The notes under the pieces are model-generated. The model worked only from the letters and a program-made list of their open reading frames with translations, ran no database searches and had not been told where the DNA came from. Shown here in pieces: positions 1-64,000 of a DNA stretch of 64,000 nt. Each line of letters starts with the position of its first letter. The first letter of the stretch is position 1. The translations under genes and the position numbers were made by a program. Source of the DNA: Candidatus Hydrogenedentota bacterium (GTDB lineage Bacteria; Hydrogenedentota; Hydrogenedentia; Hydrogenedentales; CAITNO01); contig CAITNO010000074.1 in NCBI GenBank assembly GCA_903893795.1, positions 25,966 through 89,965 on the forward strand, given 5' to 3'.

Positions 1-32
1 TAGCATCCTGCCATGTCTGACAAGACCGTTTG

Positions 33-69
33 CCCGGAGCTTGCGGCGTTTTCCGCCGACCGCTCCGGG
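33..69. repeat. Inverted repeat before the foldase gene
   Basis: The arms CCCGGAGC and GCTCCGGG pair perfectly, with an inner CGGCG/CGCCG stem around a TTTTC loop. It lies 15 bases before the first start codon, so it could be the end of an upstream transcript or a leader hairpin. No T-tract follows, so a terminator role is uncertain. The preceding bases of the window hold no gene that I can support. Confidence 0.5.
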
Positions 70-84
70 TTTGGGAGAACATAA

Positions 85-1425
85 ATGATTATTTCTATGC
101 TTCGCTGGCCTTTTGCCGTCGGCATTTTGCTCTGTTTGGCCCGTTTGGCCCCGGCGCAGGCGCCCGATTTGGACAAGATGGACATTGTGGAGCGATCCAC
201 ACCCAACGGCCCCGTCGCGTTTGTGGACGGTGTTGCCGTGAGCCGCGAGGAGTTCATCGAAACCTACAAACGGCACGTGAACGAGGTGGCGATGCTCGCG
301 CATGACAACAAGCCGAGTGACGAGTTTCGCGTGCGCGCCGGGCTGACCACGCTGGGCGAACTGATCCGCCGCCAAATCCTGGTGGCCGAGGCGGCCAAGC
401 GGGGCGTCACGGTTGGCGAGGCGGAGGTGGACACGGCCTATGCGGAAAAACTGAAACATTTCCAGCAGGACATGAAGAAGCCGGACGGCCCGGCACCCAC
501 CGAAGCGGAGGTGCTCAAGCTTGCGGGACAGACCCGCCAGGAGGCGCGGGAAAGCCTGCGCCGCCAATTGGTGGAGGAGAAGATGGGCTCGCAAATCGCC
601 AAGGACAAGGGCGCCAAGGTGTCGGACCAGGACGTTTCGGACTTCTACAACAAGAAACCGGAGCTGTTCAAGAGGACCGGACAGGTCCACCTGAACCAGA
701 TACTGGTTCCGCCCAAGGGCGGCCCAAAAGCGGACGAGGCCTCCTGGAAAGCAGCCGAGGAAACAGCCAAGAAGGCGCGGGCGCGCATTCTCGCCGGGGA
801 GACCTTTGACGTGGTCGCCCGCGACATGTCGCAGTCGCCCGACGCCGCCAAGGGCGGCGACATGGGCATGCTCCCCACGGAGCAGTTACCCCCGTTCTTC
901 GTGGACATTGCCAAGGCGATGAAGCCCGGCGACGTGAGCGACGCTTTCCGCAGCCCCTACGGGGTGCATGTGATCCGCCTCGTGGAAACGGCGCAGAGCA
1001 AGGATGTCACGCTTGCCGAGGCCAAACCGAAGATCCGCGCCATGCTGGAGCAGATGCGCCGCGATGAGGCGGTGGACAAGTTCATTGAGCCGGTGGTGAA
1101 CGATTCTAAACGCACGCAGATGTTCCTCCAGTTGGAGCGCACCCTGGGCGCGCTTACCTTTGACCCCAAGGCGCCGAAACCGTCCATCATGCAGGATGAG
1201 GCCGCGGCCGCGACCTCCCAGGCGACGGCCGCCCCGGCTGCCGCCCCGGAAAAGTCGCAGGCACCGGCGAAAAAGGCCGCCGCAAAGGCCGACACGTCCA
1301 GCACCAAGAAATCCGCCACCACAACGGATGCCCCCCCGAAGAAGAAATCCACGGACGCGACCAAGTCGAAAAAGAAATCCGCGACGGACGCCAGCACCGA
1401 TGCCCCGAAGAAAAAGGCCCAGTAA
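85..1425 (+). CDS. Periplasmic peptidyl-prolyl isomerase, SurA/PpiC type
   Basis: A probable parvulin-type foldase that assists folding of exported proteins in the periplasm. Residues 1-25 form a signal peptide ending APAQA. A SurA_N-like helical chaperone region follows (about 45-190), then one PpiC rotamase domain at about 199-302, with the typical stretches 'VHLNQILVP', 'GGDMGML' and 'YGVHVIRLVE'. From about residue 370 the protein is a low-complexity Ala/Lys/Ser/Thr tail, which is not part of the family core. GGGAGA precedes the ATG at good spacing. The M23 peptidase gene follows after only 4 bases, so the two are probably cotranscribed and both act on the cell envelope. With one rotamase domain it is closer to PrsA/PpiD-like single-domain foldases than to two-domain SurA. 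Confidence 0.85.
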   Translation: MIISMLRWPFAVGILLCLARLAPAQAPDLDKMDIVERSTPNGPVAFVDGVAVSREEFIETYKRHVNEVAMLAHDNKPSDEFRVRAGLTTLGELIRRQILVAEAAKRGVTVGEAEVDTAYAEKLKHFQQDMKKPDGPAPTEAEVLKLAGQTRQEARESLRRQLVEEKMGSQIAKDKGAKVSDQDVSDFYNKKPELFKRTGQVHLNQILVPPKGGPKADEASWKAAEETAKKARARILAGETFDVVARDMSQSPDAAKGGDMGMLPTEQLPPFFVDIAKAMKPGDVSDAFRSPYGVHVIRLVETAQSKDVTLAEAKPKIRAMLEQMRRDEAVDKFIEPVVNDSKRTQMFLQLERTLGALTFDPKAPKPSIMQDEAAAATSQATAAPAAAPEKSQAPAKKAAAKADTSSTKKSATTTDAPPKKKSTDATKSKKKSATDASTDAPKKKAQ

Positions 1426-1429
1426 CGGT

Positions 1430-3424
1430 GTGAACGCGCCGGGGTATCCCTGGTGCCGCGCCGCGATCCTTGGCGGTGCGTTGTGGATGATCGCCGCGGT
1501 CGGTGTTGCGGCAAAAGACAGCGCCGCCTATCTGTGGCCTTTTGATCGTACTCCCGATCTGTCCTCCAGTTTCGGAGAATACCGTGCCGGGCGTTTCCAC
1601 ATGGGGGTGGACCTCTCCACCAATGGGGCCATTGGAGTGCCCGTCCGCGCTGCGGCCGACGGCCACATTTCGCGCCTGCGCTGCTCGCCCTGGGGCTATG
1701 GCAAAGCCGTCTACCTCACCTTCAACGACGGTTACACGGCCGTGTACGGCCACCTCTCGGGTTTCCGCGACGAACTGCGCGACTACGTGCGCCGTGAGCA
1801 GCACAAGCGCGAATCGTACACGCTGGAATTGGAAATCGGCCCGGGGCAGTTTCCCGTGAAGCGGGGCGAAATCATCGCCTTCAGCGGCGACACCGGGATA
1901 GGTCCGGCGCACCTGCATTTTGAACTGCGAGACAAGGACAACCGCGCCGTCAGCCCGCGCCTGCTCGGCATGAACTGGCCCGATACGGAACCGCCCGTTT
2001 TCAAATCCGTGATGGTGGCCCCGCGTGTTCCGGCCTCGCGTGTGGAGGGTGATGTGCTGCCGCTGGTGCGGAAAGCGGAACACATCCCCCTCAATCCCCC
2101 TTCAAAGGGGGACTTGAGGAAAGGGGAGCCCAAGGGGAAAGCGGCGTGGTCCTGCGCTCCCGTGCATGTGCAGGGCGAATTTGCCGTGGCCGTGGACCTG
2201 GTGGACCCGACACCGGCCGGAAACAAACTGGGCATTCATGATGCAAAGCTCATTGCCCCCGACGGCAGCACCGTGTTCGAGGTGCGCCATGACACCATAC
2301 CCTACGACGAGCACGGCGCCGCCTTTGCCTATCATCCCGCCTTTAACGACGAGGGGCACTTCCTGCTGCTGTGGCGCTGGCCAGGAAATGCCGCCACGAG
2401 CGATGCGGTCAGTAAGGGTGACGGTTGGTGCAGTGCCCCCGAAAAGGAGCTCCGTTACCGCATCGAAGTGGTGGACTTCATGGGCAATGCCGCAACGCTG
2501 GAACTGCCCATCCTCCCAGGCATGGACAAAAAGCCCGAGACAAAACCCAAGACCGAAAAGGCGGTTGAAGACAAGAGCGACGGAAGTTTGACCGTGGATG
2601 CGCCCGGCACCTTTCTGGTGGCAACGGCAAGCTTTCCCACGGCGGAGACACGGGCACCCGAACTGGTCATCGACGGCAAGCCCGCCGTTGACACACCTTT
2701 CTTCGCGGTGGACAAACGCAGCTTCCGCGCGGCATGGCAACCGACACCGGGAAAACGAATCACGGTTGGCGCGACCCATCCTCGGCTTGCCGCAGAGCCG
2801 ATTGTCTTGGAAACGGTCGCCTCCGGCGCGGCCCGCACACTCCAATGGGAAAAGGGTCCAAAACTGGAGATCCCCGCCGGCGCGGCCTGCGGACCGCTCT
2901 TCCTCCGCGCTGAATCCCTTGACGGGGGAGCGTGGCGCCTCTGGCCCGACACCGCCCCGTTGGCCGCCGCGGCCGAAATCTCACTGCCCCTGCCCGAGGG
3001 TCTGCGCGATCCCGCACATGCCGCCGTCGCGCGGCGCGGCGGAAGCGGATGGAACTGGCTGAAATCGGCGCGGCATGGCGATCTGCTGACGGCGCACACG
3101 GAGCATCTCGGCGATTTCCGAATCATTGAAGACAACCAGCCGCCGCGGGAAAAGGAATTCACCGCAGGCGGCGCGGCACAGGGTGCGTCGTCCCGACCGC
3201 GCATCCACGCCTCGGTTGCCGATGCGGACAGCGGCATTGCCGCCTGGGCGCTGCGCTGTGACGGGCGCTGGCTGCTCGCCTCCTATGACCCCGAAGCCGG
3301 GACAATTGACTGGGAACGAGACGAGGACCTGGCCCCCGGCACGCATGAAATAACCCTCACGCTGACCGACAACGCGGGCAACAGTGCCGCGTCGAAACAT
3401 GCCGTCATCCTTCCGAAGAAATAG
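1430..3424 (+). CDS. Secreted M23-family metallopeptidase
   Basis: A LytM/M23 zinc endopeptidase domain, likely acting on peptidoglycan cross-links or as an envelope regulator. The GTG at 1430 is preferred to the ORF-track start, because the earlier part is a shadow of the foldase gene and translation from 1430 gives a signal peptide (AAILGGALWMIAAVGVAA). The zinc motif HxxxD is seen as H57 and D61 ('HMGVD') and the closing HxH as H161/H163 ('AHLHFE'), so the active site is complete. About 450 residues of beta-rich C-terminal region follow, ending in an Ig-like segment. At about residues 218-230 the frame runs through a palindromic genome repeat, giving 'IPLNPPSKGD', an insertion between the peptidase and C-terminal parts. 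An ATG at 1487 is an alternative start but would cut the signal peptide. Confidence 0.8.
   Translation: MNAPGYPWCRAAILGGALWMIAAVGVAAKDSAAYLWPFDRTPDLSSSFGEYRAGRFHMGVDLSTNGAIGVPVRAAADGHISRLRCSPWGYGKAVYLTFNDGYTAVYGHLSGFRDELRDYVRREQHKRESYTLELEIGPGQFPVKRGEIIAFSGDTGIGPAHLHFELRDKDNRAVSPRLLGMNWPDTEPPVFKSVMVAPRVPASRVEGDVLPLVRKAEHIPLNPPSKGDLRKGEPKGKAAWSCAPVHVQGEFAVAVDLVDPTPAGNKLGIHDAKLIAPDGSTVFEVRHDTIPYDEHGAAFAYHPAFNDEGHFLLLWRWPGNAATSDAVSKGDGWCSAPEKELRYRIEVVDFMGNAATLELPILPGMDKKPETKPKTEKAVEDKSDGSLTVDAPGTFLVATASFPTAETRAPELVIDGKPAVDTPFFAVDKRSFRAAWQPTPGKRITVGATHPRLAAEPIVLETVASGAARTLQWEKGPKLEIPAGAACGPLFLRAESLDGGAWRLWPDTAPLAAAAEISLPLPEGLRDPAHAAVARRGGSGWNWLKSARHGDLLTAHTEHLGDFRIIEDNQPPREKEFTAGGAAQGASSRPRIHASVADADSGIAAWALRCDGRWLLASYDPEAGTIDWERDEDLAPGTHEITLTLTDNAGNSAASKHAVILPKK
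2083..2115. repeat. Interspersed palindromic repeat A, copy 1 (inside a CDS)
   Basis: The core is an 8-bp stem, TCCCCCTT-CA-AAGGGGGA, with extra flanking bases. Over 33 bases it matches the reverse complement of 33547-33579 with one mismatch. Here it lies in frame inside the M23 peptidase gene and is translated; the other copy is intergenic. Confidence 0.85.
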
Positions 3425-3458
3425 GACCGTCATCCGCCGATGGGAGGGAACTGCGCTT

Positions 3459-5129
3459 ATGCACCTCTTTCGCTGTGTGTGCCTTCTTGCGTGCATCGCC
3501 GCCGCTGGTGCCCGGGCCGAAGAAACGCGGCTGCTCTTTCCGCCCGCATCGCCGCCTGCGGCTATGGTGGATGTGGTGGATCTGCGCGATGCCGCGCCGG
3601 AGCTGCGTCTGGCGGCCACGACGCTTCAGGGGGTCATAAATGCGGGCGATGAGGCGTCGCTCTTTCTGCTGCTGTCGCAGTCCGATCTGTTCTGGCGCGA
3701 CCGCATGCTGGAACGGGGCCACCTGCGCGGCGTGCGCACGCTGACGGCCGACGAATTCTTCACGTCCCGCGCGGCGGCCTTTGACCGCGTCTATGTCTAT
3801 GACCCCGCGCTGCCCGCCACCATCAACATCGGCACCATGCTCGCCTCGCTGCGCCGCGGCATCGTGACCACCGCGGAACTGGCGCCCCGGCTGGCGCCGG
3901 GCAAACCGGTGGAAGACCTGCGCGGATGGTGGAAATGCGCCGCCGAGGCCTATGAATGGGCCTTCGCGGAACTCTGGCCGAAAATGAATCCGCGCGTGCT
4001 TGCCTGCCTCTATCCCGATCCGAAGATGAGCGGACTGCGCGATTATCTTGTCCGCCAGCGCGTCTTTACTTTCTGGATTACCGACAAGGAGAAGGATGCC
4101 ACCGCAGCCGAACGCGAGCGCGTCTTGGCCGAAAAAGTCATGGCCGCCGCGCCGCCCAATGTGCCCGTGCTCGGGTTCTGGTACAGCGGTCCCGATTCGG
4201 GCATCAACGAATACGACGGTGTCGGCCTCGCCGGCGAATACGGCAAGATCACCGTCGTGTCCGACTGGGTCTCCAACTGTTCGCTGTTGTCCGGCGTGAA
4301 GGTGGACTTCGCGCCGCTGGCAAAAGCGCAACGCGCGCGCAGTGAAACGCCCCCGCCCGACCTTGATCCGGCGCGTGTCTACATTGCCTTCAACGTGGTC
4401 GAATCGGGCGACGCCCCGTCCTACCTGGAAACCCGCCAGACCGAAGTGTGGGCCGACCCAAAGCGCGGCAGCGTCCCCATCGGCTGGGGGCTGGGATTGT
4501 GCGCGGCCGAACTCATGCCGCCGGTGGTGGAGTATTACCTGCAAAGCGCCACGTCCAATGACCGCCTCTTCGCCGCCATCTCGGGCGCGGGCTACACCCA
4601 CCCCTTCCGCAATTTCATGGCGCGCACACCCAACCCGGACGCCGCGTGGAAAGACTATCTGCATGTCACTGCGGGGCTGATGGACCGGCTCGATTTCGCC
4701 GAACTGGGTCTCTACACCGACTCATGGAAACCCCACGACCGCGCCGCGCGCGAACCGGTGCTGCGCCGTTTTGCCGAAGAAATTCCCCAGGCAGCGCTGC
4801 TCATGCCGGGCATGGGCCGTGACGATGAACTGACCGCAGCCAACGCCACCTACCCGCTCGGCGGCACACGGGACACGATGGTCTCACACATCCTCACCCG
4901 CTGGCCCACCGACTATGCCGCCCTTACGAAAGAGAAACAGATTGACTGGCTCGTTAAAGAGATTCAGGAGAACACCCCCCCGGAGCGCCCCGCATTCCTC
5001 CAGGCCATGGCGCTGAGTTGGGCCTACGGCCCGTCGGACATCGCCGAAGTGGCACGGCAACTCGGCCATGACTATGTGCCGGTTTCCCTGCCGCAATACG
5101 CCGCGCTGTGGCGAAAGGCCCGCAAGTAG
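3459..5129 (+). CDS. Secreted GxGYxYP-family protein, putative glycoside hydrolase
   Basis: Belongs by motif to the GxGYxYP family of putative carbohydrate-active proteins; the signature appears as 'GAGYTHPF' near residue 378. The biochemical activity of the family is not established. The ATG at 3459 has GGAGG about 10 bases upstream and gives a clear signal peptide (CVCLLACIAAAGARA); the 25 extra residues in the ORF track overlap the end of the M23 gene and look non-coding. The N-terminal half has the pattern 'LRDAAPELRLAATTLQGVINAG' common at the start of these proteins. It ends 27 bases from the oppositely oriented deacetylase-like gene, with no clear terminator between them. It probably works with the other secreted glycan enzymes of the region. 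Confidence 0.75.
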   Translation: MHLFRCVCLLACIAAAGARAEETRLLFPPASPPAAMVDVVDLRDAAPELRLAATTLQGVINAGDEASLFLLLSQSDLFWRDRMLERGHLRGVRTLTADEFFTSRAAAFDRVYVYDPALPATINIGTMLASLRRGIVTTAELAPRLAPGKPVEDLRGWWKCAAEAYEWAFAELWPKMNPRVLACLYPDPKMSGLRDYLVRQRVFTFWITDKEKDATAAERERVLAEKVMAAAPPNVPVLGFWYSGPDSGINEYDGVGLAGEYGKITVVSDWVSNCSLLSGVKVDFAPLAKAQRARSETPPPDLDPARVYIAFNVVESGDAPSYLETRQTEVWADPKRGSVPIGWGLGLCAAELMPPVVEYYLQSATSNDRLFAAISGAGYTHPFRNFMARTPNPDAAWKDYLHVTAGLMDRLDFAELGLYTDSWKPHDRAAREPVLRRFAEEIPQAALLMPGMGRDDELTAANATYPLGGTRDTMVSHILTRWPTDYAALTKEKQIDWLVKEIQENTPPERPAFLQAMALSWAYGPSDIAEVARQLGHDYVPVSLPQYAALWRKARK

Positions 5130-5156
5130 GTACCTCAGCCCAAGGGACAAAGCGAA

Positions 5157-7040
5157 TTACCTGCGGAAAGTGTAGGCCGTGGCGCCAAGGAGCGCGGCTA
5201 GAAAACAAGCCAATTCTTCCAGCCACCGCACAGGCCCCGACCCTTCCGGCGGGCAGGAGCCTTGACAGCCGCTTCCCGTGTCCACGGGTTCGCCCTCGTG
5301 AGCTTCTCCCTCATAAGGCGCCTCGCCTTCCCCCTCGCCATGTGCCTCTCCTTCACCTTCGTTATGCGCCTCACCTTCGCCCTCGCTGTGCGCCTCACCC
5401 TCGCCTTCGTTATGCGCTTCGCCTTCCCCCTCCACGACAACGGGCGGCAACTCGACAAAGCGGGCAACAATCGTCTTGCAGTCAGGAAGTTCCACAGAGA
5501 GTCGTTCATTGGCCGAGGCTTCCGGAAGCCCTTCCCAATGGTCGAGTTTCCAGCCCTGCGCGGGACGGGCACGCAGCGAGGCAACGTAACCGCGCGGCAG
5601 GGTGTGCTCGCCTGGTGCCGGGTCCAGCGAGCCCTGGCCCTCCACCCCCAGCGTCAGCAGAATGTTGTCACAGGGCCCGGTTACATGAAGCCGCAGTCCC
5701 TGGGCCTCATAGTGGGGAACGGTTCCGCAGTTGAAGGATTCCGTCACCGGATTCCCTTCCCAATGGACGGTCATGTCGGCACCGGTTGCCTGCCACAGGG
5801 ACAGAACAGGCCCGATATCCGGCAGATTGTTGTCCCGCAGGTCCAGTTCCCGCAGCGCGGTGCACTGCTCCAGCCCGGCCAGTGACCGGATCCTCGGAAG
5901 GCGGTCCGCCCATTCCAGACGGGTTAGCGCGGCCGCATCGTCTTTGCCAAGCGCATCCTGCCACTTTCCCAGCGCCATGCGGGCCGCACACTCGAGGGCG
6001 GCATCTGGAAAGAACCGGTTCGGCTCCAGTGGAAGGGTTCCATTCCGAATCAATTCCACATACTCCGCCGGAAGAATGAAGGTCCCGCCATCCTCCCCGA
6101 TGCGGTCGATAATCGTTTTGAAATCGCTCCACCCGTCCCAAAACGGCGCGAGATAGGGGTGGTGCTGCAACAGCACCACCTGTCGGGCTGGATCATGGGT
6201 GGACAGGTATTCGGCAAGGGAGGGCACGCCATTGGCGTCCTCGATTTCACCCCCGCCCCGGGGCAGGTTGAAACACTCCGATTTCGCCGAACCAAACATC
6301 CAGATGTCGATCTGACCGAGCGCGTGCAGGGCCTGGACCGTGTTCTCGTCCCACTTGTTGAACGGCGCGCCGAAGGAGCGCATCTGCACGCCGTAATTGT
6401 CGCGGATGATCTGCTGCGTCCGCTGCAGGTGGTCCAGTTGCTCCTCATAGGGGCGGCCCTGAAACTCGTAGGTGGTGCCCGCTGGCAGGGTGGCTTTGTC
6501 CGGAGGGGGCGGATAGGAGGCGTGGTCATAGCCGTGGTTGAACAGTTCCAGCAGGTCCGTGGCCTGCCACGCCTTGACCCGGGCGCGAATCTCTTCCGTG
6601 GGCTGGCTCATGCGGTTCCCAATGGCGCCCGCGGCGACTTTCACCGCCCGGTGCACCACCATTTCATCCATATAGGTGACCCAGCGGGTCCAGCCCTCAT
6701 CGGGCACATGGACGAGGTCGTCGGCCTTGAGAATCACAAACTGCCTGTACACCAGCACCGGCGCCGCACTTTCGGCCCACACTCCTGACGGCGTCACAAC
6801 CGACAGGTGGACAAAGGCGCGACCGGGGGTGTCGGAAGGGGCAAAGGCATAGGTGCCCGGGTCGGTCTCACGAACCTCGCCGACACTGCAGGTCCACTGC
6901 AACCGGGCACCCGTTGGGATTTCAGCCATCCATTGCACCTGAATGGGTGCGGTTTCACCAACACGAACCATGGGCATGCTGAAGGTTATTTGCACCGGTG
7001 CCGCCAGCAGCGACACCATCAATGTCAGTGCGCCAAACAT
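5157..7040 (-). CDS. Surface protein: deacetylase-like domain, LRR, InlB-like repeat, GEGE stalk and C-terminal anchor
   Basis: First of three paralogues (with 7274-9223 and 11270-13006). After a short signal peptide and an Ig-like segment comes a NodB/CE4-like barrel: 'VILKADD' (about 101-106) supplies the Asp pair, 'FNHGYDHA' (about 165-172) the His ligands, and 'RSFGAPFNKWD' a third motif. Next is a short internalin-type LRR ('LRELDLRDNNLPDIGPV'), then an InlB-like repeat ('ARPAQGWKLDHWEG'). A stalk of repeated EGEGEAHN-type units follows, and finally Cys residues, a hydrophobic helix and basic residues, which look like a sorting or membrane-anchor signal. The domain composition suggests a cell-surface polysaccharide deacetylase, but the substrate is unknown. 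A strong promoter lies at 7117-7145. The start ATG has a GGGAG at rather long spacing. Confidence 0.7.
   Translation of the reverse strand: MFGALTLMVSLLAAPVQITFSMPMVRVGETAPIQVQWMAEIPTGARLQWTCSVGEVRETDPGTYAFAPSDTPGRAFVHLSVVTPSGVWAESAAPVLVYRQFVILKADDLVHVPDEGWTRWVTYMDEMVVHRAVKVAAGAIGNRMSQPTEEIRARVKAWQATDLLELFNHGYDHASYPPPPDKATLPAGTTYEFQGRPYEEQLDHLQRTQQIIRDNYGVQMRSFGAPFNKWDENTVQALHALGQIDIWMFGSAKSECFNLPRGGGEIEDANGVPSLAEYLSTHDPARQVVLLQHHPYLAPFWDGWSDFKTIIDRIGEDGGTFILPAEYVELIRNGTLPLEPNRFFPDAALECAARMALGKWQDALGKDDAAALTRLEWADRLPRIRSLAGLEQCTALRELDLRDNNLPDIGPVLSLWQATGADMTVHWEGNPVTESFNCGTVPHYEAQGLRLHVTGPCDNILLTLGVEGQGSLDPAPGEHTLPRGYVASLRARPAQGWKLDHWEGLPEASANERLSVELPDCKTIVARFVELPPVVVEGEGEAHNEGEGEAHSEGEGEAHNEGEGEAHGEGEGEAPYEGEAHEGEPVDTGSGCQGSCPPEGSGPVRWLEELACFLAALLGATAYTFRR
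5290..5440. repeat. Tandem repeat encoding the EGEGEAHN stalk
   Basis: Imperfect units of about 24 bases encode alternating Glu-Gly with His/Asn/Ser breaks just before the C-terminal anchor of the 5157-7040 protein. A similar GEGE stalk is coded near 23455-23535 in an unrelated surface protein, so the stalk is a shared cell-surface module. Confidence 0.8.
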
Positions 7041-7116
7041 TTACGCGCTTGTCTCCCGGGTGGTTTCAGCACCATTCCTTGTCCGACACACATCATACCG
7101 CCCATCCAAGCCTAGA

Positions 7117-7145
7117 ATTATAGGTTAGTTCCGTGTGTTCTGCAA
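7117..7145 (-). promoter_or_regulatory. Sigma70-type promoter of the 5157-7040 gene
   Basis: On the minus strand, TTGCAG and a perfect TATAAT are separated by 17 bases, in the 233-base gap upstream of the gene. Transcription would begin near 7110, giving a leader of about 70 bases. The rest of the gap (to 7273) shows nothing I recognise. Confidence 0.55.
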
Positions 7146-7273
7146 CGGCAATACAGGCTATTCAACACCCCTGCGTCCGCCTTTTCTTCCATTCCCGATG
7201 TCACAAAAGCGCGTGCGGCGGATGTCGGACAGCAAACGCCGCCTCCCAGCGGTATGTTTCAGCATGCCATCGT

Positions 7274-9223
7274 TCAGACGCGGGATCTGCGTCCGCTGAG
7301 CGCAACCAGCACCAGAAGGGCGAGCCCGGTGGGAAAGAGATCGGCCAAACGGCCTTTGAATCCAGCCAGCGTGAAATCGGCCTTGCCGCAGGTGCATCCG
7401 CCGGGGTTCAGGAACTGGTTGAGTTCGGCCTGGGTGAGCTGCCCATCCCCGTTGGCATCCATCTGGTTGAACTGGTCCTGGGTGAGTCCCGGAATCGCCG
7501 CCGCGGCTTCGGTGAAGCTCAGCCCGCCGCTGTGGTCGGCATCGGCGGCGGCAAATCCATTGAGAAGCTGCTGCGCGGCGGTGGTGACACTGGCGGGCGC
7601 GAAAACCGCTCCCACCGTCTTGGCCGTATCAACAACGAGCGTTGCCGGATTGGTCGTCGTTCCGGCCAGGTCTCCCGTCCAGCGGTTGAACACGTAACCC
7701 GCGGCGGGCGTTGCCTTCACGCTCACGGGCGAGTTCCTGGGTTCGACGTGGTCTCCCACGGACGGGTCCAGCGTGCCCAGGCCGACCACCGCAAGCCTCA
7801 ACCGCACATTGTCGCATGGCCCGGTAAAGTCAATGTGCAGGCCGTCCGCGTCCAAGAGGGGAATCTGGTTGCAGGTAAAATCATCGGAAAGGGGGTTGTT
7901 CTGCAATTGGGCGGTGATCTCGGCACCGACGCCGTGCCAGAAGTCCACAAGGGGCGTAGCGTCGGATATCTCGTTGCCCCGGAAGTCAAAATGGCGCACA
8001 CCGGACAGCGCGCCAAGGCCCATGAGGCTTTTTATGTGCGGAAGCTGGCCTGTGTATTGGAGCGATGTGAGCCCGGCCGCCGCCGCCGGGTCCACCGGCC
8101 CGGTCCATTGATTGAGCGCGAACCGCACGGCGCATTCCAGTCCCGGGTCGGGGAGTAACGCGTTCGGGTCTTTGGGCACGACCTCCATGGTGGTCAAATC
8201 AACGTATTCGCCGGGGAGGATAAAGGTTCCTTTGTCCGATTCAATCTTGTCTATGATTCCCGAGAACTCGCTCCAGTTTGCCTGGAAGGTGGTGAACGCG
8301 GGATGGTCCTGCAGTACAAGAAGCGGGCGCGCACTGTTGTAAGTCGCGAGAAATCTGCTCAGGCTGGGCATGCCTGTCCCGTTCTCAATTTCACCCCCGC
8401 CCCGCTCAAGCACATGCAGCGTTTTCTCTTCAGAAGGTCCGAACAGCCACGTATCGACCTGGTTGAGCGCGTGAAGCGCTGGCGCCGTGCTGGCGTCGAA
8501 CTTGTTATAGGGGGCGCCAAACGCGCGCATCCTGATTCCATAGGTGTCCAGAATAATCTGCTGGGCGCGCGTCAGGTGGTCCAACTGCTCCGCGTAGGGG
8601 CGCCCCTGAAACTCGAAGGTGGTTCCCGGAGGATAGGTGGTGTCTTCACCGCCGGTCGATTTGTCAAAGGATTCCTTGGCACCGGCCGGCAAATAGTGGG
8701 CATGGTCATAGCCGTGGTTCCAGAACTCGACAAAGCCGCCCCGCGCCAGGCCGACCACCTTGTCGTGCATCTCTGTGCCGGGGTTCTGGCACTGGTCGGC
8801 AATCATGCCCACCGATGTTTTTACACCGCGTGCGATGAGAGCGTTAATATAGGTCAGGAAAAGGCCAAGCTGGTCCGGCACGGAAACCCGAAAGTCGTCC
8901 GCTTTGAGGATCACGAACTGCCGGTACACCTGGACGGGTGCCGCGCCTTCCGCCCAAAGTGCACCGCCCGAGTTCACAGCCAGATGGATGAACGCCCGAC
9001 CGGGATCGGCAGGCGCGACATATTCGTATCCAGCCTTCTGGTTGCCCTGTACGCTCCCCGCAGTCGTGGACCATTGCAGCGTTGCGTCCGACGGCAACGG
9101 CTGTGAAAAGGTGATTCCGATGCCCGTCGTCGCGCCGGTGCGCACCGCCGCCGGATGGACGGCAACATGCACCGGGGACGCAAACACCGAGGCCACCACT
9201 GCCATTGCCAACATGTAAGCCAT
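7274..9223 (-). CDS. Surface protein paralogue: deacetylase-like domain, LRR, InlB-like repeat, two EF-hands
   Basis: Same architecture as 5157-7040 up to the InlB-like repeat: Ig-like N-terminus, 'VILKADD', 'FWNHGYDHA', 'RAFGAPYNKFD', LRR ('VRHFDFRGNEISDATPL') and 'ATPAAGYVFNRWTG'. Instead of the Glu-Gly stalk it carries two EF-hand calcium loops, 'DADHSGGLSFTE' and 'DANGDGQLTQAE', then 'GGCTCGK', a hydrophobic helix and 'RRSRV'. The EF-hand pair resembles a dockerin-like or calcium-stabilised module. The ATG at 9223 gives a signal peptide (AYMLAMAVVASVFAS) with AAGG upstream; the 63 extra N-terminal residues of the ORF track are dropped. It is about 650 residues long. It probably binds calcium and sits on the cell surface, with a deacetylase-like activity by family inference. 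Confidence 0.7.
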   Translation of the reverse strand: MAYMLAMAVVASVFASPVHVAVHPAAVRTGATTGIGITFSQPLPSDATLQWSTTAGSVQGNQKAGYEYVAPADPGRAFIHLAVNSGGALWAEGAAPVQVYRQFVILKADDFRVSVPDQLGLFLTYINALIARGVKTSVGMIADQCQNPGTEMHDKVVGLARGGFVEFWNHGYDHAHYLPAGAKESFDKSTGGEDTTYPPGTTFEFQGRPYAEQLDHLTRAQQIILDTYGIRMRAFGAPYNKFDASTAPALHALNQVDTWLFGPSEEKTLHVLERGGGEIENGTGMPSLSRFLATYNSARPLLVLQDHPAFTTFQANWSEFSGIIDKIESDKGTFILPGEYVDLTTMEVVPKDPNALLPDPGLECAVRFALNQWTGPVDPAAAAGLTSLQYTGQLPHIKSLMGLGALSGVRHFDFRGNEISDATPLVDFWHGVGAEITAQLQNNPLSDDFTCNQIPLLDADGLHIDFTGPCDNVRLRLAVVGLGTLDPSVGDHVEPRNSPVSVKATPAAGYVFNRWTGDLAGTTTNPATLVVDTAKTVGAVFAPASVTTAAQQLLNGFAAADADHSGGLSFTEAAAAIPGLTQDQFNQMDANGDGQLTQAELNQFLNPGGCTCGKADFTLAGFKGRLADLFPTGLALLVLVALSGRRSRV

Positions 9224-9669
9224 AATAAACCAACCTTTTCTGGCCGCTGATCTGCGGGCAGCGGCTTGAGTAACCCAAACCAGGCAACCCTGAATCTTGC
9301 CCGTGTTACGCGCATCTTGGCGCGATGGAAAGACCTGGCTGAAAGAACACATTCCGCGCCAGTCTGTGCCAAAATCCTGCGGCCTGCCGGCGCAATGGCC
9401 GACAGTCACCATTCACCGTCGTCGTCTCTCTGCCGCTCTTTCAAAGGCAACGTTTACAGCTATACCGTGGGCGACATGCCCAGAGAGTTGTATGCTGATA
9501 AACGGCTGAACCCTCCCCTCGCATGTTCACTTTTCGGCTGGTTCCTGCATTATAATCCCAGCTTCAGGTGAAAGGGAACCCACTTGCGGACGATGCGGGG
9601 CCTGCGTGCAGCGCCAAAGAGCTTGCGGTTGCTGTTCCATCCCGGACCGTCCCTGAAAGCGAAGCGCCC
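9224..9669. other. Divergent intergenic region
   Basis: About 450 bases between the start of the 9223 gene and the ATG of the glycosyltransferase. A perfect TATAAT at 9551-9556 on the plus strand, with TTCACT 19 bases upstream, is a candidate promoter for the glycosyltransferase. A small inverted repeat (CCGCTG/CAGCGG, near 9243-9263) lies close to the minus-strand gene. I see no coding potential or RNA gene here. Confidence 0.4.
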
Positions 9670-11241
9670 ATGCAGTCAAACGGCCCTGTTTCATTATCCG
9701 CAAGAGAAAGGCGCTCGCTTGTCCTGATGGCCCTGGCAGGCAGTTTCCTGGTGCTGCTGTCCACCAACCGCCATGGCGCCATGCTGTCGCCTGATTCCGT
9801 CGGCTATCTGGGCATGGCGCGCAACATGGCCGCCGGTGCGGGATTCCTTTCCTACAATGGCACCCCCGTAACGGTGCAACCCCCTCTCTATCCGGCACTC
9901 CTGGCGCTTGTGGGAAAAATGGGCGGGGTGGACCCCTTTTCCTTCGCGCACCTGTTGAATGCGGCACTCTTTGGGTTGATCGTGTATCTGGGAGGACTGC
10001 TCACCCTCAGGCATCTGTCGTCTTTTCCCGCATTCGCCCTCACGGGGACGCTGGCAACAACCTTTTCCTATCCCCTACTCCAGGTTTCGGTTTGCGCCTG
10101 GTCGGAACCGCTCTTCATCTTCTTCATGCTTCTTGGCTTCCTGTTTGCCCAGTCGTACATGGAGAAGAGAGACGCCGCATCCCTGCTGCTTTTCGCGGTG
10201 TCCGTGGCTCTGGCCTCCCTGACGCGCTACATTGGGATCACGCTGATGGTTTGGGGGATGTTTGTCGTCCTCGTCTCCAATCGCGACCGTCCGTCAAAAG
10301 GGGCTGCCCACCTGTTGCTGTACGTGCTTGTGGCGGCCGGCCCGCTTGGATGGTGGCTGTTCAGGAACTACTCCACCTCGGGAACGGTCTTCGGTCCCCG
10401 TCCCTCGGCGGTGTATACGCTGTCCCAATGCCTCAACGCCGCCTTCGGTACCCTTGCGAACTGGTATGTTCCGTCCGGAATCACTGGACCGCTGCCGCCC
10501 TCCTATGGACATTACGCCGTCTATGTGATTGGGGCGGCGGCGTGTATTGGCGCTGGGCTTTTCCTCCGGCGCGCGGGTTGGCGGAACGCCGTGGCCAAGG
10601 CGCGGACGATCAGCCCCATGGCCTCTTTCGTCGCCGGGTACGCCGCTTTCCTTGTCCTCACGTCAACGATGGCCACCTATGACCGCATCAATGATCGACT
10701 GCTCTCCCCCATCTATGTGCCGTTGACACTGCTCCTGCTGGTTATGGTAGGGACGCTGGCGCATTCCATCGGGAAACGCTTTTCACGAAAGTCGGTGAAT
10801 TCTTTTCTGCTGGCCGCCTTCGCGGTTTGGTTGACGCACCCGGTCACACTCACGCTGGCCAGGGCCACCGAACTGGTCTGCAAGGGTGGAGGATACAGCG
10901 GGAAAGCGTGGCGGGAAAGCGGCACGGTTCAGTATCTTCTTCAGCCGGAGACTGCGGAAACAGAGCGGGCGGTGTACACCAACAACATGGAGGCCGCGTA
11001 CATTCTGGCCCACCTGCCAACCCGAATGAGCCCCGCCAGGCCGATGGACGCCGACCAGGACCATCCCAACCTCTCCAAACTCAAAGGCCGCTGGCCCTAC
11101 GAAGGCAGTGCCCGGCTTGTGTGGTTCGATGAGGGCAGCCGGACCAATCTACTGGCCTTTCGCGATTTGCAGGCCGTCGCGAAAGTCGAACTCGTTGCCC
11201 GCCTGAACGATGGTGGTGTCTATTCCGTATCCAGGAAATGA
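9670..11241 (+). CDS. Multi-pass membrane glycosyltransferase, GT39/PMT-like
   Basis: A protein of about 520 residues with roughly ten hydrophobic helices. Near the N-terminus is 'SPDSVGYLGMARNMAAGAGF', the Asp-containing first-loop pattern of ArnT/PMT-type transferases that take sugars from polyprenyl phosphate donors. It would act in the inner membrane, moving sugars onto lipids, proteins or glycans on the outer face; donor and acceptor cannot be read from the sequence. The ATG at 9670 is taken as start. An in-frame GTG at 9568 adds 34 polar residues and is possible, but it has no ribosome site. The gene lies between two of the deacetylase-like surface protein genes, which suggests a role in making or decorating surface glycans. 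It converges on the 11270 gene with a 28-base gap. Confidence 0.6.
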   Translation: MQSNGPVSLSARERRSLVLMALAGSFLVLLSTNRHGAMLSPDSVGYLGMARNMAAGAGFLSYNGTPVTVQPPLYPALLALVGKMGGVDPFSFAHLLNAALFGLIVYLGGLLTLRHLSSFPAFALTGTLATTFSYPLLQVSVCAWSEPLFIFFMLLGFLFAQSYMEKRDAASLLLFAVSVALASLTRYIGITLMVWGMFVVLVSNRDRPSKGAAHLLLYVLVAAGPLGWWLFRNYSTSGTVFGPRPSAVYTLSQCLNAAFGTLANWYVPSGITGPLPPSYGHYAVYVIGAAACIGAGLFLRRAGWRNAVAKARTISPMASFVAGYAAFLVLTSTMATYDRINDRLLSPIYVPLTLLLLVMVGTLAHSIGKRFSRKSVNSFLLAAFAVWLTHPVTLTLARATELVCKGGGYSGKAWRESGTVQYLLQPETAETERAVYTNNMEAAYILAHLPTRMSPARPMDADQDHPNLSKLKGRWPYEGSARLVWFDEGSRTNLLAFRDLQAVAKVELVARLNDGGVYSVSRK

Positions 11242-11269
11242 CGCGGTCACGACCGCCGTGCATGGACGC

Positions 11270-13006
11270 TCATTTCCCCCTAGTCCCTGCCCCGGCAGGA
11301 CTAATGGGAGCGGCCGCCGACAGCGGAACAAAACGCGCCGTGATTACGCAATACCCCGGCAGCAGCACGTCGGCTTCCTCTTTGCCTTCCTGCCCCGGCG
11401 CACCATCCCACGCGGCGATCTTCCATCCCTGGGCCGGCCGTGCATGCAGGCTCATCATGGTTCCCCTGGGTCGGATGTAATCGCCAGGCTTGGGGTCAAC
11501 GGTTCCCTCGCCCTCGACGCGCAGGGTGAACAGGACATTGTCGCAGGAGCCGGAGCTGTGGATGCGCAGTCCCTGCGCCTCCAGTTTGGGCACCTGCTCG
11601 CACACAAAATCGCTGGGCAGGGGATTGCCCTGCATGGCCACATCAAGTTCCTGGTTGCCGGATTCCCAAAGCTCCGTTATCGGCTTGATGTCCGCAATGG
11701 CGTTGCCGCGCAGATCCGCCTCGCGCATATTCTTGAACTGCTGCAGGCCGGCGACCGAACGGATGCGGGACTCGCGCCGTCCCCATTCCAGGGTCTTGAC
11801 TTCCAGCAACTCCTCTTTCGTCAGCGGTCCGTTCCACTTGTCCAGCGCCATGCGCACGGCGCATTCGAGCACCGGGTCGGGAATCAGCGCGCGCGGCTCC
11901 AGGGGCAGCACACCCGTGCGGCACATATCGGCGTATTCGCCGGCCAGGATGAACACGCCGCCGCCCGCGGTCACGCGGTCGAGAATATCGAGAAAGGGGT
12001 CCCAGCCCTTCATGAACGGCTCGAGCGGCGGATGCACCTGCAGTATGACCATTTTTTGCGCGGGGTCGTGGCTTTTCAGGTAGCAGTCCACGCTGGGCAC
12101 ACCGTCCGAACCCTCTATTTCACCGCCGCCGCGGGGAATGACAAAAAGCCCCGAATTGCCCCATCCGGAAAACCAGACGTCGATGTCCTGCCCCACGTCG
12201 CGCAGCGCGGTGATGGTGGTCTTGTCCCACTTGTTGAAAGGCGCGCCGAAAGTGCGCATGCGGATGCCAAACACATCATGCACGATCTGCTGGCTCCGCG
12301 CGAGATGGGCAAGCTGCTCCTCCAGCGGCGTGCCCTGAAATTCATAGACCGTGCCGGGCGGCAGGCCGTTTCTGCCCTGGGCCATTTCGGGCGTCATCAT
12401 GTTCCACACGACCTTGGAGAGCGGGTCGTTGGGCAGCGTGCGCGCGTGGTCGCAGCCATGATTGAAGAACTCGACCAGTCCGCTGGCCTGCCAGGTGCCC
12501 ACCCAGCGCCGGAATTCTGCGCCCGCATCGGCCACCTGGTCTGCAATGATACCCACGGAGGTCTTGATGCCCCGGTGCACGACCACCTCGTTTATATAGC
12601 GCCTCCAGCGCTCCGCGCGGTCTGCCGGCGTGGCGCAAAAATCGTCCGCCTTCAGCAGCACCAGTTGGCGGTACACCAGCACGGGTGCCGCGGTTTCCGT
12701 CCAAACCCTGTCGCCCTCCCGAACAACGAAGTGGACAAAGGCACGGCCCGCCCTGTCCGACGGGGTGAACAGGTAGCCGCCGTCGGCCTCGCGCAGCGAC
12801 CCTGCCGAGGCGGTGCATTCGACCTTGGCGCCTTCCGGCATGGCGTCGGTCCAGGTCACGTCAATGCGTGCGGTCTCGCCGATGCGCACATAGGGGGGAT
12901 GCACGGCAATCTGCACGGGCGACGCCGCGCAGAGCGACGCCGTCAGCAACCCAACGGCCGCCGCCACCAGCGTGACGGCGGGTCGTGGGCTGTACGAACG
13001 TGTCAT
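11270..13006 (-). CDS. Secreted deacetylase-like/LRR/InlB-like paralogue without anchor
   Basis: Third paralogue of the set. It has a signal peptide (AAAVGLLTASLCAAS), Ig-like segment, 'VLLKADD', 'FFNHGCDHA', 'RTFGAPFNKWD', LRR ('MREADLRGNAIADIKPI') and one InlB-like repeat ('ARPAQGWKIAAWDG'). It then stops after a short Ala/Pro/Gly tail, with no stalk, EF-hand or C-terminal helix, so it should be released or held by another partner. The ATG at 13006 is chosen because it begins the signal peptide; the upstream 88 residues are a shadow of the neighbouring gene. Only 7 bases separate it from the stop of the GH2-mutarotase gene, so the two are very likely cotranscribed. This links the deacetylase-like family to glycan breakdown. 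Confidence 0.7.
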   Translation of the reverse strand: MTRSYSPRPAVTLVAAAVGLLTASLCAASPVQIAVHPPYVRIGETARIDVTWTDAMPEGAKVECTASAGSLREADGGYLFTPSDRAGRAFVHFVVREGDRVWTETAAPVLVYRQLVLLKADDFCATPADRAERWRRYINEVVVHRGIKTSVGIIADQVADAGAEFRRWVGTWQASGLVEFFNHGCDHARTLPNDPLSKVVWNMMTPEMAQGRNGLPPGTVYEFQGTPLEEQLAHLARSQQIVHDVFGIRMRTFGAPFNKWDKTTITALRDVGQDIDVWFSGWGNSGLFVIPRGGGEIEGSDGVPSVDCYLKSHDPAQKMVILQVHPPLEPFMKGWDPFLDILDRVTAGGGVFILAGEYADMCRTGVLPLEPRALIPDPVLECAVRMALDKWNGPLTKEELLEVKTLEWGRRESRIRSVAGLQQFKNMREADLRGNAIADIKPITELWESGNQELDVAMQGNPLPSDFVCEQVPKLEAQGLRIHSSGSCDNVLFTLRVEGEGTVDPKPGDYIRPRGTMMSLHARPAQGWKIAAWDGAPGQEGKEEADVLLPGYCVITARFVPLSAAAPISPAGAGTRGK

Positions 13007-13013
13007 GCGCGTC

Positions 13014-16000
13014 TCAGTCTGTTGAGAAGCGATAAATGGTCTTCTGTGCATAGGTTTCGCCGGGGCGCAGGATGCCGGTGGGCCAACCCTCTTTGCCCTG
13101 CTTGTTGGCCGAATCGGGGAAATGCTGGGTTTCCAGGCAGAAACCGTTGCGGTAGTTGTACACCGCGCCGCTCTTGCCCACGTTGGTGCCGTCCAGGAAA
13201 TTGCCGCAGTAGAACTGCATCCCCGGCTGGGTGGTCCAGACCTCCATGACGCGTCCGCTCTCCGCCTCATGCACCTTTGCGGCCAGTGTAAGCTCGCCGG
13301 GCTTGGCCTTGTCGAGCACCCAGTTGTGGTCGTATCCCAGGCCGAACTTGATCTGTTCGTCGTCCGCGTCGTTCACCCGCGCGCCGATGGTTTCGGGCTT
13401 GGTGAAGTCCATCGGGGTGCCCGCCACCGGCCGTAGTTCGCCCGTCGGGATGAGCGTTTCGTCCACGGGGGTGAACCGCGACGCGTTGATCATGATCTCG
13501 TGCCCCAGTATGTCACCGGCATCGTGACCGCGCAGGTTGAAATAGGCGTGGTTGGTGAGGTTGATCGGCGTCGCCTTGTCCGTTGTCGCCTTGTAGTCCA
13601 GTTCAAACTCGTTGTTGTTGGTCAGCCAGTAGGTCACTTCGGCGTTCAGATTGCCGGGGTACCCCTCCTCGCCGTCGGGGCTGCGGCGGGAAAAGCGCAC
13701 GCCCACGGCGTCGCCGCGGCGCACCGCCTCGGCGTCCCACAGCACCTTGTCGAAACCCTTGAGGCCGCCGTGCAGGTGGTTGAGGTCGTTGTTCACGGCC
13801 AGCGTGTATTCTTTCCCGTCCAGGTTGAACTTGCCCCGGGCGATCCGGTTGCCGACACGCCCGACGAGCGCTCCGAAGTAAGGCGTTTTCTCGATATAGG
13901 CGGGAAGCGAATCATATCCCAGGGTGATATCGGCCAGTTGTCCGTCCTTGCCCGGCACCCAAAGCTCGGTCACGATGCAGCCGTAGTCGGTGACGGACAT
14001 CTTCATGCCTTGGGTGTTAATCAGGGTGTAAAGGGTGGCCGTTCGGCCGTCGGGCAGTTTTCCAAAAGCCTTCTTTTTCACGGTCATCTCCTTGCGCGGT
14101 TCAGGCGTGGCATTTTCAGCGGTCAGCAGCGACATGTCGATGTATTGTCCACCCGATTCCTGGTGGCAGTGGACGGCGATGACATTGTCGCCCTCCTTGA
14201 GCAGTTGCCGCGCCTTTTCGGTCACGTCAAACGCCTGGTACGTGTCGTTCCAGTCCCCGGCGGCCCAAAGTTCCTCGCCGTTCAGAAAGACTTCGGCGCC
14301 GTTGTCGTGGTGGATAATCAGTTCGGCGCGGTCAAAGGCGGCCGTCTCACAGGTGAAGGACTGGCGCAGCCAAATGTCCGAATCGCGCCACACCGTGCGC
14401 GTCCGCCGTTCCCATCCCTCTTTGCGGCCGAAACCACCCTTCCCCTCTTTCCAGTGCCCGTCGTCAAAATCGGGCTGCTGCCAACCCTCGCCCGGATTCT
14501 CCTTGACATGCTTCCAGGGCTTTGCTGCCTCGCCGTCGGGGTTGGCGCCCACCAGCACCCTCCAGTTGATCTCGGCGAATCCGCCGCCCAGCGGCGGCGT
14601 CAATTCATAGGCCGCGGCGCGGGCGTTGGCCGCGCGGATGCGCGCCGTGTCAAATTTGGGCTTGCGGTCGAAGGTGTAGATGCCGTTCTGTTCCTGTTCC
14701 ACGTTGGTCAGTTGCGTGTAGCAGAAGCCGAACATGTACCGGTTGTCCAGCAGCGCGTCGGTCAGCCCTTTGTACCGCTCATAATACTCGTCCAGCGTCT
14801 TCGGGCTGTTGCCGTAACCCCAACCCTTCGCGTCTTCGGTCCAGCCGATGCCGCCGTATTCACTCACGAAGAACGGCACGGGCTTGGACGCGCCGCCGGT
14901 GTAGCGCTCGGGCAGCAGCGTGTCGCCGCACTGCGAATCCCAGCGCGCCTTGAGTGATGCCGGGTTTTGGTCATAATCGTGCGCGTCCAGCACGTCCGGG
15001 TCGGGGTGGCCGTGGTGGTAGCCGCTCGACTCGATCACCGGCCGTGTCGGGTCAATCGCGTGGGTCAGGTCCACGATGACATTCTGAAGTCTCTCGGCCT
15101 CGGGTGGCGTCTCGTTGAAGGGGCACCAACCGATGATGGCCGGGTGGCTGTAGTCGCGCTCCAGGATTTCGCGCCACTCGTTCACCACGGGCAGTTCGCA
15201 GGCCGGGTTCTTGTAATCCAGCCCCCAGTTGGGGAACTCGCCCCATACCAGGTAGCCCAGCTTGTCGGCCCAGTACAGGAAGCGCGGCTCAAACACCTTC
15301 TGGTGCAGGCGTGCGCCGTTGAATCCCGCTTCCATGGACAGTTCAATGTCGTGCTTGAGGGCCTCGTCGTTGGGTGCCGTCCACACGCCGTCGGGATAGA
15401 AGCCCTGGTCCAGCACGGTCCGCTGAAACACGGGCTGCTTGTTGATCAGCAGTGCCCGGCCCTCGATGGTGACCGTGCGCATGCCGAAATAGCTGTCCAG
15501 CCCGTCCACCGCCGCGCCGTCGGCCGCGGACAGGGTGAGGCGCAAATCGTAAAGCTGGGGCGATCCGGGATGCCACAGCCGCATTTCCGACAGGGGAAGC
15601 TCGAGCACCGCATTGCCCCCGGCCACGGCCGTTTCGGCCTTGCCCACGTCGCGGCCGTCGATCTTGGCCACGGCCCGCAGCATCATGCCGGACGAAAAGC
15701 CCTCCACATGCACCCAAAGCCGCGCGCGGGCGCGGTCCGGGTCGGGCGTCACGCGGAAGTTTTCAATGTAGGAAGTGCCCACGGCCTCGAGCCATACGGT
15801 CTGCCAGATGCCCGTGGTGCGCGTGTACATGCAGCCGAAGCTTTCGTTCTTGGGCGACTGCTTGCCCCCGGCCTGCACACCCGAACGCACATCGTCAAAG
15901 GCATGAATGACCACGGTGTTTTCGCCGGACTTGAGCAGGGGTGTGATGTCGAAGGCGAAGGCCGCGCTGCCGCCGGTGTGCGTGCCGGCCGCCTTGCCGT

Positions 16001-16370
16001 TCACCCATGCCGTGGTTTTCCAGTCGCAGGCGCCCACATGCAGCATCACACGCTTGCCCGACCAGCCGCCCGGCACGTCCACGCTGCGGCGGTACCAGAC
16101 GTTGCGCACAAAACCCTTGCGCGCCAGGCCGGACAGCTCGCTCTCACGGCAGAAGGGCACGATGATCTTGTCCGGATATTCCGCGTCAGGGGCCAGTAAG
16201 GACGCATCGTTGTCATCCGTCTCGGCGAATTCCCATTCCCCGTTCAGGTTCATCCACTGGGCGCGCACCATGTCCGGCCGGGGATGTTCGGGCCGGGGAA
16301 TATCCACCGCACCGGCCATGCCGGACGTCAACAGGGTCGCACACACGCACGCCGCAAAATACCGTGCCAT
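13014..16370 (-). CDS. Secreted GH2 glycosidase fused to an aldose 1-epimerase
   Basis: An exported two-enzyme fusion of about 1118 residues. Residues 1 to about 615 are a GH2 enzyme (beta-galactosidase/glucuronidase superfamily): N-terminal jelly roll, then a barrel with the acid/base Glu in 'WCPFNETPP' (about 416) and the nucleophile Glu in 'FFVSEYGG' (about 501). A second jelly-roll domain (about 630-755, 'RAELIIHHDNGAEVFLNGEE') follows. Residues about 765-1118 form a GalM-type mutarotase with 'NHLHGG', 'LTNHAYFNL' and the catalytic Glu of 'ETQHFPDS'. The fusion would release a sugar and at once interconvert its anomers. The ATG at 16370 has GGAG 9 bases upstream; an ATG at 16385 is the alternative. 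GH127 lies upstream and the deacetylase-like gene downstream, all on the same strand. Confidence 0.85.
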   Translation of the reverse strand: MARYFAACVCATLLTSGMAGAVDIPRPEHPRPDMVRAQWMNLNGEWEFAETDDNDASLLAPDAEYPDKIIVPFCRESELSGLARKGFVRNVWYRRSVDVPGGWSGKRVMLHVGACDWKTTAWVNGKAAGTHTGGSAAFAFDITPLLKSGENTVVIHAFDDVRSGVQAGGKQSPKNESFGCMYTRTTGIWQTVWLEAVGTSYIENFRVTPDPDRARARLWVHVEGFSSGMMLRAVAKIDGRDVGKAETAVAGGNAVLELPLSEMRLWHPGSPQLYDLRLTLSAADGAAVDGLDSYFGMRTVTIEGRALLINKQPVFQRTVLDQGFYPDGVWTAPNDEALKHDIELSMEAGFNGARLHQKVFEPRFLYWADKLGYLVWGEFPNWGLDYKNPACELPVVNEWREILERDYSHPAIIGWCPFNETPPEAERLQNVIVDLTHAIDPTRPVIESSGYHHGHPDPDVLDAHDYDQNPASLKARWDSQCGDTLLPERYTGGASKPVPFFVSEYGGIGWTEDAKGWGYGNSPKTLDEYYERYKGLTDALLDNRYMFGFCYTQLTNVEQEQNGIYTFDRKPKFDTARIRAANARAAAYELTPPLGGGFAEINWRVLVGANPDGEAAKPWKHVKENPGEGWQQPDFDDGHWKEGKGGFGRKEGWERRTRTVWRDSDIWLRQSFTCETAAFDRAELIIHHDNGAEVFLNGEELWAAGDWNDTYQAFDVTEKARQLLKEGDNVIAVHCHQESGGQYIDMSLLTAENATPEPRKEMTVKKKAFGKLPDGRTATLYTLINTQGMKMSVTDYGCIVTELWVPGKDGQLADITLGYDSLPAYIEKTPYFGALVGRVGNRIARGKFNLDGKEYTLAVNNDLNHLHGGLKGFDKVLWDAEAVRRGDAVGVRFSRRSPDGEEGYPGNLNAEVTYWLTNNNEFELDYKATTDKATPINLTNHAYFNLRGHDAGDILGHEIMINASRFTPVDETLIPTGELRPVAGTPMDFTKPETIGARVNDADDEQIKFGLGYDHNWVLDKAKPGELTLAAKVHEAESGRVMEVWTTQPGMQFYCGNFLDGTNVGKSGAVYNYRNGFCLETQHFPDSANKQGKEGWPTGILRPGETYAQKTIYRFSTD

Positions 16371-16410
16371 AGATCTGTTCTCCATTGTTCGGGGTTCAGC
16401 AATTTCACGA

Positions 16411-16531
16411 GTCGTGGACGGCGTGGACATGGCGGACTTTGTGGACGCAGTGGACGAAAACGGAACAGACGCGCTGTGTCCTGTTGTCCGCCTCGTCCAC
16501 AGAGTCCACCCGGTCCACAACGTCCACAGGT
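16411..16531. repeat. GTGGAC / GTCCAC inverted hexamer array
   Basis: Between the GH127 stop and the GH2 start, several GTGGAC or near-GTGGAC hexamers spaced 3-9 bases apart are followed by GTCCAC-type hexamers in the opposite sense. The halves can fold on each other into a long imperfect hairpin around a central segment of about 40 bases. It is too irregular for CRISPR. It might attenuate or end transcription between the two glycosidase genes, or be a mobile palindromic repeat. Confidence 0.65.
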
Positions 16532-16541
16532 GATGAGCCAC

Positions 16542-18962
16542 TTATTCTACTTCTTTCAGCTTCCACTCCAGTATGCCGCCGGAGAATCCCTCCTGCAGAC
16601 GCACCTGAAGACGCAGGGCGGAGGTTTTCACAGGTTTGAAGGAAACGTCACTCCAATGGTCTTTGTTGACCGCATATTCGCCGTCTGCGTCCACTTTTCG
16701 CCAGTTTTCGCCTTCTTTGCGGAGGACCTGCCACTTTGCGGGGACGCGGCATCCGCCGTTGGGCCCGTCGTCATACCAGTAGACACTGCAACCCGACACG
16801 GTGGTTTCACCGGGGAAGTCGTATTGCACCCATTCCGTGCTGCCCTTCTTGTCCCACCAGGTGAAACGCGGAATGGACTGGTCACGGGAGTCTTTCGGTT
16901 CGCGACCGTCGGAAAGGGCCGCAACGGTGTCGGCCTGGAAGGTGTGGGAGGCCGTGGCGGTGCTCTTGGACATAAGGGTCACCGGCGGCGCGGGCTGGGC
17001 CTTGTCGGCCGTGGAGGCCATCCACACCGCCATGTCGCCGGTGCCTCGGTGTCCCCAGGCGTAATTGGGAATGGCCACCATCGGCCACTCCACATCGTTT
17101 ACCGCATTATTCTCGCCGCGTTGCAGTGCGCGGGCCATGCCCGTGATCACCTGCACACCGTGGAGCAGGTCGGCGCGGAATTCGGTTGCCAATGGGGCGT
17201 TGTCGGGCAGATAGAGGCTGAGCGCGTGGCCGCCGTTGTCGATGCCCTCGGTGCAGAAGACAATCGGGCCGCGCTCCAACGCCACCCGGCCGCGGTCATC
17301 CTCGACCGCTTCGTGGGCCAGCACGCGCCGGACCGGCATGTCGAGTGTCAGTTCCACCTTGTCGCCCGCCTTCCACGCGCGGTGGATAACCGCATAGCCC
17401 TTTTCAATTTGCAGGGCGAGTGGTTTGCCATTGATGGACAGTTGGGGACTGGCGGCATTGGCGTCCATGTAGCGGTAGAGGTCGGACGGCACGGGCCTGC
17501 CCTGCGCCCAACCGGGGATGCGCAGACACAGGCCGAAGGTCCCGGCCTTGTCCGGCGTTACCGTCAACGCCACGGTCCCGTCCCAGGGATAATTCGTCTC
17601 CTGCCCAATCTTCACCGTGCCGAAGGGGGCTTCCACCTCAGCCTCGCCGCCCATGTAGAGGCTCACGTAAATTCGGTCTTTCTCCACGGCATAGGCCGCG
17701 CCGGGCAGTGAAGGGACAAAGCGCACATCGTTGGTGGGACAGCAGGAGCAGCCGAACCAGGGCGAGCGCTTGTAGGAGCCCTCAACAATGAGCGGATTGG
17801 GATAGAAAAAGGTGTCGCCTTCCATGGACAGGCCGGAGAGGAAGCCGTTGTAGATAATCCGCTCGAACACGTCCATGTACTTGCCGTCGCCGTGGAGCAG
17901 GAACATGCGCTGGTTCCACAGCGCGTTGGCGATGGCGGCGCAGGTCTCACAGTAGGCCGTTTTATTCGGCAGTTCGTAGTTTGCGCCAAAAGCCTCGCCC
18001 TCTTGTTTCGCCCCTACACCGCCGGTGAGGTACATCTTCTTCGAGACCATGTTCTCCCAAAGCCGGTCAATGGCGTCGATGTATTCGGGCTTTCCCGTGA
18101 GCGCCGCCACGTCGGCCACGCCGGAATAGAAATAGCCGGCGCGCACGGCATGGCCCACGACCTCGTCCATCTGGAGAATGGGCTTCTCGTCGGAACAATA
18201 GGGACCCCAGACCTCGCGGTGTTCTTTGTTGCCGTGCTGGTCCACGAAGAACTTCGCGAGGTTCAGGTATTTGGCGTCGCCGGTGGCGCGATAGAGTTTG
18301 GCCAGCGCCAGTTCGATTTCCGGATGGCCGCAGATGCCATATTTCTTGCCCTCGCCGAAGCTGCGATCCAGCAGGTCGCCGCATTTGATGGCCACCTCAA
18401 GGAACGTCCGCCGTCCCGTCGCCTGGTAATGCGCCACGGCGGCCTCGATCATGTGACCCATGCAGTACATCTCGTGGCAGTCTTTGAGGTTGGCCCAACG
18501 GAAGTCGCCGCAGTTGGCCGGATGTTCCGGATCAATCGTCCGCGCCGTGTAGAGGTACCCGTCCGGTTCCTGCGCCTCTGCGAAGAGCGTCACCAGGTTT
18601 TCCAGGTACTTGTCCAGCGCCGGGTCGGGCTGAATCGCCAGCGTGTAGGCCGCGCCCTCGCAGACCTTATATACGTCCGAATCGTCGAAGAAGATGCCCT
18701 TGTGCTTGCCCGGCTTGAGCTTGGCCGCCTTTTCGAAGTTTTCGATGCGGCCCGTCTCCTCGCACTTGCGCCAGTTGGCGGGCAGGGTGGACGTCCGGTT
18801 CGTCTCCAAACGCACCCCCCAGAATCCGCCGTTCACCTTCACCTTGTTGAACTTCACCGGCGTGATGGGATAGTCCTGCGGGGGAGCCCCCTGCGCCATT
18901 GCGGTCGCGCCCGAAAGAACCGGAATCAGTGCCATGCCCAGTATGATCCTCCAAAAAACCAT
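16542..18962 (-). CDS. Secreted GH127-type beta-L-arabinofuranosidase-like enzyme
   Basis: Glycoside hydrolase family 127 (formerly DUF1680), whose characterised members remove beta-L-arabinofuranose using a zinc-bound cysteine nucleophile. The metal and catalytic set is visible: 'YCETCA' near residues 337-342 gives the Glu and first Cys, and 'GCSCCPTN' near 403-410 gives the Cys pair including the nucleophile. A signal peptide (ILGMALIPVLSGATAMA) precedes the catalytic domain. From about residue 670 a discoidin/F5-8-like domain ('WVQYDFPGETTVSGCSVYWYDD') ends the protein. The ATG at 18962 has GGAGG 8 bases upstream; the ORF-track start is a GTG one codon earlier. A promoter lies at 19027-19055. 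It probably acts with the downstream GH2-mutarotase on arabinose-containing plant or algal glycan. Confidence 0.85.
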   Translation of the reverse strand: MVFWRIILGMALIPVLSGATAMAQGAPPQDYPITPVKFNKVKVNGGFWGVRLETNRTSTLPANWRKCEETGRIENFEKAAKLKPGKHKGIFFDDSDVYKVCEGAAYTLAIQPDPALDKYLENLVTLFAEAQEPDGYLYTARTIDPEHPANCGDFRWANLKDCHEMYCMGHMIEAAVAHYQATGRRTFLEVAIKCGDLLDRSFGEGKKYGICGHPEIELALAKLYRATGDAKYLNLAKFFVDQHGNKEHREVWGPYCSDEKPILQMDEVVGHAVRAGYFYSGVADVAALTGKPEYIDAIDRLWENMVSKKMYLTGGVGAKQEGEAFGANYELPNKTAYCETCAAIANALWNQRMFLLHGDGKYMDVFERIIYNGFLSGLSMEGDTFFYPNPLIVEGSYKRSPWFGCSCCPTNDVRFVPSLPGAAYAVEKDRIYVSLYMGGEAEVEAPFGTVKIGQETNYPWDGTVALTVTPDKAGTFGLCLRIPGWAQGRPVPSDLYRYMDANAASPQLSINGKPLALQIEKGYAVIHRAWKAGDKVELTLDMPVRRVLAHEAVEDDRGRVALERGPIVFCTEGIDNGGHALSLYLPDNAPLATEFRADLLHGVQVITGMARALQRGENNAVNDVEWPMVAIPNYAWGHRGTGDMAVWMASTADKAQPAPPVTLMSKSTATASHTFQADTVAALSDGREPKDSRDQSIPRFTWWDKKGSTEWVQYDFPGETTVSGCSVYWYDDGPNGGCRVPAKWQVLRKEGENWRKVDADGEYAVNKDHWSDVSFKPVKTSALRLQVRLQEGFSGGILEWKLKEVE

Positions 18963-19026
18963 CACTGCGCCCTCCGTTGGGGGTTGGAATCACGGGCCCG
19001 GCGGAAGCGCCAGACCGGAACCTGAC

Positions 19027-19055
19027 AATATACCGGGAATGGAGGGCAGGGGCAA
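19027..19055 (-). promoter_or_regulatory. Promoter of the GH127 operon
   Basis: On the minus strand, TTGCCC and TATATT are separated by exactly 17 bases, in the 133-base gap after the Fic gene. Start of transcription near 19020 leaves a leader of about 58 bases. Confidence 0.45.
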
Positions 19056-19095
19056 ACCGATAATTGAATTGCTGAAATTCCGTATGCGGGCGGCA

Positions 19096-20640
19096 TTAAC
19101 CGCCACCGTCCGGGCGGGTGTTGTCCAATCCCCCATAAGAGTTTTGCACGGCCTGTTCCAGGCGATCTATCTCTTCGTCGGAGAGGAAATCAAAGTCCTT
19201 GGTGCGTCTCCTTGGGGAAAGCCGCCCGTTGTTTTGCAGGCAGAAACGAATGAAGAGGTCGAGTCTTCGGTCAGGCAGGTCCACAACCTCTTGAATCGCC
19301 GACTTGGCCCGATCATAGTTGGCCAGGAACAGCAGCTCATCCGCAAGTTCCGTCTCAATGGTCCGTTTGATGAACTCAAAGAGGGATTCCGCCTGCGGCG
19401 TCATGTCCATATAACGGTACCAGACGTCTGTGTCGTTGAGAACCGTCATGCGGCCGTCTTCGTCCAGCGAATATCTAACGAGTGCCATGAGGGGCCGCGA
19501 AAACGCCTCAAGGGACGCATCGTAATCGTCCGCATTTTTCAGCATGGATGCGGACACGGGGAACATGACGCCCTTGGGGGTGAAACCGCGCCGGGCCAGA
19601 ATGTTGTGGATGAGAAACCGGTGAATCCGCCCGTTGCCGTCCTCGAAGGGATGCAGGAAGACGAATCCATAAGCGATGGCGGCGGCATGAATTACCGCGG
19701 ACACCATCCCCCCATCCATGCGCCGATGGGCGGCCACAAGACCTTCCGCCAAATCACTCAAATCTTCGGGCTTGGGCGGCACAAAATGTATTCGTTCCGA
19801 CTGCCACGCAACCGCCTCGCCGACGTAATTCTGAGTATGCCTATAGTCTGCATCCTTAAACCGTTCATCAACAATGCGGTTCTGCAGCGCAATCAGCCGC
19901 CCCTTTTCGCAGAAGTCCTCCTGCTCGGCCAATTCAAGAAGCGACACAAAACGTTCCACCCGGGTCGGATTGGGTGTGATGTGCTCGATCTCGAACGAAG
20001 ATTTTGTTTCTTTGGCGTAGAGGTAGCCCAACGCCCGCTTGATGATCTCGGGTGTGTAGTCGGACACCACCTGCCGGCAACGCCCGGGAAGGTCGGCCAA
20101 CTCGAAACCTTCAAGGACTTCCGTGCGGCGCACCAGGGGGCAGAACTGACGATTCCCCGGCAGATTGTCATTGACGCGCTGGCGGGCCGCCCGGCGGCCA
20201 GGAGTGACCGTGTGGTATTTGTCCGGTTCAAGCAGGTCCACATAATTGCCCTGCTTTAGGTCATCCAGCGGAAGCGTCTTACCCATCAACATTTCATACA
20301 GAAACCAAATGCGTCTCGCGTACTTGCCGCCCGGCTTGGACCGGATCAGTGCGAGAATTTCCTCTTCTTCCGCTCTTTGAAACAAAACAGCGAGAATGGC
20401 GAGATTGGTGCCGTCGTACTTGAGGGCAAATTCGAGATGCTCCCCCACCGAGTCACCCGACCAATATGAGGAAGGATAGGTTTCCTCAAGCACCTCACCG
20501 ACCCTGTCAACGCGGTGGATCGCGCCGGTGCCAATGATTGACCGATGCCAGTTTGGAATCACCTCAAGGTCGTACCGCTCGATGAGTGCGGCATATCCCG
20601 CGCGTTTGAGCGCTGCAGGATCGCGACTCTTTTCAACCAT
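19096..20640 (-). CDS. Fic-domain protein (probable AMP-transferase)
   Basis: Fic enzymes transfer AMP or related groups from nucleotides to hydroxyls of target proteins. The catalytic motif is complete: 'HPFEDGNGRIHRF' near residues 328-340, with the attacking His. Upstream, 'SSFEIEH' resembles the inhibitory (S/T)xxxE(G/N) helix, with His in the last place, so it may be a self-inhibited class II type. At 514 residues it is longer than the common single Fic domain; about 190 N-terminal residues and a C-terminal winged-helix-like region flank it. The ATG at 20640 has GGAG 6 bases upstream; the ORF track starts four codons earlier at a TTG. No antitoxin gene adjoins. The promoter is enclosed by direct repeats (20681-20743), suggesting regulated expression. 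Confidence 0.85.
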   Translation of the reverse strand: MVEKSRDPAALKRAGYAALIERYDLEVIPNWHRSIIGTGAIHRVDRVGEVLEETYPSSYWSGDSVGEHLEFALKYDGTNLAILAVLFQRAEEEEILALIRSKPGGKYARRIWFLYEMLMGKTLPLDDLKQGNYVDLLEPDKYHTVTPGRRAARQRVNDNLPGNRQFCPLVRRTEVLEGFELADLPGRCRQVVSDYTPEIIKRALGYLYAKETKSSFEIEHITPNPTRVERFVSLLELAEQEDFCEKGRLIALQNRIVDERFKDADYRHTQNYVGEAVAWQSERIHFVPPKPEDLSDLAEGLVAAHRRMDGGMVSAVIHAAAIAYGFVFLHPFEDGNGRIHRFLIHNILARRGFTPKGVMFPVSASMLKNADDYDASLEAFSRPLMALVRYSLDEDGRMTVLNDTDVWYRYMDMTPQAESLFEFIKRTIETELADELLFLANYDRAKSAIQEVVDLPDRRLDLFIRFCLQNNGRLSPRRRTKDFDFLSDEEIDRLEQAVQNSYGGLDNTRPDGGG

Positions 20641-20680
20641 AACCGGCTCCAAATTTGTATATTCTCCCGCAACACCACGA

Positions 20681-20743
20681 AAAAACGATTACAAATCTGA
20701 AAATACACTTACAAGACGGGACTTGTCAAGAAAAACGATTACA
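20681..20743. promoter_or_regulatory. Direct repeats flanking the Fic promoter, candidate operator
   Basis: The 13-base sequence AAAAACGATTACA occurs at 20681-20693 and again at 20731-20743, with identical bases and a 50-base period. A weaker copy (AAATACACTTACA) lies at 20701-20713. One copy covers the expected transcription start and the other lies immediately upstream of the -35 box, a layout typical of operator pairs. Confidence 0.55.
20700..20729 (-). promoter_or_regulatory. Promoter of the Fic gene
   Basis: On the minus strand, a perfect TTGACA (20729-20724) and TATTTT (20705-20700) lie 18 bases apart. The predicted start near 20693 leaves a leader of about 50 bases before the ATG at 20640. 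Confidence 0.55.
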
Positions 20744-20799
20744 GAATTGGCAAATGCAGAAAAAACAGTTTGTCGCGCAAGTACTGGAATCCCGCAACA

Positions 20800-20970
20800 C
20801 TATTCCGTGAAATTCAGTAACGCGACACTTGCCCATGCAAAGAATAGGGCCGTGGACGTCATAATCACCGGGGTAAGCAGCATGACCAGCACGTCCTTTC
20901 TTCCCGGCCACCGCTTGGCAAGCCATGCGCAGACAAGCACCCATAGGCTGTCCAGAAAACCATGATACAT
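20800..20970 (-). CDS. Possible small membrane protein
   Basis: A reading frame of about 56 residues with two hydrophobic stretches ('LDSLWVLVCAWLAK' and 'VLVMLLTPVIMTSTALFF') separated by 'RWPGRKD', a pattern like a two-helix membrane protein. The start ATG has only a weak CTGGG before it. A better ribosome site (GGGAGAG) serves an ATG in another frame 21 bases upstream, which gives an unconvincing protein. It begins 28 bases after the stop of the 20999-22843 gene. I do not recognise a family, and it could be a chance frame. Confidence 0.35.
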   Translation of the reverse strand: MYHGFLDSLWVLVCAWLAKRWPGRKDVLVMLLTPVIMTSTALFFAWASVALLNFTE

Positions 20971-20998
20971 CCCAGTTCGGCTTTCATATACACTCTCC

Positions 20999-22843
20999 CT
21001 ATTTTGTCGCGGTGTTTCCTGACTCCACTTCCACAAACCGTGTTTCGCCGGGCGGTATCTCCACGTTGATTGCCGGTTCGGTAGCCAATTCCTGTCCGGT
21101 GCGCCATTCGCGCACCCTGGTCACCGCCGTCTTGGGAACGATCTTTACCTTCGCCACCGCTGACGGGTCCACCACGGCGGGTTCTTTCGGTTTCTTGGCG
21201 ACGCCTGCATTGTTGATCAGTTCCACCACCCAGCCGCTTTGGGTGCGGTTGATCTGATATTCCACTGGGTCGCCCTCCAGCGAAAACGGCAGATACTCCG
21301 CCGCCAACCTAGCTAGCCGTTCGTTGGCAATCGCGGCGGGCCGCTCCGTGGCGGGATTGGTCCACAGATCCAGGACTTCCACCTTGCCCGCCTCCTGCAA
21401 CCGCTTCATGCGGTCGCCCAGCGTATCACGGTGACGCGGGTGCAGCAGCACCCGGCTCCCGTGTTTGAGCGCGCCGCAGAGCGCATCCACAAAGGCCGGG
21501 TCAAAGTCGATGTCGCCTGCGAGCAGCAGCACGGGGTAGGCGGACAACGTTTCCGCCTTGGCGGTGGACAGCAGCACATCCGCCAGTTCGCCGTAGGGCG
21601 TGGCGCGCAGGTAGCTGTCTTCGGGGTTGTCCGGGTTGGGCCGGTGATGGATGTGGTCCGACCCCGGATACAACTGCGAAACGAAGAGGTCGTTGATCTC
21701 GGTGTCGCCCGGCATGCTTTCCAGAATGCCCCAGGGATGGCCCATGTAACCGTTGTATCCGGCAAGGTGATCGAGCACGACGGCGACGGGTGTGAACGGA
21801 ATGCCGCGATCATGACTGCGCGTGAATGCGAAGAACTCCGCCGCGGCCTCGCCGTGCGCGGTGAGCTTGTCCGGCTTGGCCGAGTCCTCGAAGAAAATGG
21901 CGCTGCTGTTCTCCGGCGTGACCAGCGCCGCGCCGGCAAACCAGCCGTGCAGCCACATGCGCCGGTACAGGCTCAGCGAATGGCCCGCGTCGAGTCCGCG
22001 CGCGTCCTTGCCCTCGATGCGCAATGGGCCGTTGGTGGTGCAGGCGCCGGAAAACCACGGGCTCGCCTGCAGGGACCACGGCAGGCCCCACTGACGCGCC
22101 GCGCCGCGCGCAAAGGCAATTTTCGACTGGGTGAAGGCGATGTTCTCGCAGACTTCCAGCCCCACCACCCGCGCGCCCCATTCGGCGGCGTAGGCCTCGT
22201 AGTGCGAATGGCCGGTAACGCTCATGTTGCGCCCGCGCATCGCGCGCTGGCGGGTCGTGAAGTAGTCCTTCACGATGTCATAGCATTCCTGTTTGCTCTT
22301 GGGCCGCGTATCGTAGCCCGCCAGACCGGCCGGTTTCATGAACTGTTTCATCTTGTCAAACTCGGGGCCGTACACATCACGCCACCATGACTCGGCGCAG
22401 GACAGGTTGTGGAAGTAATAGCCCCATTCACCCAACTGGATGGCGCTGAAATCACCGGCCTGGTCGAGCACCTGCATGGCAGCCTCGTCGGCGTCGGAAA
22501 GGCACGCCTTGCCATCCTTGATCTGGAAATCGCCAAAGCCCGGATAGCAGATCATGGGCCAGTGGATGGAGGCGAGATATTCGAAGAGCGGCTTGGATGC
22601 GGCATTCGCCGTGGGACCCGGGTCAAAGCCGTTGCCCAGCCCCTTCTCCTGCATGACGCCCACCATTTCCTTCAGCTTGTCCAATTCCCCCGGACAACCG
22701 TACATGGTGAACACGAAACCGGGCTGCCCCGGCAGCAGCCTGACGCTCCAGGGTCCCTTCTCCGGCGCAGAATGGTCAGGAAATGCCGCCGCGGCAAGAG
22801 ATGAAATCAAGAACGCTGCGCCAAAATGATAATACTTTTTCAT
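20999..22843 (-). CDS. Secreted protein, probable glycoside-hydrolase-like barrel
   Basis: A 614-residue exported protein. It has a signal peptide (FGAAFLISSLAAAAF), then a region with barrel-like alternation ('GFVFTMYGCPGEL', 'WPMICYPGFGDFQ', 'SAIQLGEWGYYFHN', 'SVTGHSHYEAYAAEWGA', 'GLEVCENIAF'), followed by a flavodoxin-like segment ('YPVLLLAGDIDFDPAFVDAL') and a beta-sandwich end. This order resembles GH42-type trimeric beta-galactosidases (barrel, Rossmann-like, sandwich). I cannot assign the catalytic Glu pair with confidence, though 'LGEWG' and 'LEVCEN' are candidates. GGAGG lies 6 bases before the ATG. It is divergent from the zinc-ribbon gene. Confidence 0.5.
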   Translation of the reverse strand: MKKYYHFGAAFLISSLAAAAFPDHSAPEKGPWSVRLLPGQPGFVFTMYGCPGELDKLKEMVGVMQEKGLGNGFDPGPTANAASKPLFEYLASIHWPMICYPGFGDFQIKDGKACLSDADEAAMQVLDQAGDFSAIQLGEWGYYFHNLSCAESWWRDVYGPEFDKMKQFMKPAGLAGYDTRPKSKQECYDIVKDYFTTRQRAMRGRNMSVTGHSHYEAYAAEWGARVVGLEVCENIAFTQSKIAFARGAARQWGLPWSLQASPWFSGACTTNGPLRIEGKDARGLDAGHSLSLYRRMWLHGWFAGAALVTPENSSAIFFEDSAKPDKLTAHGEAAAEFFAFTRSHDRGIPFTPVAVVLDHLAGYNGYMGHPWGILESMPGDTEINDLFVSQLYPGSDHIHHRPNPDNPEDSYLRATPYGELADVLLSTAKAETLSAYPVLLLAGDIDFDPAFVDALCGALKHGSRVLLHPRHRDTLGDRMKRLQEAGKVEVLDLWTNPATERPAAIANERLARLAAEYLPFSLEGDPVEYQINRTQSGWVVELINNAGVAKKPKEPAVVDPSAVAKVKIVPKTAVTRVREWRTGQELATEPAINVEIPPGETRFVEVESGNTATK

Positions 22844-22950
22844 GACAATCCTCCGGGTACCCTACGAATGATGGTTTTGATTGGTCCGCTGATTTTCAGC
22901 CATTATGGTCACGGAAGTAAAGACTGCCATGAACTGAAGGGAGAACTGCG

Positions 22951-23139
22951 ATGGCAAAATGCCCATATTGCGAGAAGCCGGTCATCCTCAAAGGATTCGA
23001 TTCGGAAAAGAAGGACGAGGTGCGCCGGGAGGTTTATGGGTTCATCAAGAAGGAGGTCATGTATTCCTGTCCCCACTGCGAGCGGGTGCTGGGATTCGGT
23101 TCCTTCTTCGGCGGATTGATCACCGGCAGGCCGAGATAG
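22951..23139 (+). CDS. Small zinc-ribbon protein
   Basis: A 62-residue protein with two CxxC knuckles, 'CPYC' at residues 4-7 and 'CPHC' near 40-43, which should bind one zinc ion. The spacer is charged ('DSEKKDEVRREVYGF'). GGGAG lies 7 bases before the ATG. Such lone ribbons occur in many genomes without a known role; nothing nearby defines its partner. It stands alone, divergent from the secreted protein gene. Confidence 0.65.
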   Translation: MAKCPYCEKPVILKGFDSEKKDEVRREVYGFIKKEVMYSCPHCERVLGFGSFFGGLITGRPR

Positions 23140-23275
23140 ACCCTTTCGGGAGAAATGGCGTCGGGCAGCCACTTTTTCGTGAGGCGAAGCGCCTCCGAAC
23201 GAGTAGTTGCCCTTGGACCGGTGCGTTCCATTTTGCTTTGCAAAACTCCACGCACCCTACAGTTCCTCGCGCATC

Positions 23276-24397
23276 CTACGGTTGCTGCCGGACAGCACGC
23301 GCTTTGCGCGTCCTCACCGCCACCATGACCGCCGTCGCGGACAACAGCATCAGCGCATCACCGCCCGCACCGCCCCTGGGCGGCTTCGGCGTGGAATTGC
23401 CCAGGGTGGCCGCCGTGCCGACACAGCCCTGAAGCCACGAAGTCCCGCTTTCGCCTTCACCCTCCCCTTCCCCCTCGGCGGCGGGCTCGCCCTCGCCTTC
23501 GGGCTGCAATTCGCCTTCGCCTGGAAGCTCGCCCTCGGCCACGGCGTTGCCGAAAGCCGTCCACGCGGTGTCGATAAAGTCGTTCGCGCCCGTGGCAAAA
23601 ACGGCCGTCAGATGCGCGTTGGCGGCGTCATTGGGATGGGAGTCGTCCGTGGCGCCGCCATAGATGCTCTTGAGCCGGTTGGGATGGGAGACCCCGTCCC
23701 CGTTGGCCAGCTCGTTGAACAGGTCGAACACGGCCACGTTTTTCAATCCCGGATGGGCCGCGTTGTAGGCAGGCAGCCAGGTGCCCTTGAGCCAGTTGTT
23801 GAAAAGGCGGGCGCGGTGCGCCGCGTTGTTGTCCGTGGAACTGTTGTTCAGTGGCGGTGAAGTGACCGCGATGAAAAGCGTGTCCGGGTTGGCCGCGAAC
23901 ACGTCTTCCAGCGGATGGTAGAACTGGCCGTTGGCGCCGTAGCTGCGGCCTGCCCCGCCGGGGTGGCGGTACAGCGCCTTCAGGTTGGCCAGCGTCAGGT
24001 CGCCGAAGGGGTCGCCCGGTTCGGTGCCGTCGGAAGTGGTGTCGCTGTTGGGGAAACAGCTCTTGAACATGACGATGGTGTTGACGCTGCTGCTGGGGTA
24101 GGACTGGACATGGGTCTTATAGTCATTGAACCACAGCAGCCAGGTGTTCATGTCTGTGCTGTCGCCGGGCACCGCATCCAGCGACGCGGGACGCCCGGTG
24201 TCGGGAAGGACAACCGTCCCATAGGTGATTTCATTGACCTGGTCAATGTAGGCCTTGGCCTCCAGCGCGCCGCGAAGGCTGTGGTCGAGCCAGTTCTGGC
24301 CCACGGAATGGTGAATGAACACCAGATCATCGGCCTGAACAGAGATTCCGGAAAGAACCAAACAAACGAAAAGACCCACCCGCTCCAATGACTTCAT
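23276..24397 (-). CDS. Surface-anchored SGNH-like hydrolase with GEGE stalk
   Basis: A 373-residue exported protein. After the signal peptide (FVCLVLSGISVQA) it reads 'VFIHHSVGQNWL', which could hold a nucleophile Ser. Near residue 250 is 'DDSHPNDAANAH', which supplies the Asp-His pair usual at the end of SGNH esterases; 'LFIAVTSPP' is a middle block. A stalk of GEGE repeats (about residues 290-320) then leads to a Cys, a Gly/Pro-rich stretch, a hydrophobic helix ('ALMLLSATAVMVAV') and 'RTRKARAVRQQP', the same end arrangement as in 5157-7040. It is probably a surface deacylase or esterase of glycans, by weak motif evidence. It is divergent from thiG. Confidence 0.55.
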   Translation of the reverse strand: MKSLERVGLFVCLVLSGISVQADDLVFIHHSVGQNWLDHSLRGALEAKAYIDQVNEITYGTVVLPDTGRPASLDAVPGDSTDMNTWLLWFNDYKTHVQSYPSSSVNTIVMFKSCFPNSDTTSDGTEPGDPFGDLTLANLKALYRHPGGAGRSYGANGQFYHPLEDVFAANPDTLFIAVTSPPLNNSSTDNNAAHRARLFNNWLKGTWLPAYNAAHPGLKNVAVFDLFNELANGDGVSHPNRLKSIYGGATDDSHPNDAANAHLTAVFATGANDFIDTAWTAFGNAVAEGELPGEGELQPEGEGEPAAEGEGEGEGESGTSWLQGCVGTAATLGNSTPKPPRGGAGGDALMLLSATAVMVAVRTRKARAVRQQP

Positions 24398-24510
24398 GCC
24401 TCACTTCTCCTTGTTTGCCCTGCTTGCGGTGCGCTCCCTTTGGGGCACCCTACCGTCACACCCCAATTATACCATCGCTTTGCCGCTACCTGCCGAGGGG
24501 GGCCACGGGC

Positions 24511-24547
24511 TATAATACCGGCCTGTAGGACAGCCCCCCGGCTGTCC
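24511..24547. promoter_or_regulatory. thiG leader: -10 box and hairpin
   Basis: A TATAAT at 24511-24516 lacks a good -35 box. It is followed by a perfect 8-bp hairpin, GGACAGCC-CCCC-GGCTGTCC (24528-24547), that ends 21 bases before the thiG start. The leader lacks the conserved parts of a TPP riboswitch. The hairpin may be a genome repeat or a translation control element. Confidence 0.35.
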
Positions 24548-24568
24548 CTTTGGTCATAAGGACACTCC

Positions 24569-25363
24569 ATGCAATCCATCCAAAAAGACGACGCGCTGGT
24601 TATTGCCGGGCGGCGCTTTGGTTCCCGGCTGATGATCGGCACGGGCAAATTCCCCTCGGCCCAGGCCCTGCGCGACGCCATCGAGCAGAGCGGCGCGGAA
24701 ATCGTGACCGTGGCGCTGCGCCGCGTGGATCTCTCCGCGCCGGAGGCGCAGGGAATCATGTCGGCCATCGACCCGAAACGCCAGTTGATCCTGCCGAACA
24801 CGAGCGGCGCGCGCGATGCCGACGAGGCGGTGCGGCTGGCGCGGCTGGCCCGCGCGGCGGGCATGGAACCCTGGATCAAGCTGGAACTCACCCCCGAGCC
24901 GCGCTACCTGCTGCCCGACCCGGTGGAAACGCTGCGCGCCGCCGAAATCCTGGTGAAGGACGGGTTTGTGGTGCTGCCCTACATCCAGGCAGACCCCATG
25001 CTGGCCAAACGGCTGGAAGAAATCGGCACGGCCACCGTGATGCCGCTGGGCGCGCCCATCGGCAGCAACCGCGGCCTGCGCACCCGCGACATGATCCGCA
25101 TCATCATTGAACAGTCCAATGTGCCCGTCGTCGTGGACGCCGGACTGGGCGCGCCATCGCACGCGGCCGAGTCTATGGAACTGGGCGCCGACGCGGTGCT
25201 GGTGAACACGGCCCTGGCCGACGCCCGCGATGCGGGTACGATGGCCAAAGCCTTCGCCATGGCCGTCGAGGCGGGACGCATGGCCTGGCGGGCCGGGCTC
25301 GGTCCCGAGCGCGGCGAGGCCGAGGCGTCGTCCCCGCTGACCGGCTTCCTCGTTGAAAAGTGA
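24569..25363 (+). CDS. thiG: Thiazole synthase ThiG
   Basis: ThiG builds the thiazole phosphate of thiamine from deoxyxylulose phosphate, dehydroglycine and the ThiS thiocarboxylate. The 264-residue length is normal. Family landmarks are present: '[12 protein letters not shown]' near the N-terminus, the Schiff-base Lys in 'WIKLEL' (about residue 106), 'GFVVLPYI', '[13 protein letters not shown]' and '[22 protein letters not shown]' for phosphate binding. thiH follows after 7 bases, so they form an operon. No thiS, thiF or thiE is in the window, so the sulfur carrier must be coded elsewhere. Confidence 0.95.
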
Positions 25364-25370
25364 TGCTGCC

Positions 25371-26492
25371 ATGAGCTTTGTGGACGAACTTGACGCCTGG
25401 CCGCGCGAACGCGTGGCCGCCCTGTATGATAATGTGACCGAGACCGAGGTGCTCTCCGCCATCGGCCGCGAGGAGCGCACCCTGCGCGACCTGGCCGCGC
25501 TGCTCTCCCCCGCCGCGCGGCCCCACTTGGAGCGGATGGCCCGCGAGGCGCAGCGCCTGACGCGCTGGCATTTCGGCCGCACCATCGGCCTTTACGCGCC
25601 CATCTACTTTTCCAACCTCTGCGCCGCCGACTGCCTTTACTGCGGCTTTGCCGTGTGCTCCGGCGTAAAGGACGAGCGCGTTACGCTGACGGACGATCAG
25701 ATCGAGGCGGAATGCACCGCCCTGAAAAACATGGGCTACGACAGTGTGCTGCTGCTCACCGGCGAGGCGCCCAAGGTCGTGCCGCCGGCGCACATTGCGC
25801 GGGCCGTCGCGATATCCCGCCGCCATTTCTCCAGCGTCTCCGTCGAGGTCTATTCGATGGATGAGGCCGACTACACACTCCTATGCGAAAGCGGGCTGGA
25901 AGGTGTCACGCTCTATCAAGAAACCTATGACCGCGAGCTGTACAGCGAGGTGCACCCGCGCGGACTGAAACGCGACTACGCCTACCGTGTGGACACGCTG
26001 GAACGGGCTGGAAAGGCCGGGGTGCGCAAGCTCACCCTAGGCGCGCTGCTGGGGCTTTTCGACTGGCGGCTCGACCTAATCTGGACCGCCATGCACGCAC
26101 GCTATCTGCAAAAGCACTGCTGGCGCAGTTCCGTGGCCGTCTCGTTTCCGCGCCTGCGCCACACGCCGCCGCGCTTCCGCGTCGATTTCCCCATGTCCGA
26201 CGCCGAACTCGTGCAGGCCATCCTGGCCATGCGCCTCTTCCTTCCCGAGGCCGGATTCAACCTGTCCACCCGCGAATGCGGTGACTTCCGCGACCGCGTC
26301 ATGTCGCTCGGCATCACCTCCATGAGTGCCGGTTCCAGCACCCGCCCCGGCGGCTACGTTACCAAGGGCGAGGAGGTCCTCGAACAGTTCGAGGTCGAGG
26401 ACACGCGCAGTCCGGAAGAGGTGGTCGCCATGATCCGCCGCGCCGGCTACGACCCCGTATGGAAAGACTTCGACCGCGCATTTCACGGGTAA
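25371..26492 (+). CDS. thiH: 2-iminoacetate synthase ThiH (radical SAM)
   Basis: ThiH cleaves tyrosine with a radical SAM mechanism to give dehydroglycine for ThiG, releasing p-cresol. The iron-sulfur motif is CxxxCxxC in '[10 protein letters not shown]' at about residues 84-93. The C-terminal part carries '[14 protein letters not shown]' and '[12 protein letters not shown]', both characteristic of ThiH rather than HydG or CofH. It is 373 residues long, as expected. The ATG at 25371 is used; the upstream TTG of the ORF track lies inside the end of thiG. Presence of ThiH rather than the glycine oxidase ThiO fits anaerobic or low-oxygen growth, which is an inference. Confidence 0.95.
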
Positions 26493-26529
26493 TTCCCAAT
26501 CCAAGAAGAAACCGGGACCACGAAGGTCA

Positions 26530-26572
26530 CCAATTTGGAGTGCGGCGGCAGCGCCGCCGCACTCCAAATTGG
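26530..26572. repeat. Perfect 20-bp inverted repeat after thiH
   Basis: Two 20-base arms (CCAATTTGGAGTGCGGCGGC and its complement) pair without mismatch around a 3-base loop, AGC. It lies between thiH and the first of the tandem exported proteins. No T-tract follows, so it is more like an interspersed palindromic repeat than an intrinsic terminator, though it may still stall polymerase. Confidence 0.9.
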
Positions 26573-26605
26573 GAGGGTCGCGCTGTGTCAAGAGGAGGAA
26601 GAACG

Positions 26606-27445
26606 ATGCGTGTAAAACAGGTTCGGAAAGTGCGGCGCCAGCGCCGCCCCGGCTATCCCACGCGGCCGGAAGTGGCGCGGGACCCGGAACTGCTCCGCCG
26701 TCATGTGCCGTCGGCGTGGAAGAAGTCGGCGCAGGTGACCGCTGCGCTGTCCATTGTGCTTGCGTCGGCCTATGCACAGGATGCACCTTCGAAAGCAAAG
26801 GGATTTAAGGTGGCCCCCATCTTCGAGCATGGCGAAGGTCGGGGCGCAACGGGCTGCGTTGTGATGACCCCGCCGCAGTTCTTGGCTGAAGATGACGCGC
26901 TCAGAATAATCATCCAGGAAATGGAGAAGGCCGGAATCCCAACCCCCGATAGGGGCAAGAGCTTTCGTGACATCACCTATGGCGAGAACATATTTCCTCC
27001 TCCTCCGGATAAGGACGGCACCGGGCCGTGGACTCCGGATCTATTGGAGGGGGACAGAAAACCGATTGTCTTTGATTTGTACGAGCCCCTCGAAGGCATT
27101 GTCATTGAGTATGTATCAAGCACTGGCAGGCAATTTGCGGTGACCGACCAGGACAAGTTTCTGTCTCGATTTAGCTCAGTGGTATCGTATGATTTGCTGG
27201 ACGCGGCCAAACGCCTGAGAAGAAACCTTGAGAGGAACAGGTCACATCGGAATCTCTACTGTGGCGTCTTCTATGACCCTGGTTATTCTCACAAGACGGT
27301 AGATTCCGCGAAGATTTCCCTTGGCCCCGATAATGATGCGAAGAGGAAAGACGCTGTAGAATCGTTGAATCCAAGTCCAGCCGACCTGCTCCGCGCCCAA
27401 GTGAAAGACTTCATCGAATGGCTCAAGGGCCAGGGTGCGATATGA
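26606..27445 (+). CDS. Putative exported protein with RRPGYPTR leader, tandem copy 1
   Basis: A 279-residue protein of no family I can name with certainty. The first 40 residues are basic and patterned ('RRQRRPGYPTRPEVARDPEL', then 'HVPSAW'), followed by a hydrophobic stretch ending 'SAYAQ' that looks like a signal or membrane segment. Then comes 'FEHGEGRGATGCVVMTPPQF' and a variable middle, ending 'LRAQVKDFIEWLKGQGAI'. Copy 2 (27642-28490) shares the first 50 and last 18 residues almost exactly but differs in the middle. The two genes precede a radical SAM/SPASM enzyme, so they may be its substrates; this is inference. AGGAGG lies 8 bases before the ATG, and the 49 residues before it in the ORF track run through the hairpin at 26530-26572. 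Confidence 0.65.
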   Translation: MRVKQVRKVRRQRRPGYPTRPEVARDPELLRRHVPSAWKKSAQVTAALSIVLASAYAQDAPSKAKGFKVAPIFEHGEGRGATGCVVMTPPQFLAEDDALRIIIQEMEKAGIPTPDRGKSFRDITYGENIFPPPPDKDGTGPWTPDLLEGDRKPIVFDLYEPLEGIVIEYVSSTGRQFAVTDQDKFLSRFSSVVSYDLLDAAKRLRRNLERNRSHRNLYCGVFYDPGYSHKTVDSAKISLGPDNDAKRKDAVESLNPSPADLLRAQVKDFIEWLKGQGAI

Positions 27446-27508
27446 AACCGGAAGGGTTCCTGTCGGCGTCAAAATGCCGGTATGCACCTTGCGCAGTGTG
27501 TTCCAAAG

Positions 27509-27598
27509 CTCTGCGCGTCTCTGCGTCCTTTGCGCCTCTGCGTTCAGATGTTATTGTCTTTCAACGCAGAGACGCGGAGGACGCAAAGTCGCGCAGAG
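27509..27598. repeat. Imperfect 36-bp inverted repeat between the tandem copies
   Basis: The arms (27509-27544 and about 27563-27598) match at 31 of 36 positions and enclose an 18-base loop. Both are built from repeated CTCTGCG/CGCAGAG units. This is an interspersed palindromic repeat in the 196-base gap between copy 1 and copy 2. Confidence 0.75.
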
Positions 27599-27641
27599 AA
27601 GACGGAGAAACCGTAATATGTTCAGAACTGGAGGGAGTCCA

Positions 27642-28490
27642 TTGAACGTAAACACAGTCCGCAAGGTGCGGCGTCAGCGCCGCCCCGGCTATCCCACGCG
27701 GCCGGAAGTGGCGCGGGACCCGGAACTGCTCCGCCGCCATGTGCCGTCGGCATGGAAGAAGTCCGCGCAGGTGACGGCTGCACTGTCCATCATGCTTGTA
27801 TCGGCCTATGCGCAGGAGTCACCCGTGAAAGGAAAGGCGCTGAAAATTGCCCCCGTCTTTGAGCATGGTGAGGGCTACGGTTCCGAGGGATGCATCATCA
27901 TGAATCCCCCCCGATTCCTGGCCGAGGAGGAAGCACAGCGAATCATCACACAGGAACTGGAGAAAGCCGGAATCCCCGCGCCGGAACGGAACAAGACGCT
28001 GCCCGGTCTTGAGGTGGCCAAGTTGGAGTTTGGCAGCGTGGAAGTGCCGGATCCCAAAGATGGAAGCGTATGGTTCAGATTTCAGGGTGTGGAGAAGGAG
28101 CGGATTCCATTGGTTCTGGACTTCTTCGAGTCAACAAAACATATCGCCCTCGTGTATGTGTCCAAGGAAGATCAGGGCTTCGCCTTGAGCGGCGACATAA
28201 AAGACTTTGGCGCTATGAGTTCCGTCAAAGAACGCCTGTTTGTGAAAGCGTCACAATGGGTGCGCGAAGAGATTCGGAAGAACGATTCCGCCCCGGATTT
28301 GTTCTACGGAGTTCTCTATGATCCTTGCCCTGAATACCGCGAAGCCGACTGGACAAAGATTCCTCCGGGTCCCGATCAGGTGAAGAAATGGAAAGAAGCG
28401 ACTGAGGCGTTGAATCCCGATCCGGCCGGCCTGCTCCGCGCGCAGGTGAAAGATTTCATCGAATGGCTCAAGGGCCAGGGCGCAATCTAA
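27642..28490 (+). CDS. Putative exported protein with RRPGYPTR leader, tandem copy 2
   Basis: Paralogue of 26606-27445, 282 residues. The TTG at 27642 is chosen because GGAGG lies 9 bases upstream and the translation then lines up residue for residue with copy 1 ('NVNTVRKVRRQRRPGYPTR' against 'RVKQVRKVRRQRRPGYPTR'); an ATG at 27618 is the alternative. It repeats the basic leader, the hydrophobic 'LSIMLVSAYAQ', 'FEHGEGYGSEGCIIMNPPRF' and the identical C-terminus. The middle keeps only sparse similarity. The radical SAM gene begins 9 bases after the stop, so the pair is translationally linked. Confidence 0.65.
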   Translation: MNVNTVRKVRRQRRPGYPTRPEVARDPELLRRHVPSAWKKSAQVTAALSIMLVSAYAQESPVKGKALKIAPVFEHGEGYGSEGCIIMNPPRFLAEEEAQRIITQELEKAGIPAPERNKTLPGLEVAKLEFGSVEVPDPKDGSVWFRFQGVEKERIPLVLDFFESTKHIALVYVSKEDQGFALSGDIKDFGAMSSVKERLFVKASQWVREEIRKNDSAPDLFYGVLYDPCPEYREADWTKIPPGPDQVKKWKEATEALNPDPAGLLRAQVKDFIEWLKGQGAI

Positions 28491-28499
28491 GGAGTAACC

Positions 28500-29645
28500 A
28501 TGCATTTCACGCTGCACCTGTCCCAGCGCTGCAACATGCGCTGCTCCTATTGCTACGCGCCTCCCTGCGACGGCCCCATCATGTCCGAAACGGTGGGCCG
28601 GGCCGCGATAGACTTGGGCGCGCGCATGTCGGACGGTTCCTGCGGCATCATCTTTTTCGGCGGCGAGCCGCTGCTGCACCGCGACCTCATCGCCTCACTG
28701 ACGGACTATGCGGCGCGGCATCCGTCGGGCCGTTTGTTCCACCACAAGATCACCACCAACGGCACGCTGCTCGACGGGGAATTCCTCGATTTCGCCCTGC
28801 GCAGCCAGATGCTGGTGGCGATGAGTTTTGACGGTGTGCGCGAGGCGCACGACCGGCACCGGCGCGCGGCGTCGGGCGCGCCCACCTGGGACCTGCTGTT
28901 GCCGAACCTGAAAATGCTGCTGGAGGCGCGGCCCTATTCGAGCGTGTTCATGGTGGTCAACCCCGACACGGCGCAGTACCTCGACGCCTCGGCGCAGTTC
29001 CTCATCGAGGACATCGGCGTCCGCTATCTCATCGTCTCGCTCAACTACGCCGCCGACTGGACCGAGGACGATTTCGAGGTGCTGCGCAAGCAGTACGAGA
29101 AACTGGGCGACCGTTACATCCGCTGGACCCGCGCCGGGCGCAAGTTCTATTTCAGCCCCTTCGAGGTGAAAATCTCGTCCCACGTCAACCGCGACTGCTA
29201 CCAGAAGGAGCGTTGCGAACTGGCCCAGCGCCAGGTCTCCGTCGGGCCCGACGGCACGCTTTATCCCTGCGTGCAGTTCACCCATGCCGGACCGGACAGC
29301 GACTGGCGCGTGGGCCATGTGGACAGCGGCCTCGACGAGGCCGCCCGTGCGCGGCTCGGCCGGGAATCGAGCGCCGACAAGCCCGAGTGCGACGGCTGCG
29401 CCATTCAACAGCGCTGCAACAACACCTGCGGCTGCCTGAATTGGCAGACCACCGGCGGCATCAACACCGTCTCGCCCGTGCTCTGCCGCCACGAGCAAAC
29501 CGTGCTGCCCGTCGCCGACCGCGTGGCCGGCACGCTCTACCGCGAACGCCAGTCGCTCTTTCTGCACAAGCACTACAACGAGGCCTACCCCTTCCTCTCT
29601 CTCATTGAGGACAGCGAGAAACCATCCCGCGTCCCCAAGACCTGA
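28500..29645 (+). CDS. Radical SAM/SPASM-domain enzyme
   Basis: A radical SAM enzyme of the group that modifies peptides or proteins. The SAM-binding cluster motif CxxxCxxC is at C11, C15 and C18 ('CNMRCSYC'). The core continues with 'GIIFFGGEPLLHRDLI' and 'ITTNGTLLDGEFLDF'. The C-terminal SPASM region has many cysteines for auxiliary iron-sulfur clusters: 'CYQKERCELAQ', 'GTLYPCVQF', 'CDGCAIQQRCNNTCGCLNW' and a last 'LCRHEQ'. Its 381 residues match anSME-type maturases. AAGGAG lies 6 bases before the ATG and 9 bases separate it from the preceding tandem gene, so the neighbour is a likely substrate. The same fold also serves sulfatase maturation; no sulfatase is in the window. Confidence 0.85.
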   Translation: MHFTLHLSQRCNMRCSYCYAPPCDGPIMSETVGRAAIDLGARMSDGSCGIIFFGGEPLLHRDLIASLTDYAARHPSGRLFHHKITTNGTLLDGEFLDFALRSQMLVAMSFDGVREAHDRHRRAASGAPTWDLLLPNLKMLLEARPYSSVFMVVNPDTAQYLDASAQFLIEDIGVRYLIVSLNYAADWTEDDFEVLRKQYEKLGDRYIRWTRAGRKFYFSPFEVKISSHVNRDCYQKERCELAQRQVSVGPDGTLYPCVQFTHAGPDSDWRVGHVDSGLDEAARARLGRESSADKPECDGCAIQQRCNNTCGCLNWQTTGGINTVSPVLCRHEQTVLPVADRVAGTLYRERQSLFLHKHYNEAYPFLSLIEDSEKPSRVPKT

Positions 29646-29877
29646 TTCTGGCCTGGCGTCTCTTCCGTCAATGGACCGCCCCGCAATCCTCGCGTTTCCA
29701 ATCCTGTCTTTTGGCAGGAAATGCAACGAACGGTGCCTATCTTATAAGAGTGGGCCTTGGCGGCATGGGACGGTCCCGCCTTGTTCTGCTTACTGAAAAC
29801 CGCCATCCGCAACCTATCGACTCATAAACATGCGCCCTTCACCATGTGAGCGGATTCCTATATCCCGAAGGGATTAC

Positions 29878-30111
29878 GGAGCAAAGCCCGGGGTTGGCGT
29901 GAGGCATTACCCCGTAATGCCGAACGCCTACCCCGGGTCAATGTGCATCTCCTCAGACGGCGCCACGCTGAAAGCGTCGCGCCGCTTCGGGTGTACAACC
30001 CTGTCAGGGTTGCCGGGATGAAGCGCAGGCCCTTTACCCGGGGTAGACCTTTTCACGCCATCGGCGTGACATTGGTCAACCCCGGGCTTTGCTCCATAGC
30101 CCCGTTGGGGC
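29878..30111. repeat. Cluster of palindromic repeats in a 682-base intergenic region
   Basis: In the gene-free stretch 29646-30327, 19-base arms at 29878-29896 and 30077-30095 form a perfect inverted repeat around about 180 bases. The interior holds further palindromes built on CCCGGGGTAGG, CGTAATGCC and CAACCCTGTCAGGGTTG. GCCCCGTTGGGGC at 30099-30111 occurs again at 56048-56060. It looks like several copies of a mobile palindromic element. I see no gene in 29646-30327. Confidence 0.75.
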
Positions 30112-30327
30112 ATTGGCAGAATCGGGACGAATATGGCCCCCCCGGGAGGCTGCCGCAGACAAAACGCCCCCGGGCGGGAGCGTAGCACCACAAGGTGACT
30201 CTTTTATCCCACATGCTGTATCCAGCCGAGGCTACACCATGATAGAGCCGCAAAAGAGTTCCCTCTTCGGCGATTGGTTCACGAGAAAACTATAGACAAA
30301 CACCACAACATATGGTATTCTGCGTCC

Positions 30328-30792
30328 ATGGAAATCCATAGGTTGCGTATTTTCGTTCCGCTCTTGCTGGTGGCGGCCCTCGCCGTGACCGGTTGCGCCA
30401 CCCGTCCCAAGCCCAATGGGCGGGACTTCCGCAAGGGATTTCAGCGGACCATGGAGGTCAGCGCCTACGATTCCTGCAAGAAATGCACCAACTGGAAGCG
30501 CAACTGGCTGTTCCGGCCCGTGGTGGCCAAGGGTCCCGAAAAGGGAAGACCCAAGAAAGTGGGTGTTACCGCCAGCGGCACCAAGGCCGAAGAGGGCACC
30601 ATCGCGGCGGACACGTCACGATATCCCTTCGGGACGGTAATGTACGTACCGGGATACGGATATGGCCGGGTCGAGGACCGTGGCAAGTCGATCAAGGGAG
30701 ATTCCAAAATCGACATTTACTTCGACAAGCACAAGGAGGCCCTGCACTGGGGTCGCCGCAACGTCCCCGTAAAGGTGTGGCTCCCCAAATGA
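30328..30792 (+). CDS. 3D-domain lipoprotein
   Basis: A 154-residue lipoprotein. The hydrophobic N-terminus ends in the lipobox 'AVTGC'. The C-terminal half is a 3D (three-Asp) domain, the double-psi barrel related to RlpA and MltA: 'GTIAADTSRYPFGTVMYVPG', 'GRVEDRGKSIKG' and 'KIDIYFDKHKEALHWGRR' contain the three conserved Asp. Such domains bind or cut peptidoglycan glycan strands; a catalytic role is probable but not proven here. The ATG at 30328 directly follows TATTCT, itself 18 bases after TAGACA, and has no ribosome site. The mRNA might therefore be leaderless. Confidence 0.8.
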   Translation: MEIHRLRIFVPLLLVAALAVTGCATRPKPNGRDFRKGFQRTMEVSAYDSCKKCTNWKRNWLFRPVVAKGPEKGRPKKVGVTASGTKAEEGTIAADTSRYPFGTVMYVPGYGYGRVEDRGKSIKGDSKIDIYFDKHKEALHWGRRNVPVKVWLPK

Positions 30793-31003
30793 TACCCTTC
30801 CTTTGTTTTTGTCTGATTATGCGCAGTTGGCGCAACATGCGCGCACGCCAAGCCTGAGTAACATTTCCCTCTCCTGACCCGCGCCAATCACCCAAGCCAT
30901 TTCCAGCCATATTGCATCCCGTATTCTGTTCTTCTTCTTGCCTTATATTCCTCATTCCTAATTACCTCGTCCTTCCACCACCGCAAAAGGGGGAGCCCTG
31001 CCC

Positions 31004-32479
31004 ATGAATCTCAACCGCCTCCGCCGCCGTCTGCGCGACCGCGGCGTCCCTCCCGAAGGTCTCGACCACTGGCTGGCCATGGCCAGCCGCGAGGAATTCA
31101 CCCGTCAGCACTTCGCCACGTCCGGCAGCGCCCCCTGGCAGGTGCGCGACTACCAGCGCGAGTCGCTGGAATCGCGGGCCCCGCGCAAGGTGCACTGCGA
31201 CGGCCGCGACGTGGGCAAGACCACCGAAATCGAAATCACCGTCTGCTGGGCCGCGCTGGCCTGTCCCGGCAGGGAAATGCTGGTGGCCACCCAGTGCGAA
31301 AACCATCTCTACCCGCTCATGCACCGCATCTGCCGCCGCTTCGAGACCATTCCCCTCATCGCCTCGTCCATGATCGAGATGCGCCGCACCCCCTCCTGGC
31401 ATTTCCGCTTTGCCAACGGGTTCACCCTGTGGGGCCGCATCGCGGGGCCGCGCGGCGTCAATTTCCAGGGCATGCACGTCGACTGGCAGGTCGTCGACGA
31501 GGCGCAGGAACTGACCGAGACCGCCTGGGGCGAACTGCTCCAGGCGCTCAACGCGGGCGGCCGCCGCTGGGTCTACGGCGTGCCCAACGGCCTGCGCAAC
31601 AGCTTCCACCGCATGACGCAGGACCGCAGCGCCGTGCAGTTCAACTGGCCCTCGACCATTCATCCCGACTACAGCCCCGAAAAGGACGCCGAATTGGTCC
31701 GGCTCTACGGCGGCAAAGATTCGCCCGGCTACATCCACCGCGTGCTGGGCCTGCACGGCGAGCCCGCCCGCGGCGTCTTCTTGCTCGACGATTACCAGGC
31801 CTGCATCGACCCCGCGCTGCCCGTGGCCTCGCTCGTGCTGCGCGGCGACGACCCCTTCGACCCGCCGTTGCCCGAACAGCCCGGCCGTTACTATCTCGGC
31901 TGCGACCTCGGCTATGCCCGCGACCCCTCCGAATTCGTCGTTTACCGCGATGCGCCCCCGCACCTGGTCAATGTGCTCCGGGTGCGCCTTGAGGGCGTAA
32001 ACTACGCCCGGCAGGAGGACATCATCGTCGCCCTCGACCGTGCCTGGGGTTTCACCGCCATCGGCATCGACGCGGGCAACAACGGCCGCGCTGTCACCCA
32101 CCGGCTTATGACGCGCGGCGAGGCGTGGTGCGCAAAAGTGCATGCCTTTGAGTTCGGCAGCGTCATCGACGCTGGCATCCTGCCCGACGGCACCCCCGCC
32201 CGCCGCCGGACCAAGGAGTTCATGACCGACCTGCTTCGCACCCGTATGGCCGAGCGCACCCTGGTCTTTCCCGCGCTACCCGACCGCGAGGCCGAATACG
32301 CCTCGCACACCTGCACCACCGACGCCCAGGGCCGTGTCCGCTACGACAAAGGCGATGACCACCTCATCGACGCCGACCGCTGCGCCCTGCTGGTGCAGTA
32401 TCTGGACAGCGCCGAATTGGCCCCCGGCCCCGCCGTGATGCCGCCGCTGGTGCTGCCCTTCCGCATGCCGGGGGGATGA
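31004..32479 (+). CDS. Orphan terminase-large-subunit-like protein
   Basis: A 491-residue protein with the two parts of a phage packaging motor: an ATPase with 'GRDVGKTT' (Walker A, about residues 67-74) and 'QVVDEAQEL' (Walker B, about 162-169), then an RNase H-like nuclease with Asp-bearing blocks 'GCDLGYARDPSEF' (about 300), 'AIGIDAGNNG' and 'GDDHLIDADRCALL'. All key residues look intact, so the gene is not decayed. No portal, capsid, integrase or small terminase gene lies nearby; the neighbours are a lipoprotein and hisF. GGGGGAG lies about 9 bases before the ATG. It may be a prophage remnant kept alone or a domesticated terminase, and its role is unknown. Confidence 0.75.
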   Translation: MNLNRLRRRLRDRGVPPEGLDHWLAMASREEFTRQHFATSGSAPWQVRDYQRESLESRAPRKVHCDGRDVGKTTEIEITVCWAALACPGREMLVATQCENHLYPLMHRICRRFETIPLIASSMIEMRRTPSWHFRFANGFTLWGRIAGPRGVNFQGMHVDWQVVDEAQELTETAWGELLQALNAGGRRWVYGVPNGLRNSFHRMTQDRSAVQFNWPSTIHPDYSPEKDAELVRLYGGKDSPGYIHRVLGLHGEPARGVFLLDDYQACIDPALPVASLVLRGDDPFDPPLPEQPGRYYLGCDLGYARDPSEFVVYRDAPPHLVNVLRVRLEGVNYARQEDIIVALDRAWGFTAIGIDAGNNGRAVTHRLMTRGEAWCAKVHAFEFGSVIDAGILPDGTPARRRTKEFMTDLLRTRMAERTLVFPALPDREAEYASHTCTTDAQGRVRYDKGDDHLIDADRCALLVQYLDSAELAPGPAVMPPLVLPFRMPGG

Positions 32480-32561
32480 CCGGACTATCCGCCGTAACGA
32501 CCGCATAAAGGAAGATGCTTCCAGCCTCTTTCCTGCAATGACGCACATTGGTGCGGGAAGA

Positions 32562-32580
32562 ACGCGGCAAGATGCCGCGT
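32562..32580. repeat. Short palindrome before hisF
   Basis: ACGCGGCA-AGA-TGCCGCGT forms a perfect 8-bp hairpin in the 193-base gap between the terminase-like gene and hisF. No T-tract follows, so it may be a repeat rather than a terminator. A TAGAAT nearer hisF is a possible -10 box without a clear -35. Confidence 0.5.
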
Positions 32581-32672
32581 CTACGTTGAGCCCACATCCC
32601 CGCAGATGCGCGCAACAGGCCGGGGCGTGTAGAATATGGACGTAACCAACCCCCTTGGAAAGAGACCGTTCT

Positions 32673-33449
32673 ATGTTAGCCAAGCGAATTATCCCCTGCC
32701 TGGACGTGGCCGACGGCCGCGTGGTGAAGGGCGTGAAGTTTCTGGGACTGCGCGACGCGGGCGACCCGGTGGAGATCGCCAAGCGCTATGACGAGGAGCG
32801 CGCCGACGAACTGGTGTTCCTCGACATTCGCGCCTCGACGGACAACCGCGACACCATGCTGGACGTGGTGCGCCGCACGGCGGAGCAGGTGTTCATGCCG
32901 CTGTGCGTGGGCGGCGGCATCCGCACGATTGAGGACATCCGCAAGATGCTCAACGCGGGCGCCGACAAGGTGTCGGTGAACACGCCGGCCATCGAGAACC
33001 CCGAATTCATCACCCGGGCCGCGGGCCGTTTCGGCGCGCAGTGCATCGTGGTGGCCATCGACGCGAAGAAGCGCCCGCCCGAAGAGGGTGGCGGCTATTA
33101 CGTGAAGAGCCACGGCGGCCGCGACGGCGGCCGGGCCACCGAACTGGAACCGGTGGAGTGGGCCATTGAGGCCGAGCGCCGCGGCGCGGGCGAAATTCTC
33201 CTGACCTGCATGGACTGCGACGGCACCAAGGACGGCTACGACATCGAGCTGACGCGCAAGATTGCCGACAGCGTGAGCATCCCCGTCATTGCGAGCGGCG
33301 GTGCGGGCAATCTGGACCACCTGCGGGCCGCCCTGCAGGAAGGCGGTGCCGACGCGGCCCTGGCCGCCTCCATCTTCCACTTCCAGGAAACGACCATCCG
33401 CGAGGCGAAAGAGTATCTGGCGGCCCACGGAGTGCCGGTGCGGTTTTGA
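32673..33449 (+). CDS. hisF: Imidazole glycerol phosphate synthase cyclase HisF
   Basis: HisF, with the glutaminase HisH, makes imidazole glycerol phosphate and AICAR in histidine synthesis. It is a TIM barrel of 258 residues, the usual length. The two catalytic aspartates are visible: D11 in 'CLDVADGR' and D130 in '[10 protein letters not shown]'. Also present are '[11 protein letters not shown]' and the phosphate-binding '[14 protein letters not shown]'. The ATG at 32673 starts the canonical '[12 protein letters not shown]'; the ORF-track start 18 bases earlier is not needed. No other his gene is near, so the pathway is scattered. Confidence 0.95.
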
Positions 33450-33546
33450 AGCGTCGGGCGGAAATGCCTGCCGGGGATACCGATAACTGGTCGAAGCCTG
33501 TCGCAGGCAATTGAATACGGCATAAGCGAAGGCAGCGAAATGCTTT

Positions 33547-33579
33547 AAGTCCCCCTTTGAAGGGGGATTTAGGGGGATG
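33547..33579. repeat. Interspersed palindromic repeat A, copy 2 (intergenic)
   Basis: Reverse-complement copy of the repeat at 2083-2115, with one mismatch in 33 bases; the core hairpin is TCCCCCTT-TG-AAGGGGGA. It lies in the 464-base gene-free gap between hisF and trpE, where I see only repeats. Confidence 0.85.
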
Positions 33580-33655
33580 TCGGCCTTGCGCAGTGCGCAA
33601 TATCTTGCATCGCACGGCGTTCCTGTGCGATTCTAATGACAGTTTGGTTTGCCTT

Positions 33656-33705
33656 GGGGCATACACCCCCCGGCCCTTCGGGCCACCCCCCTCAAGGGGG
33701 GACTG
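33656..33705. repeat. Interspersed repeat B, copy 1
   Basis: It begins GGGGCATACACCCCC and contains the palindromes GGCCCTTCGGGCC and CCCCCCTCAAGGGGGG. It matches 45448-45494 almost base for base, differing by one extra C and one substitution. It lies between hisF and trpE. Confidence 0.85.
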
Positions 33706-33913
33706 GCCGGAGGCCTTGGTGAACGCCCAAAGTTCGACAGGCGAGGGCGCCTGTCCCACACTCTCTGTGCAGGAGACACGATGTTCCCTATCGATCAACA
33801 GGTCTGGCGATGGCGCGGCGCAGCCGCTAACGCATAAGCTCCGCCTGATTTCCCCTTTTTCTGTTGACTCGATTTGGCCGCCCATGGCGGCATGACCATA
33901 AAGGAACATCCCC

Positions 33914-35400
33914 ATGATTTATCCCAGCCTCGATGAATTCCGCAAGATCGCCCGGCCCAATGCCGTCGTGCCGGTCTACAAGGAAATTCTCGCCGATCTT
34001 GAAACGCCGGTCACGGCCTATCTCAAAATATCGCGCAGCCAGCAGTTCGCATTCCTCCTTGAAAGCGTCGAAAAGGCCGAGGTTATCGGCCAGTACTCCT
34101 TCCTCGGCGCCAACCCCTCCATCGTGTTCCGGTCCAAGGGCCGCCACGGCGCCATCATCCGCAACGGTGTGGAGGAAAGCTTCGAGTCCGACAACCCGCT
34201 CCGCGAACTGCGTGCGCTCATGGCGCAGTATGAGCCCATCAAACTGCCGGGCCTGCCCGCGTTCCACGGCGGCGCCGTGGGTTACCTGTCCTATGACCAG
34301 GTGCGCTTCTTCGAGAAGCTGCCCGACACCAACCCCGACCCGCTCAACCTGCCCGACCTCTACTTCATGATCACCGACACCATTGTCGTATTCGATCATG
34401 TGAAGAACAAAATACAGATTGTGTCCAACGCCCACTGCAACGACAACGCCGACGCGGTGTACAACGAGGCGGCCCGAAAGATTTACGAGATAGAGCAGAA
34501 ACTGCGCGGCCCGCTGGTGGTCAGCACCGAGCGCCTGCACAACGCGCCCGAAGAGGACGTGACCCCCGAGTCGAACTTCACCCGCGAGGCGTTCTGCCAG
34601 GCCGTCAGCAAGGCGAAGGAGTACATTAGCGCCGGCGACATCTTCCAGGTGGTGCTATCGCAGCGCTTCCGCCGCAACGTGGGGGCCAGCCCGGCCAACC
34701 TGTACCGCGCGCTGCGCTGCATCAACCCGTCTCCCTATATGCTGCTGGTCCAGTTCCCCGAGTTTGCCCTGGTCGGCTCCAGCCCCGAGGTGATGACCCA
34801 GGTGAAGCAGGGCACCTGCATGGAGCGGCCCATCGCGGGCACGCGCAAGCGCGGCGCGACGCCGGAGGAGGACCTGGCCCTCGAAAAGGACCTCATGGCC
34901 GACGAAAAGGAAATCGCCGAGCACATCATGCTCGTCGATCTCGGCCGCAACGATGTGGGCCGCATCAGCCAGCCCGGCACGGTGGCGCCGGTGCCCGGCA
35001 AACTGATGGTCGTGGAGCGCTACTCCCATGTAATGCACATCGTCAGCGAGGTGGCGGGCAAAATGAAGCCCGACTGCGACGCCTTTGACGCCATCGAGGC
35101 GACCTTCCCGATGGGCACCGTCAGCGGCGCCCCCAAAATCCGGGCCATGCAGATTATCGACGAACTGGAGCCCGAACGGCGCGGCCCCTATTCGGGCGGC
35201 TGCGGCTATATCAGCTACGACGGAGACATGGACACCTGCATCCTCATCCGCACGATGGTGGTGAAGGACGGCATGGCCTACCTGCAGGCAGGCGCGGGCA
35301 TCGTCTACGACAGTGACCCGGACCGCGAATACGAGGAAACCGTCAACAAGGCCAAGGCGCTGTTCAAGGCCGTGGACTTTGCCGAGAAGGGGCTCGAATC

Positions 35401-35404
<4 letters not shown>
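33914..35404 (+). CDS. trpE: Anthranilate synthase component I TrpE
   Basis: TrpE converts chorismate to anthranilate, the first step of tryptophan synthesis, using ammonia passed from TrpG. It is 496 residues long, as usual. The tryptophan feedback motif 'LLES' is present ('[12 protein letters not shown]'), which favours TrpE over the PabB paralogue. The catalytic half shows '[16 protein letters not shown]', '[16 protein letters not shown]', '[11 protein letters not shown]' and '[15 protein letters not shown]'. The stop overlaps the start of trpG by four bases (ATGA), so the subunits are translationally coupled. AAGGAA precedes the ATG. Confidence 0.95.
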
Positions 35405-35976
<572 letters not shown>

Positions 35977-36070
35977 TTCACCCCCGACACCGGGCCATTT
36001 TTGCCGTCAATCCGAAAGCGGTAAAATATGCGTAAAACCGCAACGGCCAAAAACTTACCGTCCATGGCGT

Positions 36071-36099
36071 TTGACATGGCACAGGACGTGTGCTAAAGT
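36071..36099 (+). promoter_or_regulatory. Promoter of the poly-Gly membrane protein gene
   Basis: A perfect TTGACA and TAAAGT are separated by 17 bases. Transcription near 36106 leaves a leader of about 47 bases before the ATG at 36153. Confidence 0.6.
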
Positions 36100-36152
36100 A
36101 GCCCTGTTTGGCTCAAGGGTCTTTATCTCGTCCACAGGAGCGTTTTCTTACC

Positions 36153-36752
36153 ATGGCTCTGAACAAAAAACAGCTTAAGATTGTCGAGCAACTGGAGCGC
36201 CGGACTGAACTAACCAGGGAGTTCATGAACGACTGGCTGTTGTTCAATCAGGTCCTCACTTCCTACCCCAATCCGGGCGTGAACAAGGCCCAGTTGGAGC
36301 AGCAGTTTCTCAAGATAAAGAGCAAGCTGGCGCGCGAGCACCGGGTGCTCAAGGATACGCTGGCGAACGACTACACACTTGACGGCAACACGATGAACAT
36401 CGTGAGTGGCGCCACAAGCCTTGAGGCCATCTACGCCCAGTCGGAAGTGGCCCTCAAAAAGCTGCAAACCGAATGGCATCGCGCGTTCATCTCCATCAAC
36501 GAGACCCTGGGCGTGATCGAGGACAAGAAGTCCCGCGCCGAGCGCGGCGAGCGCGTCTTCCTGGCCACCAACGATATGATGGGTGGCGGCGGTGGCGGTG
36601 GTGGCGGCGGTGGAATGAGCTCCAACACCAAGACGTTCCTGATCATTGGGGCGGTGATAGCGGCTCTTGCCATTGTCATCTTTTTCGACATTGGTGGAAT
36701 CGGCACCATGTACAAGAGTGCGCTCGGGATGGGCACCACCATTCCCAGGTAG
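36153..36752 (+). CDS. Coiled-coil membrane protein with an 11-Gly linker
   Basis: A 199-residue protein with no family I recognise. Residues 1-145 are charged and helical, with heptad-like stretches ('KKQLKIVEQLERRTELTREF', 'LEQQFLKIKSKLAREH'), which suggests a cytoplasmic coiled coil. Eleven glycines in a row then join it to a single hydrophobic helix near the C-terminus ('FLIIGAVIAALAIVIFF') and a short tail. The ATG at 36153 has AGGAG 12 bases upstream; the ORF-track start is 45 bases earlier without support. It lies between trpG and the HU gene and has its own promoter. Confidence 0.65.
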   Translation: MALNKKQLKIVEQLERRTELTREFMNDWLLFNQVLTSYPNPGVNKAQLEQQFLKIKSKLAREHRVLKDTLANDYTLDGNTMNIVSGATSLEAIYAQSEVALKKLQTEWHRAFISINETLGVIEDKKSRAERGERVFLATNDMMGGGGGGGGGGGMSSNTKTFLIIGAVIAALAIVIFFDIGGIGTMYKSALGMGTTIPR

Positions 36753-36833
36753 CCGTCATCTGAGGCTGTGCGCCCTTCCGCCCTGTTTCCCGGGAGGCGT
36801 CTTTGGATTGCATTCAGTCGTGAGGAACTTGCG

Positions 36834-37145
36834 TTGACCAAGCGTGAACTTGTGATAGATGTCGCCGAACGGCTGGGCTTCACCCAGAATGAGGTGGCGG
36901 GCGTGGTGCAGACCACGCTGGACAGCATTCTCGAGGCGCTGGCGCGCGGTGACCGGCTGGAAATCCGCAATTTCGGCGTGTTCGAGACAAAGAAGAGAAA
37001 CGCGCGCACCGGACGGAACCCGCGCACGGGCGATGCCGTGCCCATCCAGCGCAAGCGGGTGGTTTCCTTCAAGCCCGGCAAGGCAATCAAGGAGATGGTC
37101 GACGGAAACGGTGAAACTGCCTTGTCAGGAGAGCAGTCAGACTGA
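36834..37145 (+). CDS. HU/IHF-family DNA-bending protein
   Basis: A small nucleoid protein that bends DNA as a dimer. The TTG at 36834 is chosen: GAGG lies 8 bases upstream and it yields 'MTKRELVIDVAERLGFTQNE', the typical family start. The DNA-binding arm signature is clear in 'GDRLEIRNFGVFETKKRNAR' followed by 'TGRNPRTGDAV', closer to IHF than to HU in wording. It is 103 residues long. No partner subunit is near. It lies upstream of tatC in the same direction, with a 115-base gap. Confidence 0.85.
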   Translation: MTKRELVIDVAERLGFTQNEVAGVVQTTLDSILEALARGDRLEIRNFGVFETKKRNARTGRNPRTGDAVPIQRKRVVSFKPGKAIKEMVDGNGETALSGEQSD

Positions 37146-37260
37146 CTGCCGTGCCGCAAGCCGGGCGCCTGCCGCTCCAGCCGCGCGGATGCGGGGAAAA
37201 CGCCGGGGCTTGGGTTCTTTTTCCGACCCAATTTGACCACACCCAACAGGACGCGGGTTT

Positions 37261-38097
37261 ATGACCGAAGAAGAAGCAAGGATGACCTTTACCGAGCATC
37301 TCGGTGAACTGCGCGACCGCCTGATTAGATCCATGATTGCGGTGGTGGTCGCGGTCATTGCCTGCTACATCTTCTCGGACCGCATATTGGACGTGCTCAA
37401 GCGGCCCCTCGATCCGGTCCTTTCCGGGGCTCTGGCGCCGGGAAACGCCCTTGCAACCCCCGCGTCCAAAACTGGGCCGACCCCGCCATCCTCTGATAGC
37501 GCCTCAAAAGCCCGCCCGTTCAGTTGGACCATCATGAATCCCTTCGAGTCGATTCAGGTGAAGCTGAAGATCGCCTCCTATGGCGGGTTGGTCTTTGCAT
37601 TTCCCTTCATCCTCTGGCAGTTGTGCGCCTTCATTTTTCCGGGGCTCAAGCCCGGCGAGCGGAAACTCGTCAAGGTACTCCTGTTAGGGTGTGCCGGATT
37701 GGGCTTTCTGGGCGTGTCGGTGGCCTATTTTGGCGTGTTTCCGCTGGTCCTCCCGTACCTGCTTGAGTGGACCCCCCTGTGGGTGAACGTGCAGCTTCGG
37801 CTCGACGAGACGCTGACGATCATCGTCAAGTGCCTGGCCGCCTTCGCGCTGGCATTCCAGTTCCCGATGGTCGTGCTGGTGCTGGTCTACATGGACCTGC
37901 TGACGCCGCAGTCGCTGCGAAACTACCGCAAAATTGTGATCGTTTCCCTGTCGGTGGTGGCCGCCGTGCTCACGCCGCCCGACCCGCTGTCCATGACGAT
38001 CATGCTGGTTCCGCTTGTGTTGTTGTACGAGGCAAGCATTTGGATGTCCTACGTCGTGGTGCGGCGCAGGAACCGCACCACTGAATTGCAGCCGTAA
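37261..38097 (+). CDS. tatC: Twin-arginine translocase TatC
   Basis: The core receptor of the Tat system, which binds twin-arginine signals and exports folded proteins. Family marks are 'FTEHLGELRDRLIRS' at the N-terminus, 'FPFILWQLCAFIFPGLKPGE' and 'AAVLTPPDPLSM' with 'LVLLYEASIW'. Six membrane helices are expected. The first outside loop has a Pro/Ser/Ala-rich insertion (about residues 55-85, 'ATPASKTGPTPPSSDSASK') that makes it longer than typical TatC. tatB follows after 13 bases, and a Tat substrate gene is only 1.6 kb downstream. Confidence 0.95.
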   Translation: MTEEEARMTFTEHLGELRDRLIRSMIAVVVAVIACYIFSDRILDVLKRPLDPVLSGALAPGNALATPASKTGPTPPSSDSASKARPFSWTIMNPFESIQVKLKIASYGGLVFAFPFILWQLCAFIFPGLKPGERKLVKVLLLGCAGLGFLGVSVAYFGVFPLVLPYLLEWTPLWVNVQLRLDETLTIIVKCLAAFALAFQFPMVVLVLVYMDLLTPQSLRNYRKIVIVSLSVVAAVLTPPDPLSMTIMLVPLVLLYEASIWMSYVVVRRRNRTTELQP

Positions 38098-38110
38098 GGA
38101 AAACGCCAGG

Positions 38111-38635
38111 ATGTTCGAGAGTATCGGCTTTAGCGAGATGCTGCTCATTGCGGTCATAGCACTGATTGTGCTTGGCCCGGAGAAGTTTCCCGAATATGCC
38201 AAGATTTTCCTGCGCGCCACGCGCGACCTGCAGGGCTATATCCAGGGAATCCGCGAAGACCTGGCCAAGGAAGTGAACCCGCTCAAGGGCGAATTCGACA
38301 AGCTCAAGCGCCAGGACCCCGAGAAACTGCTCGATGCGCTCATGAAAACCGGCGACAAGGAAGAGAAGAAGCCCGAGCAGAAGAACGACGGCTCCAACGA
38401 ACTTGTGGCCGGCGGCGGTTATGGGTCCGGGTCCGACACCCCCCAGAGCGACGCCGACAGCCACCCCTACACAGAGTCGTCATCCGCCACCGCAACAGAG
38501 GCAAAGCCCGAGCCGCCCGCCGAGTCTGCAGCAAACCCGAATGGTCCGGGCGCCGAAGCGGTGCCTGCGGGCGACAGCGCCACTTCCGCCAAGAACCCCG
38601 ATTTCCACTACGCGCCGCCCGAGCGGATGGATTAG
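38111..38635 (+). CDS. tatB: Tat translocase TatB-like protein
   Basis: A TatA/TatB family protein: one N-terminal helix ('GFSEMLLIAVIALIVLGP'), the hinge 'GPEKFPEYAK', an amphipathic helix, then a long polar, Pro/Ser/Glu-rich tail (about residues 80-174). The Glu in the membrane helix and 'GFSE' point to TatB rather than TatA. The ATG at 38111 follows TAAGGA at 12 bases. No separate tatA is in the window, so this protein may serve alone with TatC or with a TatA coded elsewhere. Confidence 0.85.
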   Translation: MFESIGFSEMLLIAVIALIVLGPEKFPEYAKIFLRATRDLQGYIQGIREDLAKEVNPLKGEFDKLKRQDPEKLLDALMKTGDKEEKKPEQKNDGSNELVAGGGYGSGSDTPQSDADSHPYTESSSATATEAKPEPPAESAANPNGPGAEAVPAGDSATSAKNPDFHYAPPERMD

Positions 38636-38669
38636 ATTTCAAGAGGGCCAAACCGGCAAGGGAACCGTC

Positions 38670-39659
38670 ATGCAGGAAATGATGGAGCTGATGGGGCAGG
38701 TCAACACGATTGCCAACGCCTACAAGCGGTCCCAAATCCTCTTCACCGCCCTCGACGGAAACGTTTTCACCCTCCTTGAACAGCCCGTCACCGCCTCTTT
38801 TGTCGCCGAAAAAACCGCTTGGGACTTGCGCGGCACCACCATGCTGCTCGACGGGCTCGTAGCCCTGCAGTTGGTGGCCAAGAAGGACGGCGCCTATCAA
38901 AACGGGAAAGCCGCCTCCGCCTGTCTCGTGCCCGGCGCCCCCGCGTGGCAGGGCGACATTCTGCGCCACACCCAGGCAAGCTGGCCCGCATGGGCCGAGC
39001 TTTCCCAGTGCGTGGCCACGGGAAACTGCAGCAACATCCGCGAGCATGAACTTTCCGGCGTGGCCCTCCGCAATTTCATTCTCGGCATGGACAATGTGGC
39101 CTCGTTCAGCGCGCCCGAAGTGCTGCGCAGTCTGGACCTCTCCCGCTACACCAATATGCTCGACCTGGCGGGCGGCCCGGCCACCTACTCGATTGCCTTT
39201 CTGAAGGCGCATCCGCAGATGCGTGCAACACTCTTTGACCGCGCTGCGGTCATCGCCCTTGCGCGGGAAAAGGTGGCGGCGGCCGGCCAGCAGGACCGCT
39301 TTTCCTACATCGCCGGCGACTGCCTGGCGGAGGCTTACGGAGGACCCTACGACATGGTCTTCCTGTCGAACATCATCCACAGCTTCAGTCCGCAGCAGAA
39401 CGTGGCCGTGTTCCGCAGGGCCTATGAGGCCCTGGCACCCGGCGGCTCCATCATCATAAAAGACTTTCTAGTGGAAAATGACCATTCCGGCCCGCCCTTC
39501 AGCCTCATCTTCTCGCTTCACATGCTGGTGCACACGCCGGGCGGGGGCACCTATTCCTTTGAAGAGGTGGGGGAGTGGACAGACCGGGCCGGATTCCTGC
39601 CCGGCCGCGCCCTCTCCGTCACCCAGCAGACGAGGCTTTGGATCGCCGACAAGGGATAA
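38670..39659 (+). CDS. SAM-dependent methyltransferase, O-methyltransferase type 2 fold
   Basis: A 329-residue protein with an N-terminal winged-helix dimerisation domain ('FTALDGNVFTLLEQPVTASF', 'TTMLLDGLVALQLV') and a C-terminal Rossmann methyltransferase domain. Motif I appears as 'MLDLAGGPATYSIAFLKAHP' and a later block as 'GGSIIIKDFLVEND'. This layout is that of acetylserotonin/caffeate O-methyltransferase-like and polyketide-tailoring enzymes; the substrate is unknown. The ATG at 38670 follows AAGGGAA; the earlier part of the ORF-track frame lies inside tatB. The Tat-exported oxidoreductase gene follows 20 bases later, so they may share a pathway. Confidence 0.75.
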   Translation: MQEMMELMGQVNTIANAYKRSQILFTALDGNVFTLLEQPVTASFVAEKTAWDLRGTTMLLDGLVALQLVAKKDGAYQNGKAASACLVPGAPAWQGDILRHTQASWPAWAELSQCVATGNCSNIREHELSGVALRNFILGMDNVASFSAPEVLRSLDLSRYTNMLDLAGGPATYSIAFLKAHPQMRATLFDRAAVIALAREKVAAAGQQDRFSYIAGDCLAEAYGGPYDMVFLSNIIHSFSPQQNVAVFRRAYEALAPGGSIIIKDFLVENDHSGPPFSLIFSLHMLVHTPGGGTYSFEEVGEWTDRAGFLPGRALSVTQQTRLWIADKG

Positions 39660-39679
39660 ACAACCAGGAGGACCCTGAC

Positions 39680-40936
39680 ATGCCGAACGAAACCACACGC
39701 CGTGACTTCCTGCGCGCAGCCACCGTGGCCGGCGCCGCCACCGCCATGTCCATGAGCGCGTCCAGCTATGCCCGCGTTCTGGGCGCCAACGACCGGATCG
39801 GCGTCGGCATGATCGGCTGCGGCGACCGCGGCCGCGGCGCCCACATGCCCGGCCTGCACCGCTACGACAAAGCGCAGAACGCGCAGTTTACCGCGGTCTG
39901 CGACGTGTGGACCCCCGTCCGCGAGGAAGCCGCCAAGATGACCAAGGACTGGTACGGGGAGGAGGCCAAGAAGTACACCAGCTTCCGCGAACTGATCGCC
40001 GACAGGAATGTGGACGCGGTCATGATCGCCGCGCCCGACCACCTGCACACCGCCTGCCTCAGCGCCGCGGCGGAGGCCAAGAAGGACGCCTACTGCGAAA
40101 AGCCGCTGGCCCACAGCATGGCGGCGCTGACCTCCACCGTGGACGCGGTCAAGGCGAGCGGCATTGTGGTGCAGGTGGGCACGCAGCTCCGCAGCATGCC
40201 GACCATGGCAGGCGCGCGCGAACTCTACAAGACCGGCGTGCTGGGCAGGGTCGCCCGCATCGAGCAGCAGCGCAACGGCACCCGCCCCTTCTGGTACAGC
40301 AGGCTCAAGGACGCCAAAGCCGCGGACGTGGACTGGAAGGAGTTTCTGGGCTGGGTCCCCGACGAACCCTTCTCCTCCGACCGCTACAGCGGGTGGTACG
40401 GCTACCGCAGCTTTTGCAACGGGCTCATTCCCCAGTTCGGCAGCCACTACATCGACCTGGTCCACTACATCACCGGCGCGGGCTTCCCGCTGAACGCCGT
40501 GTCGCTGGGCGGCACCTTCACCTGGAAGGACGAGCACAACTTCGACGTGCAGGATCAGACGCAGTGCCTGTGGACCTATCCCGAGGGTTTCATGGTCACC
40601 TACTCCACCTATTTCGGCAACGGCAACGGCAGCACCTTCAAGATTTTCGGCGATCAGGCCACCATGGACCTGCTGGAATGGGAGCATCCGTTCATCACCG
40701 ACGAGGGGGCGGGCAAGCCCGACGGGCGCGTGAAGGACAAGAAAATGATCGAGGAGGTGCCCATGCCCGACCACATGCTGGACTGGATCCAGTGCGTCCG
40801 CACCCGCAAAACGCCCAACGCCTCCATCGACGCGGGGTACCAGCATGCCGTGGCTTGTCTCATGGGCGTCATGGCCTGCGACACCGGCAAACGCATGATT
40901 TACGACGCCGAAAAGCGCGAGATCCGCGAAGGCTGA
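39680..40936 (+). CDS. Tat-exported Gfo/Idh/MocA-family oxidoreductase
   Basis: A 418-residue NAD(P)-dependent dehydrogenase-like protein. The N-terminus is a twin-arginine signal ('TTRRDFLRAATVAGAA'), so it is exported folded, presumably with its cofactor. The Rossmann part has 'IGVGMIGCGDRGRGAHMPG' and the conserved 'YCEKPLAHS'. The second domain contains 'SHYIDLVHYITG'. Exported members of this family are common in Planctomycetes-like genomes and are thought to act on sugars; the substrate here is unknown. AGGAGG lies 8 bases before the ATG, and a strong terminator follows at 40992. Confidence 0.85.
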   Translation: MPNETTRRDFLRAATVAGAATAMSMSASSYARVLGANDRIGVGMIGCGDRGRGAHMPGLHRYDKAQNAQFTAVCDVWTPVREEAAKMTKDWYGEEAKKYTSFRELIADRNVDAVMIAAPDHLHTACLSAAAEAKKDAYCEKPLAHSMAALTSTVDAVKASGIVVQVGTQLRSMPTMAGARELYKTGVLGRVARIEQQRNGTRPFWYSRLKDAKAADVDWKEFLGWVPDEPFSSDRYSGWYGYRSFCNGLIPQFGSHYIDLVHYITGAGFPLNAVSLGGTFTWKDEHNFDVQDQTQCLWTYPEGFMVTYSTYFGNGNGSTFKIFGDQATMDLLEWEHPFITDEGAGKPDGRVKDKKMIEEVPMPDHMLDWIQCVRTRKTPNASIDAGYQHAVACLMGVMACDTGKRMIYDAEKREIREG

Positions 40937-40991
40937 GCCCGAAATTCGGGACCGGCGTTCCCGCTTGTCACCGTTGAGAGTTTCCCCATGG

Positions 40992-41017
40992 CGCCCGCCC
41001 TCGTGGCGGGCGTTTTT
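40992..41017 (+). terminator. Intrinsic terminator of the tat-oxidoreductase operon
   Basis: CGCCCGCC-CTCGT-GGCGGGCG forms a perfect 8-bp stem directly followed by TTTTT, 56 bases after the oxidoreductase stop codon. Confidence 0.9.
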
Positions 41018-41101
41018 CTGCACGTTATTCCGCCAATCCCCAAGAGTTCCCTTCGTTTTTCACTGACAGAATGAAACAGGAAGCCTCGATGCGGTTGCAT
41101 C

Positions 41102-41140
41102 AAAAAGAAATCCCCCCGCGCTGTTCGCGCGGGGGGATTT
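41102..41140 (-). terminator. Intrinsic terminator of rny
   Basis: Read on the minus strand, a perfect 14-bp stem (AAATCCCCCCGCGC) with loop GAACA is followed by CTTTTT, 23 bases after the rny stop codon. Confidence 0.9.
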
Positions 41141-41162
41141 CGGCTTGCAAGACTGTTTTGGG

Positions 41163-42731
41163 TTACTTCGCGATTTCGACGGCGCGGGTCTCGCGCACGA
41201 CGGTCACACGGATCTGGCCGGGATAGGTCATCTCGGCTTCGACTTTGCGGGCGATGTCGTGGGAAAGCTGCAGGGCCTCGGCGTCGCTCACCCGGTCCGG
41301 CTGGACCACGATGCGCACTTCGCGGCCCGCCTGAATGGCGAAGGCCCGGTCCACGCCGGGAAAGTCGATGGCAATCTGCTCCAACTGCTCCAGGCGCTTG
41401 ATGTAGTTCTGCAGCATCTCGCTGCGCGCGCCGGGCCGCGACGCCGACATGGCGTCGGCCGCCTGCACGAGCACGGCCGTGAGCGTGTTCATGGGCATTT
41501 CGCCGTGGTGCGCGCCCACCGCATTGGCAATCGCCTCGGGCTCGCCGTAGCGTTTGCACAGGTCGTGGCCCAGCACGGCGTGGGAGCCCTCGACCTCGTG
41601 GGTGAGGGCCTTGCCCAAATCGTGGATGAGTCCGGCGCGCTTGGCCTCGTGGATGTTGCAGCCCAGTTCGGCGGCCATCAGGCCGGCGATGTGGCACACT
41701 TCCAGCGAGTGGCGCAGCACATTCTGGCCGTAGGAGGTGCGGTAACTCAGGCGGCCCAGCAGCTTGATGATTTCCGGGTGCAGCCCGTGCACGTCGGCCT
41801 CCATGCAGGCTTCCTCGCCGCGCTCTTTCATCGTCCGCGCCAGCTCCTCGGTCACCTTCTCGACCACTTCCTCGATGCGGGCCGGGTGGATGCGGCCGTC
41901 CTGGATCAGCCGTTCCAGCGTGATGCGGGCGGTTTCGCGGCGGACCGGGTCAAACCCGGACAGCACCACCGCCTCGGGCGTGTCGTCGATGATGACGTTC
42001 ACGCCGGTGGCGTTTTCCAGGGCGCGGATGTTGCGGCCTTCACGGCCGATGATGCGTCCCTTCATGTCGTCGCTGGGCAGGGCCACCACGGAGACTGTCG
42101 TTTCGGCGGTGTGGTCGGAGGCGCAGCGCTGGATGGCCTCGCCAACGATCCAGCGGGCCTTCTTGTCGGCGTTTTCGCGCAACTCGTCCTCGATGCGCTT
42201 GAGTTCGAGGGCGCAGTCGCGCTTGACCTCGTTTTCAAGACGGGCGAAGAGGTCCCTGCGGGCCTGTTCGGCCGTGAGTCCGGCAATGGCCTCCAGCTTG
42301 CTTGTCTGCTCGGCGATGAGGCCGTTCAGGCGCTCGCGCTCCTTTTCGTTGGCCTTTTCCTTGGCGACCAGGTTGCGCTCCTGGGTGGTCATTTCGGCCG
42401 TGGTCTTGTCAAGCGCCGCAGCGCGGGCGTCAAGGCCCTGTTCCTTGGTCACGAGGCGCTTTTCGACCTCGCCCATTTCACGGCGGGCTTCCCGCTTTTC
42501 CCCTTCCAGTTTTTCGCGCAGATTGATTTCGAGTTCTTTGGCGGCGTTCTTGCCGTCCCGGACGATTCCCGACGCGTTGCGTTCGGCCTCGCTGATGAGT
42601 TGGGCCGCCTCCCGTTTGGCCTTGCTGACGGCACTGTTGCCGCGGAATTGGGAAAGGACCATCGCAATGATAATCCCCACCACCAGCCCGCCCACAGCGG
42701 CGGCCACTGGAATGACTATGCTAATCGGCAT
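41163..42731 (-). CDS. rny: Ribonuclease Y
   Basis: A membrane-anchored endoribonuclease that starts bulk mRNA decay. The 522-residue protein shows the full order: one N-terminal helix ('IVIPVAAAVGGLVVGIIIAM'), a long coiled coil (about 35-205), a KH RNA-binding domain ('GRIIGREGRNIRALENATG'), and an HD domain with the metal motif in 'LIHDLGKAL' (about residue 370) plus 'VGAHHGEM'. It ends 'YPGQIRVTVVRETRAVEIAK', as in other RNase Y. AGGAGG lies 7 bases before the ATG. A consensus promoter at 42999-43028 gives a leader of about 260 bases, unusually long for this gene. Confidence 0.95.
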   Translation of the reverse strand: MPISIVIPVAAAVGGLVVGIIIAMVLSQFRGNSAVSKAKREAAQLISEAERNASGIVRDGKNAAKELEINLREKLEGEKREARREMGEVEKRLVTKEQGLDARAAALDKTTAEMTTQERNLVAKEKANEKERERLNGLIAEQTSKLEAIAGLTAEQARRDLFARLENEVKRDCALELKRIEDELRENADKKARWIVGEAIQRCASDHTAETTVSVVALPSDDMKGRIIGREGRNIRALENATGVNVIIDDTPEAVVLSGFDPVRRETARITLERLIQDGRIHPARIEEVVEKVTEELARTMKERGEEACMEADVHGLHPEIIKLLGRLSYRTSYGQNVLRHSLEVCHIAGLMAAELGCNIHEAKRAGLIHDLGKALTHEVEGSHAVLGHDLCKRYGEPEAIANAVGAHHGEMPMNTLTAVLVQAADAMSASRPGARSEMLQNYIKRLEQLEQIAIDFPGVDRAFAIQAGREVRIVVQPDRVSDAEALQLSHDIARKVEAEMTYPGQIRVTVVRETRAVEIAK

Positions 42732-42992
42732 GCACCCTACCTCCTGGTTCCGTTAAGGAACACGTGGTTATGGTTCGTCGGGCAGGAGGAGCGCAGTCGG
42801 ACGGACGCAATCTAAATCAACCGTACAGTCGGTGCCTTTGGGGCACCCACATGGGCTTGCCAACATTTGCCGTCGCGTGTGTCATGGCGAGAATACCCGA
42901 ACCGCCCTCGGGGGCGCGTATATGCCTGTGGTCCGAATGACTGCCGACCTCAACCTACCGGAAGTTCCTATTATAAAAAGCCTTAGCGTTCT
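42732..42992 (-). other. Long structured leader of rny, or a separate small RNA
   Basis: About 260 bases between the predicted transcription start and the rny ATG hold no open frame worth naming. Read on the minus strand there is a perfect hairpin, GGTGCC-CCAAA-GGCACC (near 42831-42847), and several GC-rich inverted repeats. No intrinsic terminator separates it from rny, which favours a leader. It does not match any RNA family that I can recognise. Confidence 0.4.
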
Positions 42993-42998
42993 TCTGCC

Positions 42999-43028
42999 AT
43001 TATATGCAGGCCGGGTGGCATCTGTCAA
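42999..43028 (-). promoter_or_regulatory. Consensus sigma70 promoter upstream of rny
   Basis: On the minus strand, a perfect TTGACA (43028-43023) and a perfect TATAAT (43004-42999) are 18 bases apart. It is the strongest promoter sequence in the window. The start would fall near 42992. Confidence 0.75.
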
Positions 43029-43596
43029 TGAATTAGAAACGACACATTTTACTAATATGCGCGCGACAGAGCATGGCGGGCAACAGGTTGCACAAGGTGA
43101 ACACTCTGCACTTCACGACCATCGCGTTTTAGCGAACAGGCGCGATCATTCGCAGGCCGATCTGACGGGACCGCCAAGAGAAGTGCCCGCACACTCGTAT
43201 TCTTAAGTATTAGGCGAGACCCTCCCAACTGCTATAAATACGCATTGAATGTTTTTGTTGACAAAGCCTACAGCCTCTGATAGGTTAATGGACGCATCAG
43301 GCAGTGGGTGATGTAACCGAACTTTCAGGGGTGACGCCCGCGCGCGGGAATTCTTGCCGCAGGGGAAACCAAGAGGCTGGCGGAGAGGGTACACTAACAT
43401 GAAAAAGGGAATGACGGCGGTTCTGCCACATGCGGGGGCGGTGCGGGAGGGTTCTCTTTGCGGGGACCTTGTGCCCGCACGGACACACTGTATAAAAGGC
43501 GAAAGTGTCCTGCAATTCACATCGGGATCGGACCGTGGAAGGATGCTAAACAGTGGCCTGACCCAGAATTGCCCAGGGGCAAAGGATATCTAACAG
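43029..43596. other. Intergenic region with two candidate plus-strand promoters
   Basis: It lies between the rny promoter and the DUF3592 gene. On the plus strand, TTGACA at 43258-43263 is followed 17 bases later by TAGGTT, a weak -10. TTGTGC at 43469-43474 with TATAAA at 43491-43496 (16 apart) is a better-placed candidate for the DUF3592 gene. GC-rich hairpins lie between 43325 and 43480. A 64-codon frame at 43399 has no protein-like features. An unannotated small RNA is possible but unproven. Confidence 0.35.
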
Positions 43597-44208
43597 GTGA
43601 CTGTCCCCAATAATCCCAAAAAGGCGGGCCTTTCGGATGCTATTACGCAAATTGGTTGCCTCGGCGCGTTTATCTTCATGGCATTGGGTTTTCTTGTTAC
43701 AACGCTGTACTGCCTTGGCATGGCCGGCTACATAATCGTTGATGGATGGCGAAGCACGGGTTGGGAGTCGGCGCGCGGCACAGTGACGGAAGCCTTCGTA
43801 AGAACAAGTAAATCGCATGGCTCGGGCCGATACGGCGGCGGCGGGTCAACGACGGTGTTTTATGAACCCGTCGTCAGGTACACCTATGAAGTCGGGATGA
43901 AGCAGCACCACGGCAACCATATCTATCTTGTTTCGGGCGAAAACTCAGTGGACCGAAAATGGGCGTATGAGACGATAGATCGATACACGAAAGACAAGTC
44001 CGTTTCAGTCCATTACAACCCTGCGAAACCGGCAGAATCTGCCCTGGAAGTGGGCGTATCGTGGTTGCGAGTACGGCAGATGTGCAGCGGCGCACTGCTC
44101 TGGGGCGTGTGCAGCGCGATTTCGTTTTGGATATTGTATATGTTCATACTCTTTACACTTGAGAAACGAGGGAAACGTCCGCAATTGGATGTAGAGAAGA
44201 CTGGGTAA
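43597..44208 (+). CDS. DUF3592-type membrane protein
   Basis: A 203-residue protein with two membrane segments ('LGAFIFMALGFLVTTLYCLG' and 'ALLWGVCSAISFWILYMFIL') enclosing an extra-membrane beta domain. The domain has the family pattern of DUF3592: 'WESARGTVTEAF', 'YEPVVRYTYEV' and 'SVSVHYNPAKPAESALEVG'. Function is unknown in the family. The start is a GTG with AAAGGA about 10 bases upstream. No neighbour points to a pathway; the 214 bases to the next gene contain nothing recognisable. Confidence 0.65.
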   Translation: MTVPNNPKKAGLSDAITQIGCLGAFIFMALGFLVTTLYCLGMAGYIIVDGWRSTGWESARGTVTEAFVRTSKSHGSGRYGGGGSTTVFYEPVVRYTYEVGMKQHHGNHIYLVSGENSVDRKWAYETIDRYTKDKSVSVHYNPAKPAESALEVGVSWLRVRQMCSGALLWGVCSAISFWILYMFILFTLEKRGKRPQLDVEKTG

Positions 44209-44422
44209 GCAAGGCCTCTCGCAAAACGCCGCTATAAGCCAAAACCTCATACAAGAAGTACACGTAATAAAAACCGCCAGGAAAGCTAGGGCCGCATCCC
44301 CGAACAAGCATGAATCATGAATAATGCGCTTGTCGGAGCGGTGGAAATTGCGAATCCGCAATTACGAACGGGGCGCTGGAATGCCTTCGCGGGCAGGCCC
44401 GGGAGCGCGCGACTGTGGAGGA

Positions 44423-45130
44423 TCACGGGACTGCCGTTGACGGGTGTGGGGCAAACGCGGAAAGCCCTTTCAGCAGCGCAGTGACCGAGGGGGAGTCCCA
44501 CTTGGCCGAACCCTTGTGCTTGAGCACCACATCGCCCGAGGGGCTGAGGATGACGGTGACGGGGGTGCCGCCCTGATAGAGCGCGGGCAGGGCCTTTTTG
44601 TAGGAATAGAGCGGGAATCCGACGCCGTATTGCTTCGCCACAGCGGGCAGGTCGTCAAAGCCGGCAATGGCCACGGCCACGAAGGCCACATCGGACCTGG
44701 CCAGGGACTGGTGCAGTTTGTTGAGCCCGGCCAGTTCGGGCAGGCAGTTGATGCAGGCGGGACTCCAGAAATGGAGAAAGACGGTCTTTCCCTTGAGGCT
44801 TTCCAGGTCGAGGGGCGCGCCGTCCGCCTGTTCCAGCTTGAGGGAATAGTCGCCGGGGAGGCCGGAACCGGGGGCGATGGTTTTGAGCTGCTCCCGTTTC
44901 TTGGCCACCCAGTAGTCCTGCACGGGCTTGAGGTAGCTCAGCGCCACGAGGCCCGCCATCAGGAGGACGAGGCCAAGAACGGTTGCCAGGACGCCCGTGG
45001 CGCAGCCCCAGAGAAAGGGTTTGCGCCGGGAAGGGATAGAAGGGTGAAGGGGAAGGGGTGAAGGGTGAAGAGGGGCGGGAGGCATCTGGTCGGGACTCGA
45101 TGGGGACTGTGTTTCAGGGGACTCGGTCAT
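44423..45130 (-). CDS. Membrane-anchored TlpA-like thioredoxin
   Basis: A 235-residue thiol-disulfide exchange protein that should face the periplasm. An N-terminal Pro/His/Ser-rich stretch ('PPAPLHPSPLPLHPSIPSRR', coded by short tandem repeats) precedes one helix ('GVLATVLGLVLLMAGLVAL'). The thioredoxin fold follows, with active site 'WSPACINCLPEL' (CxxC = CINC) and the cis-Pro region 'GGTPVTVILSPSG'. Such proteins reduce or insert disulfides during cytochrome c maturation or envelope repair. The ATG at 45130 has GGAGGA 9 bases upstream; 14 ORF-track residues before it are dropped. Confidence 0.8.
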   Translation of the reverse strand: MTESPETQSPSSPDQMPPAPLHPSPLPLHPSIPSRRKPFLWGCATGVLATVLGLVLLMAGLVALSYLKPVQDYWVAKKREQLKTIAPGSGLPGDYSLKLEQADGAPLDLESLKGKTVFLHFWSPACINCLPELAGLNKLHQSLARSDVAFVAVAIAGFDDLPAVAKQYGVGFPLYSYKKALPALYQGGTPVTVILSPSGDVVLKHKGSAKWDSPSVTALLKGLSAFAPHPSTAVP

Positions 45131-45169
45131 GGAATCGGTTCCTCCATTCATGCCGGAAAGACAATTGAA

Positions 45170-45376
45170 CATGGATATACAGGATGCACAGGATTAAGAA
45201 CGTGTTGCCGTTTGTGCCGCGCTTTCAGCGCTCCGAACGCCGGGTGGAAACTGTCCACTTGCCATGGCCACCGGTTTCTGTGTTCCATTCTGAATTCTGA
45301 ATTCTGGATTCTATATTCTTCTGCTGGGCCCAACGGCCGCAGCACGCTTTAATCCTGTGCATCCTGTTCATCCATG
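45170..45376. repeat. 28-bp near-perfect inverted repeat around 150 bases
   Basis: The arms at 45170-45197 and 45349-45376 match at 26 of 28 positions and contain CAGGATGCACAGGATTAA. The enclosed part holds a run of ATTCTGAATTCTGAATTCTGG. It is an interspersed palindromic element in the 495-base gap 45131-45625, which otherwise holds only repeat B. Confidence 0.8.
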
Positions 45377-45447
45377 TAAAATTCTCTTATGCCTTGTTCC
45401 GTACTACTATGTCCAAAAATGTTCGCAGAACACGACGATTCCTGTCT

Positions 45448-45494
45448 GGGGCATACACCCCCGGCCCTTCGGGCCACCCCCCTCCAGGGGGGAT
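45448..45494. repeat. Interspersed repeat B, copy 2
   Basis: Second copy of the element at 33656-33705, in the same orientation and nearly identical. It contains the palindromes GGCCCTTCGGGCC and CCCCCCTCCAGGGGGG. Confidence 0.85.
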
Positions 45495-45625
45495 CAGAGG
45501 CAGCACGACTCCGAACCCTATTGGCTGCGGCTCTGCTGCTCCATAATATTCCGTGGTTCAGCTCTTTTCTATGCCTTGGATGCGGCTATCGGCTGTGCCA
45601 GGTTGTCTCATCCTGTCCATTCATG

Positions 45626-46963
45626 TCAAAGGGATTCTTCCTGTTCGGCGTCGCGGCGGTCCAGTTCGGCGAGATATTCCCGGATGCGGGTCTCGTGGCC
45701 CTGCTCCTTGGGGTGATAGTAGGTGCCCCGGGGCACGCCGTATTCCTGGGGCACGTATCCTCCCTCGTAGTCGTGGGCGTAGCGGTAGTCCTCCCCCCGG
45801 CCCAGGCGCTTGGCGCCCTTGTAATGGGTGTCCTGCAGGTGGGCGGGCACCTCGACGGTCTTCTTTTCGCGCACATCCTTGAGCGCGGCGTCGATGGCGA
45901 GGTAGGCGGCGTTGCTCTTGGGGGCGGAGGCGACGTAGGTGGCGGCCTGGGCGAGGATGATGCGCGCCTCGGGCATGCCGATGAACTCGCTGGCCTGGGC
46001 GGCGGCGGTGGCCAACACCAGGGCCATGGGGTCGGCGTTGCCCACGTCCTCGGAGGCCAGGATGCAGATGCGCCGGGCGATAAAGCGGGGCGTTTCGCCG
46101 GACTCGATCATGCGGGCCATCCAGTAGACGGCCGAATCGGGGTTGCTGCCGCGCATGCTTTTGATGAAGGCCGAGGCGGCGTCATAATGCTCGTCGCCCG
46201 AGCCGTCGTAATGGAGCATCTTGCGCTGAATCGACTCGGCGGCCACGTCGGCGGTGATGTGGATGCGGTCCGCCTCGGGCGGGGTGGTGAGCAGGGCGAT
46301 TTCGAGCGCGTTCAGCGCGCGCCGGGCGTCACCCTCGGCATAGCGGGCGATGTGGGCCAGCGCCTCCGGGTCGGCCGCCACCTCCAACTCGGGGAAGCCC
46401 CGTTCCGGGTGGGCCAGCGCCCGCTCCATCAGGGTGACCAGCGCGCCATCGTCCAAACGGCGGAATTCAAATATTTGCGAGCGCGACAGCAGCGGCGCCA
46501 CCACGGAGAAGAAGGGGTTTTCCGTGGTCGCGCCGATAAGCGTGATTTTTCCATTTTCCACGTCCGGCAGCAGCGCGTCCTGCTGGGCCCGGTTGAAGCG
46601 GTGGATTTCGTCCACAAAGACAATAGTCTTGCGGCTGTCATGGATGCGCCGTTCATGGGCGGCGGCGATGAGTTCGCGCAGGTCCTTGACCCCGGCGGTG
46701 ACGGCGTTGAGCGGGGCGAAGACCGAACTGGTGCGCATGGCGATAAGCCGGGCGAGGGCGGTTTTCCCCGAACCGGGCGGGCCGTAGAGGATCAGCGAGG
46801 TGACCCGGTCGGCCTCGATAGCCCGGCGGAGAATCTTGCCCGGACCCAGGATATGCTCCTGGCCGACGATGTCGTCCAGCGTGCGCGGCGCCACGCGCCG
46901 GGCCAGCGGCGCCTCGCGGCGGATGCGGTCGGCGGCGGCATGTTCAAAGAGATTGTCCGTCAT
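45626..46963 (-). CDS. rarA: Replication-associated recombination protein RarA
   Basis: A clamp-loader-like AAA+ ATPase (RarA/MgsA/WRNIP1) that works at stalled replication forks. It has 445 residues. The Walker A motif is 'YGPPGSGKTALARLIA', Walker B 'VFVDEIHRFNRAQQDALL', and 'GATTENPFFSV' is the sensor block. The C-terminal tetramerisation domain includes 'SAFIKSMRGSNPDSAVYWMA' and 'ASEDVGNADPMAL', both typical. The ATG at 46963 starts 'MTDNLFEHAAADRIRREAPL'; the 400 residues ahead of it in the ORF track are antisense to the glycosyltransferase. No ribosome site is visible. Confidence 0.95.
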   Translation of the reverse strand: MTDNLFEHAAADRIRREAPLARRVAPRTLDDIVGQEHILGPGKILRRAIEADRVTSLILYGPPGSGKTALARLIAMRTSSVFAPLNAVTAGVKDLRELIAAAHERRIHDSRKTIVFVDEIHRFNRAQQDALLPDVENGKITLIGATTENPFFSVVAPLLSRSQIFEFRRLDDGALVTLMERALAHPERGFPELEVAADPEALAHIARYAEGDARRALNALEIALLTTPPEADRIHITADVAAESIQRKMLHYDGSGDEHYDAASAFIKSMRGSNPDSAVYWMARMIESGETPRFIARRICILASEDVGNADPMALVLATAAAQASEFIGMPEARIILAQAATYVASAPKSNAAYLAIDAALKDVREKKTVEVPAHLQDTHYKGAKRLGRGEDYRYAHDYEGGYVPQEYGVPRGTYYHPKEQGHETRIREYLAELDRRDAEQEESL

Positions 46964-47194
46964 GGGGAGGATTGTAGTCGCGCAGGGTTCGGCGCGGCAA
47001 GGTAAAGATGGGACGGAGGGGGTCAGCGGCGAAACGGGTAATGGGGCGGGCATCAGGGGGGCGGCCAATCGGGAGAGACCCTGTGCCCGGGAAAGGGCGC
47101 CCGCTGCGTTGCCTCGGATGCCCTGAAATGGCCATCGGCAGGGCACTCTCCCGCCGATTTTTTCCCCGCACGGCCGATGGAGTACAATCGGCCC

Positions 47195-48163
47195 ATGCAG
47201 GTAGTCTTCGTCATACCGGTCTTCAACGAGCAGGAAACCATCGCGCCGCTTGCCGAGGGCATCATCGCGCAGATGGGCGCGCGTTCGCACCGCATCATCT
47301 TTGTGAATGACGGCAGCACCGACGACTCGTGGGCGCGCATTGTCAAACTGCGCGAGAAGCACCCCAACATCGACGCCATACGGCTGCGCCGCAATTTCGG
47401 CAAGACCATCGCGCTCACCGTGGGTTTTGCCCACGCCCAGGGCGGCATCATCGTCACGATGGACGCCGACCTGCAGGATGATCCCCGCGAGATCCCGCGC
47501 ATGCTGGTCCCCATCGAGGAGGGCGGCTACGACGTGGTCTGCGGCTGGAAACACCGGCGCCACGACCCCTGGCACAAGACCATTCCGTCGCGCATCTACA
47601 ACGCCTGGATCGCGCGCACCTTCAAGCTGCCGATCCACGATGTGAACACCGGTTTCAAGGCCATGCGCAACACGGCCGTGTGCGGCATGCCTCTCTACGG
47701 CGACATGCACCGGCTTATCCCCGTCTTTGCGGCGAGCCTCGGGTTCCGCGTCACCGAGATCCCCGTGGCGCACCAGCCCCGGCGTTTCGGCAAGTCCAAA
47801 TACGGCTTTGACCGCTTTGGACGGGGCGCGCTGGACACCATCACCGCGGCCTTTCTGACCAAGTACGGCGACGCGCCGGGACAGTATTTCGGCCGCATGA
47901 TTCTCTTTTGCGGGGCCATGATTGTGGCCGTGCTGCTTGCGGCCGTGGTCGCCTCCCTGCTCGTTACCTTCTTCCTCAGCAGCGCCAACTACGGCGAACA
48001 GCTCGCCATGACCGCCATCATTCTGCTCATGATGCTCATGAGCCTCGTCATCGTCTGCGTCGGCACTGTCGGCGTTGGTCTCGGCTTTGTCGCCGAACTG
48101 CTCCTGCGCCGCACCCCCGCCCCCGACCCCAACCGCTACATCGCCGAAAAGCACGTCGGGTAG
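47195..48163 (+). CDS. DPM1/GtrB-like polyprenyl-phosphate glycosyltransferase
   Basis: A GT2 enzyme of about 322 residues that would load a sugar onto a polyprenyl phosphate on the cytoplasmic side of the membrane. Seen are 'VIPVFNEQETI', 'FVNDGSTDDSW', the DxD block 'MDADLQDDP', 'NTGFKAMR' and 'RRFGKSKYG', followed by two C-terminal membrane helices that anchor it (GtrB/DPM1 subfamily). The ATG at 47195 begins the family core; an in-frame ATG at 47177 adds six residues. It could supply donors for GT39-like transferases such as 9670-11241. It is divergent from rarA and convergent with the SUMF1-like gene. Confidence 0.85.
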   Translation: MQVVFVIPVFNEQETIAPLAEGIIAQMGARSHRIIFVNDGSTDDSWARIVKLREKHPNIDAIRLRRNFGKTIALTVGFAHAQGGIIVTMDADLQDDPREIPRMLVPIEEGGYDVVCGWKHRRHDPWHKTIPSRIYNAWIARTFKLPIHDVNTGFKAMRNTAVCGMPLYGDMHRLIPVFAASLGFRVTEIPVAHQPRRFGKSKYGFDRFGRGALDTITAAFLTKYGDAPGQYFGRMILFCGAMIVAVLLAAVVASLLVTFFLSSANYGEQLAMTAIILLMMLMSLVIVCVGTVGVGLGFVAELLLRRTPAPDPNRYIAEKHVG

Positions 48164-48324
48164 GCAACCCCCTTGCAGTCACTTTGGCGGGTAGGTGTAT
48201 TCTTTTTCGACGGCGGCCACCCTGCCGCGGCACTTGCTCCCACGACCGAAGACAGATCCCTTGTCGGAAGCCGTGCTTTCGCATCCGAGGCGACGGCGAG
48301 GAAAAGGGTAGACGCCAAGGATAA

Positions 48325-49737
48325 CTACGGCGTCAGCACCACACGAAAACCATATTGGCCGTCAGTCACGTCCGGCGCGGGATTGACACGGTCTGCAGAG
48401 CGGGCCCACGTGTAAAGTTGGTACCAGGAGCCGCCACGGGCTGTTCGGTTCGAACCCCTGGGCGTATCCACCCAGGCTTGCCCTCCCGTGGGGGCGCCGG
48501 TATAGTCCGGATGATAGTCATCTTCACACCATTCGAACACATTTCCGCTCATGTCATACAGGCCCCAGGCATTTGGAAGCTTCTGGCCCACAATGTGCGC
48601 GTATTGCTCGCCTGCCGACCATGCGTTATCCGCATACCATGCGTAATCGCCGATCATGGAGCCGTTCGGGTCGTCGCCCCAATAGAACCGTGTCGTCGTC
48701 CCCGCCCGGGCCGCATATTCCCGCTCCGCCTCCGAGGGCAGCCGAAATGTCTTGCCAGTATCGCTGTTTACCGCGGTCAAGAACGCCTTCGCGTCGTTCC
48801 AGGACACGAGCGAGGCCGGGCTGCTCCCGTTGGCAAGCTCAAAAGCCTGGCCCGTCCATGGCGAGGTCCCCATCACCGCTTTCCACTGCGATTTGGTGAT
48901 CGAATACTTACCCATCCAGAACCCGGGCAGCGTCACCAGGTGCTGCGGCTGTTCATTGGCGACCCGACCCTGCTCGTTGTCCGGGCTGCCCATGGTAAAC
49001 TCCCCGCTCGGAATCCACTTCAACACCAGCGACACATTGCCCGGCAGCAGCACGGTCTGCGACGCGCCTGCGGAGGGCTCCGCCAGCTTGATGTAGTCAC
49101 TGTACACGGCGGAGTTGTTGCCGGCGCCGTCAAGGTACTGCGCGCGAACGGTGTGATTGCCAAGGCCTGCCGGCAGCGTGTAAGGGCGCGTGGCCTGGGG
49201 CGCTTCCCAGGCGGTCCAGTGCGCGCCGTCATCACTGAAACGCACGCGCGACACGCCCGAACCCGAGCCGTCCGCCCAGGTCAGTCCCAGCGTGACGGAT
49301 CGGCTGTTCGTGGTCGCGGCACCGCTGTTAATGGTGATGCCGCCCGTGGGAGGCGCGGTATCCAGCAGGATGTAGTCGCTGCACACCGCGGAACTGTTGT
49401 TTGCCTTGTCCAGGAACTGGACCCGCACCGTCCTGTGGCCGTCCGGTCCCACCGGCAGGGCGTAGGTGTCAGACGCGGCAAGCGCCTGCCACGCCGTCCA
49501 ATGCGCGCCGTCATCGCTGAAACGCATCCGCGACACGCCCGAGCCCCCGACGCCGTCGCTCCAGGTGAGCGCCAGGAGGACGTTGAGTGTGTTGGTGGCG
49601 CTGCGGTTGTTGTTGATGACGATGGTGCCTGTCGGGGGCGTGGTATCCACGGCGCGGGCGCCCGACGGGGCAAACCCTGCAAGCGCCGCCAACATTAATG
49701 TATAAACAATCCCTTGAGCCTTTAACGTGCTTTTCAT
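48325..49737 (-). CDS. Secreted SUMF1-like protein with two Ig-like repeats, copy 3
   Basis: A 470-residue exported protein with a signal peptide (IVYTLMLAALAGFAPSGARA). Two repeats of about 80 residues each start 'TTPPTGTIVIN' or similar and contain 'RMRFSDDGAHWTAWQ'. A C-terminal FGE/SUMF1-type domain follows ('MGSPDNEQGRVANEQPQHLV', 'FRLPSEAEREYAARAGT', 'MSGNVFEWCEDDY'). The catalytic Cys pair of true formylglycine-generating enzyme is missing: the segment reads 'RGGSWYQLYTWARSADR'. It is thus probably a binding or other SUMF1-fold protein. The ATG at 49737 has GGAG 9 bases upstream. It is the most divergent of three tandem paralogues. Confidence 0.8.
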   Translation of the reverse strand: MKSTLKAQGIVYTLMLAALAGFAPSGARAVDTTPPTGTIVINNNRSATNTLNVLLALTWSDGVGGSGVSRMRFSDDGAHWTAWQALAASDTYALPVGPDGHRTVRVQFLDKANNSSAVCSDYILLDTAPPTGGITINSGAATTNSRSVTLGLTWADGSGSGVSRVRFSDDGAHWTAWEAPQATRPYTLPAGLGNHTVRAQYLDGAGNNSAVYSDYIKLAEPSAGASQTVLLPGNVSLVLKWIPSGEFTMGSPDNEQGRVANEQPQHLVTLPGFWMGKYSITKSQWKAVMGTSPWTGQAFELANGSSPASLVSWNDAKAFLTAVNSDTGKTFRLPSEAEREYAARAGTTTRFYWGDDPNGSMIGDYAWYADNAWSAGEQYAHIVGQKLPNAWGLYDMSGNVFEWCEDDYHPDYTGAPTGGQAWVDTPRGSNRTARGGSWYQLYTWARSADRVNPAPDVTDGQYGFRVVLTP

Positions 49738-50011
49738 GGTATCCACTCCATTGTGCGGCATTCATGCCCGCGTTCACATTCGCCTGACCCGATGACCTGT
49801 AACGGTCGCTCCGTGCGGACTTGTTGCATGAATGTTATACAGATGGTGGGGCGCAAACATCCGTGGAAAGTACGTTCCCTGCTGGATCCCTGCGAAAAAG
49901 ATGCAAAAGGCTCTCGAATGTTTCCCCCGGGAATGCCAATCTTTTTGTTGGGGTCCTGAATCACGGGGCGTATATTTTCGAGAGCGCCAATCAGGAGCAT
50001 TGGTTTTCCCA

Positions 50012-50048
50012 GGCAAAAAGAAGTTCGCCCGCCGGAAGGCGGGCGAAC
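50012..50048 (-). terminator. Intrinsic terminator of SUMF1-like copy 2
   Basis: On the minus strand, GTTCGCCCGCC-TTCC-GGCGGGCGAAC forms a perfect 11-bp stem followed by TTCTTTTTG. It lies 54 bases after the stop of the 50103 gene, and separates it from copy 3 in a 365-base gap that otherwise shows nothing clear. Confidence 0.85.
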
Positions 50049-50102
50049 GAAGGTCAAGAGATGTCCCGTTGCGCCCGCTCGGGACGCAACGGCGAAAAGC
50101 GG

Positions 50103-51512
50103 CTACGGAATCCGCACGACGCGCATGCCGATGGACCAGCCATTGGCTAATGGTCCATACTTAGTGCGGTTTGCAGACCGGAAGGCCCCCACGAGGTCAG
50201 ACAACCCGTAATCATGAGATGCCCGCCGTTCAGCCCTCGGAGAGTCCACCCAGGCACTGCCGTCCGTCGGCGCCCCGCTGTAACTGGAATGCCAGTCGTC
50301 TTCACACCACTCCGCAACGTTGCCGGCCATGTCGTACAGGCCCCACGCATTGGGTTTCTTCTGGCCCACCAAATGCGCGTAATTCTCGCCGACGTCCATC
50401 GTGTTTCCCTTCCACCAGGCATATTGACTTCCCGTCGCATCGCTTCCATCATCACCCCAGTAGTATTGCGTGGTCGTTCCCGCGCGGAGGGCGTATTGGA
50501 ACTGCGCCTCCGAGGGCAGCCGGAAAGTCTTACCGGTACAGGTGTTCAGTGCCGTCAGGATGGTGTGCGCGTCATTCCAATTGATAAACACTGCGGGCGC
50601 ATTCGCGACACCGAGCTCGTTCGGATTCGTGTTCGGCTCATACCCCGTCAGCGCCTGCCTTTGGGCGTTGGTCAGTTCATACTTGCCCATCCAGAAGCCG
50701 CTCAGCGTCACCGTGTGCTGCGGCCATTCCCAGTTCATCGCGTTCGGGTCCGTATCCGGACTGCCCATGACGAAACTCCCCGCCGGGATCCACCTCATCA
50801 CCAGCGGCACACTGCCCGGGAGCATGATCGTCTCCTCGTTCGGGTCCGCCACGAGCTTGATGTAGTCGTTGTACACCGGTGAATAGTTGTTCGCGGCGTC
50901 CAGATATTGCACCCGCACCGTCTGGTAGCCGAGCGTCGCTTTCGGCAGCTTGTAGGCTTTCGTGGCGGTGGGGTACATCCAGTTGGTCCAGGTCGAACCA
51001 TTGTCGCTGAAGCGCATGCGGACCACGCCCGAACCGCCCGCATTGTCGGCAAAGGTCAACCCGAGCGTGACCGACTGCTTCGTCGTGGTCAGGTCGCCCT
51101 TGTTGATGATGATGGCGCCCGTCGGCGCCACCGTGTCCAGCCGGATATAGTCGCTGTAGGTTATGGAGCGGTTGTTGGCCAGGTCGATGAACTGAACCCT
51201 CACCGTCTTGTATCCGTCCCCGGCAGGAAGCTGGTAGGACCGCGACGGTGTCAGGCTCTCATAGGCCGTCCAGGTCGAGCCGTCATTGCTGAAGCGCATC
51301 CGCGCCACGCCCGAGCCGCCCGCATTGTCGGCCCAGGTCATTGCGATGGTCACATTGCGCGAGTTCGTGCACGATTGGTTGCCGTTGATGACAATCGTGC
51401 CCGTCGGGGGCGTCGTGTCTGTCACCGCACGCGCCGCCGGCTGCGGCAGCACCGCAAGCGCCAGCAGCACGGCCGCCAGTGTGAGTCCAAAACCCAAAGA
51501 CTTCTTGTTCAT
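50103..51512 (-). CDS. Secreted SUMF1-like protein with two Ig-like repeats, copy 2
   Basis: 469 residues with the same order as its neighbours. A signal peptide (LTLAAVLLALAVLPQPAARA) is followed by two Ig-like repeats with 'RMRFSNDGSTWTAYESLTPS' and 'RMRFSDNGSTWTNWMYPTAT', then the SUMF1 domain ('MGSPDTDPNAMNWEWPQHTV', 'FRLPSEAQFQYALRAGTTTQ', 'MAGNVAEWCEDDW'). Near the end the usual RGGSW block has changed to 'RASHDYGLSDLVGAFRSANR', so any active site of the FGE type is lost. Upstream of the start is the conserved ACGGAGTGTATGCG. The Ig-like repeats are almost identical to those of copy 1, which indicates recent duplication or gene conversion. Confidence 0.8.
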   Translation of the reverse strand: MNKKSLGFGLTLAAVLLALAVLPQPAARAVTDTTPPTGTIVINGNQSCTNSRNVTIAMTWADNAGGSGVARMRFSNDGSTWTAYESLTPSRSYQLPAGDGYKTVRVQFIDLANNRSITYSDYIRLDTVAPTGAIIINKGDLTTTKQSVTLGLTFADNAGGSGVVRMRFSDNGSTWTNWMYPTATKAYKLPKATLGYQTVRVQYLDAANNYSPVYNDYIKLVADPNEETIMLPGSVPLVMRWIPAGSFVMGSPDTDPNAMNWEWPQHTVTLSGFWMGKYELTNAQRQALTGYEPNTNPNELGVANAPAVFINWNDAHTILTALNTCTGKTFRLPSEAQFQYALRAGTTTQYYWGDDGSDATGSQYAWWKGNTMDVGENYAHLVGQKKPNAWGLYDMAGNVAEWCEDDWHSSYSGAPTDGSAWVDSPRAERRASHDYGLSDLVGAFRSANRTKYGPLANGWSIGMRVVRIP

Positions 51513-51561
51513 CGCATACACTCCGTTGTGATTGGCACCGCGCATCATCCCATTCGGCAAA

Positions 51562-51590
51562 GCCACCCCCCGGACAGTTCCGGGGGCGGC
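51562..51590 (-). terminator. Probable terminator of SUMF1-like copy 1
   Basis: A GC-rich hairpin (GCCGCCCCCGGA / TCCGGGGGGTGGC on the minus strand) with one bulge and one mismatch is followed by CTTTG. It closely resembles the hairpin at 56602-56631, including the AGT before it. Confidence 0.6.
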
Positions 51591-51618
51591 ACTAAATTCA
51601 TACTTCAGTCTTCAACAA

Positions 51619-53022
51619 CTACCTGACGAGGCGGAAACCGAAGAAGTAGTGACCGCCGGTATTATTACTGCGGTGCGCAGAACGGGCATAGGTCCAGTCA
51701 CCCGCAAAGCAACCACCATGCAACACGTGGTAACTGCCTGCGGGAGCAGACATCCACGCACTGCCATCGGTCGGCGCGCCCGTGTAGCTGTCATGATAAT
51801 AGTCCTGGCAGTATTCCAGCACATTTCCGCACATGTCGTAGAAGCCCCAGGCATTCGGAAGCTTCAGTCCCACCACATGCGCATACTGGTCGTTTAGACA
51901 ATCATTATAGTACCAGGCGTTGGCGTCAATGATGGAATAGCTCGGGTCGTCGCCCCACCAGAACCGGGTCGTCGTGCCCGCACGGGCGGTGTATTCCGAT
52001 TGCGCCTCGGAGGGCAGGTGAAAGGTTTTGCCTGTCAACGCGTTCAGCGCCGTGACAAAGGACTGTATATCATCCCAGGAAACGCCCACCGCGGGAGAGT
52101 CCAGGTCGGAAGACACGTGGGTATAACTGGTCCAGGGCGTGGTGCCCATGACCGCGTACCACTGCCGCTTGGTCACCTGGAATTTGCCCATCCAGAAGCC
52201 GCTGGCGAACGTCACGGAGTGCTGCGGACCCTCATCGGCGCCGCGCAGAGACTCCGTGACAGGACTGCCCATGGCGAAAGTCCCTGCCGATACCCACTTC
52301 ATCACCAGCGGCACACTGCCCGGGAGCAGGGTAGTCTCCTCGGTGCCGGCGGCGGGTTCTACCAGCTTGATGTAGTCGTTGTACACGGGCGAGTAGTTGT
52401 TCGCGGCGTCCAGGTACTGCACCCGCACGGTCTGGTAGCCGAGGTCGGCTTTCGGCAACTTGTAGGCTTTTGTGGCGGTGGGGTACATCCAGTTGGTCCA
52501 GGTGGAGCCGTTGTCGCTGAAGCGCATGCGCGCCACGCCCGAACCGCCCGCATTGTCGGCATAGGTCAGCCCCAGCGTCACCGACTGCTTCGTCGTGGTC
52601 AAATCACCCTTGTTGATGATGATGGTGCCCGTCGGCGCCACCGTGTCCAGCCGGATGTAATCGCTGTAGGTGATCGAGCGGTTGTTCGCCAGGTCGATAA
52701 ACTGCACCCGCACCGTCTTGTAGCCGTCCCCGGCAGGAAGCTGGTACGACCGCGACGCCGTCAGGCTTTCATAGGCCGTCCAGGTCGAGCCGTCATTGCT
52801 GAAGCGCATGCGGGCCACGCCTGAACCGCCCACCTCGTCGGCCCAAGTCATCGCGATCGTCACATTGCGCGAGTTCGTGCACGATTGGTTGCCGTTGATG
52901 ACAATCGTGCCCGTCGGGGCCGTCGTGTCCGTCACCGCACCCGCGACCGGCTGCGGCATCACCCCAAGCGCCAGCAGCACCGCCGCCAGCATGAGCCCAA
53001 GTCCCAATGATGTCTTTTTCAT
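51619..53022 (-). CDS. Secreted SUMF1-like protein with two Ig-like repeats, copy 1
   Basis: 467 residues. A signal peptide (LMLAAVLLALGVMPQPVAGA) is followed by two Ig-like repeats nearly identical to copy 2, then a SUMF1 domain with 'MGSPVTESLRGADEGPQHSV', 'FHLPSEAQSEYTARAGTTTR' and 'MCGNVLEYCQDYY'. The final block is 'LHGGCFAGDWTYARSAHR', with one Cys but not the spaced pair of formylglycine-generating enzyme. The ATG at 53022 has GGAG 9 bases upstream (AATGGAGTATGCGCT). It is the first gene downstream of the response regulator on the same strand, and its promoter region carries a dyad (53122-53137). Confidence 0.8.
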   Translation of the reverse strand: MKKTSLGLGLMLAAVLLALGVMPQPVAGAVTDTTAPTGTIVINGNQSCTNSRNVTIAMTWADEVGGSGVARMRFSNDGSTWTAYESLTASRSYQLPAGDGYKTVRVQFIDLANNRSITYSDYIRLDTVAPTGTIIINKGDLTTTKQSVTLGLTYADNAGGSGVARMRFSDNGSTWTNWMYPTATKAYKLPKADLGYQTVRVQYLDAANNYSPVYNDYIKLVEPAAGTEETTLLPGSVPLVMKWVSAGTFAMGSPVTESLRGADEGPQHSVTFASGFWMGKFQVTKRQWYAVMGTTPWTSYTHVSSDLDSPAVGVSWDDIQSFVTALNALTGKTFHLPSEAQSEYTARAGTTTRFWWGDDPSYSIIDANAWYYNDCLNDQYAHVVGLKLPNAWGFYDMCGNVLEYCQDYYHDSYTGAPTDGSAWMSAPAGSYHVLHGGCFAGDWTYARSAHRSNNTGGHYFFGFRLVR

Positions 53023-53092
53023 AGCGCATACTCCATTGTGTTTTGGCACCGCACGTCATTCGGCGAACTGACGAGGTCCAACCTCTGTGAGG

Positions 53093-53137
53093 AGTATATA
53101 GGGCAAAGGCGGGAAGGGAAATTGGTGGTATCACCAA
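53093..53137 (-). promoter_or_regulatory. Promoter and dyad operator before SUMF1-like copy 1
   Basis: On the minus strand, TATACT (53098-53093) is preceded at 17 bases by a poor -35 (TTTCCC). Immediately upstream is a perfect 6-bp dyad, TTGGTG-N4-CACCAA (53122-53137). A weak -35 with a dyad centred close to it is the layout of an activator-dependent promoter. The adjacent NarL-type regulator is the obvious candidate, by inference. Confidence 0.45.
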
Positions 53138-53175
53138 GAAAAGGGAGGGACAAACACCTAGGTAATTCTACCCGG

Positions 53176-53838
53176 TTAGGCCTGCGCGAGCCCGTTGCGG
53201 ATGGCGTAGCGGACCAGTTCGCCGACCGAATGCAGGTCCAGTTTGTTCATGATGTTGGCGCGATGCGCCTCGACCGTCTTGGGTTTGACGCCGAGGATTT
53301 GACCGATTTCCTTGCTGGGCTTGCCGGCAGCGACGAGTTGAATGATCTCGCGCTCGCGCGGCGTAAGCCGCTCTTTGGCGGCCGGCCCGTCCTTGGCCTG
53401 CTGTCCGGGATTCAGAAAATGGTCCAGCAACAACCCCGACAGCCCCTCGGAAAAGTAGGTTTTGCGCGCGGCCAGCGCCTGCACGGCCGCCACCAGATGC
53501 CGCCGGGCATCGGTCTTGAGCACCATGCCGCGCGCTCCCGCGGTGAGCACCTCGCGCGCCAACTGCTCGGAGTCGTGCATGGTGATGACAAGCACGTGGG
53601 TTTCGGGAAGGGCCTTCAGAATCTGCCGCGTGGCGTCGGCGCCGTTCAATTCGGGCATGCTGAAATCAAGCACCGCAATGTCAGGCTTGTGCCGCAACGC
53701 CAGTGACACAGCTTCGCGTCCCGTTGCGGCCTCGCCGCAAACGGACCAACCTGCCTGCGACAGGATCAGCGCCCGCAACCCTTCCCGCACGATGTCATGA
53801 TCATCGGCTATAAGTATCCGTAAAAGCTTGAGTTCCAC
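53176..53838 (-). CDS. NarL/FixJ-type response regulator
   Basis: A 220-residue two-component regulator. The receiver domain has the acidic pair in 'ILIADDHDIVREGL', the phospho-acceptor Asp in 'IAVLDFSMPELNG' (about residue 59), the Thr-equivalent 'VITMHD' and the Lys of 'GMVLKTDA'. The C-terminal LuxR-type helix-turn-helix reads 'LTPREREIIQLVAAGKPSKE' and 'KPKTVEAHRANIMNKLDLHS'. The start is GTG at 53838, six bases after AGGTGAC. It is divergent from the histidine kinase gene and lies upstream of the three SUMF1-like genes on the same strand, so it probably controls them. Confidence 0.9.
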   Translation of the reverse strand: MELKLLRILIADDHDIVREGLRALILSQAGWSVCGEAATGREAVSLALRHKPDIAVLDFSMPELNGADATRQILKALPETHVLVITMHDSEQLAREVLTAGARGMVLKTDARRHLVAAVQALAARKTYFSEGLSGLLLDHFLNPGQQAKDGPAAKERLTPREREIIQLVAAGKPSKEIGQILGVKPKTVEAHRANIMNKLDLHSVGELVRYAIRNGLAQA

Positions 53839-54044
53839 AGTTTGTCACCTACGGGAATATTAGCACAAACTACGGTCCATGTTGCACCAAATTTGCGCCG
53901 ACCGCATGGCCGCAAGAAGCGGGACTGGAGGAACACTTTGCATATACGCGTCAACACTCGCATCATATACAGTGTGGGTGCCGCATATTGGCGGCGCCAC
54001 CTGTGTGCTTCTTGACCGTAGAAAGGCGGAAAGGGGAAAGGTTC

Positions 54045-56045
54045 ATGCCCAGAAGAACGGTGCGCACAACCGTGTGCAGCGGCATGCGGCTCGCCGTTCT
54101 GGCGGTGTTTGCCTGCGCGGCGGCGTGGAACGCGGCCGGTGAAACCCGCGGCAGTGTAACCATAACAAGTCAGGCGCTGGATATCTCCGGGCCGGAGGGC
54201 ATCCTCGTCAAACCGGCGCCCATCCGCTGCCGCCTGGGGGACGATCCGCAGTGGAAGGAACCCGGTTTCAACGATGAGGACTGGGACAGGGCGGACATTT
54301 TCAAATATCCGCTGGACAATCCCCGGGCTGTGCCTCCCTTTCCGCCCGTCTGGTTCCGGTTTGACCTCCATTTTTCCCCGGACCTCATTGGCCGACCGGT
54401 CGCGTTCACCTCACTCTCCTCCCATGAGCCGGACACACAGGTCTTTTTGAACGGAACCCGGGTGGCAAACCTGCAGTTCATTGACCCAACAACAGGGGAA
54501 ACGCCACGGTGCATCGTGCCGTTTCAGGCGGACTGCCTGGTCGCAGTGCGCTGGAATCCTGAAAAGTGGCGCCTGGAGCGTGCGCTGGGCCGGGAGAAGG
54601 AAGAGGCACGGTTCATTTTTTCCATCCGGGATTATGAGGCGGCGCTTCAGAAACAGGAGCGCCTGGCCGTCAATGACCATGCGTATGCCCTGCACAGGAT
54701 CGTCCTGATAGGCGTGTTCATCGTGTTTTTTCTGTTCCACTTTGCCCTGTACGCGCATTACCCCCTGCGACGCGAAAACATCTACTACGGCATGACGGCC
54801 CTGCTTTGCATATTGGCCCTGACATCGCTCCATGTCTCCGAAGTCTACCGCTATAGCGGACCCATCTGGTACTGGTCCTACGCGGTGTTCTTCCTTGGGA
54901 TTATGCCGTTCAGCATGATCAGCGGGGCCGCCCTGCTCCAACTGCTTCTCACTGGACGCGCTGGGCGTACTTTGCCCCTGTACCTGACCGCCGGTGTCCT
55001 GATGCAAATTGCCCATATCCAGACGCCCTGGGTCAGCAACACGGCGATGCAATGCTTTCCCTTGGTGGTTGTTCCGGAACTCGCATGGCGCGTATGGTTG
55101 AGACACCGCCGGGGGGGCCTGCCGTTCAGTTGGATGGTGGTCGGCGCACTGCTCCTCGTCTGCGTCATCTTGAGCGCCCTCGGCTCCGCCCTCGGTCTTG
55201 ACAGCGACTCGGGTTTCATACGCTATGCCGCATGGTATTTCTTTGCGTTCTTCCTGCAGATTGTCGCCGTTGCGTTTGCGCGTGAATATGCCCGAGACAA
55301 AAAGCACCTGGAGGCGCGGACGGTCGAGCTCGCCGCGGAGATTGCCGAGCGCGAGCGTGCGGAAGAGGCGTTTCAGGGCATTTCACGCCGCCTGCTGGAC
55401 GTGCGCGACGAGGAACAGCGCCGCATGGCGCGGGAACTGCACGATTCGGTGGCCCAGGACCTCGCCGCCATGGTCATGATGATTGGGCAAATCGAGGACG
55501 ACCTGCCCGAGAAAAGCCCGGAACAGGCGAAGATTCTTGAGGGCACCCTCGATCTCGCCAACAAATGCGCGCAGGAGGTGCGGACACTGTCCTATCTGCT
55601 CCACCCGCCGCTGCTGGACCAGCTTGGACTGATTCCGGCGCTGCGCGCGTACGTGGACGGATTCACCAAACGAAGCGGCATCCGCGTTACCGTGGAGGTG
55701 AAGCCCGATTTCGCGAGGATGCCGGCCGATGTTGAACTGACCCTTTTCCGAATCGTGCAGGAGTGCCTCGGCAACATACACCGCCATTCGCACAGCGTCA
55801 CCGCCCGCGTCACACTCGGGCAAAGCGCCGGCACGGTCCTTCTTAAAGTGCGGGACGAAGGCAGGGGAATCCCCGAGGCTACGCTCGCGGCCATACAACA
55901 GCACCGTTCGTGCGGGGGCGGGGGCGTGGGCGTGGCAGGCATGCAGGAGAGGCTTCATCTCCTGAAAGGAACCTTCCACATTGAATCCGGCCCGGGCGGG
56001 ACCACGGTTCACGCCGCCGTTCCTCTTGGAAACAACAATAGCTAA
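54045..56045 (+). CDS. DISM-type histidine kinase with sugar-binding-like sensor domain
   Basis: A sensor kinase of 666 residues. After the signal peptide comes an extracytoplasmic beta domain (about 45-200) with 'WKEPGFNDEDWDRADIF' and 'VWFRFDLHF', the wording of the jelly-roll sugar-binding domain of GH2 enzymes and 7TMR-DISM sensors. Seven or eight membrane helices follow (about 225-425). The cytoplasmic part is a HisKA_3 domain with the phospho-accepting H466 in 'MARELHDSVAQDLAAM', then an ATPase domain ('LFRIVQECLGNIHRHSHS', 'VRDEGRGIP', 'GVGVAGMQERL'). This subtype pairs with NarL-type regulators, and the gene is divergent from one. The ligand may be a carbohydrate. The ATG at 54045 follows AAAGG. 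Confidence 0.9.
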   Translation: MPRRTVRTTVCSGMRLAVLAVFACAAAWNAAGETRGSVTITSQALDISGPEGILVKPAPIRCRLGDDPQWKEPGFNDEDWDRADIFKYPLDNPRAVPPFPPVWFRFDLHFSPDLIGRPVAFTSLSSHEPDTQVFLNGTRVANLQFIDPTTGETPRCIVPFQADCLVAVRWNPEKWRLERALGREKEEARFIFSIRDYEAALQKQERLAVNDHAYALHRIVLIGVFIVFFLFHFALYAHYPLRRENIYYGMTALLCILALTSLHVSEVYRYSGPIWYWSYAVFFLGIMPFSMISGAALLQLLLTGRAGRTLPLYLTAGVLMQIAHIQTPWVSNTAMQCFPLVVVPELAWRVWLRHRRGGLPFSWMVVGALLLVCVILSALGSALGLDSDSGFIRYAAWYFFAFFLQIVAVAFAREYARDKKHLEARTVELAAEIAERERAEEAFQGISRRLLDVRDEEQRRMARELHDSVAQDLAAMVMMIGQIEDDLPEKSPEQAKILEGTLDLANKCAQEVRTLSYLLHPPLLDQLGLIPALRAYVDGFTKRSGIRVTVEVKPDFARMPADVELTLFRIVQECLGNIHRHSHSVTARVTLGQSAGTVLLKVRDEGRGIPEATLAAIQQHRSCGGGGVGVAGMQERLHLLKGTFHIESGPGGTTVHAAVPLGNNNS

Positions 56046-56095
56046 ATGCCCCGTTGGGGCGCTGTCTCCACAGGCTGGACGACACCCAAGCCTGC

Positions 56096-56446
56096 ATGGT
56101 GGTCGACAGCGCCACGGTCCGGGATATCTTCCGCGAGTACATGCGCGAGGTGCTGGTCCCGGCCCTGCGCCCGGCCGACATCGTTATTCTGGAAAATCTG
56201 TCCGCCCATGACAACGGGGAAACCAGACAGCTTGTCGAATCTGTCCCGGCACGTTTGCTGTCCCTGCCCCCTTCAGTCCCGATCTCAACCCCATGGAGAA
56301 GATGTGGAGCAAGGTGAAGGCGTTCTTGCGCAACGCCAAGGCGCGAACGCAAGGGGGACTCTACAATGCCATTGCTGCGGATTTGGAAACGGTCACACAT
56401 CAATACGCGGCAGGCTGGTTTTCTTCGTGCGGCTATACCGCATCTC
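56096..56446 (+). pseudogene. Decayed IS630-family transposase fragment
   Basis: The C-terminal part of an IS630/Tc1-mariner transposase spread over two frames. The first frame gives 'REVLVPALRPADIVILENLS' and 'LVESVPARLLSLPP'. After a frameshift near 56270 the second gives 'FSPDLNPMEKMWSKVKAFLR' and 'TQGGLYNAIA', ending 'WFSSCGY'. In intact members the first block reads LDN, so the catalytic Asp is here replaced by Glu ('ILEN'); the final Glu of 'NPMEKMW' remains. The N-terminal half and both ends of the element are absent. The palindrome GCCCCGTTGGGGC (56048-56060), also found in the 30-kb repeat cluster, lies just upstream. Confidence 0.8.
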
Positions 56447-56601
56447 AACATTACAACACTCTAGTTCTGCTGGGTATAGGGAGAAGCGCTCCTTTGCCGG
56501 TGAAATCCAGGACTTTGGAGGCTCCCAGCAAGGCGAGTGCCCTTCAGGGCGTATCTGCCGTGCCGCAGTTGCCATCTGCACCGGACCGGCAGCATGAACA
56601 A

Positions 56602-56631
56602 GCCGCCCCCCGGAAAACTCCGGGGGGCGGC
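56602..56631 (-). terminator. Terminator-like hairpin after transketolase
   Basis: On the minus strand, GCCGCCCCCCGGA-GTTT-TCCGGGGGGCGGC is a perfect 13-bp stem followed by TTGTT, 21 bases after the transketolase stop. Confidence 0.7.
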
Positions 56632-56652
56632 ACTAACTTCGTCCTTTATCCT

Positions 56653-58551
56653 TTAGCCAGCCATGGACCTAATCTTCGCGAGGATGCTGTCGGGGTCGAT
56701 GCCCTGGTGGAACATGTGCTCGCTCAGGCCGCCCTTGCCGGGCTTGGCCACGCCGAGGTGGGCGTACTTGGGCGCGAAGCCGCGCTCGAGCAGCCAGGTG
56801 CCGAAGCGTGAGCCGAGGCCGGTCTTGATGTTCTGGCTCTCGACCACCAGCACAAAGGGCGCTGCGCCCAGCTTCTTGAGCATGTCCTCGTCGGCCACGT
56901 TGAGTGTCGGCTTGTTGATCAGGCCCACGTCGATGCCGGCCTCGCGGGCGCGCTCGACGGCGTCGAGCGCACGGCAGAGCATGTCGCCGTAGGCGACCAC
57001 GTAGCCCGCCGTGCCCTCGCGCACAACCTCGTCCTTGCCCGGCACGAACTTGTAGTCGCCGCCGTAAAGCTTTTCGCCCTTGCTGTCGAGGATGTAGGGG
57101 ACCACGCTGCGGAGCGTGAACACGAAACGCACGCCCGGGTCATTCCAGATCGTCTCCACGGCGCTCTTAAGCTGGAGCGCGTCGCCGGGGAAGTAGAGTC
57201 GCGTGTGGTCGCCCTCGGCGATGCCGCAGTCGGCCAGCATCACGTTGATGCCGTAGTGGCAGGTATTGTCGGCCATGTCGTCGATGCCCGCGTGCGAGAA
57301 GTGGCAGATGGCGTTGGCCTCATTCAGCCGCGCCATGGTCAGCTCGGAAATGATCATTTCCAGGAAGGCCGAGAAGGTGCTGAAGATGCCCTGCTTGCCG
57401 TGCTTGAAGCCGAAGCCCGCTGCGGCGGAGAAATTGCCGCGCTCCTGCACGCCGCCGTTGATGCACACCTCGGGATGCTTGACCCGGATGCCCTTCAGGC
57501 CCGTCGAACCTTCGAGATCGGAGTCGACCACGAGCAGGCTTTCGATGCCGGCCGCCTCGCCGATGCGGTCGAGGATGCCGTTGACGATGTTGCCGAATTC
57601 GGTGCGGTTGCTGGCGGTCTCTGTCGTGCAGCCGCGGTAGCTGCCGCCGCTGGAAACTTTCTTCACGCCTTCAAGATAGGTGACGGCCTCGGTGTGGCCC
57701 TTTTCGCGCAGATAGGCCAGGGCCAGTTCCTTGTTAATCACGTCGTGGCCGGCATGGCTGCCTTCGAGGCCCGCAATGCCGGGGGCCATTTTGCGTTTGT
57801 TGATCAGCGCCACCGGTCCGGCCATGCGCACGGCGTCGAGCATGCGCGTGTAGAGCGCCTCGACGTTCTCGCCGTTGCCCGTGTCCACGTGCAGGCCGTG
57901 GCCCTTGAGCGTCTTGCCGATGTCGTAGCCCGGCAGGTACTGCGAGGGATGGCCTGAGATCGTGACGTCGTTGTCGTCCACGATCACTTTCACGTTCACG
58001 TTGTGCGCCACGGCAAAACGCGCCGCCTCGGCGTCGTCGCCCTCCATCTGCGAACCGTCGGAGCCGAACACAAAGACCACCTTGCCGGGATTGGCCAGCG
58101 CCACGCCGTTGACAAAGGGCCACATGTGGCCGAGACGGCCCGAGGCGAATTTCACGCCCAGCGCGGCATCGGGCTCGGGGTGGCCGTAGAGACCCTCGTT
58201 CGCCACGCGATACTGAAGCAGCTTCTCAAAGGGCATCTCGCTGTTGAAGGCCGACATGGCATACTGAATCGCCACGCGGTGGCCGCCCTCGTCGAAATAG
58301 ACGGGATAGACCTTGTCGCTGCCCTTCATGAACGCGTCGGCGATGAGCACCTCGGGCACGATGCTGTATGCGCCGCCGGTGTGGCCGCCCAGGCCTTTCG
58401 CGCCGCCGATGGCCGTGAAGAACACAATGGTGTCGCGCACCACCTGGATGTTGGTGAGCAGTTGCGCCCACTGTTCCGGCGTGGCTTCGCCGCCTGCAAA
58501 CGGATCAATGGCGACGGGCTTGTACTTGCTGACGTCCAGCGGAAAACTCAT
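56653..58551 (-). CDS. tkt: Transketolase
   Basis: A thiamine diphosphate enzyme that moves two-carbon units between sugar phosphates in the pentose phosphate pathway. It has 632 residues, a full-length single chain. The N-terminal domain shows 'AIGGAKGLGGHTGGAYSIVP' and the cofactor region 'FGSDGSQMEGDDAEAARFA' to 'VIVDDNDVTISGHPSQYLPG'. The pyrimidine domain has 'RGNFSAAAGFGFKHGKQGIF' and 'HFSHAGIDDMADNTCHYGIN'. The wording departs from the classical enzyme of enterobacteria and belongs to a divergent subfamily, so the exact donor range is open. The ATG at 58551 has GGGAG 6 bases upstream; the 70 ORF-track residues before it are not coding. Confidence 0.85.
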   Translation of the reverse strand: MSFPLDVSKYKPVAIDPFAGGEATPEQWAQLLTNIQVVRDTIVFFTAIGGAKGLGGHTGGAYSIVPEVLIADAFMKGSDKVYPVYFDEGGHRVAIQYAMSAFNSEMPFEKLLQYRVANEGLYGHPEPDAALGVKFASGRLGHMWPFVNGVALANPGKVVFVFGSDGSQMEGDDAEAARFAVAHNVNVKVIVDDNDVTISGHPSQYLPGYDIGKTLKGHGLHVDTGNGENVEALYTRMLDAVRMAGPVALINKRKMAPGIAGLEGSHAGHDVINKELALAYLREKGHTEAVTYLEGVKKVSSGGSYRGCTTETASNRTEFGNIVNGILDRIGEAAGIESLLVVDSDLEGSTGLKGIRVKHPEVCINGGVQERGNFSAAAGFGFKHGKQGIFSTFSAFLEMIISELTMARLNEANAICHFSHAGIDDMADNTCHYGINVMLADCGIAEGDHTRLYFPGDALQLKSAVETIWNDPGVRFVFTLRSVVPYILDSKGEKLYGGDYKFVPGKDEVVREGTAGYVVAYGDMLCRALDAVERAREAGIDVGLINKPTLNVADEDMLKKLGAAPFVLVVESQNIKTGLGSRFGTWLLERGFAPKYAHLGVAKPGKGGLSEHMFHQGIDPDSILAKIRSMAG

Positions 58552-58680
58552 GGAAGGCTCCCTTTCGATTGGACTGACTGGTAAGTTCTTACGGACCGCC
58601 CCGCAGCATCGGCGGGGAAACATACGGAAGTGGACGGGCGCGCCGCCACACTGCGAAACACGCCCCCCTAAACCTGCGAA

Positions 58681-58689
58681 AGTATAGCA
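58681..58689 (-). promoter_or_regulatory. Extended -10 promoter of transketolase
   Basis: On the minus strand, TGC-TATACT is an extended -10 element, about 130 bases before the ATG. No good -35 is visible, as is usual for extended -10 promoters. Confidence 0.4.
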
Positions 58690-58825
58690 TGGCCCGAACC
58701 GGCGTTGCCATGCACGGAAACCCGGAAAGACGCAGTAGGGGGTGCCGTCCGGGGGGGCCATGACTAAGGGGTGCCAATGGCGGCGCGAACAATCTTAAAT
58801 CATTGCACTTCCTGTATTTACCCGA

Positions 58826-58853
58826 TTGACACATCCGCGCTTTGCCGTATATG
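58826..58853 (+). promoter_or_regulatory. Candidate promoter of the LRR gene
   Basis: A perfect TTGACA and TATATG are separated by 16 bases, leaving a leader of about 220 bases. The 530-base gap 58552-59081 otherwise holds the minus-strand transketolase promoter and no supported gene. Confidence 0.45.
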
Positions 58854-59081
58854 CTGGTCTCCGCCATGGGTTCGTGCGGGAGAGTGGCCATTCCGCGCGC
58901 CCCTGTGGAGCGCGGCGGCAACGATCCCGCTTTGGCTGTATTCTTTCGCCCTTAGCTGTGCCGTCCCGGCGCCGCCCTGTTTGGGTGATGCCTGAGCTGG
59001 CAGTTTCTGGGCGGGGCGGGTTGTCGCCAGAAACGCGGCAGACACGCCTGCCACCAGAACGCTAATACGAAAAGGTCAACC

Positions 59082-60521
59082 ATGGACCAGAATGAAGCAC
59101 TCTACCGAAAAAGAGTGGCGCAGAAGATCGAGGAAGTGCGCACGAGCGGCGGGGCAGAACTGCATCTTCCCTTTTACGCGCTGACGTCGCTTCCGGAGTC
59201 ACTGGGCCAACTCACGCAGTTGCAGGTCCTCGACCTTTCCAACGGCGGCCTAACGTCGCTTCCGGAGTCACTGGGGCAGCTCACGCAGTTGCAGGTCCTC
59301 GACCTTTCCAACAACAACCTGACGGTGCTCCCGGAATCGCTGGGCCAACTCGCGCAGTTGAAGACACTCAATATTCGTGGCAACGCCTTGACATCGCTTC
59401 CGGAGTCGCTGAGCCAACTTACGCTGTTGAGCTGGCTCGACCTCAGTGGCAACCCCCTGACAGTAATTCCGGAGTCATTGGGTCGGCTCACGCAGTTGTA
59501 CGGACTGGGTCTCGACGGCAAACAGACGCTTCCCGGCCTGGCAGCGTCACAAGCAACCGTTGTCTTTGAGATTTCCCTTGATCAACTGGATAAGGAGGCA
59601 CAGCGACTTGCGGAACAGGCGATTGAGGATGCGCGGAGAAGCGACGGGACCGGGTTAGACCTCTCCTTCAGCCGCTTGACCTCGCTTCCAGAGTCACTGG
59701 GCCGGCTCACGCAGTTGGGGAAACTCGACCTTCGCGGCAACCGTCTGATGCCGCTTCCGCAGTCGCTCAGCCAACTCACGCAGTTGAGCTATCTCGACCT
59801 TTCTTTCAATCTGTTGAAAGAGCTTCCGGAGTGGCTGTGCCAGCTCAAGCAGCTGCAGGTCCTCGACCTTTCCCAGAACCTCCTGATGGCGCTTCCCAAG
59901 TCGTTGGGCCAACTCACGCGGTTAAGAGAATTACGTCTTTCTGACAACGCCCTGACGGCGCTTCCAGAGTCACTGGGCCAGCTCACACAGTTGGAGCGGC
60001 TCGACCTCGGCAGCAACGCCCTGGTGACACTTCCGGAGTCGCTGGGCCAGCTTGCACAGTTGGCCGTGCTCCGTCTTTCCTTCAATGACCTGACGTCGCT
60101 GCCGGAGTCGTTGGGCCAACTCGCACAGTTGACCCATCTCAACCTTTTCCGCAATGACCTGAAGTCGCTTCCGGAGTCGCTGGGCCGACTCACACAACTG
60201 AAGGTCCTCGAACTTGCCAATAACGGCCTGAAGTCGCTTCCGGAGTCGCTGGGCCAACTCACGCAGTTGAGTTATCTCGACCTTTCTTTCAACCATCTGA
60301 AGTCGCTTCCGGAGTCGCTGGGTCAGCTCATGCAGTTGAAGACACTCAATATTTGCGGCAACGCCTTGACGTCGCTGCCGGAGTCACTGGGTCGGCTCAC
60401 GCAGTTGCCGGAGTTATATCTCGACGACAACCCGCTGCATCCGGATCTGGCCGAGGCGTACAAGAAGGGTACTGCGGCGGTCTTGGCCTACTTGCGGGAA
60501 CTTCCGCCAGAGCGGTCATAG
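59082..60521 (+). CDS. Leucine-rich repeat protein with two LRR modules
   Basis: A 479-residue protein built almost wholly of about seventeen 23-residue repeats of the type 'LTSLPESLGQLTQLQVLDLS'. There is no signal peptide, so it should be cytoplasmic. It contains two modules. The first begins with 'YRKRVAQKIEEVRTSGGAEL'. At about residues 165-190 a similar helical starter ('AQRLAEQAIEDARRSDGTGL') opens the second, which suggests an internal duplication. The end, 'LHPDLAEAYKKGTAAVLAYL', is the wording that in ROCO proteins links the LRR to the Roc GTPase, but the frame stops there, so the GTPase part is missing. It probably mediates protein binding. AAAGG lies 7 bases before the ATG. Confidence 0.75.
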   Translation: MDQNEALYRKRVAQKIEEVRTSGGAELHLPFYALTSLPESLGQLTQLQVLDLSNGGLTSLPESLGQLTQLQVLDLSNNNLTVLPESLGQLAQLKTLNIRGNALTSLPESLSQLTLLSWLDLSGNPLTVIPESLGRLTQLYGLGLDGKQTLPGLAASQATVVFEISLDQLDKEAQRLAEQAIEDARRSDGTGLDLSFSRLTSLPESLGRLTQLGKLDLRGNRLMPLPQSLSQLTQLSYLDLSFNLLKELPEWLCQLKQLQVLDLSQNLLMALPKSLGQLTRLRELRLSDNALTALPESLGQLTQLERLDLGSNALVTLPESLGQLAQLAVLRLSFNDLTSLPESLGQLAQLTHLNLFRNDLKSLPESLGRLTQLKVLELANNGLKSLPESLGQLTQLSYLDLSFNHLKSLPESLGQLMQLKTLNICGNALTSLPESLGRLTQLPELYLDDNPLHPDLAEAYKKGTAAVLAYLRELPPERS

Positions 60522-60541
60522 CGGCAGGCGCGTCCGGACCG

Positions 60542-60835
60542 TTGTCGGAGGCGTTCATCTCCTACGCGAACGGCGCAGGATACCATTTGGAAGCCTTGGA
60601 TGCCTACGGCGCCCTCCTTCAAGAGGCGGGGTTTCAAGAGGTGCAGGACAGGACCGCCACCTTCATAGACATCCTGCAGCGGGAAACGGACAGCATTCGT
60701 GCAAGTGCGGAAGACCCGGAATGCGACCTCGACCAGGAGGACAGGGATTACCTGCTGGAACGTTGGGAGCGCAAGGTCAAGTACTGCAACGATGGTGATA
60801 TGCGGTGGGTGCATTTGCACGCACTGCGTCCCTGA
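60542..60835 (+). pseudogene. C-terminal fragment of a phosphoethanolamine-type N-methyltransferase
   Basis: About 97 codons directly after the LRR gene read 'FISYANGAGYHLEALDAYGA', 'LLQEAGFQEVQDRTATFIDI' and 'DYLLERWERKVKYCNDGDMR'. This matches in order the C-terminal end of SAM-dependent methyltransferases of the phosphoethanolamine/PMT type. The SAM-binding Rossmann part is absent, there is no ribosome site (only a TTG near 60542), and the upstream part of the open frame lies inside the LRR gene. It is most likely a 5'-truncated remnant joined to the LRR gene by a rearrangement. Confidence 0.55.
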
Positions 60836-60965
60836 ACAGCACGGCCGCAGCCAAGACCGAATTGCAACGTGCCTTAGAAAGATTTGGGGTCCCGGAGGGA
60901 CCAATGTGAGTGGCCGGAGGTGACCGTAGGGAAGCTCCGGAAAACAAGTCGATCCGGCCAACACC

Positions 60966-61029
60966 GAATGGGGTTGAATGTGAAAGCCCCTTGTCCCGGC
61001 TCGCACCCCGGACGCATTCAATCCCATTC
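60966..61029. repeat. Inverted repeat before the HTH gene
   Basis: GAATGGGGTTGAATG (60966-60980) and CATTCAATCCCATTC (61015-61029) pair at 14 of 15 positions around 34 bases. It lies in the gap between the methyltransferase fragment and the HTH gene, followed by that gene's promoter. Confidence 0.65.
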
Positions 61030-61066
61030 AAGGTTGAGCATGTCCTTGTTCCTTCGGAAGTTTCGC

Positions 61067-61095
61067 TTGTCCGTTTTTATCGTTTTGTGTACAAT
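61067..61095 (+). promoter_or_regulatory. Promoter of the HTH gene at 61134
   Basis: TTGTCC and TACAAT are separated by exactly 17 bases. The start near 61102 leaves a short leader that contains GGAGG before the TTG start codon. Confidence 0.6.
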
Positions 61096-61133
61096 GCGCT
61101 AAACGGCCCGATTTTGGGCTTGGAGGACGCCGA

Positions 61134-61697
61134 TTGGATACGATGCTTACGGTGGAAGAGGTTGCCGCGATTCTCAAGGTGCAGCCGTTGACCGTCCGCC
61201 AGATGTTCCGGGAAGGCCGCATCCGCGGATTCAAGATTGGCAAAGCCTGGCGCACCACCATGCCCATCCTCGAACAGGACATTTCCTGCATGAGCCGAGG
61301 CGAGGCACCGCCCCGGCTTGAACAGGCCGCTTCGGCGGCCGGCGTATCGGCGCATCATGAGGACGCGACGCCGACACGCAAGCGGCGCCTCAAGCCTGTG
61401 ACTGAGGCGGCCGAAGTTGCCGAAGCGGTTGCACCCGAGCCGACTGCGGTCGCGGCGCCCCCTGCACCCCCTGCACCTGCGGAAGTCCCCGCTCCCATCG
61501 TCGTGGAGCCGGAGGAAGCGCCCATGGCAGCGGAGATTCCGGTGACCGTGGACGAGCCTGCGGCGACCGAGCTTCCTGCGGCGGAGGACAGCCCCACCGA
61601 GACGGAGACCCCTCCGGCGGAAGACGCCGCGCCCGGCGGCAAGCGCAAACGCAAACCGGCCGCTGAAGAGAACACGGACCAGGGACTGCTCTTTTGA
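61134..61697 (+). CDS. Helix-turn-helix protein with acidic Ala/Pro-rich tail
   Basis: A 187-residue protein. Residues 5-50 form a MerR/excisionase-type HTH: 'TVEEVAAILKVQPLTVRQMF' then 'REGRIRGFKIGKAWRTT', as in domains that bind DNA in recombination directionality factors and small regulators. The rest is low complexity, rich in Ala, Pro, Glu and Thr, with basic patches ('TRKRRLKP', 'GGKRKRKPAA') and the end 'NTDQGLLF'. The TTG at 61134 has GGAGG 7 bases upstream; the ATG at 61143 would be too far from it. A second HTH protein follows 184 bases later. No integrase or phage gene is near, so a regulator is likelier than an excisionase. Confidence 0.65.
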   Translation: MDTMLTVEEVAAILKVQPLTVRQMFREGRIRGFKIGKAWRTTMPILEQDISCMSRGEAPPRLEQAASAAGVSAHHEDATPTRKRRLKPVTEAAEVAEAVAPEPTAVAAPPAPPAPAEVPAPIVVEPEEAPMAAEIPVTVDEPAATELPAAEDSPTETETPPAEDAAPGGKRKRKPAAEENTDQGLLF

Positions 61698-61783
61698 GGG
61701 TTGAGCAAAGGGCCTCCCTCTCCCAGGCGTGGTCAGGCTAGACTCGCGCAGCGCCTTTTCGCCTGTCCCTTAGCGGGAATTCT

Positions 61784-61814
61784 TTGACCCCGTCCCCGGG
61801 TATCATGCTAGAAT
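61784..61814 (+). promoter_or_regulatory. Promoter of the HTH-receiver gene
   Basis: TTGACC and an extended -10, TGC-TAGAAT, are 19 bases apart. GGAATTC (61776-61782) and GAATTCC (61811-61817) flank the promoter as possible half-sites of an operator. Confidence 0.4.
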
Positions 61815-61881
61815 TCCGGCCCGTCCCGCATACCCCGATAAATGGGATGTCCACGAATACACCGCAAACAAAGGATCGTCG

Positions 61882-62487
61882 ATGAAGACTCGCGTATTCA
61901 CCACCGGTGAAGTGGCCGCCATCTGCGGCGTGTCGGCGGACACGGTATCCCGCTGGTTTGACCTGGGCCAGATTGACGGATACCGGCTGGGCCCCGGCGG
62001 CGACCGCCGCATTCCCTACCTGAGCCTGCGCAAGTTCATGCTCAGCCACGGCATCCCGCTGGAACGGCTGGAAGAGGGCGAACGGCGGGTGATGGTGATC
62101 GACGACGACCCCTACTATCTTGACCTCATCCCGTCGCTGCTATCGCAGGAGGAGGCCTACGCGGTGATCACCGCCTCGACTGGATTCGAGGCGGGCATCA
62201 TGATCGTTGAGCACAATCCGCAGGTGATCCTGCTGGATGTGAACCTGGCCGACATGGACGGCCGCATGGTGTGCGAACGCATCAAGTCGCGCCCCGAAAC
62301 GCGCAACGCGCGCATTCTGGCGATGTCGGGATTCATCAGCGACGAGGAAGTCAAGGAATTGAGCGATTACGGGTTTGACGATTTCATCCGCAAGCCCTTT
62401 ACCCTGGACGATCTGGGCGGCCGCGTCACCGCACTCTTCGACCTGCCCAACACCCGCGTGAACCATCCCCGCAATCCGCATCTGTAA
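61882..62487 (+). CDS. HTH and receiver-domain fusion regulator
   Basis: A 201-residue regulator with reversed order compared with usual response regulators. The N-terminus is a BldC/MerR-like HTH ('TTGEVAAICGVSADTVSRWF', 'LGPGGDRRIPYLSLRKFM'). The C-terminus is a receiver domain with 'RVMVIDDDPYYLDLIPSLL', the phospho-acceptor D119 in 'VILLDVNLADMDG', 'LAMSGF' and the Lys of 'FIRKPF'. AAAGGA precedes the ATG. No kinase is adjacent, so it is an orphan, or serves the kinase at 54045 or another elsewhere. Proteins of this arrangement probably change DNA binding on phosphorylation. The 250 bases after it hold nothing recognisable. Confidence 0.8.
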   Translation: MKTRVFTTGEVAAICGVSADTVSRWFDLGQIDGYRLGPGGDRRIPYLSLRKFMLSHGIPLERLEEGERRVMVIDDDPYYLDLIPSLLSQEEAYAVITASTGFEAGIMIVEHNPQVILLDVNLADMDGRMVCERIKSRPETRNARILAMSGFISDEEVKELSDYGFDDFIRKPFTLDDLGGRVTALFDLPNTRVNHPRNPHL

Positions 62488-62737
62488 GCATTGAAGCGCA
62501 CCCGTGCCGACCTCGGAAAACCGGAACCGGGCACAAAAGTAGGATCCCCGGAGCCAAAGAGCGCGCATAATTGACGCGGTTCGGTCAAAGAACTGCACCA
62601 ATGTGCACTTCGTCCGGCAGAACGCTTTCTTGGAAGGTCCCGAAATCGGGAATCACGGAAGATGCCGTGCTGCTGGAAGAGCAACGGATAAGGCGCGCTC
62701 CGTATAGCTGCCCAAGACTTCGTACACCCCACTCTAC

Positions 62738-63121
62738 CTACCGGTGCCTTCGCGGTCCCCGGCTTCCGGCGCCGGGGCGCTTGCGGCGGGACGGGTTGCG
62801 GCGGGGATCGTCTTCATCGTTGTGTGGTTCGACGGGCGGCGGGTGGGCCTCCACAAAGCGCTCCTTTTCCCGCGCGACGACGCGGTCCTGGGCCTCTTCG
62901 ATGATGTTGATGCTGTTGCAGCGGGGGCATTTGGAATGGAGGCCCGCGCTTTCGTCAAGATAGACGTAGCCGCAGTAGGCGCAGCGCCAGAGGTTCTGCT
63001 TTTCGAGCACGCGCAGTGTGCGGCGCGATCCCAGTTCGCCAAAGAGCCAGAGCGTTGCCGCGCCGAGGAGGATGAGTCCCGCATAGAGGATGACCGCCGT
63101 GGTGAGGCTGATGGTGATCAT
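62738..63121 (-). CDS. Membrane protein with a zinc ribbon
   Basis: A 127-residue protein with one N-terminal membrane helix ('AVILYAGLILLGAATLWLFG'), then a rubredoxin-like zinc ribbon: 'CAYCGYVYLDESAGLHSKCP' followed by 'RCNS', giving two CxxC pairs. It ends in a charged tail rich in Arg, Pro and His. The ATG at 63121 overlaps the stop of the upstream gene by four bases, so translation is coupled. Function is unknown; the ribbon probably faces the cytoplasm. The long N-terminus in the ORF track is a shadow of the upstream gene. Confidence 0.7.
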   Translation of the reverse strand: MITISLTTAVILYAGLILLGAATLWLFGELGSRRTLRVLEKQNLWRCAYCGYVYLDESAGLHSKCPRCNSINIIEEAQDRVVAREKERFVEAHPPPVEPHNDEDDPRRNPSRRKRPGAGSRGPRRHR

Positions 63122-64000
63122 GGCTGTTCTTCCGCGGGCCGGATGAACAGGGTGCCCATTTGTTTGCCTGCGGCGGCGCTTTCCCCGCCCGCGTCGGCGG
63201 GCAGGGGGGCAAAGCGATATTTTAGGGCGGCGATCTGGATCGCCTCTATGACGCCCGCCTCGTCCACGGCGGCGCACCACACGTTGACGACGCGCCCGGC
63301 AGGATTGACGGTCAGCACCATCTCGATGGGCCAGCGCAGTTTGGCATTGGCCGTGTTGGCCAGCGCGCTGACGGGCGGCGAGAAGAGCAGTTCGCGGTCG
63401 CGCGGCTCGGTATCCCAGACGACCTCGCCGTTGTAACCGGGGGCGGGATGATGTTTGGCGGCCGCCCGCTTTACCTTCTCGTCAGCGGCCGGTGCGACGG
63501 GGAAAGCCAGTTCGCGCAGCGACTGGCCAATGTTTTGCAGGCCGCCTGCAAACCTGGCCCAACTGTCGGTGGGGCCGAAGACGCGGTCCAGGGCGGCCGG
63601 GTCGGTGCCGGCTTCGCTGCGCACGCGCAGGCGGTCCAGTTCGGCGAAGTCCACGGTGGGCAACTCGACCCGCGTTTCGGGGGCCTGGGCCAGCAGGAGG
63701 GGTCGGCGCAGGACCAGTTCGCCGCCACCAGCCCGCACGGGCGTGCCTGCATCCGGCGTGGGGGGCGCTTCAGAGAAGATCTGGAGCTGGCAGTACTTGG
63801 CTTTGGTTTCAGGAAAAACGACCACGATGCGGAAGACCGTCACCATGGACAGGTGGAACAGCGTGGCGATGAGGAGTGCCGCAGCCAGCCGGGGTGGAAA
63901 GGGCCAGCGCGTACCGCAGGCGTCCCGCCTGCCACGGGACCACCATCTGGGGCGTGGCGTGTCAGGCGGGACGCCTGCGGTACCAACCTCGGCAGGCGGG
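63118..64000 (-). CDS. TonB-like membrane protein, open to the right edge (partial)
   Basis: The frame is open from 63118 to the window edge. The ORF track begins at ATG 63846, but in-frame codons further upstream encode a membrane segment ('RLAAALLIATLFHLSMVTVF') preceded by the translated palindromic repeat at 63911-63983, with no start codon. The true start is therefore probably outside the window. After the helix come a Pro-rich linker and, near the end, 'WPIEMVLTVNPAGRVVNVWC' with 'AIQIAALKYRFAPL', the pattern of a TonB C-terminal domain. This layout fits an energy transducer for outer-membrane transporters. The stop overlaps the start of the zinc-ribbon gene. Confidence 0.6.
   Translation of the reverse strand, partial: PPAEVGTAGVPPDTPRPRWWSRGRRDACGTRWPFPPRLAAALLIATLFHLSMVTVFRIVVVFPETKAKYCQLQIFSEAPPTPDAGTPVRAGGGELVLRRPLLLAQAPETRVELPTVDFAELDRLRVRSEAGTDPAALDRVFGPTDSWARFAGGLQNIGQSLRELAFPVAPAADEKVKRAAAKHHPAPGYNGEVVWDTEPRDRELLFSPPVSALANTANAKLRWPIEMVLTVNPAGRVVNVWCAAVDEAGVIEAIQIAALKYRFAPLPADAGGESAAAGKQMGTLFIRPAEEQP
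63911..63983. repeat. Perfect 21-bp inverted repeat, each arm itself palindromic
   Basis: GTACCGCAGGCGTCCCGCCT plus one G (63911-63931) recurs as its complement at 63963-63983, with 31 bases between. Each arm can also fold on itself (CAGGCG-TCC-CGCCTG). It lies inside the open frame of the TonB-like gene. Confidence 0.85.

Follow-up and report, generated by a model that had tools for sequence, protein, structure and literature searches.

What has made three neighbouring genes of one fold so different from each other at one end and so alike at the other? The window, a 64,000-nucleotide stretch of DNA from a Candidatus Hydrogenedentota bacterium, encodes three tandem proteins, here c1, c2 and c3, each with two Ig-like repeats and one SUMF1 domain. 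An earlier note on this DNA described them as exported paralogues beside a response regulator, lacking the cysteines of formylglycine-generating enzyme (FGE), and proposed that they form a diversifying set of surface or secreted binding proteins under two-component control, comparable to the variable proteins of diversity-generating retroelements (DGRs). The features on which the question turns are the following, with the variable-region (VR) equivalents placed by alignment to DGR targets.

53988..56045, plus strand: HisKA_3 sensor histidine kinase, in divergent orientation to the response regulator
53176..53838, minus strand: NarL/LuxR-type response regulator (Response_reg and GerE), upstream of c1
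51619..53022, minus strand: c1, putatively secreted Ig-Ig-SUMF1 protein (open reading frame to 53049; likely ATG at 53022)
52342..52941, minus strand: Ig-like pair of c1, 94–96% identical to that of c2, the two joined with 100/100 support in the Ig tree
51622..52323, minus strand: SUMF1 (FGE-type C-type-lectin) domain of c1 (PF03781; AF2 model with pLDDT 94; Foldseek matches to PvdO and TvpA)
51640..51738, minus strand: VR-equivalent block of c1, 33 codons before GFR
50103..51512, minus strand: c2, putatively secreted Ig-Ig-SUMF1 protein (open reading frame to 51566; likely ATG at 51512)
50850..51428, minus strand: Ig-like pair of c2
50106..50819, minus strand: SUMF1 domain of c2 (Pfam match)
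50130..50228, minus strand: VR-equivalent block of c2, RGGSW motif lost, least template-like of 69 domains
50023..50048, minus strand: strong intrinsic-terminator-like hairpin 3′ of c2, an 11-pair stem followed by a T-rich tail
48325..49737, minus strand: c3, putatively secreted Ig-Ig-SUMF1 protein (open reading frame to 49761; likely ATG at 49737)
49066..49647, minus strand: Ig-like pair of c3, 64% identical to that of c1
48328..49041, minus strand: SUMF1 domain of c3 (Pfam match)
48352..48450, minus strand: VR-equivalent block of c3, RGGSW kept

The basic description holds: open reading frames, Pfam domains and the signal-peptide-like N-termini that follow each likely ATG (read by eye) confirm three tandem, putatively exported Ig-Ig-SUMF1 proteins beside a response regulator, with the hairpin marking a break between c1–c2 and c3. 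A single PF03781 domain is found in each protein (E values of 2e-34 to 3e-43; 119.6–148.6 bits against a curated cut-off of 23.3), together with two Ig-like repeats, whose Big_7 and OmpL47 matches lie only below the curated Pfam and NCBIfam cut-offs. Sequence and fold model together indicate that c1–c3 belong to the FGE-sulfatase/SUMF1 family, with its FGE-type C-type-lectin (CLec) fold. The assembly from which the window comes (7.0 Mb, 159 contigs, 88% complete) holds 48 PF03781 matches. Elsewhere, a relative carries a single open frame of 2,528 amino acids in which at least five SUMF1 domains follow one another (L185, G016:C44, 5099-9883), and the window itself encodes, at 59082-60521, a 479-amino-acid leucine-rich-repeat protein with near-identical repeats.

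The missing FGE cysteines turn out to be a less telling trait than the earlier note supposed. The C-terminal blocks of c1, c2 and c3 read GGCFAGDWTYARSA, HDYGLSDLVGAFRSA and GGSWYQLYTWARSA, respectively, and the C-x4-C pair that marks the C-terminal GGS block of formylglycine-generating enzymes is absent from all three, so they are probably not such enzymes. This absence is nevertheless ordinary for the family and no distinguishing mark, because the residues common at these positions in a 50-row SUMF1 alignment spanning many phyla do not include cysteine, and because PvdO, the best solved relative, lacks the pair as well. What does distinguish c1–c3, judged from sequence, is the loss of three residues of the family consensus, namely W and C in EAEWEYAC and C in CRSA; 29 of the 50 rows keep all three, and c1, c2 and c3 have none of them. 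At another locus of the same genome (L001, G000:C16:44976-45773), a SUMF1 domain with GGSWLCYPGFC shows the C-x4-C spacing and plausibly has a true FGE motif.

The c1 head is modelled with confidence by AF2, and its top PDB folds by Foldseek are PvdO (TM 0.87), TvpA (TM 0.83) and FGEs; a full-length model of c1, built from 8 sequences, was too poor for use (pLDDT 57). The ranking of PvdO raises the possibility that c1–c3 are enzymes of the PvdO kind, periplasmic or secreted oxidoreductases carried on Ig stalks. PvdO is the top match by sequence too (111–119 bits), and it resembles c3 in having lost the W-C-C residues (AEREYGARAG, FSRSGNR) as well as the FGE cysteines. A head without these cysteines is therefore no proof of a pure binder, since PvdO is itself required for an oxidation. 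Against an enzymatic role, c1–c3 score 124–146 bits on the PvdO equivalog, far from its cut-off of 500; the block that would form the pocket is not conserved among them, at 26–40% identity; purified PvdO was inactive, with no detectable cofactor (PMC6206403); and C123, a paralogue in the same genome that bears a DGR signature, also has PvdO as its best match, so the resemblance of c1–c3 is to the general fold. We regard an enzymatic role as unlikely. The VR of characterised DGR proteins, at their C terminus, faces the solvent and makes up the ligand site (PMC6328139), and for this reason the divergent C-terminal block of c1–c3 is, by analogy, probably a binding face.

The earlier note's statement that the SUMF1 family includes DGR variable proteins is well founded here, not only through the TvpA fold match. 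Complete DGRs, each with a SUMF1 target, Avd, a reverse transcriptase (RT) and a template repeat (TR), are present in Hydrogenedentota relatives at L208 (G005:C16), L209 (G004:C68), L213 (G018:C154) and L215 (G012:C1313), and their VR is the same C-terminal block as in c1–c3. At L208, where the four elements lie close together, the Avd scores 132 bits against an NCBIfam cut-off of 80, the RT carries GLPIGNLTSQ and 14 of 15 TR/VR mismatches in the scored stretch fall at template adenines; the corresponding counts are 20/20 at L209, 14/14 at L215, and 19/19 and 15/15 at L213, where one template is paired with two targets and VRs. The head of the L208 target is 56% identical to that of c1 at the amino-acid level. 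The N-terminal part of the L208 target is weakly lipase-like.

Signatures of templating also occur within the genus. In the congeneric assembly G001, a trio of SUMF1 genes differs in the block at 17–25 of 66 first and second codon positions but at none of 33 third positions; upstream of the block, 20–27 of ~134 third positions differ. Same-genus VR pairs overall give 0/33 at position 3 versus 12–27/134 upstream, and even the cross-species pair G1a/G2b shows 10/66 differences at positions 1 and 2 of the block with 0/33 at position 3. C123, in the window's own genome, differs from the G001 trio at position 3 in 2 of 32–33 VR codons, compared with 34–42 of 132–134 third positions upstream (P = 0.001–0.01 for the reduction in the VR). 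No DGR core (RT, Avd and TR) was found in the three genus assemblies, and no TR by pattern, VR DNA or inferred-TR DNA; in the genus the core is either unassembled or lost. Such situations have precedents: Treponema strains without a DGR core keep relic targets (PMC4891356), and cyanobacteria have dispersed paralogues of variable proteins, some with remnant TR/VR homology only and no nearby RT (PMC7517822).

By contrast with these templated genes, c1–c3 show neither mark of a DGR variable protein, that is, neither mismatches at TR adenines nor low position-3 divergence in the VR. At every codon position their blocks are divergent, both among the three and relative to all relatives, and a comparison with the G001 trio shows no reduction at position 3 in the block (P = 0.5–0.96; the positive controls gave 0/33 and 2/32). 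At non-A sites, the mismatch to the TR inferred for the genus is 0.38 for c1, 0.41 for c3 and 0.51 for c2, versus 0.00–0.14 for templated genes, and in a ranking of 69 domains by template-likeness the three are among the lowest, with c2 last; this TR was inferred from the G001 VRs, so that the three G001 rows in the ranking are not independent. Current DGR targeting of c1–c3 was rejected on the absent adenine-site signature and the poor template match. An excess of NNY codons in the c1 block (15/17, P = 0.009, uncorrected), not seen in c2 or c3, may be a faint DGR relic. In the c2 block, where RGGSW is gone, NGGH is readable by eye in another frame, and two compensating frameshifts are possible.

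The kinship of c1–c3 with DGR targets shows in the rest of the domain. In a SUMF1 tree computed with the VR columns left out, they fall, with modest support (SH-aLRT 92), in a 30-row set that includes 9 DGR-positive rows; homology outside the VR places them in the paralogue family of DGR targets. The search that the earlier note had recommended for an RT or template elsewhere in the genome found no DGR RT, Avd or TR in the 88% complete assembly. The genome's two RTs were set aside as DGR candidates, one being group II-like (QGGPLSP) and the other an RT–Cas1 fusion, both as read from sequence; the RT–Cas1-like fusion, at G000:C124:5623-6240 (L032, L221), is of the kind seen in RNA-acquiring CRISPR systems. 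A candidate TR, L264, appeared to be a further SUMF1 gene and not a template.

The contrast between the two halves of c1 and c2 that the earlier note had remarked on is clear in numbers. Their Ig parts are 94% identical in amino acids with a dS of 0.39, and their SUMF1 parts 48% identical with a dS of 1.23; the amino-acid breakpoint coincides with the Ig/SUMF1 domain boundary, a result reached in 0 of 2,000 permutations. Similarity between the two genes extends to ~37 bases just upstream of the start, and the most divergent stretch of all three proteins is the C-terminal block (alignment columns 441–480). The earlier note had held that uniform divergence along the genes would speak against its proposal; the comparison of substitution rates between the Ig and SUMF1 parts finds divergence to be non-uniform. 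A tandem pair in the congener G002, G2a/G2b, repeats the pattern, with a dS of 0.15 in the Ig part versus 1.03 in the SUMF1 part. Its Ig halves group together (98/92), one SUMF1 domain of the pair clusters with a gene from G001 (100/100), and a tandem grouping of the SUMF1 domains is rejected (P = 0.001). For c1 and c2 themselves, sisterhood in the SUMF1 tree, within which support is weak, is not rejected (P = 0.22). The Ig half of c1 and c2 has been homogenised by recombination, whether gene conversion or exchange of a cassette, and the breakpoint lies where the Ig and SUMF1 parts meet. Because silent sites step at the boundary too, the contrast between the halves is mainly due to recombination and not to selection alone.

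Two other accounts of the divergent heads can be weighed against these data. One dispenses with recombination and attributes the c1/c2 contrast to positive selection on the head after a simple tandem duplication. Replacement-site differences are indeed in excess in the head block, at codon positions 1 and 2, yet the threefold jump in silent divergence at the boundary and the conflicting topologies of the two halves of G2a/G2b make this account highly improbable. The other has an active DGR targeting c1–c3 from a distance, with its RT and template absent from the assembly. The core could sit in the missing part of the genome, action in trans on distant targets has been documented for DGRs (PMC10907252), C123 carries a VR signature in the same genome, and the c1 block has its NNY excess. 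Remote targeting would nevertheless have to accommodate blocks that differ from each other and from every relative at all codon positions, a poor fit to the inferred TR that leaves c1–c3 close to last among 69 domains, and searches of all three genus assemblies that yielded no DGR RT, Avd or TR, and it would need a separate TR for each copy. We consider it improbable, if less so than selection acting alone.

The Ig pair itself is not confined to SUMF1 proteins. Around 45 further occurrences without SUMF1 show it to be a general cassette in the window's genome. Many of these matches run to the stop codon, or close to it, in genes for secreted proteins of the WD40, PASTA, Kelch, metallophosphatase, C39-like and beta-propeller kinds, and such genes often stand in tandem runs (for example, L142, L143, L144, L145, L146, L147 and L148 in G000). 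The cassette possibly serves this lineage as a C-terminal module for anchoring or sorting.

Two-component control, the remaining part of the earlier proposal, finds little footing, as the linkage is not conserved. No pair of response regulator and histidine kinase was found near the other Ig–SUMF1 genes examined in the genome and its relatives, several of whose contigs are short, and in G001 the nearest relatives of the regulator–kinase pair lie in a 10.5-kb stretch without a SUMF1 or Ig gene. Judged by conserved linkage, c1–c3 are not marked as a regulon of the adjacent system, and the proximity of the response regulator to c1 is weak evidence of control.

Taken together, we favour, with a probability of roughly 0.65, the reading that c1–c3 are secreted or surface ligand binders and untemplated members of a DGR-target family, whose heads diverged by ordinary substitution and whose c1 and c2 Ig halves recombined. 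We infer that they are exported and that they bind a ligand. In each, an exported stalk of two Ig repeats would carry a CLec head of FGE type at the C terminus, with roughly the last 45 residues forming the binding face. DGRs hypermutate the heads of other members of the paralogous family; c1–c3 would either never have been captured by a DGR or have been retired from one long ago, and their heads would have diverged by ordinary substitution. Recombination homogenised the Ig halves of c1 and c2. Of the proposed diversifying set of binders, what stands is that these are secreted SUMF1/CLec-fold proteins of a DGR-target family; ongoing diversification, with no adenine-site signature in c1–c3 and no DGR RT, Avd or TR found in the 88% complete assembly, does not. 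More tentatively, the genus might maintain a set of secreted receptors built from two parts that evolve in opposite ways: a DGR varies some SUMF1 heads, recombination keeps neighbouring Ig stalks alike, and retired copies such as c1–c3 form a fixed archive of head types.

A DGR-target protein family is now placed in Candidatus Hydrogenedentota, an uncultured phylum for which our literature search found no DGR report. A single genus with templated and untemplated paralogues of the same fold offers a way to test what becomes of DGR targets once they have left the system. There is also a lesson in the locus: a variable C terminus and the lack of an FGE cysteine pair do not alone signal current diversification.

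Among known systems, FGE (SUMF1) shares its Pfam family and fold with c1–c3, which lack its C-x4-C copper-binding pair. PvdO (5HHA), the dihydropyoverdine oxidation factor, is the closest solved structure; it is exported, as predicted for c1–c3, and like them has no FGE cysteines. It differs in having no Ig stalk, in being a single gene in a siderophore cluster and in a C-terminal block not shared with c1–c3. DGR variable proteins of FGE type, TvpA of Treponema denticola (2Y3C), TaqVP and Mtd, have the C-terminal FGE-type CLec head in common with c1–c3, and proteins of this type end in their most variable block (PMC6328139). The DGR targets of T. denticola are all FGE-sulfatase proteins, some of them remote and some relic (PMC4891356). 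Unlike TvpA, TaqVP and Mtd, c1–c3 have no TR match or adenine-site signature and bear an N-terminal two-Ig stalk. The CLec paralogues of DGR targets in cyanobacteria resemble c1–c3 in being dispersed, some without a nearby RT (PMC7517822); they are mostly bare CLec or kinase-linked proteins, whereas c1–c3 are predicted to be secreted and carry Ig repeats.
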